Assembly (NCBI GenBank): GCA_001750625.1
Contig: MEIE01000002.1
Span: forward strand, 1 to 44,989
DNA: 44,989 nt
Source of the DNA: Candidatus Amphirhobacter heronislandensis
Lineage (GTDB): Bacteria; Pseudomonadota; Gammaproteobacteria; Tethybacterales; Tethybacteraceae
Reading direction: 5' to 3'
A program made the position numbers and the translations under genes. Under the pieces are notes generated by a model. The model searched no databases. It was not told the origin of the DNA and worked only from the letters and a program-made list of their open reading frames with translations. This document shows positions 1 to 44,989 of this stretch, in pieces; within the stretch, counting starts at the first letter, position 1, and every line of letters begins with the position of its first letter.

Positions 1-26
1 TGCCGTGAGTTTTAATATTGGGTTTA

Positions 27-218
27 TTAGTGATAGTCGGGACAATGGTGGGCTGGCGGCGGCGCCTGCACCGGAGCCGGCGGCGGCGGCGTGACGGTGA
101 CCGCGCCGCCAGGGCCCTTCGCGAGGCGGATGGTCTCCTTGTCTTCGGTGAGCTCCATTTCCTGGATGTCCGAATTCTCGAAGAGCTCGAGAATCGTTTT
201 GAGCTTTCTGAGGTCCAT
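27..218 (-). pseudogene. accB: N-terminal fragment of biotin carboxyl carrier protein of acetyl-CoA carboxylase (AccB); biotinyl domain missing
   Basis: Starts MDLRKLKTILELFENSDIQEMELTEDKETIRLAK, the AccB N-terminal pattern, followed by a Pro/Ala linker; the frame then ends in ...HHCPDYH* before any biotinyl (MKM) domain, next to an AT-rich 40-bp window edge. Confidence 0.6.
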
Positions 219-308
219 TTCTTGCTAACTCTTGGTGAAAATAACCGATTGCCCGGCTATTTTACATTATTTCCGGTCAATTCGATAAAACGAAGATAAG
301 CGAAGTTA

Positions 309-321
309 GCGTAATTTACGC
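309..321. repeat. 13-bp palindrome GCGTAA-T-TTACGC overlapping the TlpA-like stop codon, upstream of accB
   Basis: Directly readable perfect inverted repeat with 6-bp arms. Confidence 0.5.
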
Positions 322-885
322 CGGCAAAGGCGTGCAGGAAATGGCTGAATTGGCCGCGATGAAGCCCACGACCTCCTCTTCGTTCGCGAAGGGGCCCAGC
401 TTGGAGGCGGCCACCCGGCCCTGCTCGTCAAGCATGACGGTGTACGGCATCGCCCCGGTCGGGTTGCCCAGCCGCTCGGCCAGCGCCACGCCCTCGAGGC
501 CGACGACGTACGAGGGGAAGTCCAGGCCCAGGCTCTCCTCCAGCTGCTGGGCCTCGGCCAGCTCGTCCAGCACCAGGCCGGCGACGCTGCCAGGCCCGCA
601 GCGGGCAGCGGCGGCGTCCAGCAGCGGCAGCTCCCGGACGCAGGGCGGGCACCAGGCGGCCCAGAAATTGACCAGGCGCAGGCCCTGCAGCGCCGCGAAG
701 TCCACCGGCGCCCCGTCCTCCGCCCGCAGCGGCGTCAGGCCGGCGCGCGCCACCTCGGCCCGCAGGTCGGCCTGTACCCGGGCAGCCGGCGCCTCGGCCC
801 CGCCCGCCACGTAATAGGCCAGGCCCATCACAAAAGCTATGAGGGCGAGCGCCAGCAGCGCCAGCCCTATGAACGCGCGCGGCAT
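316..885 (-). CDS. TlpA/ResA-like membrane-anchored thioredoxin-fold protein
   Basis: N-terminal TM segment; VNFWAAWCPPCVRELP with CPPC active site; ...GAMPYTVMLDEQGRV cis-Pro region. Confidence 0.88.
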   Translation of the reverse strand: MPRAFIGLALLALALIAFVMGLAYYVAGGAEAPAARVQADLRAEVARAGLTPLRAEDGAPVDFAALQGLRLVNFWAAWCPPCVRELPLLDAAAARCGPGSVAGLVLDELAEAQQLEESLGLDFPSYVVGLEGVALAERLGNPTGAMPYTVMLDEQGRVAASKLGPFANEEEVVGFIAANSAISCTPLPA

Positions 886-906
886 CGCGCCTGGCCCCGC
901 CTCCCG

Positions 907-3102
907 CTAGGTGAGCAGCGGGATCATCAAAAGCGCGACGATGTTGATGATCTTGATCAGGGGGTTGACCGCCGGGCCCGCGGTGTCCTTGTACGGGTCG
1001 CCGACGGTGTCGCCGGTGATCGCCGCCTGGTGGGCGTCGGAGTTCTTGCCGCCGTGCGCGCCGTCCTCGATCAGCTTTTTCGCGTTGTCCCAGGCGCCGC
1101 CGCCGGCCGTCATCGAGATCGCGACGAAGATGCCGGTGACGATCGAGCCGATCAGCAGCCCGCCGAGCGCCTCCTTGCCGAAGATCAGGCCCACCGCCAG
1201 CGGGGCCGCGATCGGCAGCAGCGCCGGGATCACCATCTGCCGGATCGAGGCCTTGGTGAGCAGCTGGACCGTGCGCGAGTAGTCGGGCTTGGCCTCGCCT
1301 TCCATGATGCCCTTGATCTCGGCGAACTGCCGCTTGACCTCGTCGACCACGGCGCCGGCCGCCTTGCCCACCGCGTCCATCGCCATCGCGCCGAACAGGT
1401 AGGGGATCAGGCCGCCGATGAACAGGCCGATCAGCACGTCGGGGTTGGACAGGTCGAAGAAGGTCGGAGCGCCGGTCGCGTGCTCGAGCGTGCTCGTGTA
1501 GTCGGCGAACAGCACCAGCGCCGCGAGGCCGGCCGAGCCGATCGCGTAGCCCTTGGTGACCGCCTTGGTGGTGTTGCCCACCGCGTCCAGCGGGTCGGTG
1601 ACCTCGTTGCGGACCCGCTCCTCCATGCCGCTCATCTCGGCGATGCCGCCGGCGTTGTCGGTGATCGGGCCAAAGGCGTCCAGCGCCACGACCAGCCCCG
1701 CCATCGACAGCATCGAGGTCGCCGCGATCGCGACGCCGTAGACGCCGGCGAAGGTGTAGGCCAGCCAGATCGACAGGCAGACCGCCAGGATCGGCAGCGC
1801 GCAGGCGTACATCGACACCGACAGGCCCTGGATGATGTTGGTCGCGTGGCCGGTGACCGAGGCCGCGGCGATGCTCTTGACCGGCTTGAAGGCGGTGTCG
1901 GTGTAGTAGTGGGTGATCACCACCATCGCCGCCGTGACCGCCAGGCCGACCGCCGCCGCGCCGAACATCGGCACGATCTTGAGGTCGCCGGAGGCGCCGC
2001 CGAGCACCAGCGCGATCACCGCGAACAGCGCCAGCGCCAAAAGGCCGGTCATCACCATCGCGCGGTACAGGATGTTCATCACCGGGCTGCCGGCGTTGAG
2101 GCGGTTGAGCACCGCGTCGATGCCGTCGATCAGCGGCAGGAACACCACCATCCACGCCGGGTTGTTCCCGGCGCCGGCCTCGCGCTTGCGGACGAAGAAG
2201 CAGCCGAAGATCGAGGCGATGATCGAGGCGGCGCCGATCGCCATCGGCAGCAGCACCGCGGCCTGGCTGCCGGGGAACAGCAGCGCGCCGGCGAACATGG
2301 TCGCAATCATCGTCACCGCGTAGGTCTCGAACAGGTCCGCCGCCATGCCGGCGCAGTCGCCGACGTTGTCGCCGACGTTGTCGGCGATCACCGCCGGGTT
2401 GCGGGGGTCGTCCTCGGGGATGCCGAGGTCGAGCTTGCCGGAGAGGTCGGCGCCGACGTCGGCGCCCTTGGTGAAGATGCCGCCGCCGAGCCGCGCGAAG
2501 ATCGAGATCAGCGAGCCGCCGAAGCCCAGGCCGATGAGCGGGTGGACCACGGCGTACCAGCCGTCCTTGACTATCTCAAGCTGCCCTTCCTCATTAGTGA
2601 ACATCTGCTGAAGCTCTTCGGGCGTGAACAGCTGGTGGCGGAAGAAGTACAGGAAGGCCAGGTAGCCGGCGACGCCGAGCAGGCCGAGGCCGACGACCAG
2701 CATGCCGGTGATCGCGCCGCCGCGGAAGGAGATGGTCAGCGCGTCGTCGAGGCCGTTCTCGGCGGCCGCCGCGGTGCGGACGTTGGCGCGCACCGAGATG
2801 TTCATGCCGATGTAGCCGGCGGCGGCCGAGCAGATCGCGCCGATCGCGAAGCCCAGCGCGGTCTTCCAGTCCCAGGCGCTGAGCAGCAGGGTGATGACGA
2901 TCCCGACGACCGCGACCCACTTGTACTGCTCGTTGAGGAAGGCCTGGGCGCCCTCCTTGATGCTGGCGGCGATCTCGCGCATCCGGTCGCTGCCGTCGGC
3001 CTGCTTCATGATCCAGGCGTAGCTGTAGATTCCATACGCGACCGCGAGCAGCGCGCAGGCAATGATGGCCAGGAACATGAAGGCCGCAAAAAACTCGTTC
3101 AT
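907..3102 (-). CDS. hppA: Membrane-bound H+-translocating pyrophosphatase, K+-independent type by signature
   Basis: [45 protein letters not shown] motif; many TM segments; [18 protein letters not shown] has Lys/Thr at the K+-dependence positions. Confidence 0.96.
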
Positions 3103-3155
3103 CGCATCGTTCCGTATGCTAAAGGAAAGCGGATTTTAGTTTATTGCGGCGGCGG

Positions 3156-3175
3156 CGCGGCTTAAAATCGCCGCG
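3156..3175 (+). promoter_or_regulatory. -10-like TAAAAT (3163-3168) inside inverted repeat CGCGGC-N8-GCCGCG, ending one base before the SCO gene ATG
   Basis: Direct reading; 7 nt between the hexamer and ATG would give a leaderless transcript. Confidence 0.35.
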
Positions 3176-3772
3176 ATGGAAATCCGCCGCCGGACCGCCG
3201 CCGTCCTGCTCGCCGCCCTCCTGCTCGCGGGGCCGGCCGCGCACGGCCACAGCGTCGACCACGAGCTGGTCCAGGGCAACATCACCGGCCTCGGCCACAT
3301 CGGCGGCGACTTCGGCTTCATCGACGACGACGGCCAGCTGCGGCGGCTCAGCGACTTCCGCGGCGCGCCGGTGCTGCTGTTCTTCGGCTTCGCGAACTGC
3401 CCGGACGTCTGCCCCGGCTTTTTGGCCAAGGCCTCCGCGGTCCGCCGCGAGCTCGGCGACGCCGGCGCCGCCCTGCCGGTGATCTTCGTCACCGTCGACC
3501 CGGCGCGCGACGACCGCGAGCGGCTGCGGCGCTACCTGGCGCTGTTCGGCGACGGCTTCGTCGGCGCCCGGGTCCCGGACGGCGAGCTCGCCGAGGTGAT
3601 GCGGCAGTACGCGGTCGCCGCGCAGCGGGTGCGGGACGAGGACGGCAAGATCGTGATCACCCACGGCAGCGGCGCCTACCTCATCGACGCCGCCGGCGGC
3701 ACGGCCGCCTACATCTCGACGACCCGCAGCGTCGCCGAGATCGCCGCGCAGGTGGCCGCCCTGCTGCAGTGA
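3176..3772 (+). CDS. SCO1/SenC/PrrC family copper-chaperone-like thioredoxin-fold protein
   Basis: FGFANCPDVCPGFLAK (CxxxC), VIFVTVDPARDDRERLRRYLALFG, conserved His in VITHGSGAYLID. Confidence 0.92.
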   Translation: MEIRRRTAAVLLAALLLAGPAAHGHSVDHELVQGNITGLGHIGGDFGFIDDDGQLRRLSDFRGAPVLLFFGFANCPDVCPGFLAKASAVRRELGDAGAALPVIFVTVDPARDDRERLRRYLALFGDGFVGARVPDGELAEVMRQYAVAAQRVRDEDGKIVITHGSGAYLIDAAGGTAAYISTTRSVAEIAAQVAALLQ

Positions 3773-3835
3773 TTCGGGCCCCTGCATTAAAATAGCAGGC
3801 TAATCAAGGCAGGGAGAAAAAAAGGAGAACCCAAG

Positions 3836-6535
<2,700 letters not shown>

Positions 6536-6542
6536 GGCGGCC

Positions 6543-7832
6543 ATGGCCAAGGAAGTAGCCGTCCCGGACATCGGCGACTTCAAGGACGTCGAGGTCATCG
6601 AGGTCCTCGTCGCGGCCGGCGACCAGGTCGCGGCCGAGCAGGGCCTGATCACGCTCGAGACCGACAAGGCGACCATGGACGTCCCCAGCACCGCCGCCGG
6701 CAAGCTGCGCGAGCTGCTGGTCAAGGTCGGCGCCAAGGTTTCCCAGGGCGACGCGATCGCGGTGATCGAAGTCGCCGAGGGAGCGGCGCCCGCCGCCGCG
6801 CCAGCTGCCGCTGCTCCGGCTTCCGCTCCAGCGCCAGCGGCCCCAGCTCAGGCCACGGCCGCCCCGGCGGCGGCGCCCCGGACCTCGCCGGGCCCCGCAG
6901 CCCCGCCCGGCGGCGGCGAGGCGGTCTACGCCACGCCGGCGGTGCGCAAGATCGCGCGGGAGTTCGGCGTCGACCTCAGCCAGGTCGGCGGCAGCGGCGG
7001 CAAGGGCCGCATCCTCAAAGAGGACATCCAGGAATACGTCAAGAAGCAGCTCAGCGGCGGCGCGGGCGGCGGCGGCCTGGGCCTGGACCTCGGCTACAAG
7101 CTGCCGGCGGCGGCGGCGGCCGACTTCGCGGCGCAGGGCCCGGTCGAGACCGTCGAGCTGTCCCGCATCAAGCAGATCTCGGGGCCGTTCCTGCACCGCA
7201 ACTGGCTGAGCATCCCCCACGTCACCCAGTTCGCCGACGCGGACGTCACCGACATGGAGAAGTTCCGCAAGGACCACGCTCCCGACGCCAAGGCGCGCGG
7301 CTTCAGCCTGTCGCCGCTGGCCTTCATGGTCAAGGCGGTCTGCGTCGCCCTGCAGCACTACCCCGAGCTCAACTCATCGCTCAACCCGGACGGCAAGTCG
7401 ATCACCGTCAAGAAGTACTACCACATCGGCATCGCGGTCGACACCCCCGGCGGCCTGGTGGTGCCGGTGCTGCGCGACGTCAACGGCAAGACCATCATGC
7501 AGCTCGCCGAGGAGATGGGCGCGATCTCCCTCAAGGCGCGCGAAGGCAAGCTCGGGCCGAAGGAGATGCAGGGCGGCACCTTCACGATCTCCTCGCTCGG
7601 CGGCATCGGCGGGACCCACTTCACGCCGATCATCAACGCCCCCGAGGTCGCGATCCTCGGCGTCGGCCGCTCGCGGCTGCAGCCGGTGTGGAACGGCAGC
7701 GCCTTCGAGCCGCGGCTGGTGATGCCGGTCGCGCTGTCCTACGACCACCGGGTGATCGACGGCGCCCTGGGCGCGCGCTTCATCACGGATCTAACCGACA
7801 TGCTGGGGGACATCCGCAACATCGTCCTGTAA
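6543..7832 (+). CDS. aceF: Dihydrolipoamide acetyltransferase (PDH E2) with one lipoyl domain
   Basis: N-terminal lipoyl domain (LITLETDKATMDVPS), Pro/Ala linker, peripheral subunit-binding domain, catalytic domain ending ALSYDHRVIDGALGARFITDL. Confidence 0.97.
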   Translation: MAKEVAVPDIGDFKDVEVIEVLVAAGDQVAAEQGLITLETDKATMDVPSTAAGKLRELLVKVGAKVSQGDAIAVIEVAEGAAPAAAPAAAAPASAPAPAAPAQATAAPAAAPRTSPGPAAPPGGGEAVYATPAVRKIAREFGVDLSQVGGSGGKGRILKEDIQEYVKKQLSGGAGGGGLGLDLGYKLPAAAAADFAAQGPVETVELSRIKQISGPFLHRNWLSIPHVTQFADADVTDMEKFRKDHAPDAKARGFSLSPLAFMVKAVCVALQHYPELNSSLNPDGKSITVKKYYHIGIAVDTPGGLVVPVLRDVNGKTIMQLAEEMGAISLKAREGKLGPKEMQGGTFTISSLGGIGGTHFTPIINAPEVAILGVGRSRLQPVWNGSAFEPRLVMPVALSYDHRVIDGALGARFITDLTDMLGDIRNIVL

Positions 7833-7833
7833 T

Positions 7834-7853
7834 GGCGGCGCGTCCGCGCCGCC
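7834..7853. repeat. 9-bp perfect inverted repeat GGCGGCGCG-TC-CGCGCCGCC between aceF and znuC
   Basis: Direct reading; no T-tract follows, so not a canonical intrinsic terminator. Confidence 0.5.
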
Positions 7854-7869
7854 GCCCCCGGCCATAACC

Positions 7870-8583
7870 ATGGATTCCTCGGATCTGCTCGTCATGCGCG
7901 GCGTCGCCTACAGCATCGCCGGCCGCGACATCCTGCGCGGCATCAGCATGCGGATCCGGCGCGGCGAGATGCTGTCGATGGTCGGCCCGAACGGCGGCGG
8001 CAAGACCACGCTGCTGCGGCTGGCGATCGGCAGCCGCCTGCCGACCGGCGGCAGCATCGAGCGCGCATCGATGCGGATCGGCTACCAGCCGCAGCAGGCC
8101 CAGCTCAACCCGACGGTGCCGCTGAGCGTCGCGGCGCTGCTGCGGCTCAGCGCCCGCGACCCGTCGCGGACCAGCATCAGCGCGCGGCTGGAGCTGCTGG
8201 GCCTGGACGCCGGCGTCCTCGACCAGCAGGTCGGCGACCTGTCCGGCGGCCAGCGGCAGCTGGTGAGCATCGCCCGCGCGATGCTGCGCGAGCCCGACCT
8301 GCTGGTGCTCGACGAGCCCGGCGCCTACTGCGACCAGCGCAACCTGTCGGCGCTGTACCGCGCCATCGGCGAGTTCAGCGAGCGCCAGGGCTGCGCGACG
8401 ATATGCGTCTCCCACGACCTCAGCCGGGTGCTGGTCCATTCGGACCACATCCTGTGCATCGACCGCCGCATCGTCTGCCAGGGCGGCCCCGCCGACATCG
8501 TCCGCGACGCCGAGTTCGAGCAGCTGTTCGGCGAAAAGGCCTACACCGGGGTGTTCACGCACCACGAGCACTATCCCAAATGA
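7870..8583 (+). CDS. znuC: Zinc/manganese-type ABC transporter ATP-binding protein
   Basis: Walker A GPNGGGKTTLL, signature LSGGQRQLVSIARAML, Walker B DLLVLDEPGAYCD; followed by a ZnuB-type permease. Confidence 0.88.
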   Translation: MDSSDLLVMRGVAYSIAGRDILRGISMRIRRGEMLSMVGPNGGGKTTLLRLAIGSRLPTGGSIERASMRIGYQPQQAQLNPTVPLSVAALLRLSARDPSRTSISARLELLGLDAGVLDQQVGDLSGGQRQLVSIARAMLREPDLLVLDEPGAYCDQRNLSALYRAIGEFSERQGCATICVSHDLSRVLVHSDHILCIDRRIVCQGGPADIVRDAEFEQLFGEKAYTGVFTHHEHYPK

Positions 8584-9380
8584 CGGCGATCGTCGCCAAG
8601 ATCATGCTGGCGGGGCTGCCGCTGGCCGCGGCGGCCGCCCTGCTCGGCTGCATGATCCAGTGGCGCGGCATGTCCTTCGCCGGCGACGCCCTGGCGCACA
8701 GCGCGCTGCTAGGGGTGGGCCTGGCGCTGGTGATCGGCGTCGACTGGCGCGTCGGCGTCGGCGCCATCGCCCTTTTGATGGCGCTGCACCTGCACGCCGG
8801 CCGCGGCGGCGGCCGCCTGAGCGCCGACGCGGTCCTGGCGGTCAGCGCCCACGCTAGCCTCGCGGCCGGCGCCTGCCTGCTGTACCTGCGCCGCAGCTCG
8901 GTCGACTGGGAAAGCATCCTGTTCGGCAGCATCCTGACGGTCCGGACCGTCGAGGCAGTCGGGCTGCTGCTGGCGTCGGGCCTGATCGTCGTCGCCGGCG
9001 CGCTGCTGTGGCGGCGGCTGGTGCTGCTCGCCCTCAACGACGAGATCGCCTCGATTGAAAACCCGCGGCCGGCGCTGCTGGAGCTTTGCTTCTTGCTGCT
9101 GCTGGCGCTGTACGTCACCGTCGGCGTCCGCATCGTCGGCGTGATGCTGCTCAACGCGATGCTGATCATCCCGGTGGCGGCGGCGCGGCCGCTGGCGCAC
9201 TCGCCCGCGGGCATGGCCCTGCTGGCGGCGGCGATCGGCATGGCGAGCATGGCCGCCGGCACCGCGCTGAGCTTCGCCGCCGACCTGCCGGTCGCGCCGG
9301 CGACCGCGCTGGCCGCCTGCGGCGCCTTCGTCCTGACCTGGGGCTGGGACGCCCTGCGCCGGCGGCCGGCCGGCAAGTGA
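8580..9380 (+). CDS. znuB: Zinc/manganese-type ABC transporter permease
   Basis: MTAIVAKIMLAGLPLAAAAALLGCMIQWRGMSFAGDALAHSALLGVGLAL (ABC-3 family); ATGA overlap with znuC stop; the listed ORF start at 8403 is an upstream extension. Confidence 0.88.
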   Translation: MTAIVAKIMLAGLPLAAAAALLGCMIQWRGMSFAGDALAHSALLGVGLALVIGVDWRVGVGAIALLMALHLHAGRGGGRLSADAVLAVSAHASLAAGACLLYLRRSSVDWESILFGSILTVRTVEAVGLLLASGLIVVAGALLWRRLVLLALNDEIASIENPRPALLELCFLLLLALYVTVGVRIVGVMLLNAMLIIPVAAARPLAHSPAGMALLAAAIGMASMAAGTALSFAADLPVAPATALAACGAFVLTWGWDALRRRPAGK

Positions 9381-10825
9381 TGGACGAGGCCGAATACCGC
9401 AAATGGGCCGCGGCGGCGGCCGAGTGGACTGCCGCCTACCGCGCTGGCCTGCGGGAAATGCCGGTCCGCGCCCAGATCGAGCCGGGCAGCGTGCTCGCGC
9501 AGCTGCCGGCGGCCGCGCCCGAGCAGGGCGAGGACTTCGCGCAGATCTTCGCGGACTTCGAGCGGCTGGTGCCGCCGGCCCTGACCCACTGGCAGCACCC
9601 GCGCTTTTTCGCCTACTTTCCGGCCAACGCCACCATGCCTTCGGTGATCGCCGAGCAGCTGACCGCGGCGATCGCGGCCAACTGCATGCTATGGCAGACC
9701 TCGCCGGCCGGCACCGAGATGGAGATCCGCATGCTCGAGTGGCTGTCCGGCCTGTGCGGCCTGCCCGCCAGCTGGCAGGGCGTCATCCAGGACTCGGCCT
9801 CCTCAGGGACGCTGGCGGCGGTCCTGACCGCCCGCGAGCGCGCGACCGGCTGGCAGGGCAACGAGGCCGGCCTCGCCGGCGGCCCGCCGCTGCGCATGTA
9901 TTACTCGCGGCACGCGCACGCCTCGGTCCCCAAGGCCATCATGCTGGCGGGCCTCGGCCGCGCCAACGCCGTCGCAATCGACCTCGACGCGGACGGCGCG
10001 ATGGACGCCGGCGCCCTGGAGCGGGCCATCGAGGCCGACCGCGCCGCCGGCATGAAGCCCGCCGGCGTGGTCGCGACCGTCGGCGCCACCAGCACCGGGG
10101 ACGCGGACGGGCTGGCAGCCACCGGCGCGGTGGTGCGGCGCCACGGCCTGTACGGCCACGTCGACGCCGCCTGGGCCGGCAGCGCGGCGCTGTGCCCCGA
10201 GCACCGGGGGCTGCTGGACGGCCTCGAGCAGTGGGACAGCTACCTGTTCAACCCGCACAAGTGGCTGGGGACCAATTTCGACCTGTGCGCGCACTACCTC
10301 AAGGACCCGGCGGCGCAGATCCGCACCTTCGGCGCGCAGCCGGACTACCTGCAGACCGCGGGCGTGGAGCAGCCGGCCGATTTCAGCAGCTGGACGGCGC
10401 CGCTGGGCCGGCGCTTCCGGGCGCTGAAGCTGTGGTTCGTGCTGCGCTCCTACGGGGCCGAGGGGCTGCGGACGATGATCCGCAACCACGTCGCCTGGGC
10501 CGAGGAGGCCGAGCGCGCGCTGGCGGCGCAGCCGGGCTTTGCGATCTGCGCGCCGCGGCGGCTGTCCCTGTTCCTGTTCCGGCACGAGCCGGCCGGCCTC
10601 GGCGACGCGGCGCTCGACGAGCACAACGCCCGGCTGCTCGAGGCGATCAACGACGACGGCTTCTTGTATCTGACCCAGACCCGCCTCGCCGGCCGCTACG
10701 CGCTGCGCCTGCAGGTCGGCGCCGCCGCGGCCACCCGCGACGACGTCCTCGCCAGCGTCGAGCGCATCGCCGAAATAGCGGCCTCTTTGCCTGCCTCCAA
10801 ACAGGTCCGCGAGGCAGATGCTTAG
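9380..10825 (+). CDS. Group II PLP-dependent decarboxylase (aromatic-L-amino-acid decarboxylase-like)
   Basis: 481 aa; RHAHASVPKA, VDAAWAGSAALCPEHR, FNPHKWLGTNFD with PLP Lys; TGATG overlap with znuB stop. Confidence 0.9.
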   Translation: MDEAEYRKWAAAAAEWTAAYRAGLREMPVRAQIEPGSVLAQLPAAAPEQGEDFAQIFADFERLVPPALTHWQHPRFFAYFPANATMPSVIAEQLTAAIAANCMLWQTSPAGTEMEIRMLEWLSGLCGLPASWQGVIQDSASSGTLAAVLTARERATGWQGNEAGLAGGPPLRMYYSRHAHASVPKAIMLAGLGRANAVAIDLDADGAMDAGALERAIEADRAAGMKPAGVVATVGATSTGDADGLAATGAVVRRHGLYGHVDAAWAGSAALCPEHRGLLDGLEQWDSYLFNPHKWLGTNFDLCAHYLKDPAAQIRTFGAQPDYLQTAGVEQPADFSSWTAPLGRRFRALKLWFVLRSYGAEGLRTMIRNHVAWAEEAERALAAQPGFAICAPRRLSLFLFRHEPAGLGDAALDEHNARLLEAINDDGFLYLTQTRLAGRYALRLQVGAAAATRDDVLASVERIAEIAASLPASKQVREADA

Positions 10826-10828
10826 AAT
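10823..10828 (+). promoter_or_regulatory. -10-like TAGAAT upstream of the leader ORF/kefB-like gene
   Basis: CTTAGAATAAAGG at the 3' end of the decarboxylase gene. Confidence 0.35.
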
Positions 10829-10844
10829 AAAGGCTGGAAGGAGA

Positions 10845-10889
10845 ATGGACTGCGACGCCGCCAGGATCGCCCGCGCAACGCCGCGATGA
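10845..10889 (+). CDS. Putative 14-residue leader peptide [14 protein letters not shown], overlapping the kefB-like start
   Basis: ATG preceded by GGAAGGAGA; its TGA overlaps the ATG of the next CDS (ATGA); the downstream gene lacks an obvious SD of its own. Confidence 0.4.
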   Translation: MDCDAARIARATPR

Positions 10890-12901
10890 ATCTGCACGTC
10901 CCCGAATACATCTTCATAATGCTGGCGGCGAGCCTCGTGCTCATCACCGTCCTGCGCCGCTTCAAGCTGCCGACCATCTTCGGCTATCTGATCCTCGGCA
11001 TGCTCCTCGGGCCGCACGGCGCCGAGTTCTTCGCCGAGGGCACCGACGTCACCGGCATCGCCGAGCTCGGCATCATGGCGATCATGTTCTCGATCGGCCT
11101 GGAGTTCTCGTTCTCGCGGCTGATCACGGCGCGGCGGTACGTCTTCGGCATCGGCGGCTTCCAGGTCATGGGCTGCGCCGCGGTGGTGGTCGCGGTGATG
11201 AAGTACGGCCTCGGCTTCAACTGGCACGACTCGCTGCTGGCCGGCGCGGTCATCTCGCTGTCCTCGACCGCGGTGATCTCGAAGATGCTGATCGAGGAGG
11301 GGCTGCTGTCCTCGCCGCAGGGGACGCGCTCGATCTCGGTGCTCATCTTCCAGGACCTGGCCTTCATCCCGATGCTGATCCTCGCCAACTACACCACCGA
11401 AGGCGAAGGCGCCAGCGACTCGGTGCTCAGCCTGCTCGCCTCGAGCGTCGGCATCCTCGCCCTCATCCTGATCGTCGCGCCGCGGGTGATGCCGCTGGTC
11501 GTCGACTACTTCGCCAAGCTCGGCTCGAGCGAGATCTTCACCATCTTCGTCCTGACGCTGATCATGGGCATCTCGGTCCTGACCTACAAGGGCGGCCTGT
11601 CGATGGCGCTGGGCTCCTTCTTGACCGGCATGCTGCTGTCCGAATCGCGCCACCGCTTCATCATCCACGACATCATCAAGCCGTTCCGCGAGATCTTCCT
11701 CGGCTTCTTCTTCGTCAGCATCGGCCTGCTCATCGACCCGAACGCCTTTTACGAGTTCCTCGTGCCCATCGTCCTCGGCTGCCTGGCGGTCCTCGTCCTC
11801 AAGCCCCTGTTCATCTACGGCACCGTCAAGCTGTTCGGCTCGCACCACTGGACGGCGATCTACACCGGCCTGGCGCTGGGCGGCACCGGCGAGTTCGGCT
11901 TCGTGCTGCTGACGGCGGCGGCGGCGAGCACCGACAGCGACCTGCTGCAGATCCTGTTCGCGATCAACCTGGTCTGCATGGGCACGGCGCCGATCATGAT
12001 CGACGTGGCCCAGAAGGTCAAGGACCGGCTGCTGACGACCGACTGGCTGATCAAGGCCCGCGACCTCACCCGGGCGGCGCAGCAGGGCAGCGAGCTCGAC
12101 CACCACGTGATCATCGCCGGCTTCGGCCAGAACGCCCGCATCCTCGTCCGCCTGCTCAACCGCTACTCGGTGCCGTGGCTCGCGATCGAGAGCAACTACC
12201 AGCTCTTCGACTCGGCCTCCAAGGCTGGCCTGAACGTCATCTACGGCGATTCCTGCCAGGAGGAGACCATGCTGGCGGCCAACCTCTTCGCCGCCAAGGC
12301 CCTGGTGCTGACCCACGGCATCCAGGCGAACAACGTCCGGACCATCGAGCAGGCCCGCAACCTGCGCAAGGACCTGCCGATCTTCATCAAGGTCCAGGGC
12401 CAGGCCGAGATCGCCGAATGCCAGGAGGCCGGCGCCAGCTACATCGCGGTGACGTCGATGGAGATCGGCGCCGCGCTGGCGAAGGAGACGCTCCGGGAGT
12501 TCAACGTCAGGCCCGAGATGGTCGAGCACGAGGCCCGCACCATGCACGACACCATCGTCCAAGAAGGCGGCATGAACATCGTCCACGACATCGCGACCTC
12601 GTACTACGACAGCGAGGACGCCGACCGGCGGCGGCCGCACCCCCTCATCGTGGCCGAGAGCAACGGCCTGCCGGGCAAGGCCCGCGGCGCCTTCGAGCAG
12701 ACCCTGCAGAAGTTCGACATCGCCCTGCTGCGCATCGAGCGCGGCGACCAGCTGGTCGAGATGGTCAGCGCCGATTTCCTCGAGGAAGGCGACGTGCTGA
12801 TCATCGACGCCAACGATTTCCAGATGGACGCCCTGCTCACCAAGCTGCTGGACGACAGCGTGACGGCGGCCGAAGCCGACGCCCCGACGCCCTCATCTTG
12901 A
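10886..12901 (+). CDS. CPA2-family cation:proton antiporter with C-terminal TrkA-N (RCK-N) domain, KefB/YbaL-like
   Basis: 671 aa; [12 protein letters not shown], many TM segments, then [19 protein letters not shown] nucleotide-binding domain. Confidence 0.92.
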
Positions 12902-12926
12902 ATTTCCCCCTCCCTGCGTATATAAT
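12898..12926 (+). promoter_or_regulatory. Sigma70-type promoter of groESL: TTGAAT-N17-TATAAT
   Basis: -35 at 12898-12903, -10 at 12921-12926, spacer exactly 17 bp. Confidence 0.75.
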
Positions 12927-12940
12927 ATGCACGGGAGAAA

Positions 12941-12967
12941 TTGGCAGTCTCCTTGCGCGACTGCCAA
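12941..12967. promoter_or_regulatory. CIRCE-like operator TTGGCAGTC-N9-GACTGCCAA, candidate HrcA site
   Basis: Perfect 9-bp arms with a 9-nt spacer, the architecture of CIRCE (TTAGCACTC-N9-GAGTGCTAA); just downstream of the predicted +1 of groESL. Confidence 0.75.
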
Positions 12968-13013
12968 AATTCCTGGTAAATGTTCGTATTATCAGCATTT
13001 TAGGAGAAACAAC

Positions 13014-13316
13014 ATGAACATCAAACCTCTGCACGACCGCATCGTCGTCGAGCGCATCGAGGAAGACACCCTCAGCGCCGGCGGCATCGTGATCCCCGAT
13101 TCGGCCAAGGAAAAGCCGGACCAGGGCATCGTCAAGTCCGTGGGCCCCGGCAAGCGGACCGACGACGGCAAGGTCCTCAAGCCCGAGGTCAAGGTCGGCG
13201 ACCGCGTCCTGTTCGGCAAGTACGCCGGCACCGGGATCAAGCTCGACGGCAAGGAGCTCATGGTGATCCGCGAGGAAGACGTCCTGGCGGTCATCGTAGG
13301 CGGCAAAGGCAAGTAG
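13014..13316 (+). CDS. groES: Co-chaperonin GroES
   Basis: [46 protein letters not shown] upstream; the listed ORF start at 12927 is an upstream extension. Confidence 0.97.
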
Positions 13317-13354
13317 CCGCCGCCCGCCCATCCAAACCATCATCCACACACTAG

Positions 13355-15001
<1,647 letters not shown>

Positions 15002-15026
15002 GTCTGGAACATCCCTCCATGGCCTC

Positions 15027-15061
15027 GAAGGCCCGGACGCGAGTCCGGGCCTTCGTTTTTT
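15027..15061 (+). terminator. Rho-independent terminator after groEL
   Basis: Perfect 12-bp stem GAAGGCCCGGAC-GCGA-GTCCGGGCCTTC followed by GTTTTTT. Confidence 0.93.
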
Positions 15062-15079
15062 AAAGACAGCGCCGGGGCG

Positions 15080-17110
15080 TCAGCTGATGCGGCCGCCGGC
15101 CGGGACCGCGTCGTCGACGAACAGCGGTACCAGGACGCCGTCGTCGTCGGAACTCGCGGCCAGCGCCATGCCCTCGGAGGTCCCGAAGCGCATCTTGCGC
15201 GGCTTGAGGTTGGCGACCACCGCGATCTTGCGCCCGGCCAAAGAAGCCGGGTCGACGTGCGCCTTGATGCCGGCGAAGATGACGCGCTCGCCGTCTTTTC
15301 CTAAGCTCACGCGCAGGCGCAGCAGCTTGTCGGAGCCCTCGACCGCGGCGGCCTCGAGGACCTCGGCGACCCGCAGCTCGATCTTGGCGAAGTCCTTGAT
15401 GTCGGCGTACGCGGCCCCTTTTTCTTCTTGCGCCGGCGCGGCGGCGGCCGTCGCCGGGGCGCTGCGGTTGGCGGCGAGCAGCTTGTCCATGTCCTTGGCG
15501 CTGACGCGCTTCATCAGGTGCTTGAACTCGCCGAGGGCGTGGCCCTCCGGCAAAGGCTGCCCCAGGCCGCTCCAGGCCAGCGGGCCGCAGGCGAGGTAGT
15601 CCTCGGCGGCGGCCGCGAAGCGCGGCATCAGGGGCTTGAGGCAGATGAGCAGGTCCTTGAAGGCGTTGATCCCGTCGGTGCAGACCCGGTGCAGCCGGTC
15701 CCTGTGGGCCGGATCGCGGCTGAGCTCCCAGGGCTTTTCGCGCTCCATGTGCTGGTTGACCAGCTCGGCCTGCGCCATGATCCGCCGGGTGGCCTCGCTG
15801 AACTTGCGCGCCTCGTACAGGCCCGCCAGCTCCTCGGCGTCGAAGTCCAGCAGCGAAGCGCCCGGCGCCGCCATCTTGCCGCCGCACTGCGAGGCGAGCA
15901 GCCGCGCGACCCGGCTGGGGATGTTCGCGATCTTGCCCACCAGGTCGGCGTTGACGCGCTGGACGAACTCCTCGAGATTGAGGTCGACGTCCTCGATCCG
16001 GTCGTTGAGCTTGCTCGCCATGTAATAGCGCAGCCAGTCGGGGTCGAAGCCCAGCTTGCGGTAGCTTTCGGCGGTGATGAAGGTGCCCTTGGACTTGGAC
16101 ATCTTCATGCCGTTGACGGTCAGGAAACCGTGGATGAACAGCCGCGTCGGCGTCCGGTGGCCGGCCTCGCGCAGCATCGCCGGCCAGAACAGGCCGTGGA
16201 AGTACATGATGTCCTTGCCGATGAAGTGGTACATCTCGGTGTCGGTGTCGGCGGCCAAGAAGGTGTCGAAATCGACGCCGCGCTCGGCGCACAGGCGCTT
16301 GAAGCTCGCGAGGTAGCCGATGGGCGCGTCGAGCCAGACGTAGAAGTACTTGCCCGGCGCCGCGGGGATCTCGAAGCCGAAGTACGGCGCGTCCCGCGAG
16401 ATGTCCCAGTCCTGCAGGCCGCCCTCAAACCATTCCATCAGCTTGTTCTCGGCCTGCTTCTGCAGCCGCGGGCCGGGGCCGGGGCCCGGCGCGGCGGTCG
16501 TCAGCCAGTCCTTGAGGAAGTCGCCGCAGGCGCTGAGCTCGAAGAAATAGTGTTCGGACTCGCGGATCTCGAGCTCGGCGCCGGACAGGGCCGAGCGCGG
16601 CTTGCCCAGCTCGGTCGCGGCGTAGGTCGCGCCGCATTCCTCGCAGCTGTCCCCGTTCTGGTCGGCCGCGCCGCAGCGCGGGCAGGCGCCCCGGATGTAG
16701 CGGTCGGCGAGGAACTGCTTGTTCTGCGGGTCGTACAGCTGCGCGACCGAGCGCTTGGCGATGCGGCCGGCCTCCTGCAGCCGGCCGTAGATGCCGGTCG
16801 CGAGCTCCCGGTTCTCGTCCGAGTGCGTGGTGTGGTAGCAGTCGTAGGCGACGCCGAAGTGGCGCAGGTCCTCCTCGTGCTCCTTCTGCATGCGCCCGAT
16901 CAGCTCCTCGGGCTTGAGCCCCTGCTGCTCGGCGGCGATCATCACCGGGGTGCCGTGGGCGTCGTCGGCGCAGACGAAATGGACCTCGTGGCCGCGCATC
17001 CGCATGAAGCGCACCCACGAATCGGACTGGACGTGCTCGAGCAGGTGGCCGATGTGGATGGAGCCGTTGGCGTACGGCAGGGCGCTGGTGACGAGGATGC
17101 GGCGGGTCAT
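15080..17110 (-). CDS. metG: Methionyl-tRNA synthetase with C-terminal tRNA-binding (Trbp111-like) domain
   Basis: HIGHLLEHVQSDSWVRFMRMRGHEV, zinc knuckle CPRCG..CEECG, KMSKSKGTF, C-terminal IELRVAEVLEAAAVEGSDKLLRLRV. Confidence 0.98.
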   Translation of the reverse strand: MTRRILVTSALPYANGSIHIGHLLEHVQSDSWVRFMRMRGHEVHFVCADDAHGTPVMIAAEQQGLKPEELIGRMQKEHEEDLRHFGVAYDCYHTTHSDENRELATGIYGRLQEAGRIAKRSVAQLYDPQNKQFLADRYIRGACPRCGAADQNGDSCEECGATYAATELGKPRSALSGAELEIRESEHYFFELSACGDFLKDWLTTAAPGPGPGPRLQKQAENKLMEWFEGGLQDWDISRDAPYFGFEIPAAPGKYFYVWLDAPIGYLASFKRLCAERGVDFDTFLAADTDTEMYHFIGKDIMYFHGLFWPAMLREAGHRTPTRLFIHGFLTVNGMKMSKSKGTFITAESYRKLGFDPDWLRYYMASKLNDRIEDVDLNLEEFVQRVNADLVGKIANIPSRVARLLASQCGGKMAAPGASLLDFDAEELAGLYEARKFSEATRRIMAQAELVNQHMEREKPWELSRDPAHRDRLHRVCTDGINAFKDLLICLKPLMPRFAAAAEDYLACGPLAWSGLGQPLPEGHALGEFKHLMKRVSAKDMDKLLAANRSAPATAAAAPAQEEKGAAYADIKDFAKIELRVAEVLEAAAVEGSDKLLRLRVSLGKDGERVIFAGIKAHVDPASLAGRKIAVVANLKPRKMRFGTSEGMALAASSDDDGVLVPLFVDDAVPAGGRIS

Positions 17111-17128
17111 GGCGGGCGCAGCCGCAGG

Positions 17129-17134
17129 ATTCTA
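17129..17134 (-). promoter_or_regulatory. -10-like TAGAAT (minus strand) upstream of metG
   Basis: ATTCTA on plus strand, 18 nt from the metG ATG; divergent partner TAAAAT at 17172-17177. Confidence 0.35.
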
Positions 17135-17193
17135 CCCGCCTGCTCCGCCGCCCGCCCCTGCGCCGGTTGCTTAAAATAGGCCCGGGAGCAAAA

Positions 17194-17973
17194 ATGGGAG
17201 AGGAGAAAGCAGCTGCCGGCAGCGTGCGCGCCGCGTTCGAGGACGGCGGCAAAATCGCCGTCATCACCGTCGCGAACGAGCGCCGCGCCAACGCCATCGA
17301 CGCCGCGATGATCGACGAGCTCGCCGCCGCGATCGACGAATCTTCCCGCGCCCGGGCGGTGATCCTCACCGGCGCCGGCGAGCGGCATTTCTCCTCCGGC
17401 GGCGACATCGCCTCGTGGGGCGCGATGGAGCCCGCCGCCTACGGCCGCGACTGGATCGAGCACGGCGCCAAGGTCTTCGCGCAGCTGGGCGAGCTGCCCG
17501 GCTTCGTCATCGCCGCGGTCAACGGCACCTGCTTCGGCGGCGGCCTCGAGCTGGCCCTGCACGCCGACGCCCGCATCGCCGCCGAGCACGCCCGCTTCCG
17601 GCTGCCGGAGACCTCGCTGGGCATGATTCCCGGCTGGCGCGGCGGCCCCCTGCTCGCTGAGGCGGCCGGCCAGCAGGCCGCGCTGCGCATGGCCCTGGCC
17701 GGCGAGGAGCTGGACGCCGACGCCGCCCTGCGGGCCGGCGTGGTCAGCGAGGTCCTGCCCGCCGCCGGGCTGCTGGCGCGCGCCCGCGAGCTGGCCGCGG
17801 CCGCGGCGGCGCGCTCGCCGGTCGCCAACGCCCTGGCCAAGCGGCTGCTGCGCGGCCGGCTCGACGTCAAGGCCCACGGCGAGCTTGGCGCCGAAGCCCG
17901 CGCCAGCGCCGACTGCGCCGAAGGCCTCGCCGCCTTCAAGGACAAGCGCGCGCCGAATTTCACCGACGACTGA
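17194..17973 (+). CDS. Enoyl-CoA hydratase/isomerase (crotonase) family protein
   Basis: VILTGAGERHFSSGGDI, GTCFGGGLELALHADARIAAEHARFRLPETSLGMIPGWRGG; ATG 17194 preferred over upstream start 17167. Confidence 0.88.
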   Translation: MGEEKAAAGSVRAAFEDGGKIAVITVANERRANAIDAAMIDELAAAIDESSRARAVILTGAGERHFSSGGDIASWGAMEPAAYGRDWIEHGAKVFAQLGELPGFVIAAVNGTCFGGGLELALHADARIAAEHARFRLPETSLGMIPGWRGGPLLAEAAGQQAALRMALAGEELDADAALRAGVVSEVLPAAGLLARARELAAAAAARSPVANALAKRLLRGRLDVKAHGELGAEARASADCAEGLAAFKDKRAPNFTDD

Positions 17974-17991
17974 CATCCCCTGGAGGAGCCC

Positions 17992-19470
17992 ATGAAGAAA
18001 CCAGCCCTGCCCAAACGCGCCCGCCGCCACGACATGTTCATCGACGGCCGCTTCACCGACGGCGGCGTGGCCGAGCGCATCGTCCGGAAAAGCCCCGCCC
18101 ACGGCGTCGAGGTCGCCAGCTGGCCGGCCGGCGACGAGCGCAGCGTCAACAAGGCGGTCGCCGCGGCGCGGCGGGCCTTCGCCAGCGGCGCCTGGTCGCG
18201 GCTGCACTGCGCGCAGCGCGCGGCGGTGATGCGCAAGGCCGCCGACCTCGTCGAGGCCAATCTGGAGAAGTTCGCGCTGGTCGAAGCGCTGGAGACCGGC
18301 AAGCCGATCATGCAGGCCCGCGCCGAGATGGGCGGGGTGGTCAACCTGTGGCACTACGCCGCCGGCGCCTGCCGGACCATCCGCGGCGAGTCCTACAACA
18401 ACCTGGGCGAGAACCTGTTCGGGCTGACCATCCGCCAGCCGGTCGGCGTGGTCGGCGCGATCATTCCCTGGAACTTCCCGCTGATCGTGCTGTCCGAAAG
18501 GCTGCCGTTCATCCTCGCCGCCGGCTGCACCGCGGTGATCAAGCCGGCCGAGCAGACCAGCGGCACGGCGCTGATGCTCGCCGAGGTCCTCGCCAAGGCC
18601 GGCCTGCCCGCCGGCACGGTGAACATCGTCACCGGCACCGGGCCCGACGCGGGCCAGCCGCTGCTCGACCACCGCGACGTCGACATGATCTCCTTCACCG
18701 GCTCGACCGAGGTCGGCCGCAAGGTCCTCGCGGGCGCGGCGCGCAACATCAAGCACGTCGGCCTCGAGCTCGGCGGCAAGAATCCCTTCGTGGTCTTCGC
18801 CGACGCCGACCTCAAGGCGGCGGCCGACGCCGCGGCCTTCTCGATGTGCTTCAACGCCGGACAGTGCTGCGTGTCGGCCTCGCGCCTGATCGTCCACAAG
18901 TCGGTCGAGGCGCCCTTCACCCGGATGCTCGCGAAGCTGCTGCGCAGCATCAAGATCGGCGACACGCTCAGCCCCAAGACCCAGATCGGCGCGATCTTCG
19001 AGCGCGCCCACATGGACAAGATCATGGGCTACGTCAACAACGCCGACGCCAAGATCGTCGCCGGCGGCAAGCGCGCCGGGCCGCGGCGCGGCATGTTCAT
19101 CGAGCCGACCCTGATCACCGGCGCCAAGCGCGCCGCCCCGATCTGCCGCGAGGAGGTCTTCGGCCCGGTCATGACCGTCCACGGCTTCTCGACCTACGAG
19201 CAGGCGGTGCGGCTGGCCAACGACACCCGCTACGGCCTGTCGGCGACCATCTGGTCGCGCGACGCGAGCAGCTGCCTGCGCGCCTACCGCGACATCGACG
19301 CCGGCCGCATCTGGATCAACACCGTGATGGAGGACGGCCCCGAGACCCCGCTTGGCGGCTGCAAGGAGTCGGGCGTCGGCCGCGAAGCCGGCGTCATGGG
19401 CATCGAGGCCTACACCGAGGTCAAGACCGCCAACATCAACCTTGGCGAGCGCGAGCGCTGGCTCGGCTAG
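17992..19470 (+). CDS. NAD(P)-dependent aldehyde dehydrogenase
   Basis: VVGAIIPWNFPL, FTGSTEVGRKV, LELGGKNPFVVFADADL, NAGQCCVSASRLIVH (catalytic Cys); SD GGAGGAG. Confidence 0.95.
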   Translation: MKKPALPKRARRHDMFIDGRFTDGGVAERIVRKSPAHGVEVASWPAGDERSVNKAVAAARRAFASGAWSRLHCAQRAAVMRKAADLVEANLEKFALVEALETGKPIMQARAEMGGVVNLWHYAAGACRTIRGESYNNLGENLFGLTIRQPVGVVGAIIPWNFPLIVLSERLPFILAAGCTAVIKPAEQTSGTALMLAEVLAKAGLPAGTVNIVTGTGPDAGQPLLDHRDVDMISFTGSTEVGRKVLAGAARNIKHVGLELGGKNPFVVFADADLKAAADAAAFSMCFNAGQCCVSASRLIVHKSVEAPFTRMLAKLLRSIKIGDTLSPKTQIGAIFERAHMDKIMGYVNNADAKIVAGGKRAGPRRGMFIEPTLITGAKRAAPICREEVFGPVMTVHGFSTYEQAVRLANDTRYGLSATIWSRDASSCLRAYRDIDAGRIWINTVMEDGPETPLGGCKESGVGREAGVMGIEAYTEVKTANINLGERERWLG

Positions 19471-19474
19471 GCAC

Positions 19475-20239
19475 ATGGGCGGCGCCGCGGTAGTCACCGG
19501 CTCGGCGCGCGGCATCGGCCGCGCGATCGCGCTGCAGCTCGCCGAGGACGGCTACGACGTCGTCGTCAACGGCAGCAAGCCCAGCGACGCGCTCGACGAG
19601 ACCGCCGAGCTGGTCCGCGCCAAGGGCCGGGCGGCGGCGACGGTCGCGGCGGACGTCGGCGACCTCGGCAGCCACGAGGCGCTGCTGGCGGCGGCCGCTG
19701 AGTTCGGCGGCCTGGCCTGCCTCGTCAACAACGCCGGCGTCTCGGTCCTCAGCCGCGGCGACATGCTCGACGCCAGCCCCGAGAGCTACGACCGCTGCAT
19801 GGCGATCAACGTCCGCGGCGCCTTCTTTTTGACCCAGCGCGCGGCCAAGGCAATGCTCGCGGCCAAGCCCGACAGCGACGGCCACCGCAGCATCATCTGG
19901 GTGACCTCGATCAACGCCACCGCCCTGTCGATCAACCGCGGCGAGTACTGCGTCTCGAAGGCGGCCGCCTCGATGGCGGCGCGGCTCTACGCCCTGCGGC
20001 TCGCCGACAGCGGCATCGGCTGCTACGAGATCCAGCCCGGCATCATCAAGACCGACATGACCGCGCCGTCGCAGGAGAAGTACGACCGCCTGATCGCCGA
20101 GGGCCTGGTGCCGCAGAAGCGCTGGGGCGAGGGCGAGGACATCGCGCGCGCCGCCTCGGCCATCGCCGCCGGCCGGCTGAGCTTCGCGGTCGGCCAGTCA
20201 TTGCAGCTCGACGGCGGCCTCGCCGTCGCGCGCTTTTAG
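19475..20239 (+). CDS. SDR family oxidoreductase
   Basis: VVTGSARGIGRAIA, LVNNAGVSVLS, YCVSKAA catalytic YxxxK; C-terminal SLQLDGGLAVARF. Confidence 0.93.
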   Translation: MGGAAVVTGSARGIGRAIALQLAEDGYDVVVNGSKPSDALDETAELVRAKGRAAATVAADVGDLGSHEALLAAAAEFGGLACLVNNAGVSVLSRGDMLDASPESYDRCMAINVRGAFFLTQRAAKAMLAAKPDSDGHRSIIWVTSINATALSINRGEYCVSKAAASMAARLYALRLADSGIGCYEIQPGIIKTDMTAPSQEKYDRLIAEGLVPQKRWGEGEDIARAASAIAAGRLSFAVGQSLQLDGGLAVARF

Positions 20240-20241
20240 CC

Positions 20242-21087
20242 TTGCGCGACCTCGCCGGCCGGCCCGAGCTGCTGGCGCTCAACACCGCGACCCTCGGGCA
20301 CCGCGAGCCGCTCGCCGGCGTCATCGACGCGGTCGCGGCCGCCGGCTTCGGCGCCATCGCGCCCTGGCGCCACGACCTCGACGAGTCCCAGGCCGCGGCC
20401 GAGGGCAAGCGGATCCGCGACGCGGGCCTCAAGGTCAGCGGCTACTGCCGCACCGCCTATCTCAGCGCCCCGGATGCCGCGGGCCGGGCGGCGGCGGTCG
20501 CCGACAACGTCCGCGCCCTGCACGCCGCCGCCGAGCTCGGCGCCGAATGCTTTGTCGCGGTGGTCGGCGGCCTTGCCGCAGGCAGCCGCGACTGCGCCGA
20601 CAGCCGCAAACAGATCCTCGACGGCCTCGCCCAGCTGGCCGAGACCGCCGCCGAGCTCAAGGTGCCGATCGCGCTCGAGCCGCTGCACCCGGCCTACGCC
20701 GCCGACCGCAGCCTGCTGTGCACCACCGCCCAGGCGCTGCAGTGGTGCGGCCAGCTCGATCCGGACGGCCGCGGCGATTTCGGCGTCTGCCTCGACGCCT
20801 ACCACGTGTGGTGGGATCCCGAGCGCGCCGCCTCGATCGCGGCGGCGAAGGGCCGCATCATGGGCTACCACGTCTGCGACTGGCTGGTGCCGACCCGCGA
20901 CATCCTGCTGGACCGCGGCATGCCCGGCGACGGCGTCATCGACCTGCGGTCCCTGCGCGCCGAGGTCGAGGCCGCGGGCTGGGACAGCTGGGTGGAAGTC
21001 GAGATTTTCTCGGCCGAAGACTGGTGGAAACGACCGAAAGAAGAAGTGCTCGCGACCTGCGTCGAGCGCATGACTTCCCTTTGCTAG
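20242..21087 (+). CDS. Sugar phosphate isomerase/epimerase family (xylose isomerase-like TIM barrel)
   Basis: ALNTATLGH, IDAVAAAGFGAIAPWRHDLDE, IALEPLHPAYAADRS, GVCLDAYHVWWDPE, WVEVEIFSAEDWW; start codon (TTG) uncertain. Confidence 0.85.
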   Translation: MRDLAGRPELLALNTATLGHREPLAGVIDAVAAAGFGAIAPWRHDLDESQAAAEGKRIRDAGLKVSGYCRTAYLSAPDAAGRAAAVADNVRALHAAAELGAECFVAVVGGLAAGSRDCADSRKQILDGLAQLAETAAELKVPIALEPLHPAYAADRSLLCTTAQALQWCGQLDPDGRGDFGVCLDAYHVWWDPERAASIAAAKGRIMGYHVCDWLVPTRDILLDRGMPGDGVIDLRSLRAEVEAAGWDSWVEVEIFSAEDWWKRPKEEVLATCVERMTSLC

Positions 21088-21090
21088 AAT
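21085..21090 (+). promoter_or_regulatory. -10-like TAGAAT overlapping the TIM-barrel stop codon, upstream of the DUF993 gene
   Basis: TTGCTAGAATCTTGAACAAGGAGAGGGGATG. Confidence 0.3.
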
Positions 21091-21108
21091 CTTGAACAAG
21101 GAGAGGGG

Positions 21109-22278
21109 ATGGGCCTGAAAATCACGCTGCCGGACGACGACGGCGCCAGGCAGGAATACGCCCTGCGCGGCGAGCCTCTGGCGGTGGTCAAGCGGCCGCC
21201 GGCGAAGAGCCGCATCGCGCTGTCGGCCGCGCACGTCGTCTCCCGGCCGGATTCCGCCGTCCATCCGTCCGAAGGCGGCGCCATCGACTGGGAGGCCACC
21301 ATGGCGTTCCGCCGCCACCTGCTCGAGCAGGGCCTAGGGGTCGCCGAGGCCATGGACACCGCCCAGCGCGGCATGGGCCTGAGCTACGACGGCGCCCGCG
21401 AGCTGATCGAGCGCACCTGCGCCGAGTTCGGTCCCAAGCCGCCCGCGCCGATCTTCGCCGGCTGCGGCACCGATCACCTGGCGGCTGGCAGCGCGCAAAA
21501 CGTCGACGACGTCATCGACGCCTACCTGCTGCAGGCCGAGCAGCTGCAACGCGCCGGCGCGCGGCTGATCCTGATGGCCTCGGCCGAGCTCGCGCGGGTC
21601 GCGCAGGGCCCCGAGGACTACGCCAAGGCCTACGCCGCCGCCCTGGCCGCCTGCGAGCAGCCGGTCATCCTGCACTGGCTCGGCGACATGTTCGATCCGC
21701 GCCTCGCCGGCTACTGGGGCGCCGCCGGCCTCGACGCCGCGGCGGCCAGCTGCCTGGAAATCATCGCGGCGCACGCCGCCAAGGTCGACGGCATCAAGAT
21801 CTCGCTGCTGGACAAGCAGCGCGAGATCGACTTCCGCCGCCGCCTGCCGGATGGCGTGCGGCTGTACACCGGCGACGACTTCAACTACCCCGAGCTCATC
21901 GCCGGCGACGGCGAGCGCCACAGCGACGCGCTGCTCGGCATTTTCGACCCCATCGCGCCGGCGGCGGCCGCCGCGCTCGCGGCCCTCGACGATGGCGACG
22001 AGCAGGAGTTCCGGCGCCTGCTCGACCCGACCGTCGCGCTGTCGCGGCTGATGTTCGAAAAGCCGACCTGGCACTACAAGGCCGGCGTCGTCTTCCTCGC
22101 CTGGCTCAACGGCCACCAGCGGGGCTACGCGATGCTCGGCGGCGTCGAAGGCATGCGCTCGCTGCGCCATCTCGCCGGCCTGTTCCGGCTCGCCGACGGC
22201 TGCGGCCTGCTCGCCGACCCCGAGCTCGCCGTCAGGCGCATGAAACTGCTGCTCGAGACCCGCGGCTTTGGCGCATGA
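21109..22278 (+). CDS. DUF993 family protein (dihydrodipicolinate synthase/aldolase-like TIM barrel)
   Basis: MGLKITLPDDDGARQEYALRGEPLAVVKRPPAKSRIALSAAHVVSRP and GVRLYTGDDFNYPELIAGDGERHSDALLGIFDPI, consistent with recalled DUF993 pattern; SD AAGGAG. Confidence 0.75.
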   Translation: MGLKITLPDDDGARQEYALRGEPLAVVKRPPAKSRIALSAAHVVSRPDSAVHPSEGGAIDWEATMAFRRHLLEQGLGVAEAMDTAQRGMGLSYDGARELIERTCAEFGPKPPAPIFAGCGTDHLAAGSAQNVDDVIDAYLLQAEQLQRAGARLILMASAELARVAQGPEDYAKAYAAALAACEQPVILHWLGDMFDPRLAGYWGAAGLDAAAASCLEIIAAHAAKVDGIKISLLDKQREIDFRRRLPDGVRLYTGDDFNYPELIAGDGERHSDALLGIFDPIAPAAAAALAALDDGDEQEFRRLLDPTVALSRLMFEKPTWHYKAGVVFLAWLNGHQRGYAMLGGVEGMRSLRHLAGLFRLADGCGLLADPELAVRRMKLLLETRGFGA

Positions 22279-23885
22279 GCGCGGAGCAGGCCTTCGACTA
22301 CGTCATCGCCGGCGGCGGCACCGCCGGCTGCGTGCTCGCCAACCGCCTCAGCGCCGACCCCGCCTGCCGGGTGCTGCTGCTCGAGGCCGGCGGCGCCGAC
22401 AGCCACTACCTGATCCACATGCCGGTGGGCTTCGCGAAGATGACCGCCGGGCCCTACACCTGGGGCTACCGCAGCGTCCCGCAGCGCCACGGCAACGGCC
22501 GCGAGATCCTGCTGCCGCAGGCGCGCGTCCTCGGCGGCGGCGGCTCCATCAACGCCCTGGTCTTCACCCGCGGCGCGCCGTCGGACTTCGACCGCTGGGA
22601 AGCCGAGCACGGCTGTACCGGCTGGTCCTTCAAGGACGTCCAGCCCTACTTCCTCAAGTGCGAGGACAACGACCGCCTGTCCAAGCCCTGGCACGGCGTC
22701 GGCGGGCCGCTGGGCGTCTCCGACCTGGTCAACCCGCATCCGCTCACCAAGGCCTTCGTCCGCGCCGGCCAGGAGTTCGGCCTGCCCTACAGCGGCGACT
22801 TCAACGGCGCGGCCCAGGAAGGCGTCGGCGTCTACCAGACCACCACCCGCGGCGGCCGGCGCTGCAGCGCGGCGGTCGCCTACCTGCGGCCGGCCCGCAA
22901 GCGGCCGAACCTGACGGTCAAGACCGGCTGCACCGTCCTGCGGCTGCTGGTCGCCAACGGTTCGGCGGGCGGCGTCGAATACGTCCAAAACGGCGGCGCC
23001 CCGCAAAAGGCGCGCGCCGAGGCCGAGACCGTCGTGTGCGCCGGCGCGATCGGCACGCCGCGGCTGTTGATGCTGTCGGGCCTCGGGCCGGCGGACGAGC
23101 TCAAGAAGCTCGGCATCGAGGTCGCCGCCGACCTGCCCGGCGTCGGCGAGAACCTGCACGACCACTGCGACATCGACATCGTCTACGAGCTCAGGCACTC
23201 GAACAGCCTCGACCGCTACAACAAGAAGCACTGGGCGCTGTGGGCGGGCCTGCAGTACGTGCTGTTCAACAGCGGCCCGGTCACCTCGAACGTCGCCGAG
23301 GGCGCGGCCTTCAGCTTCCACCGCGACCGGCCGCGCGGCCCGGCCGCCGACTTCCAGTTCCATTTCCTCCCCGGCGCCGGCGCCGAGGCCGGCGTCCCGC
23401 CCGTGCCCTCGGGCTACGGCTGCACCCTCAACACCTACCAGGTCCAGCCCCGCAGCCGCGGCACGGTCAAGCTGCGCAGCGCCGACCCCAAGGAGCCGCC
23501 GCTGATCGACCCGAACTACCTCGCCGAGGCCGCCGACGTCGAGGCCTCGGTCGAGGCCCTGCAGCAGGCGGTCGCGATCATGGGCCAGCCCTCGCTCGCG
23601 GCCCACGTCAAACAGCCGCATCATCCGCCCAAGGCGCCGGCGACCGCCGCCGAATGCGAGGCCTACATCCGCGCCAACGGCCGGACCTCGTACCACCACT
23701 GCGGCACCTGCCGCATGGGCGGGAGCGACGACGCCCCGCTCGACCCGCAGCTGCGCGTCCGCGGCGTCGGCCGGCTGCGGGTCGCCGACTCCTCGGCGAT
23801 GCCGCAGATCATCTCGTCGAACACCAACGCGACCACCTTCATGATCGCGGAAAAAGCCGCCGACCTGATCGCCGCGGCCTCCTGA
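22275..23885 (+). CDS. GMC family FAD-dependent oxidoreductase (copy 1)
   Basis: DYVIAGGGTAGCVLANRLS, RVLGGGGSINALVFTRG, CAGAIGTPRLLMLSGLGP, HHCGTCRMGG; ATGA overlap with DUF993 stop. Confidence 0.95.
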   Translation: MSAEQAFDYVIAGGGTAGCVLANRLSADPACRVLLLEAGGADSHYLIHMPVGFAKMTAGPYTWGYRSVPQRHGNGREILLPQARVLGGGGSINALVFTRGAPSDFDRWEAEHGCTGWSFKDVQPYFLKCEDNDRLSKPWHGVGGPLGVSDLVNPHPLTKAFVRAGQEFGLPYSGDFNGAAQEGVGVYQTTTRGGRRCSAAVAYLRPARKRPNLTVKTGCTVLRLLVANGSAGGVEYVQNGGAPQKARAEAETVVCAGAIGTPRLLMLSGLGPADELKKLGIEVAADLPGVGENLHDHCDIDIVYELRHSNSLDRYNKKHWALWAGLQYVLFNSGPVTSNVAEGAAFSFHRDRPRGPAADFQFHFLPGAGAEAGVPPVPSGYGCTLNTYQVQPRSRGTVKLRSADPKEPPLIDPNYLAEAADVEASVEALQQAVAIMGQPSLAAHVKQPHHPPKAPATAAECEAYIRANGRTSYHHCGTCRMGGSDDAPLDPQLRVRGVGRLRVADSSAMPQIISSNTNATTFMIAEKAADLIAAAS

Positions 23886-23905
23886 GCGCGCGCCGCGGCG
23901 CGCGC
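23886..23905. repeat. 20-bp perfect palindrome GCGCGCGCCG/CGGCGCGCGC between convergent operons
   Basis: Direct reading; lies between the GMC-1 stop and the ABC ATPase stop. Confidence 0.7.
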
Positions 23906-23907
23906 GG

Positions 23908-24978
23908 CTACTCGATGCGCTTGCCGCTGTCGGGATCGAAGAGCGAGGCCTTCGCCATCTCGCAGGCGAACTCGAAATCCGCCCCCGGCTGGACCTGCGC
24001 GTCGGCGCGCAGCCGCGCGGTGCACTCGCAGTCGCCGATCATCGCCACCGCGTAAGTGTCCGAGCCTGCCGGCTCGATCACGCTCACCTTGCCCTTGAGC
24101 CGCGGCAGGCCCTCGGCCGCGTCGTCCGGCGCCGCGAAGTGCTCGGGCCGCAGGCCGAGCAGCGCCTTGCGTTCGGCTCCGGCCGGCGCGTTCGCCAGCC
24201 GCAGGCGCTGGCCGTCCGCGAGCACCGCGTGGCCGTCCGTGACCGTCACCGGCAGCAGGTTCATCGCCGGCGAGCCCATGAAGGTCGCGACGAAGACGTT
24301 CGCCGGATGGTCGTAGATCTGTTTCGGCGTGCCGAACTGCTGGACGTAGCCGCCGTCCATCACCGCGATCTTGGTCGACAGCGTCATCGCCTCGACCTGG
24401 TCGTGGGTGACGTAGAAGATGGTCGCGCCCAGCCGCTGGTGCAGCTTCTTGATCTCGGTGCGCATCGTCACCCGCAGCTTGGCGTCCAGGTTGGACAGCG
24501 GCTCGTCGAACAAAAAGACGTCCGGTTTGCGCACCAGCGCCCGGCCCATCGCGACCCGCTGGCGCTGGCCGCCGGACAGCTGGCTCGGGCGGCGGTCGAG
24601 CAGCTGGCCGATCTGCAGCAGCTCGGCGACCTCGCGCATGCGCTTGTCGCGCTCGGGCTTGGGCACCTTGTGCATCTCGAGCCCGAAGGTGATGTTCTGG
24701 GCCACCGTCATGTTCGGGTACAGCGCGTAGGACTGGAAGACCATCGCGATGTTGCGCTGCGAGGGATGGACGTCGTTCATCACCCGCTCCTTGATCGCGA
24801 TCTCGCCGGAGCTGACCTGCTCGAGCCCGGCGACCATGTTCAACAGCGTGGTCTTGCCGCAGCCCGACGGCCCGACCAGCACGAGGAAGTCGCCGTCCTC
24901 GACCTCAAGGTCCACCCGGTGCAGCACGTCGGTCGCGCCAAATGACTTGGTCACGCCCCTGATTTCGAGAAAAGCCAT
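23908..24978 (-). CDS. Carbohydrate ABC transporter ATP-binding protein (UgpC/MsmK/MalK type)
   Basis: GPSGCGKTTLLNMVAGLE, LSGGQRQRVAMGRALVRKPDVFLFDEPLSNLDAKLRV, TOBE-like C-terminus. Confidence 0.96.
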   Translation of the reverse strand: MAFLEIRGVTKSFGATDVLHRVDLEVEDGDFLVLVGPSGCGKTTLLNMVAGLEQVSSGEIAIKERVMNDVHPSQRNIAMVFQSYALYPNMTVAQNITFGLEMHKVPKPERDKRMREVAELLQIGQLLDRRPSQLSGGQRQRVAMGRALVRKPDVFLFDEPLSNLDAKLRVTMRTEIKKLHQRLGATIFYVTHDQVEAMTLSTKIAVMDGGYVQQFGTPKQIYDHPANVFVATFMGSPAMNLLPVTVTDGHAVLADGQRLRLANAPAGAERKALLGLRPEHFAAPDDAAEGLPRLKGKVSVIEPAGSDTYAVAMIGDCECTARLRADAQVQPGADFEFACEMAKASLFDPDSGKRIE

Positions 24979-24997
24979 CGTCGTGTCCTCCTTGTCC

Positions 24998-25852
24998 CTA
25001 GCCCTTGACCGATCCCGCCATCAGGCCGCGGACGAAATAGCGTCCGGCGACCACGTAGACCAGCATCGTCGGCAGCGCCGCCATGATCGCGCCGGCGAAA
25101 TGCACGTTGTACTCCTTGACCCCGGTCGAGCTCTGGACCAGGTTGTTCAGCGCCACCGTCATCGGCTGGCTGTCGATGTCGCCGAAGGAGGCGCCGAACA
25201 GAAAATCGTTCCAGATGTTGGTGAACTGCCAGATCACCGACACCACCGTGATCGGCCCCGACGACGGCAGCATCACCCGCCAGAAAATCTGCCAGAAGCC
25301 CGCGCCGTCGATCTGCGCCGCGCGCACCAGCTCGGTCGGGAAGGCGCTGTAGTAGTTGCGGTAGTACAGCGTCGTGAAGCCGACGCCGTAGACGATGTGC
25401 ACCAGCGCGAGGCCGCCGGTCGTGCCCGCGAGCCCGGTGAGGCCTAAAAGCCGCGCCATCGGAATCAGCACGATCTGGAACGGAATGAAGCAGGAGAACA
25501 GCATCAGCCCGAACAGCAGGGTGTCGTAGCGGAAGCGCCACTTGGTCAGCACGTAGCCGTTGAGCGCCCCCAGCAGCGTCGAGATCGCCACCGCCGGGAC
25601 CACCATCTTGATCGAGTTCCAGAAATACGGCCGCAGGCCGGAAGGATCGACTCCGATCTGCGCCGTGCTCCAGGCCGACAGCCAGGGCGCCAGCGTCCAT
25701 TCCTGCGGCAGCGCCACCATGTTGCCGCCGGTGATCTCCGCCAGCGGCTTGAGCGAGTTCGTCACCATCACGAACAGCGGCATCAGGTAGTACAGCGCGA
25801 ACAGCCCCAGCGTGCCGTAGATGAGGATCCGGGACGGCCGCGGCGCGGTCAC
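24998..25852 (-). CDS. Carbohydrate ABC transporter permease (MalG type)
   Basis: GTG start overlapping the upstream permease stop (GTGA); YYRNYYSAFPTELVRAAQIDGAGFWQIFWRVMLPSSGP EAA loop. Confidence 0.92.
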   Translation of the reverse strand: MTAPRPSRILIYGTLGLFALYYLMPLFVMVTNSLKPLAEITGGNMVALPQEWTLAPWLSAWSTAQIGVDPSGLRPYFWNSIKMVVPAVAISTLLGALNGYVLTKWRFRYDTLLFGLMLFSCFIPFQIVLIPMARLLGLTGLAGTTGGLALVHIVYGVGFTTLYYRNYYSAFPTELVRAAQIDGAGFWQIFWRVMLPSSGPITVVSVIWQFTNIWNDFLFGASFGDIDSQPMTVALNNLVQSSTGVKEYNVHFAGAIMAALPTMLVYVVAGRYFVRGLMAGSVKG

Positions 25853-26727
25853 TGCTTCTTCTCCCGCAGTTCGGAGTACAGGTACGGCACCATGATCGCC
25901 GCCACCGTCGCCAGCATGATGGTCGCCGAGGCCGCGCCAATCCCCATCTGGTTGCGCGTGAAGGTGTACGAGTACATGAAGGTCGCCGGCAGCTCGGTCG
26001 CCCGCCCCGGCCCGCCGCCGGTGAGCGCGATGACGAGGTCGTAGGACTTGATCGCCAGGTGGCTGAGGATGACCACCGCCGACAGCATCGCCGGCCGCAG
26101 CTGCGGCAGGATGACCCGCCGGTACATGCTGAAGGCCGAGGCCCCGTCGATCTGCGCCGCGCGCATGATCTCGCCGTCGATGCCGCGCAGCCCAGCTAAA
26201 AACATCGCCATCACGAAGCCCGACGACTGCCAGACCGCCGCGATCACCACCGTGTAGATGGCGTAGTCGCGGTCCTTGATCCATTTGAACTCGAAATCCA
26301 CGAAGCCCCAGGCGTGCATGGTGTGCTCGATGCCGATGCCCGGGTCCATGATCCATTTCCAGGCGGTGCCGGTGACGATGAACGACAGCGCCATCGGATA
26401 CAGGTAAATCGGCCGCAGCACGCCCTCGCCGCGGATGCGCTGGTCGAGGAAAATCGCGAGCATCAGGCCCATCGCCATGCAGATCGCGATGTACAAGAAG
26501 GCGAAGACCACGAGGTTGGTGACCGCGGTCCGCCAGTGCGACAGCTTGAACAGCTTGACGTAGTTCTCCATGCCCACCCAGCCGAAGGACGGCAGGATGC
26601 GGCTGTCCGTCAAGGACAGGTAGAAGGTGAAGATGATGAAGCCGTAGACGCAGACGGCGACCAGCGCCACCGACGGCGACAGCACCAGCTTCGGCAGCAG
26701 CTCCTGCAGCCGCGCGCGCGTCATCAT
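25849..26727 (-). CDS. Carbohydrate ABC transporter permease (MalF type)
   Basis: FLAGLRGIDGEIMRAAQIDGASAFSMYRRVILPQLRPAML EAA loop; ATGATG at ~26727 preferred to TTG at 26754, which lies in the hairpin T-tract. Confidence 0.9.
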   Translation of the reverse strand: MMTRARLQELLPKLVLSPSVALVAVCVYGFIIFTFYLSLTDSRILPSFGWVGMENYVKLFKLSHWRTAVTNLVVFAFLYIAICMAMGLMLAIFLDQRIRGEGVLRPIYLYPMALSFIVTGTAWKWIMDPGIGIEHTMHAWGFVDFEFKWIKDRDYAIYTVVIAAVWQSSGFVMAMFLAGLRGIDGEIMRAAQIDGASAFSMYRRVILPQLRPAMLSAVVILSHLAIKSYDLVIALTGGGPGRATELPATFMYSYTFTRNQMGIGAASATIMLATVAAIMVPYLYSELREKKQ

Positions 26728-26751
26728 CGCAGCGGGCCGGCCTCCCGGCCC

Positions 26752-26795
26752 CAAAGAAAAAAGGCGCGCTCCGCTTTCATGTCGCGGAGCGCGCC
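26752..26795 (-). terminator. Hairpin plus U-tract inside the ABC operon (attenuator or partial terminator between SBP and permease genes)
   Basis: Minus strand: perfect 12-bp stem GGCGCGCTCCGC-N9-GCGGAGCGCGCC followed by TTTTTTCTTT. Confidence 0.85.
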
Positions 26796-26824
26796 CGTCG
26801 GGCCCTTGCGAGGCCCGGGGTTGC

Positions 26825-28072
26825 TTACCTGGCTACTTCGACGGCAGTGACGATTTCCTGCACCGCGGTCGCGGCGTCGTACTCGCCATTGAAGTGGGCC
26901 GTGATCACGTCGTACATCGCGTTCTTGACCGCCGCCGGGTTGGCGTGGCCGTGAGCCATCGAGCCGACCATGTTGCCGCTGGAGGCGGCAGCCGCCAGCT
27001 CACGCATGCCCTTCTTGCCACAGTCGTCGAAGTCCGTGTCAGGCACGTCGGTGCGCGCCGGGACGGAGCCCTTGACGACGTTGAAGGCCGACTGGAACTT
27101 CGGCGACATGACCGCCGAGGCCATTACGACCTGCTCTTCAGCCGCTTGGCCCGTGACCTTGAACATCGCGAACTGGTCCGAGTTGAAGGACACCGAGCCG
27201 CCCGAGCCGGGGACCCGGAAGCACAGGAAGTCGCTGCCCGGGGTCTTGCCCGCGTTCAGGAACTCGCCCTTGGCCCAGTCGCCCATGATCTGGAAGGCCG
27301 CTTCGCCGTTGATGACCATCGCCGAAGCCAGGTTCCAGTCCCGGCCGGAGAAGTTCTCGTCGACGTAGCCGCGCAGGACTTCCATCCGCTTGAAGGTCTC
27401 GAGCATCTCGCTGCCGCCGAGGGCGGCGGGGTCGAGCTGCACGATGGCCCGCTTGTACCAGGCGGGGCCGCCGGCCGACAGCGCGACGCCATCGAAGATG
27501 GTCGCGTCCTGCCAGGCCTGGCCGCCGTGGGCCAGCGCGATCTTGCCCGAAGCCTTGACTTTCTCAAGCGCGGCGACGAACTCGTTCCAGTTTTTCGGCT
27601 CGCTGACGCCCACGCTGTCGAGGACCGCCTTGTTGGCCCAGACCCAGTTGGTCGTGTGGACGTTGACCGGCGCGCTGATCCATTGGCCGTCATGCTTGGC
27701 GAACTGCTGCAGCGCGGCGGGAACCACTTCGTCCCAGCCTTCCTGAGCGGCCAGGTCGTTCAGGTTCGCCAACGCGCCCTGCTCGGCCCAGTCGAGGATG
27801 TCGAAGCCCAGCATCTGGACCGCGGTCGGAGCGTTGCCCGCGGTGACCCGGGCGCGCAGGACGGTCATCGCCTGCTCCCCGCCGCCGCCGGCTACCGGCA
27901 TGTCGAGCCAGCCGATGCCCTTGGACTCGAGGTCCTGCTTGAGGACGTTGAGCGCGGCGGCTTCGCCGCCGGACGTCCACCAGTGCAGCACTTCGACGTC
28001 AGCGGTGGCGCTGGTCGCCGCGCACGCCATGGCCAGGGCCACCGCGCGCTTGATGGTTTTGTTCGCTTTCAT
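26825..28072 (-). CDS. Carbohydrate ABC transporter substrate-binding protein (glucose/mannose-type SBP)
   Basis: Signal peptide [78 protein letters not shown]. Confidence 0.93.
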
Positions 28073-28114
28073 TGGCATTCTCCTCTGATTGATGCTCCTT
28101 GAAGTCAAGCCCGT

Positions 28115-28120
28115 ATTCTA
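28115..28120 (-). promoter_or_regulatory. -10-like TAGAAT for the ABC transporter operon
   Basis: Minus strand GCTAGAATACGGGCTTGACTTCAAGGAGC upstream of the SBP gene. Confidence 0.4.
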
Positions 28121-28144
28121 GCAGAGAAACCGCGATTTCAGGCT

Positions 28145-29656
28145 TTACAGGCCCAGGCCGGGCGCCAGGGCGGGGGCGAAGCCCATGCGGTCGAGGACGT
28201 CGCGGCGCGGATCGGCTCCGGGGGCGACCTCCTCGAGGCGGACGCCGTCCGGCTGCAGCGAGAACACCGCCCGCTCGGTGACGTAAACCACCTGCTGGCC
28301 GTCGCGGCGGGCGCGCTCGCCGCTGAAGGTGATGTGGCGGACCTTCTCGACCACCTTGGGGACCTCGCCGTAGGCCTCGATCGCCAGGCGGCCGTCCGGC
28401 CCGGCGCCGGCGCGGAAGCCCTTGGCCTCGAAGGTGCCGCAGAAGACCACCTTGCGCGCCCGCTGGGTGATCTCGACGAAGCCGCCGGGGCCGACGACGT
28501 GTTTGCCCAGCCACGAGACGTTGACGTTGCCGGCCGCGTCCATCTCGCCCATGCCCAAAAAGGCGATGTCCGGCCCGCCGCCGCTGTAGTAGTCGAACTG
28601 GTCGGGCGAGCTGACCTGCGCCTGGGCGTGGCGCCCGGCGCCGAAGACCCGGCCGCCCAGCATCTCGGCGTTGTGCCAGCCCTGCTCCACCGAGGTCCAG
28701 CCCAGGTCGATGCCGAGCTCGGCGGCGGCCGCCGGGACGCCGTCGGGCATGCCGAAGCCGAAGTTCACCGACATGCCAGGGGCAAGCTCGCGCGCCGCCC
28801 GCCGCGCGATCAGGCCGCGGACGCCGGCGGGGACCTCGAGGCTTGGCGGCGCGTCCGGCGGCGGCGCCTCGCCGCTGACCGCCGGATCGTAGTCGTGCTC
28901 GCAGGTCTGCTTCTGGCCAGGCGCGATGACCACCCCCTCGAGCAGCACGCCGGGGACCCGCGCGAGCCGCGCCGGCCGCACCGGGGCGTCGCGGCGCTCG
29001 GCGACCTGGGCGAAGGCCATGCCGCCGCTGTTGCGGGCTGCGAGCGCGCAGACGTAGTTGTCGATGTCGGCGGCCTCGCGCTCGCAGGACAGGTTGCCGT
29101 GCGGGTCGGCCCAGGTCGCGCGCAGCAGGCTGACGTCGATCGGCCGCGGCAGGTAGCGCAGATAGTCCTTGCCGTCCAGCTTGATCTTCTCGACGATGTC
29201 GGCCTTGGCCTTGGCGTTGACGCGGCCGCCGCCGTTGGCCGGATCGGCGAAGGTGCCAAGGCCGATCGGCGTCACCAGGCCCGGACGGCCGGCGCCGATC
29301 TCGCGGTACAGGTGCATGATCGCGCCCGCCGGCAGCGTGTAGGCCGCGAACTCCTCGGCCGCCGCCATGCCCTGCAGTTCGGGCGACCAGCTCCAGTGGC
29401 CGCCGATCAGGCAGGCCAGCATGCCTTCGCGGGCGAGCCGCGCCAGGCCGCTGCCCTCGCCGTCGCCGATGCCCAGCGCGTGCATGACCGTCAGGTCCCG
29501 CGGATGGCCTTCCTTGGCGAAGCGTTCGGCCAGGGCCTTGATGAGCTCGTCGGGCTCGAGGACGCCGCCGCCGGAGCCCGACAGCGCGATGGTCGCGCCG
29601 TCCGGGATCCGGGCCGCGGCCTCGGCGGCCGTCAGGGTCGGGACCAGGCGCGGCAT
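28145..29656 (-). CDS. Acyl-CoA:acetate/3-ketoacid (propionate) CoA-transferase family I
   Basis: IPDGATIALSGSGGGVLEPDELIKALAERF; VNFGFGMPDGVPAAAAELG; TSVEQGWHNAEMLGG with candidate catalytic Glu; GGGPDIAFLGMGEMDAAGNVNVS. Confidence 0.9.
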   Translation of the reverse strand: MPRLVPTLTAAEAAARIPDGATIALSGSGGGVLEPDELIKALAERFAKEGHPRDLTVMHALGIGDGEGSGLARLAREGMLACLIGGHWSWSPELQGMAAAEEFAAYTLPAGAIMHLYREIGAGRPGLVTPIGLGTFADPANGGGRVNAKAKADIVEKIKLDGKDYLRYLPRPIDVSLLRATWADPHGNLSCEREAADIDNYVCALAARNSGGMAFAQVAERRDAPVRPARLARVPGVLLEGVVIAPGQKQTCEHDYDPAVSGEAPPPDAPPSLEVPAGVRGLIARRAARELAPGMSVNFGFGMPDGVPAAAAELGIDLGWTSVEQGWHNAEMLGGRVFGAGRHAQAQVSSPDQFDYYSGGGPDIAFLGMGEMDAAGNVNVSWLGKHVVGPGGFVEITQRARKVVFCGTFEAKGFRAGAGPDGRLAIEAYGEVPKVVEKVRHITFSGERARRDGQQVVYVTERAVFSLQPDGVRLEEVAPGADPRRDVLDRMGFAPALAPGLGL

Positions 29657-29657
29657 C

Positions 29658-31259
29658 TCAGGCGGCCGGCGGCAGCGGGGTCCGGCCGGCGATGAGGTCG
29701 GCGCCGCGCTCGGCGACCATGATGGTCGCGGCGTTGGTGTTCGAGGAGACCACGGCCGGCATCACCGAGGAGTCGCAGACCCGCAGGGCTTCGACGCCGC
29801 GCAGGCGCAGCTGCGGGTCGACCGCCGAATCCTCGCCGCCACCCATGCGGCAGGTCCCGACCGGATGATGGTCGGTCTTGCCCATGCGGCAGGCGTAGTC
29901 GAAGAGCTTGTCCCTGTCCTTGCCGCCCACTTCAGGCCCGGGCAGGACCTCGCGCTTGATGAAGGGCTGCAGCGCCGGCTGCGCCATGATCTCGCGCGCC
30001 ATCGCCAGGCCGCGCAGCGAGTCCTCGAGGTCGGCGGGCTCGGCCCAGTAGTTCGGGTCGATCAGCGGCGGCTCCGCCGGATTGGCGGACGCGAGCCTCA
30101 CGGTGCCGCGCGAACGCGGCCGCAGGTAGGCCGAGTTGAGGGTGACGCCGGGGTTGTCCAGCTTGGCGATGCCCTTTTCGATGCCGCTGCCCTGGCCGAA
30201 ATGGAACTGGATCTCGGGCGAGCGCGCCTGCCTGTCAGAGTACCAGAAGCCGCCGGTCTCGAACAGCGGCGACATGACCGGCCCGGTGCCGAACAGCAGG
30301 TACTGGATCCCGGCGGCGAGCAGCCGGTGCGGCCGCAGCACCGAATCGTAGGAATGGTCGCCGCTGCATTCGCACAGCGCGCACAGGTTGACGTGGTCCT
30401 GCAGGTTTTCTCCTACCGCCGGCAGGTCGCAGGCCACCTTGACGCCGGCCTTTTCGAGATGGGCGGCCGAGCCGATGCCCGACAGCTGCAGCAGCCGCGG
30501 CGAGCCGATGGCGCCGGCGGCGACGATGACCTCGCGGCGGGCGCGCCGGAGCCGGCCGCCGGCCTCGACCCCGACCGCCCGGCCCTGTTCGAGCACGACG
30601 CGGCCGACCTCGGCCTCGAGCTCGACCTCGAGGCTCTTGCGCTCCTTGAGCGGATCGAGGTAGCAGAAGGAGACGGCCGAGCGGCGGCCGTCGCGGATCG
30701 ACAGCTGGTACTGGCCGACGCCCTCCTGGCGGGCGCCGTTGAAGTCCGGGTTGTAGGGCAGGCCGTACTGCTGCGCGGCCCGGATGAAGGCGTCGGCGAT
30801 CGGCAGCGCCGAGCGCGGCGTCGAGATCCCCAGCGGCCCCTCGGCGCCATGATGCTCGTCGGCCCAGCGCTCGTTGCCCTCGGAGCGCTTGAAATAAGGC
30901 AGCACGTCGCGCCAGCCCCAGCCTTCGCAGCCGGCGTCGTCGCGCCAGCCGTCGTAGTCCAGCGGATGGCCGCGGGTGTAGATCTGGGCGTTGATCGCCG
31001 AGCCGCCGCCGCGGACCTTGGCCTGGGTGTACCAAAGCCGCCGGCCGCCCATGTGGCGCTGCGGCACCGTCGACCAGCCCCACGAGGCGACGCCCTTGGT
31101 CATGCGCGCGAAGCCCGCCGGCCAGCGGAACAGGTAGCCCGCGCCCGCGCCGCCGGCCTCGAGCAGCAGCACGCTGGCGTCTTCGCTGAGCCTCGCCGCC
31201 AGCACGCAGCCCGCGGCGCCGGCGCCGACGATGACGTAGTCGTGCTCCTTGGCTCCCAT
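29658..31259 (-). CDS. GMC family FAD-dependent oxidoreductase (copy 2)
   Basis: MGAKEHDYVIVGAGAAGCVLAARLSED, KVRGGGSAINAQIYTRG, AAGAIGSPRLLQLSGIG, HHPVGTCRMGGG; listed ORF extends N-terminally across nth and is not used. Confidence 0.94.
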   Translation of the reverse strand: MGAKEHDYVIVGAGAAGCVLAARLSEDASVLLLEAGGAGAGYLFRWPAGFARMTKGVASWGWSTVPQRHMGGRRLWYTQAKVRGGGSAINAQIYTRGHPLDYDGWRDDAGCEGWGWRDVLPYFKRSEGNERWADEHHGAEGPLGISTPRSALPIADAFIRAAQQYGLPYNPDFNGARQEGVGQYQLSIRDGRRSAVSFCYLDPLKERKSLEVELEAEVGRVVLEQGRAVGVEAGGRLRRARREVIVAAGAIGSPRLLQLSGIGSAAHLEKAGVKVACDLPAVGENLQDHVNLCALCECSGDHSYDSVLRPHRLLAAGIQYLLFGTGPVMSPLFETGGFWYSDRQARSPEIQFHFGQGSGIEKGIAKLDNPGVTLNSAYLRPRSRGTVRLASANPAEPPLIDPNYWAEPADLEDSLRGLAMAREIMAQPALQPFIKREVLPGPEVGGKDRDKLFDYACRMGKTDHHPVGTCRMGGGEDSAVDPQLRLRGVEALRVCDSSVMPAVVSSNTNAATIMVAERGADLIAGRTPLPPAA

Positions 31260-31278
31260 TCCTTCTCTCTCCGCCGCG

Positions 31279-31296
31279 ATTCTACAAGCGTAGAAT
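31279..31296. promoter_or_regulatory. Divergent back-to-back -10-like palindrome ATTCTAC-AAGC-GTAGAAT between GMC-2 and nth
   Basis: Perfect 7-bp inverted repeat carrying TAGAAT on both strands, about 15-20 nt from both start codons. Confidence 0.5.
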
Positions 31297-31310
31297 TGCC
31301 GGCTCCCGCC

Positions 31311-31961
31311 ATGTCCGCGACTTCGCTGAACGCCCGGCAGGCCGGCCGACTCTTCGAGATCCTCGCCGCCGCCAACCCCGCGCCCACCACCGAGCTGCGC
31401 TACGGCAACGTCTACCAGCTGCTGGTGGCGGTGGTCCTGTCCGCCCAGGCCACCGACGTCGGCGTCAACAAGGCCACCGCCGCGCTGTTCAAGGAGGTCC
31501 GGACGCCGGCGCGGATGCTTGAACTCGGCCACGACGCCCTGCTCGGCCACATCCGCTCCATCGGCCTGTTCCGCGCCAAGGCCAAGCACGTCATCGCCCT
31601 GTCGCGGATCCTCGTGGAGGCGCACGGCGGCAAGGTGCCGCGCAGCCGCGAGGAGCTCGAGAAGCTGCCCGGCGTCGGCCGCAAGACCGCGAACGTCGTC
31701 CTCAACACCGCCTTCGGCGAGCCGACCATCGCCGTCGACACCCACGTCTTCCGCGTCGCCAACCGCACCGGCCTCGCGCCGGGCGCCACGCCGCGCGCGG
31801 TCGAGGACGGCCTCGTCGCCCGCGTCCCCAAAAAATACCTGCGCCACGCCCACCACTGGCTCATCCTCCACGGCCGCCATGTCTGCCTCGCCCGCAAGCC
31901 GCGCTGCGAATCCTGCGGCATCCGGCGCGTCTGCGCCTGGCCGGACAAAACCGCCGCCTGA
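31311..31961 (+). CDS. nth: Endonuclease III
   Basis: LLVAVVLSAQATDVGVNKAT, LEKLPGVGRKTANVVLNTAFG (HhH), VDTHVFRVANRTGLA, C-terminal 4Cys FeS cluster. Confidence 0.97.
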   Translation: MSATSLNARQAGRLFEILAAANPAPTTELRYGNVYQLLVAVVLSAQATDVGVNKATAALFKEVRTPARMLELGHDALLGHIRSIGLFRAKAKHVIALSRILVEAHGGKVPRSREELEKLPGVGRKTANVVLNTAFGEPTIAVDTHVFRVANRTGLAPGATPRAVEDGLVARVPKKYLRHAHHWLILHGRHVCLARKPRCESCGIRRVCAWPDKTAA

Positions 31962-31971
31962 CGGCGGCGCG

Positions 31972-32400
31972 CTACCAGCCCTTGTTGCGGCGCCAGTCGC
32001 GCTCTTCGATCTTGCGGCGCTTGTCGTGCAGCTTGCGGCCCTTCGCGAGCGCGATCACCGCCTTGATCTTGCGGCCGGCCTTGCGCAGGTCGACCACCAT
32101 GATGGTCATGCCGGTGCGGCGGTGCTTGCCGTCGATCTTGCGCAGCTCGGCGGCCCGCAGCAGCAGCTTGCGGCGGCGCTTGGGATCGGCGCCCGAAGCG
32201 AGGTTGACGTTCGCCTGCGGCGCGATGTGGCAGTTGACCAGCCAGGCCTCGCCGCGGTGGATGCTGACGTAGCTGTCCAGCAGCTGCGCCTGGCCCGCGA
32301 GGATGCCCTTGACCTCCCAGCCCAGCAGCGAAATGCCGGCCTCGTAGCGCTCGTGCAGGTCGTAGCCGCGCAGCGCCCGCTTGTTGTTCGCGAGGATCAT
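31972..32400 (-). CDS. smpB: SsrA-binding protein SmpB
   Basis: NNKRALRGYDLHERYEAGISLLGWEVKGI ... ALAKGRKLHDKRRKIEERDWRRNKGW. Confidence 0.95.
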   Translation of the reverse strand: MILANNKRALRGYDLHERYEAGISLLGWEVKGILAGQAQLLDSYVSIHRGEAWLVNCHIAPQANVNLASGADPKRRRKLLLRAAELRKIDGKHRRTGMTIMVVDLRKAGRKIKAVIALAKGRKLHDKRRKIEERDWRRNKGW

Positions 32401-32672
32401 CGCGGCGGCCCGTGGCGGCGCGCCCGCAGCGGCCGGTAGACCTCGACGCGGTCGCCGGCGGCCAGCGGCGCGTCCAGCGCCGTCCGCCGCGAGAACACCC
32501 CCGCCGCTATTTGCCCCGCCGGCCCGAGCTCGGGATGGGCTTCCAGCAGCCCGCTCGCCGCGATCGCGGCCGCGACCGTCGCCGGCGCTTGCAGACTCAC
32601 CTGGCGGCGGAAGACCGCGGCCGGCGGCGGCGGCGCGTACACCACCTCGACCTCGCAGGCGGCGGTACTCAC
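32397..32672 (-). CDS. rnfH: RnfH family (UPF0125, RatB-like) protein
   Basis: GTG start, STAACEVEVVYAPPPPAAVFRRQVSLQAPATVAAAIAASGLLEAHPEL ... AGDRVEVYRPLRA; between ratA and smpB. Confidence 0.85.
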   Translation of the reverse strand: MSTAACEVEVVYAPPPPAAVFRRQVSLQAPATVAAAIAASGLLEAHPELGPAGQIAAGVFSRRTALDAPLAAGDRVEVYRPLRARRHGPPR

Positions 32673-33103
32673 CGCGGGCCGTAGACCTCGACCGCGCGCT
32701 GGGCGAAGGCGGTCACCATGTGCTCGTAGACCCGCGCGAACAGCGGCCCGAGCAGCATGTCCAGCGCGCGGTTCGCGAAGCGGTAGTCGATCTCGAAGGA
32801 CACCAGGCAGCCGGCGTCTTCCTGAATGAAACGCCAGGTCCCCTTGAGGTCGCGCAGCGGCCCGCGCAGCAGCCCGACCTCGATGCGCAGCGCCTCGCGG
32901 TCGTGCCGGTTGCGGGTGGTGAAGCTGTGCCGCAGCGGCCCGCGCTCGAGCGTCAGGGTCGCCTCGATGTCGGCGCCGTCGCGGCGGGCGGCGGCCGCCA
33001 CGCACCAGGGCAGGAACTGCGGGTAGCTGTCGACGTCGTCCACGAGGTCGAACATCTCCTCGGGCGCGTACGGGACCCGCAGCTCGCGCGCGAAGCTCGC
33101 CAT
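32669..33103 (-). CDS. ratA: RatA/COQ10-like START-domain (SRPBCC) protein
   Basis: VPYAPEEMFDLVDDVDSYPQFLPWCVAAAARRRD-type pattern; SFEIDYRFANRALDMLLGPLFARV; neighbours rnfH and smpB. Confidence 0.9.
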   Translation of the reverse strand: MASFARELRVPYAPEEMFDLVDDVDSYPQFLPWCVAAAARRDGADIEATLTLERGPLRHSFTTRNRHDREALRIEVGLLRGPLRDLKGTWRFIQEDAGCLVSFEIDYRFANRALDMLLGPLFARVYEHMVTAFAQRAVEVYGPR

Positions 33104-33121
33104 GCGGACCGCGCGGGCCGC

Positions 33122-34618
33122 CTAGGCGTGGAAGTCCTCGGGGTCCTCGGGGCCGTAGGAGGCGCCCGCCTCCTCGCCGCTGCGGAGCCGGTCCGATTCG
33201 GTGAAATGGGTGAACTGCGGGCTGAAGACCAGCGGGACCATGCCCGTCGGCCCGTTGCGGTGCTTGCCGATCAACAGCTCGACCTCGTGCTCGTCGCCGT
33301 CGCCGTCGCTGAAGCTCGGCTGCCGGCTGAGGAACATGATCACGTCGGCGTCCTGCTCGATCGCGCCCGACTCGCGCAGGTCCGACAGCTGCGGCCGCCG
33401 CGGCCGCGCGCTGTCCTCGATCTTGCGCGACAGCTGCGACAGCGCCAGGATCGGGACCTTGAGCTCCCGCGCCAGCGCCTTGAGGCCGCGCGAGATGTAC
33501 GAGACCTCGGTGGCGCGGTTCTCCTGCTGCCGGTCGCGGTCGGCGTCCATCAGCTGCAGGTAGTCGACGACCAGCAGCCGCAGCCGCTTGCCCTGGGCCT
33601 CGACCGTCCGCTTGACCCGCCGCGCCCGGCTGCGCATCTCGAGGATGCTCATCATCGCGGTGTCGTCGATCCACAGCGGCCAGCGGTTGAGCTCGTCGAT
33701 GGCCTGCGCCAGCCGGCCCCACGAGTCCGAATCGCGGATGTTCGCCGAGCGCAGGCGGTGCTGGTCGATCTTCGCCTCGGTGCTCAAAAGCCGCTTGGTG
33801 AGCTGCTCGGCGCTCATCTCGAGCGAGAAGATGACCACCGCGTCGTTGTAGTCGTGGGCGGCGTCCCGGGCGCGGGCGTCGCCGCCGCCGCGGCAGACGT
33901 TGCGGGCGATGTCGAGCGCGAAGGCGGTCTTGCCGACGCTCGGCCGCGCCGCGAGGATAAGCAGGTCGGATTCCTGGAAGCCCGAGGTGTACTCGTCGAG
34001 CCGGTCGTGGTGGGTGCGCAGCCCGGTCAGCGGCGACAGGCCGGCCTGGACCCGCTCGTACAGCTCGTCGATGCGCTGGTTGATCGGCCCGGTCAGCTCG
34101 CCGATCTTCTGCAGCGCGCCGGCCATGCCGCCCTTGTAGTCGTCGGCGATCTTGAGGATGCGGCTCTCGGCCCGGTCGAGGACCTGGCCGCAGCTGAGCT
34201 CGCCGGGATGGTGCACCGTGCGGCGGATGTCCTCGGTCTGGTCGTACAGCTGCCGCAGGATGTTCTTGTCGCGGATGATCTTGGCGTACTCCTCGAAGTT
34301 CGCCGCGAGGTCGGCCAGCTCGTCGATGCCGCCGAGATACTCCTTGCCGCCGGCCTTGGCCAGCTCGCCCATGTCGTCCAAGGAGCGCGCGACCGTGACC
34401 AGGTCGGCGGCGCTGTTCTTCTGGTCCAGCAGCAGCTGGATGTGCTTGAAGATCAGCCGGTGGCGCGGCTCGTAGAAGTCCTCGGCGCCGAGGGTGAAGC
34501 CCAGGTCCTCGATGCGGCTGTTGTCGCGCAGCAGCAGGCCGAGGACGAAGCGCTCGGCGTCGCCGTCGGCCGGCAGCGCCGCCGCGCTTTCAGCCATGCC
34601 TTCGTCGAATCCCTGCAT
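33122..34618 (-). CDS. dnaB: Replicative DNA helicase DnaB
   Basis: ARPSVGKTAFALDIARN, FSLEMSAEQLTKRLL, VDYLQLM, DLRESGAIEQDADVIMFL. Confidence 0.97.
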   Translation of the reverse strand: MQGFDEGMAESAAALPADGDAERFVLGLLLRDNSRIEDLGFTLGAEDFYEPRHRLIFKHIQLLLDQKNSAADLVTVARSLDDMGELAKAGGKEYLGGIDELADLAANFEEYAKIIRDKNILRQLYDQTEDIRRTVHHPGELSCGQVLDRAESRILKIADDYKGGMAGALQKIGELTGPINQRIDELYERVQAGLSPLTGLRTHHDRLDEYTSGFQESDLLILAARPSVGKTAFALDIARNVCRGGGDARARDAAHDYNDAVVIFSLEMSAEQLTKRLLSTEAKIDQHRLRSANIRDSDSWGRLAQAIDELNRWPLWIDDTAMMSILEMRSRARRVKRTVEAQGKRLRLLVVDYLQLMDADRDRQQENRATEVSYISRGLKALARELKVPILALSQLSRKIEDSARPRRPQLSDLRESGAIEQDADVIMFLSRQPSFSDGDGDEHEVELLIGKHRNGPTGMVPLVFSPQFTHFTESDRLRSGEEAGASYGPEDPEDFHA

Positions 34619-34636
34619 CTTTAAGTTCCTGCTCCT

Positions 34637-34642
34637 ATTCTA
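34637..34642 (-). promoter_or_regulatory. -10-like TAGAAT upstream of dnaB
   Basis: Minus strand GAGTAGAATAGGAGCAGG, 18 nt from ATG. Confidence 0.35.
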
Positions 34643-34660
34643 CTCACCCCGCCGGCGCGC

Positions 34661-35635
34661 TCAGCTGCGCTTGGCCAGCAGGTCCTGCCAGGGCGCCGCC
34701 ACGCCGCCGGCCGCCGGCAGCTCGGCCAGGGCGTCGTCCAGCAGCACCGGCTCGCCGCCGCACCACAGCAGCAGGTCGCAGCCCGCCCGGCGGGCCGCCA
34801 GCGTCCGCTCCACCATGTCCAGGCCGATGTCCGCGCCCTCCATCACCAGGTCGTCGGTCATCACCATGCCGCCGAAGCCCAGCCGGCCGCGCAGCAGGTC
34901 CTCGATGATCTCCGGCGCGTAGGTCGAGGGCTTCGCCGCCAGCTCACGGCAGTGGACGTGGGCGACCAGCACCGCGTCCAGCATGCCGGCCGCGAACAGC
35001 TCGACGTAGGGCCTGAGGTCGGCGGCCAGCAGGTCGTCGAGGCTGCGGTCGTCGACCGCGACCTCGAGGTGGGTGTCGGCCTTCGCCCAGCCGTGGCCGG
35101 GAAAGTGCTTGCCAATCGCGATCATGCCGTGCTCGTGCAGGCCCTGGCAGAAGGCCAGGCCCAGCGCCGCGACGCCCTCGGGGTCGGCGGCGAAGCAGCG
35201 GCTGTCGATCATCGGGTTGCGGCCGTAGTCGATGTCCAGCGACGGCGCGAAGGTGAAGTCGATGTCCACCGCCCGCAGCTGCTGCGCCATCGCGCCGCCG
35301 CGCTCGACCGCCTCGGAGATCGCCGCCTCGCGGCTGCGCTCGTAGGCGGCGCCCAGCGTCCGCGGCGCCGCGATCGGCGGGAAGCCCTCGCCGACGAAGC
35401 GCTGCACCCGGCCGCCCTCGTGGTCGACGCCGACCGCCAGCGGCTTGCCGGCGCAGGCGCGCGCGTCCTTGACCAGCCGCACGAGCCGGCCGGTGGTGTC
35501 GTAGTTGCGCGCGAACAGGCAGACGCCGCCGACCGCCGGCTGCCGCAGCCGCAGGTGGTCCTGCTCGGTGAGGTCGAGGCCGTCGAGGCCGACCATCAGG
35601 CGGCCGGTCAGATCCAGCGGCGCGTCGGCCTCCAT
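34661..35635 (-). CDS. nagZ: Beta-N-acetylhexosaminidase (GH3)
   Basis: KPLAVGVDHEGGRVQRF, DFTFAPSLDIDYGRNPMIDSRCF, AIGKHFPGHGWAKADTH. Confidence 0.96.
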   Translation of the reverse strand: MEADAPLDLTGRLMVGLDGLDLTEQDHLRLRQPAVGGVCLFARNYDTTGRLVRLVKDARACAGKPLAVGVDHEGGRVQRFVGEGFPPIAAPRTLGAAYERSREAAISEAVERGGAMAQQLRAVDIDFTFAPSLDIDYGRNPMIDSRCFAADPEGVAALGLAFCQGLHEHGMIAIGKHFPGHGWAKADTHLEVAVDDRSLDDLLAADLRPYVELFAAGMLDAVLVAHVHCRELAAKPSTYAPEIIEDLLRGRLGFGGMVMTDDLVMEGADIGLDMVERTLAARRAGCDLLLWCGGEPVLLDDALAELPAAGGVAAPWQDLLAKRS

Positions 35636-35639
35636 GCCT

Positions 35640-36026
35640 TTAGCCCGCGTCCTCGAGCACCGCGACCGCGACCGCCTGGCCACCATCGTCGCTCAAAGAA
35701 AGATGCGTCCGCGCCACCTTGCGCCGGCGCAGCAGTTTGGCCAGCTCGGGGCCGAAGGCGAACCGCGGCGCGCCGGCTTCGTCCCGCTCCACCGCGACCT
35801 GCCCCAGCGTCACCGGGTGGGCGAAGCCGGTGCCCATGGCCTTGGCGAAGGCCTCCTTGGCCGCGAAAGCCAGCGCCAGCCGCCGCGCCCGCGCCGCCGC
35901 GCTCCGCGGCAAGGCGGCGATCTCCGAGGCCGCCAGCACCCGCTTGGCGAGGCGCCCGCCCCACTTGGCGTCGAGCCGCTCCATGCGCGCGACCGCGACC
36001 AGGTCGACGCCGACGCCGAGGATCAC
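35640..36026 (-). CDS. acpS: Holo-[acyl-carrier-protein] synthase
   Basis: MILGVGVDLVAVARMERL; LALAFAAKEAFAKAMGTGF; HLSLSDDG. Confidence 0.95.
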   Translation of the reverse strand: MILGVGVDLVAVARMERLDAKWGGRLAKRVLAASEIAALPRSAAARARRLALAFAAKEAFAKAMGTGFAHPVTLGQVAVERDEAGAPRFAFGPELAKLLRRRKVARTHLSLSDDGGQAVAVAVLEDAG

Positions 36027-36748
36027 AGCCCCAGCGCCTTGCGCATCCGTCCCACCGCCTGCGGCAGGCCGCAGAACAGCGCGTCGCAGATGATGCTGTG
36101 GCCGATGTTGTACTCGACGATGAAGTCCAGCTGCCGCAGCCGGCCGACGTTCGCCAGCGTCAGGCCGTGGCCGACGTTGACCGTCAGGCCCTTGGCCCGG
36201 CCGTGCGCGGCGGCGGCCGCGACCAGGGCGTACTCGCGCGCGGCCGCCTCCTCGTTCGCCGCGTTCGCATAAGCGCCGGTGTGGATCTCGACCGCATCGG
36301 CGCCGGCGCCGGCTGCCGCGTCGATCTGTTCAGGATCCGGGTCGACGAAGACCGAGACCTCGATGCCGGCGGCGCGCAGCGCGGCGGCTGCCGCCTGCGC
36401 CGGGGCGGCGGCGGCGCCCTTGACGTCGAGGCCGCCCTCGGTGGTGAGCTCCTCGCGCCGCTCGGGGACGAGGCAGACGCTCTTGGGCTGCCAGCCGCAG
36501 GCCGCCTCGACCATCGCCGGCACCGCGGCGATCTCGAGGTTGAGCCAGGTGCCGCTCGCGGCCATGATCGCCGGGACGTCGGCGTCCTGGATGTGGCGGC
36601 GGTCCTCGCGCAGATGGGCGGTGATGAAGTCGGCGCCGCCGGCCTCGGCGGCTTCAACCACTTCTTTAATCGCCGGGTAGGCGGCGTGGCGCACCTGGCG
36701 GAGGGTGGCGGCGTGGTCGATGTTCACGCCCAGCAGCGGCGCGGTCAC
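36023..36748 (-). CDS. pdxJ: Pyridoxine 5'-phosphate synthase
   Basis: LGVNIDHAATLRQVRHAAYP, DFITAHLREDRRHIQD, VSVFVDPDPEQI, VNVGHGLTLANV. Confidence 0.97.
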   Translation of the reverse strand: MTAPLLGVNIDHAATLRQVRHAAYPAIKEVVEAAEAGGADFITAHLREDRRHIQDADVPAIMAASGTWLNLEIAAVPAMVEAACGWQPKSVCLVPERREELTTEGGLDVKGAAAAPAQAAAAALRAAGIEVSVFVDPDPEQIDAAAGAGADAVEIHTGAYANAANEEAAAREYALVAAAAAHGRAKGLTVNVGHGLTLANVGRLRQLDFIVEYNIGHSIICDALFCGLPQAVGRMRKALGL

Positions 36749-37389
36749 GCCTTGCTGCCGGCGACGATCTCCTCCGGCGTCAGGTTCGGCATCGCATCGA
36801 AGTGGACGTCGGCGCCGATCGGAGCGCCGTCGGCCGGCAGGCCCACGACGAACAGCCCGGCCGCCTTGGCCGCGGCGGCGCCCGGCGCCGAATCCTCGAC
36901 CGCGATCGCCTGCTCGGGCCCGATGCCCAGCAGCCGCAGCGCGCGGGCGTAAGGGTCGGGCGCGGGCTTGGGCGCGCCTTCGCCGTCCATGACCACCAGC
37001 GCGTCCAGCTCCTCGAGCAGGCCGAGCTGCGCGAGGGTCGCGCGCACCGGCCGGTCCTCGCCGTTGCTCACCGCGGCCTGGCGGCGTCCTTCGCTGCGGT
37101 AGCGGCGGAACATCGCGACGGACTCCCTCATCGGCTCAAGGCTGGCGATGTTAGCACAGAACCAGTCGTCCGCGTCCTGCAAAAAGCGCTCCGCGGCCGG
37201 CATGCCGGGGTACTTCTTCGCGAGGGTCGCGTAGAGCTTTTGCTGGGTGCCGCCGAGCATGTCGTCCTCGGGCCCGGCCTTGATGCCGTAGCCCGCCAGC
37301 GCCTCGCACATCGCCCGGTGGTGCATGGGCTCGCTGTCGGCGAGGGTGCCGTCGACGTCCCACAGCACGGCCAGCGGCGCGGCGCTCAC
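36745..37389 (-). CDS. HAD-superfamily hydrolase, beta-phosphoglucomutase/phosphatase-like
   Basis: LWDVDGTLADSEPMHHRAMCEAL; AVSNGEDRPVRATLAQLGL; KPAPDPYARALRLLGIGPEQAIAVEDSAPG. Confidence 0.92.
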   Translation of the reverse strand: MSAAPLAVLWDVDGTLADSEPMHHRAMCEALAGYGIKAGPEDDMLGGTQQKLYATLAKKYPGMPAAERFLQDADDWFCANIASLEPMRESVAMFRRYRSEGRRQAAVSNGEDRPVRATLAQLGLLEELDALVVMDGEGAPKPAPDPYARALRLLGIGPEQAIAVEDSAPGAAAAKAAGLFVVGLPADGAPIGADVHFDAMPNLTPEEIVAGSKA

Positions 37390-38288
37390 ACGATGCCTCC
37401 TTCGATGCCGAGGCGGGCGAGCTGCGCCGGCTCCTCGTCCCAGCGGCGCCGCAGCGTCACCCGCAGGTCGAGGTAGACCTTGGTCCCCAGGTAGTCCTCG
37501 ATGGCGCGGCGGGCGCCGGTGCCGATGCTGCGCAGCATGCGGCCGCCCTTGCCCACCACCATCGCCTGCCGCGACGGCGTGTCCACGATGATGTCGGCCA
37601 TGATCCGCGTCAGCTTCTTGCCTTCAGGCCGCTCCAGCGCCCGGACCTCGATGCCGACCGCGTGCGGGACCTCGGCGTCCAGCCGCCGCAGCACCTGCTC
37701 GCGGATGAAGTCGGCGATGAAAAACGCGTCCTTGCGGTCGCTGCGCTGCCCGGCGGGATACATCTTTTCCTGCTGCGGCAGCAGGGCGCGCAGCTCGACG
37801 GCGAGCGCGTCGCAGCCCTTGCCGGTGCGCGCCGACAGCGGCACGATCGCCCGCAGCGGCCGCCATTCGCGCAGCTCGGCCGCCAAGGGCAGCAGGCTGT
37901 CGGTCGACTTGGCGAGGTCGGCCTTGTTGATGCCCGCGACCACCGGCAGTTCCTCCGGCAGCAGGGCCAGCACCTCGCGGTCCGCCGGCCGCAGGCCGCC
38001 GGCCTCGACCAGCAGCAGGCCGGCGTCGGCGTAGGGGACGCCGCCGGCGGCGACCCGGCTCAGATGCCGGCTCAGGCGGCCGCGGCCGCGCGGGCCCCAG
38101 CCGGGGGTGTCGATCAGCACCAGCTGGCTGTCGTCGGCATCGACGACGCCGCGGATGCAGTAGCGGGTGGTGTGCGGCTTGGAAGTCGCGATCGACAGCC
38201 GCGTCCCCAAAAGGCGGTTGAACAGCGTCGATTTGCCCACGTTCGGGCGGCCCGCGACGATGACGCAGCCGGCGCGGGTCTCAGGCAT
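37386..38288 (-). CDS. era: GTPase Era
   Basis: GRPNVGKSTLFNRLLGTRLSIATSKPHTTRY, DTPGW, C-terminal KH domain (VVGKGGRMLRSIGTGARRAIEDYLGTKVYLDLRV). Confidence 0.95.
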   Translation of the reverse strand: MPETRAGCVIVAGRPNVGKSTLFNRLLGTRLSIATSKPHTTRYCIRGVVDADDSQLVLIDTPGWGPRGRGRLSRHLSRVAAGGVPYADAGLLLVEAGGLRPADREVLALLPEELPVVAGINKADLAKSTDSLLPLAAELREWRPLRAIVPLSARTGKGCDALAVELRALLPQQEKMYPAGQRSDRKDAFFIADFIREQVLRRLDAEVPHAVGIEVRALERPEGKKLTRIMADIIVDTPSRQAMVVGKGGRMLRSIGTGARRAIEDYLGTKVYLDLRVTLRRRWDEEPAQLARLGIEGGIV

Positions 38289-38931
38289 CGTCCGCCGCCG
38301 CCGGCACGGCGTCCCCCTCTGCCGCGGCCGCTGCAGCGGCCGCCTTTTTTTCAGCTTCGAGCGCCGCGAGCATGCGCGCCGCCGCCTCCCGCGCCGCCGC
38401 CTGCTTGGAGGCTCCCTCGCCGTAGGAGACGCGGTTCCCGAGGCGGCAGGTGGCCTGGAAGCCGCCGCGGAGGGTCTCGTAGGCGTACTCCGGCGGCAGC
38501 ACGGCCTCGCCCTCGAGGTGCTCGTTGAGCCGGGTCTTGACGTCCTTGGCGACGCGGTTGGACGGGATGTTGTCGATCTGGGCGCCGAAGACGTCCGCGA
38601 CGCAGGCGGAGGCCGCCGGCAGGCCGGCGTCCTCGAGCACCGCGCCCAGATAGGCCTCGAGCACGTCGGCCGCGCCCTTGAGGCCGGCCTGCTCGTCCAC
38701 CAGGCCCAGCTGCCGGGCGACCCTCGCGAGGTTGCTGTTGCTGACGATCAAGGAAATCGCCCGGCTGAGGTCGGCCTGGTCGCGGCTGGGATGGCGGCGG
38801 TAGAGCAGCTGCGCCACGGCGCAGCCCAGCGCCCGGTCGCCCAGCCATTCGAGGCGCTGGAACTGCGGATTGCTGCGGTCGCGGCAGGCCTCCTCGAGCC
38901 CGGCGTCGGCGAATTCGTGCGGGAAGCCCAT
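38281..38931 (-). CDS. rnc: Ribonuclease III, divergent signature motif
   Basis: FQRLEWLGDRALGCAVAQLLYRR, AADVLEAYLGAVLED, KDVKTRLNEHLEG, C-terminal dsRBD (GEGASKQAAAREAAARML); lepB-rnc-era order. Confidence 0.92.
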   Translation of the reverse strand: MGFPHEFADAGLEEACRDRSNPQFQRLEWLGDRALGCAVAQLLYRRHPSRDQADLSRAISLIVSNSNLARVARQLGLVDEQAGLKGAADVLEAYLGAVLEDAGLPAASACVADVFGAQIDNIPSNRVAKDVKTRLNEHLEGEAVLPPEYAYETLRGGFQATCRLGNRVSYGEGASKQAAAREAAARMLAALEAEKKAAAAAAAAEGDAVPAAADDA

Positions 38932-38933
38932 CG

Positions 38934-39881
38934 TCAGTCCGCCGGCGCGTAGGGGTCGGCAGCGGCAGTCTTTTCGGGATCGAAGCCGTCGATCGGCGCG
39001 GCCTCGGCGGTCAGGCCGAGCCCCGAGAAGGAGCGGCCGATGCTGTCGAGCGACAGCGCGACCGCGAAGGCCGGCCCCACCAGCAGCTCGCGCGGCACGA
39101 AGCCCCAGACCCGGCTGTCGTTGCTGCGGTGCCGGTTGTCGCCCATCACGAAGTAATGGTCCTCGGGCACCGTGCAGCGCAGGCGCGCGCCGCCGTAGCT
39201 CGCCTCGCACTCGGGGCCGCGGTACGGCGCGTCCGGCGCCAGGTAGACGTCGCTCAGCAGCAGCGGATGCCAGCCGCCGGGCAGCTCTTCCCACAACAGG
39301 ACGCTTTCGACCGCCTCGCGGTCGCCGGCGCCGAACAGCCCTAGCAGGCCGTTGCCGAAGCCCGGCGCGGTCTCGTGGTAGACGTAATCGTCGGCCGCCG
39401 GGCCGCGGTAGGACGCCGGTTCCTTGCCGTCCTGCTCGAAGATGAGCTGGTTGCCGTTGACGGTGAACTCGTCGCCGGGCAGCGCGACGATGCGCTTGAT
39501 GTAGAAGACCTCCTCCTGCAGCGGGAAGCGGAAGACCACGATCTCGCCGCGCGCCGGCTCGCGGCCGCGGCCGAGGCGCTCGCCGAGCAGCGGGATCCGG
39601 GCGCCGTAGCTGCGCTTGTCGACGACGACGAACTCGCCCTCGCGCAGCGTCGGCTGCATCGACGCCGACGGGATCCAGAACATCTCGTAGAGGAAGGCGC
39701 GGAACACCGTGACCGCGAACAGCGCGATGAAGTAGCTGCGCAGGCCGATGACGCCGCCGGCGAGCGCCCGGGCCGAGCCCGCCAGGCTGCCGCGCCGGCC
39801 CGCCGCCAGCAGCGCCAGCAGCGCCGCGCCCAGCCAGGCCGCCGCGGCGACGAGGCTCGCGAGGGCGAACAGGTCATCCAT
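38934..39881 (-). CDS. lepB: Signal peptidase I
   Basis: FWIPSASMQPTLREGEFVVVDK (Ser), YIKRIVALPGDEFTVNGNQL (Lys), GDNRHRSNDSRVWGFVP. Confidence 0.96.
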   Translation of the reverse strand: MDDLFALASLVAAAAWLGAALLALLAAGRRGSLAGSARALAGGVIGLRSYFIALFAVTVFRAFLYEMFWIPSASMQPTLREGEFVVVDKRSYGARIPLLGERLGRGREPARGEIVVFRFPLQEEVFYIKRIVALPGDEFTVNGNQLIFEQDGKEPASYRGPAADDYVYHETAPGFGNGLLGLFGAGDREAVESVLLWEELPGGWHPLLLSDVYLAPDAPYRGPECEASYGGARLRCTVPEDHYFVMGDNRHRSNDSRVWGFVPRELLVGPAFAVALSLDSIGRSFSGLGLTAEAAPIDGFDPEKTAAADPYAPAD

Positions 39882-41676
39882 CGGCGTTCGCGTCCTTTTG
39901 CAGCACGGCTAAGAAGGCCTCCTGCGGGATCTCGACGCTGCCGAACATCCGCATCCGCTTCTTGCCCTTCTTCTGGCGCTCGAGCAGCTTCTTCTTGCGG
40001 GTGACGTCGCCGCCGTAGCACTTGGACAGCACGTTCTTGCGCAGCGCCTTGAGGTTCTCGCGGGCGATGATCTTGCCGCCGATCACCGCCTGCAGCGGCA
40101 CCTGGAACTGCTGGCGCGGAATCGAGCCGGCGAGGCGCCGCAGCAGCTCGCGGCCGCGGCGCTCGGCCTGCGAACGCGGCACCAGCATCGCCAGCGCCGG
40201 GACCTTCTCCTCGTTGACGAGGATGTCGACGCGGGCGATGTCGGCGGGCTCGTAGCCGGCCAGCTCGTAGTCCAGCGAAGCGTAGCCGCGCGTCGCCGAC
40301 TGCAGGTCGTCGATGAAGCCGGTCACCAGCTCGGCCAGCGGCATGCGCCAGCGCGAGACGCTCTGGGCGCCGGTCTGCTCGAGGCCCTGCTGGACGCCGC
40401 GGCGGGCGATGCACAGCTGCATCACCGCGCCGAAGTGCTCGGCGGCGGCGATGATGGTGACGTCGGCGACCGGCTCGCGGATGGACGCGATGCGCTCGGG
40501 CGGCGGCAGCTCGTAGGCGGCCCGGACCATGCGCTGGCTGCCGTCGGTGAGCGCGACCTCGTGGGCGACGCCCGGCGCGGTGATGATCGAGCCGGCGTTG
40601 TGCTCGCGGACCAGCCGCTCCTGGACGATCTCCATGTGCAGCATGCCTAAGAAGCCGCACTTGATGCCCTGGCCGAAGGCGACCGAGTTCTCGGTCTCGA
40701 GCTCCAGCGCCGCGTCGTTGAGCTTGAGGCGCTCGAAAGCGTCCTTGAGCTGGCCGAACAGGTCGGCCTCGAGCGGGAAGAAGCTGGCGTACAGCTGCGG
40801 CTTGGCGGTGCGGAAGCCCGGCAGCGGCGCCGCCGCCGGCGCCGAAACGAGCGTCAGGGTGTCGCCGACCCGCGCCGCGGCGATGTCCTTGACGCCGGCG
40901 ATGACGTAGCCGACCTCGCCGCAGCCAAGCTCCTTGACCGGCAGCCGCCGCGGCGTGAAGCGGCCGAGCTCGGTCACCGGCCGCTCGGCGCCGGTCGCCA
41001 TGAAGCGGACGCGGTCGTTGGCGCGCAGGGTGCCGTTGACGACGCGCACGACGATGACCACCCCGGCGTAGGCGTCGAAATACGAGTCCGCGACCAGCGC
41101 CTGCAGCGGCCCTGCCGGGTCCCCCGTCGGCGGCGGGATGCGGCCGGCGATGGCGTCGAGCACCGCGTCGATGCCCTCGCCGGTCTTCGCCGAGCAGCGC
41201 AGCAGGTTGGCGGTGTCCAGCCCGACGATGTCGCGGATCTCGCCGGCGACCCGGTCGACGTCGGCGACCGGCAGGTCGATCTTGTTGACCACCGGGACGA
41301 TCTCGAGGCCCTGCTCGACCGCCTTGTAGCAGTTGGCCAGCGTCTGCGCCTGGACCCCCTGGGCGGCGTCGACCACCAGCAGCGCGCCCTCGCAGGCGTA
41401 CAGCGAGCGCGAGACCTCGTAGGCGAAGTCCGCGTGGCCGGGGGTGTCGATGAGGTTGAGCATGAAGGACTCGCCGTCGGCGCGGCGGTAGTCGAGGGTG
41501 GCGGTCTGGGCCTTGATGGTGATGCCGCGCTCGCGCTCGAGGTCCATGCTGTCGAGCACCTGCGCGGTCATCTCGCGGTCGCTCAGGCCCTGGCAGCGGC
41601 TGATGAAGCGGTCCGCCAGCGTCGATTTGCCATGGTCGACGTGGGCGATGATCGAGAAGTTGCGGATGCGCTCCAT
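39874..41676 (-). CDS. lepA: Elongation factor 4
   Basis: MERIRNFSIIAHVDHGKSTLADRFI; C-terminal KCYGGDVTRKKKLLERQKKGKKRMRMFGSVEIPQEAFLAVL. Confidence 0.98.
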   Translation of the reverse strand: MERIRNFSIIAHVDHGKSTLADRFISRCQGLSDREMTAQVLDSMDLERERGITIKAQTATLDYRRADGESFMLNLIDTPGHADFAYEVSRSLYACEGALLVVDAAQGVQAQTLANCYKAVEQGLEIVPVVNKIDLPVADVDRVAGEIRDIVGLDTANLLRCSAKTGEGIDAVLDAIAGRIPPPTGDPAGPLQALVADSYFDAYAGVVIVVRVVNGTLRANDRVRFMATGAERPVTELGRFTPRRLPVKELGCGEVGYVIAGVKDIAAARVGDTLTLVSAPAAAPLPGFRTAKPQLYASFFPLEADLFGQLKDAFERLKLNDAALELETENSVAFGQGIKCGFLGMLHMEIVQERLVREHNAGSIITAPGVAHEVALTDGSQRMVRAAYELPPPERIASIREPVADVTIIAAAEHFGAVMQLCIARRGVQQGLEQTGAQSVSRWRMPLAELVTGFIDDLQSATRGYASLDYELAGYEPADIARVDILVNEEKVPALAMLVPRSQAERRGRELLRRLAGSIPRQQFQVPLQAVIGGKIIARENLKALRKNVLSKCYGGDVTRKKKLLERQKKGKKRMRMFGSVEIPQEAFLAVLQKDANADG

Positions 41677-41803
41677 GCCTCAGGCGCGGCCGGCGGCCGG
41701 CGGCGGGGCGGCCGCGGCCCGAAGGCGGGGGCGGAGGGGAAAGCTCAAGGCGGCTGTGCTAAAATTGGCGGTTTTAATTGTAATACGCACAAGGACCCTC
41801 CGC

Positions 41804-43201
41804 ATGAGCAAGGCCCTCTTCGACTTCATCAAAAAGAACAAGATCGAGTTCATCGACCTGCGCTTCACCGACATCCTGGGGACCAACCACCACGTCACCC
41901 TGCCGGCCCACAAGTTCAAGCCGGACATGCTCAAGGACGGCAAGCCCTTCGACGGCTCCTCGATCCGCGGCTGGAAAGGCATCGAGAACTCCGACACCAT
42001 CCTGGTGCCGGACCCGGCCGCCCACTTCATCGACCCCTTCCGCGAGGCGCCGACCCTCAACATCGTCTGCGACGTCTACAACACCGACGGCAGCGCCTAC
42101 AACCGCGACCCCCGCGGCCTGGCGCGCCGCGCCGAGCAGGCCCTGCGCAAGTCCGGCGTCGCCGACACCGCCTACTTCGGCCCCGAGCTGGAGTTCTTCG
42201 TCTTCGACGAGATCAGCTGGGAGGTCGGCATGGGCCGCTCTTTCTACGAGATCAAGTCGATCGAGGCGGCCTGGGACACCAGCAACCCCGAGACCAACAT
42301 CGGCCACCGGCCGGGCGTCAAGGGCGGCTACTTCCCGGTGCCGCCGACCGACTCGCTCGCCGACCTGCGCGCCGAGATCTGCCAGGTCTGCACCAAGGCC
42401 GGCATGGAGGTCGAGGTCCACCACCACGAGGTCGCGACCGCCGGCCAGTGCGAGATCGGCACCCGCCTCGGCCAGGCGGTCGAGCGCGCCGACGACAGCC
42501 AGAAGTTCAAGTACATCGCCAAGAACGTCGCCTACGAGAACGGCAAGATCCTGACCTTCATGCCCAAGCCGCTCGCCGGCGACAACGGCACCGGCATGCA
42601 CGTCCACCAGTCGCTCGTCAAGAAAGGCCGCAACGTCTTCCAGGGCAACAAGTACGGCGGCCTGTCGCAGACGGCGCTGCACTACATCGGCGGCATCCTC
42701 AAGCACGCCCGCGCCATCAACGCCTTCACCAACCCGACGACCAACTCCTACAAGCGCCTGATCCCGGGCTTCGAGGCCCCGACCATCCTGGGCTTCTCCG
42801 CCCACAACCGCTCGGTCTCGATCCGCATCCCGCACACCGCCGACGCCTCGCAGCGCCGCTGCGAGGTGCGCTTCCCGGACGCGGCGGCCAACCCCTACCT
42901 CGCCTTCCCGGCGATGCTGGCGGCGGGCCTCGACGGCATCAAGAACAAGATCGATCCGGGCAAGCCGATGGACAAGAACATGTACGAGATCTCCGAGCGC
43001 GAGGCGCTGCGCCTGCCGCAGGTGAGCGCGACCCTCAACGACGCGCTGGTGGCCCTCGACAAGGATCGCAAGTTCCTGACGGCCTCGGGCATCTTCGACG
43101 ACGACCTGATCGACACCTACATCGACCTCAAGATCGACGAGAGCAAGATGTTCCGCTCCTCGCCGCACCCGATCGAGTTCGACCTGTACTTCGGCTGCTA
43201 G
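41804..43201 (+). CDS. glnA: Type I glutamine synthetase
   Basis: IEFIDLRFTDILGTNHHVTLPAH, FDGSSIRGW, GTGMHVHQSL, KNMYEISEREA with candidate adenylylation Tyr; listed ORF start at 41498 is an upstream extension. Confidence 0.97.
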   Translation: MSKALFDFIKKNKIEFIDLRFTDILGTNHHVTLPAHKFKPDMLKDGKPFDGSSIRGWKGIENSDTILVPDPAAHFIDPFREAPTLNIVCDVYNTDGSAYNRDPRGLARRAEQALRKSGVADTAYFGPELEFFVFDEISWEVGMGRSFYEIKSIEAAWDTSNPETNIGHRPGVKGGYFPVPPTDSLADLRAEICQVCTKAGMEVEVHHHEVATAGQCEIGTRLGQAVERADDSQKFKYIAKNVAYENGKILTFMPKPLAGDNGTGMHVHQSLVKKGRNVFQGNKYGGLSQTALHYIGGILKHARAINAFTNPTTNSYKRLIPGFEAPTILGFSAHNRSVSIRIPHTADASQRRCEVRFPDAAANPYLAFPAMLAAGLDGIKNKIDPGKPMDKNMYEISEREALRLPQVSATLNDALVALDKDRKFLTASGIFDDDLIDTYIDLKIDESKMFRSSPHPIEFDLYFGC

Positions 43202-43207
43202 CCATAG

Positions 43208-43213
43208 TAGAAT
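43208..43213 (+). promoter_or_regulatory. -10-like TAGAAT 9 nt before the rpmB ATG
   Basis: TAGCCATAGTAGAATAGGCTTCCCATG. Confidence 0.4.
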
Positions 43214-43222
43214 AGGCTTCCC

Positions 43223-43447
43223 ATGTCCCGCGTCTGCGCCATAACCGGCAAGAAGCCCATGTTCGGCCACAACGTGTCGAAGGCCAACAACAAGACCAAG
43301 CGCCGCTTCAACCCGAACCTGGCCAAGCGCCGCATCTGGATCGCCAGCCAGCAGCGCTACGTCAAGCTGACGATCTCGCACCAGGGCCAGCGCATCCTCG
43401 ACAAGAACGGCGCCGAAGCCACCCTCAAGAAGCTGGGGCTGATCTAA
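43223..43447 (+). CDS. rpmB: 50S ribosomal protein L28
   Basis: [33 protein letters not shown]. Confidence 0.97.
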
Positions 43448-43448
43448 G

Positions 43449-43619
43449 ATGGGCCAGAAACGCAAGCGCGAGCGCATCAAGCTGGAGTCGAGCCTCGGCA
43501 CCGGCTACTTCTACGTCACGACCAAGAACCGCAAGCTCAAGCCGGACAAGATCGAGATCCGCCGCTACGACCCGATCGCGCGCAAGCACTGCGTCTTCGT
43601 CGAGAAGAAGATCAAGTAG
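43449..43619 (+). CDS. rpmG: 50S ribosomal protein L33, Cys-less form
   Basis: [56 protein letters not shown]; not in the ORF track because of length. Confidence 0.96.
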
Positions 43620-43706
43620 CGCGCCGGCCGCCGCCCGCGGCCAACCTCACTGACAAGCCAATTGCCCTGCGCCAGGGGCAGCCCCGCCGCAGGCGCGGCA
43701 GGGACG

Positions 43707-43724
43707 GGCGCGGCGCGCCGCGCC
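43707..43724. repeat. 18-bp perfect palindrome GGCGCGGCGCGCCGCGCC in the rpmG/desaturase convergent spacer
   Basis: Direct reading. Confidence 0.65.
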
Positions 43725-43740
43725 GCGCGCTAAGGAAAGA

Positions 43741-44934
43741 CTAGGCCGAAGCCGGCTGCGGCAGGCTCGAGAAGCCGCGCAGCTCCTCGGCGAAGCGCTT
43801 CAGCGATTCGATGCCGCTGCCTTCGGCCTTGCGGCACCAGCTGCGCAGGCGCTCGATGAGCTGCTCCATGCTCGCGTCGCGGTCTTCCCACAGCGAGGCC
43901 AGCTCCTTGTTCATTTCCCTGATCTTGCCGACGACCGCCGAGTGCTCGGCGAGCTTGCGCAGCGATTCGCGCTCGCCCTTGCTCAGGCGGTGGCCCCGGA
44001 AGGACAGCCACTTGCGGTAGGCGCCGCTCGCGAGCGCCGGGGCGCCGCTCTTGGCGAAGAACTTGCGGCCTTCCTCGACGCAGGTGCTGCGGACCGATTC
44101 GGTGAACTCGGTCATCACCTCGAAGCGGTTGGTGATGATCGACTGCAGCGTGTCGAGGTCGCAGGCCGGCTTGGCGTGCCGGTGCAGCCGCGGCGCGATG
44201 CGCTTGACCTTCGCCAGCTTCATCATCTCCAGCAGCCGGATGTAGCCCCAGCCCAGGTCGAACTCGTACCACTTGGACGACAGCTTCGAGGAGGTCGGGT
44301 AGGCGTGGTGGTTGTTGTGCAGCTCCTCGCCGCCGATGAACAGCGCCAGCGGGACGATGTTGCGGCTCTCGTCGTGGGTCTGGAAGTTGCGGTAGCCCAG
44401 GTAATGGCCGACGCCGTTGATGACGCCCGCCGCCCAGAAGGGAATCCAGATCATCTGGATCACCCAGATCACGACGCCGATCCAGCCGAAAACCAGCAGG
44501 TCGGCCAGCAGCATCACGTAGATCCCGTAGTTCTGGAAGCGCTTGTAGAACTTCTCGGCCGCGTCGTCCGGGGTCCCGAAGCCGTACTTCTCGATAGTCT
44601 TGTCGTTGCAGGCCTCCTCGTGGTACAGGCCGGCGCCGCAGAACAGCACCCGCCAGATGCCGGCGACCTGCGGGCTGTGCGGGTCGTCCTCGGTCTCGAC
44701 CTTGGCGTGGTGCTTGCGGTGGACCGCGGTCCACTCCTTGGTGTTCATGCCGGTCGTCAGCCACAGCCACAGCCGGAAGAAGTGGCTCACCGGCGGCGCG
44801 AGGTCGACCGAGCGGTGCGCCTGGTTGCGGTGCAGGAAAATCGTCACCGCGGCGATGGTTATGTGCGTAAGGCACAGGGTGGCGACCACGTAGGCCCACC
44901 AGGGCAGATCGCCCGCAAATCCCGTAAAGTTCAC
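43741..44934 (-). CDS. Membrane fatty-acid (acyl-CoA delta-9-type) desaturase
   Basis: Three His boxes HRNQAH, HRKHH, HNNHH; GTG start with SD AAGGAGG. Confidence 0.93.
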   Translation of the reverse strand: MNFTGFAGDLPWWAYVVATLCLTHITIAAVTIFLHRNQAHRSVDLAPPVSHFFRLWLWLTTGMNTKEWTAVHRKHHAKVETEDDPHSPQVAGIWRVLFCGAGLYHEEACNDKTIEKYGFGTPDDAAEKFYKRFQNYGIYVMLLADLLVFGWIGVVIWVIQMIWIPFWAAGVINGVGHYLGYRNFQTHDESRNIVPLALFIGGEELHNNHHAYPTSSKLSSKWYEFDLGWGYIRLLEMMKLAKVKRIAPRLHRHAKPACDLDTLQSIITNRFEVMTEFTESVRSTCVEEGRKFFAKSGAPALASGAYRKWLSFRGHRLSKGERESLRKLAEHSAVVGKIREMNKELASLWEDRDASMEQLIERLRSWCRKAEGSGIESLKRFAEELRGFSSLPQPASA

Positions 44935-44989
44935 TCCATTTCCCTCCTTGCGTAGGCTGGAATCACTGCGGGGATTTTACACCAGGACG

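Follow-up and report, generated by a model that had tools for sequence, protein, structure and literature searches.

HrcA represses groESL, and heat inactivation of HrcA relieves this repression. The CIRCE element (TTAGCACTC-N9-GAGTGCTAA), found at groESL in Geobacter and Desulfovibrio, is generally presented as strongly conserved among bacteria (PMC545781). The only solved HrcA is that of Thermotoga maritima, whose structure was determined without DNA (PDB 1STZ); no HrcA–DNA structure is found among deposited structures. A mechanistic analogy is available in FadR and NagR, GntR-family winged-helix proteins whose helix 2 has an arginine close to its start that contacts guanine (FadR Arg35; NagR Arg38, located in the first turn of the helix; PMC4333415). 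These regulators differ from HrcA in family and operator, and the alignment of their helices with those of HrcA is putative.

Here we analyze a 44,989-nucleotide stretch of DNA from Candidatus Amphirhobacter heronislandensis, referred to as the window, in which groESL is preceded by a 9-9-9 dyad that differs from CIRCE at position 7 of each arm. We consider it probable, from comparison with related sequences, that this dyad is an HrcA operator of a G7 subtype of CIRCE that controls groESL, and that base 7 changed together with HrcA.

The groESL leader and the HrcA of this genome

The features of the locus are collected in Table 1. The sequence-only reading described a 9-9-9 dyad whose left arm departs from TTAGCACTC at positions 3 and 7, with compensating changes in the right arm. 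This description is correct in both respects. The dyad, TTGGCAGTC-TCCTTGCGC-GACTGCCAA, lies exactly where it was placed, with perfect 9-base arms and a spacer of 9. It begins 14 bases past the −10 box and ends 46 bases ahead of the groES start codon. Relative to TTAGCACTC and GAGTGCTAA, T1, T2, G4, C5, A6, T8, and C9 are kept in both arms, whereas both carry G3 and G7, so the exact consensus is absent. Like CIRCE, the dyad is a 9-9-9 inverted repeat in the groESL leader of a genome that encodes HrcA. Perfect 9-9-9 repeats of any sequence are not rare in 45 kb, and a second, GC-rich one occurs at 26766. What goes beyond chance is the placement in the groES leader, the agreement with 14 of 18 CIRCE letters, and a near-copy at the same spot in a same-family genome (G001). 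An Rfam search of the window gave no match.

Table 1. Features of the groESL locus in the window
Feature	Position	Strand	Basis
kefB-like K+/H+ antiporter gene (Na_H_Exchanger + TrkA_N)	10886..12901	+	Pfam domains
sigma70-type promoter TTGAAT-N17-TATAAT (predicted)	12898..12926	+	read from sequence; position kept in G001, G002, G003
CIRCE-type 9-9-9 operator (predicted), G at position 7, groESL 5' leader	12941..12967	.	sequence + hybrid homologue in G001 (L157 225-251)
ribosome-binding site AGGAG of groES	13002..13006	+	read from sequence
groES (Cpn10, 100 aa)	13014..13316	+	PF00166, E 4.3e-34
groEL (Cpn60, 544 aa)	13367..15001	+	PF00118, E 8.6e-78
intrinsic terminator-like hairpin + T run, 3' of groEL	15026..15055	+	sequence

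Allowing up to three mismatches, the dyad pattern matches once in the window (chance mean 0.02) and once in the whole 1.61 Mb assembly; no second operator is present assembly-wide at this threshold. A copy of the site at hrcA or dnaK is not supported for this genome. The hrcA gene has no dyad ahead of it, and a canonical dnaK is not found in the assembly, a draft that is 87.6% complete in 239 contigs and that places HrcA and the operator on different contigs. The regulon in this genome therefore rests on one site. One weak HSP70-family match (45 bits) lies at G000:C163 53456-54148 (L148), and a normal dnaK is missing, perhaps through incompleteness of the assembly.

Close relatives show related sites at the same place. 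The G001 site before groES, TTGGCACTC-N9-GACTGCCAA, is a one-mismatch hybrid of the window's dyad and CIRCE, and the order mates G002 and G003 carry canonical TTAGCACTC half-sites at groES. This distribution suggests a C7-to-G7 shift in the family, possibly by way of the hybrid. The sequence-only reading had staked its claim on an hrcA gene in the genome or a shared dyad in a related species; both are present, the latter as the hybrid.

The single hrcA gene (G000:C222) is intact, encodes 357 aa, and lies on a contig other than that of groESL, in an unusual place between rnfB-like and htrA-like genes, as judged from ORF translations. Its product scores about 172.3–173.6 bits against PF01628 (cut-off 22.2) and clusters with the HrcA of G001 (tree support 0.9). 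It resembles the HrcAs of the order mates G002, G003, and G004 in its full length, N-terminal winged helix, and PF01628 C-terminal domain. Those proteins, however, carry PVGS[RK] at the start of helix 2, where the window's HrcA has TVSSE (TVSSERV) in place of PVGSR, and its recognition helix reads SSSSVRG rather than, for example, SPATIRN. The T. maritima protein likewise lacks the Gly and Arg (VSSQR). We do not regard PVGS[RK] as a defining feature of the HrcA family because it is also lost in many HrcAs that accompany non-C7 operators. A separate peculiarity of the window's family is the loss of the recognition-helix Asn (SSSSVRG here, L156 3137-4210; KAATVRA in G001, L204), which almost all other HrcAs keep. 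As a general cause of G7 this loss was rejected, since most other G7-type HrcAs retain the Asn (SATIRN).

Spread of G7 operators and covariation with helix 2

That the dyad is singular is not supported. A scan of species genomes (one per species) with the pattern TTRGCAGTC-N9-GACTGCYAA returned at least 116 stretches, with G7 sites in Clostridia, Chloroflexi, Patescibacteria, Xanthomonadaceae, Cloacimonadota, and others. Among the 116 G7 matches listed, 100 precede a heat-shock gene: groES (54), hrcA (18), rpoH (15), htpG (6), clpB (2), groEL (2), hsp20 (2), and dnaK (1), with the hrcA, rpoH, htpG, clpB, hsp20, and dnaK assignments made partly by signature peptides. Because these are genes of the HrcA-regulon type, the exact CIRCE consensus is not treated as defining. 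An hrcA gene was found in 47 of 50 searched genomes among those with G7 sites. Sites whose base 7 is G instead of C in each arm form a widespread CIRCE subtype. No precedent for TTAGCAGTC with HrcA was found in the open-access literature, subscription papers lying mostly outside the search, and the subtype is apparently undescribed so far. Among the matches listed from a neutral scan covering 369 genomes in the window's class, C7 sites predominate and some C/G hybrids occur.

Operators with A at position 7 (TTAGCAATC) also occur, as at G405:C121 (L304) and G016:C34 (L323), mostly with HrcAs lacking GS[RK]. The G7 form TTAGCAGTC-N9-GACTGCTAA is found close before rpoH in Stenotrophomonas, Luteibacter, Lysobacter relatives, Algiphilus, and Competibacteraceae (L033, L049, L055, L068, L072, L077, L079, L080, L111, L112, L115, L116, L123, L125, and L136). 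Such placement suggests that HrcA may control sigma32 in Xanthomonadaceae and others. In Geobacter, a canonical CIRCE is predicted at rpoH (PMC545781).

The idea of an altered HrcA recognition code, put forward for positions 3 and 7 together, is supported in part. Position 3 is an ordinary variant: TTGGCACTC is common among the canonical sites listed in the class scan and also appears in canonical Desulfovibrio sites (PMC545781). The A-to-G change there was accordingly rejected as part of a new code, G3 being common in C7 sites. Base 7, by contrast, covaries with residues of HrcA helix 2. With HrcA sequences aligned to a common profile, genomes having C7 operators only carry the Gly of PVGS[RK] in 178 of 180 cases and the Arg/Lys in 167 of 180. 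Where at least half of the half-sites are non-C7, the counts fall to 22/78 and 19/78, in a comparison for which the G7 genomes and the hybrid gammaproteobacterial-type genomes were picked by operator and not by HrcA motif. A Clostridia sample not selected by operator type, in which 144 hrcA genes were each paired with their own upstream site, gives 126 C7 versus 0 other sites with GS[RK] and 11 C7 versus 7 other sites without it (Fisher p = 1.4e-7). The corresponding counts in the Gammaproteobacteria-like set are 39/5 versus 4/6 (p = 0.0026).

Scans of all alignment columns single out the same residues. In each of the three subsets the top rank goes to the Gly column; the Arg/Lys column comes second in two. 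A tree-paired scan again puts both columns at the top, at ranks 1 and 2 among 335. The tree, built without the winged-helix region and after some short or partial HrcAs were dropped, contains 17 non-C7 clades, 15 of which lost the motif relative to their nearest C7 relatives, which kept it. One contrast sets the window's genome (SSE) and G001 (SSG) against order mates with GSR. A Pagel test is also significant (LR 40.6 and 52.9), although the values are inflated, since two of the 57 control columns, all outside the winged helix, gave higher scores; for this reason, it was set aside as decisive proof. The association is not strict. HrcAs with GS[RK] stand beside G7 or hybrid sites in L272, L282, L206, L205, and L238. 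C7 operators also occur with some GSx HrcAs. These data indicate that an altered recognition code at base 7 is likely. We also lean toward the more specific proposal that the presence or absence of Gly-Ser-Arg/Lys where helix 2 starts sets position 7 of CIRCE, and that this code has switched about 14–17 times in the sample, in Clostridia, Chloroflexi, Patescibacteria, Xanthomonadaceae, and the window's gammaproteobacterial-type family, with hybrids as intermediates.

Predicted mechanism and competing readings

In the mechanism we propose, HrcA bound to the dyad just downstream of the sigma70-type promoter would block groESL transcription, and heat, by inactivating HrcA, would lift the repression. 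At canonical sites, the first helix-2 turn would use its Arg/Lys to read the G opposite C7. Such a contact is plausible because FadR and NagR read guanine through an Arg placed early in helix 2. Loss of the contact and of the preceding Gly would then leave base 7 free to become G or A. An AlphaFold model of a G7-type HrcA (L122; mean pLDDT 87) places helix 2 at residues 28–35, the Gly column at residue 27, just before the helix, and the Arg/Lys column at residue 29, its second residue, in the first turn. The groESL site is most likely ordinary in function, as a predicted HrcA operator, and of interest for its specificity.

The same operator could also have arisen if HrcA tolerates C, G, or A at base 7 and the helix-2 changes are unrelated lineage markers, with no code at all. 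In favor of drift of this kind are the mixed operator sets within single genomes (G392, G413, G379, and G384), the hybrids that accompany canonical HrcAs in L272, L282, and L261, and the inflation of the Pagel test. It would not be expected to bring two neighboring winged-helix columns to the top of the tree-paired scan or to yield 126 to 0 in Clostridia, and the symmetric G/G before the 100 listed heat-shock genes means that both arms change together. We judge drift unlikely. A more distant proposal is that another repressor binds the site, with groESL under sigma70 and that regulator, or under sigma32. The HrcA of the window's family is indeed divergent, with a changed recognition helix that lacks its Asn, and divergent rpoH-like genes exist in the genome. 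Nevertheless, the same-family hybrid, in the same position, ties the site to canonical CIRCE, and the same type of site precedes hrcA itself in other lineages, which makes this reading very improbable.

The main role of the repeat might instead be that of a hairpin in the groESL leader RNA, affecting mRNA stability or serving as an RNA thermometer. The leader does fold better than shuffled sequences (z −3.0), with the two arms paired, but any perfect dyad folds as RNA. Neither the fixed 9-base spacer, nor the near-fixed arms across phyla, nor the covariation of base 7 with HrcA would be expected of a hairpin, and we regard a primarily RNA-level role as extremely improbable. An HrcA operator whose base 7 changed with its repressor is the reading we retain. 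If true, a common second CIRCE spelling tied to two repressor residues would allow HrcA regulons missed by consensus searches to be found, and it would provide a simple example in which a global repressor has changed along with its operators, with the residues involved named. The base-7 rule, if true, also predicts a non-C base 7 in the CIRCE of T. maritima, given the VSSQR of its HrcA.

Sigma factor usage at groES

The promoter proposed for groESL, TTGAAT-N17-TATAAT, is present as described, with the −35 box at 12898-12903, the −10 box at 12921-12926, and a spacer of 17 bases. It matches 10 of the 12 consensus bases of TTGACA-17-TATAAT. Its −35 box shares bases with the stop codon (12899-12901) of the kefB-like gene that lies upstream and also adjoins groES in G001. 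A sigma32 promoter would combine CTTGAA with a CCCCATNT −10; here CTTGAAT is present, but the −10 is GCGTATATAAT. Class relatives in which hrcA was undetected (G006, G007, and G011) have sigma32-like CTTGAA..CCCCAT-type groES promoters and no such dyad. The order mates G002 and G003 have overlapping CTTGAAA...CCCTATAAT elements at groES, and several relatives keep the C-rich −10. In the window's genome, this C-rich element is gone at groES and the sigma70 elements are left, so a putative sigma70 promoter is a reasonable reading. The overlapping promoters of the order mates may mark a path by which sigma32 control gave way to sigma70 control.

The overlap of sigma32-like and sigma70-like elements in order-mate groES promoters was noted at L157 225-251, L188, and L194. 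The divergent rpoH-like genes of the window's genome are two tandem sigma genes at G000:C72 (L155), 597-1456 and 1568-2878, the first of which is apparently truncated or frameshifted. Both carry a lysine-rich insert after KRYDPDKKGK and score below the TIGR02392 cut-off.
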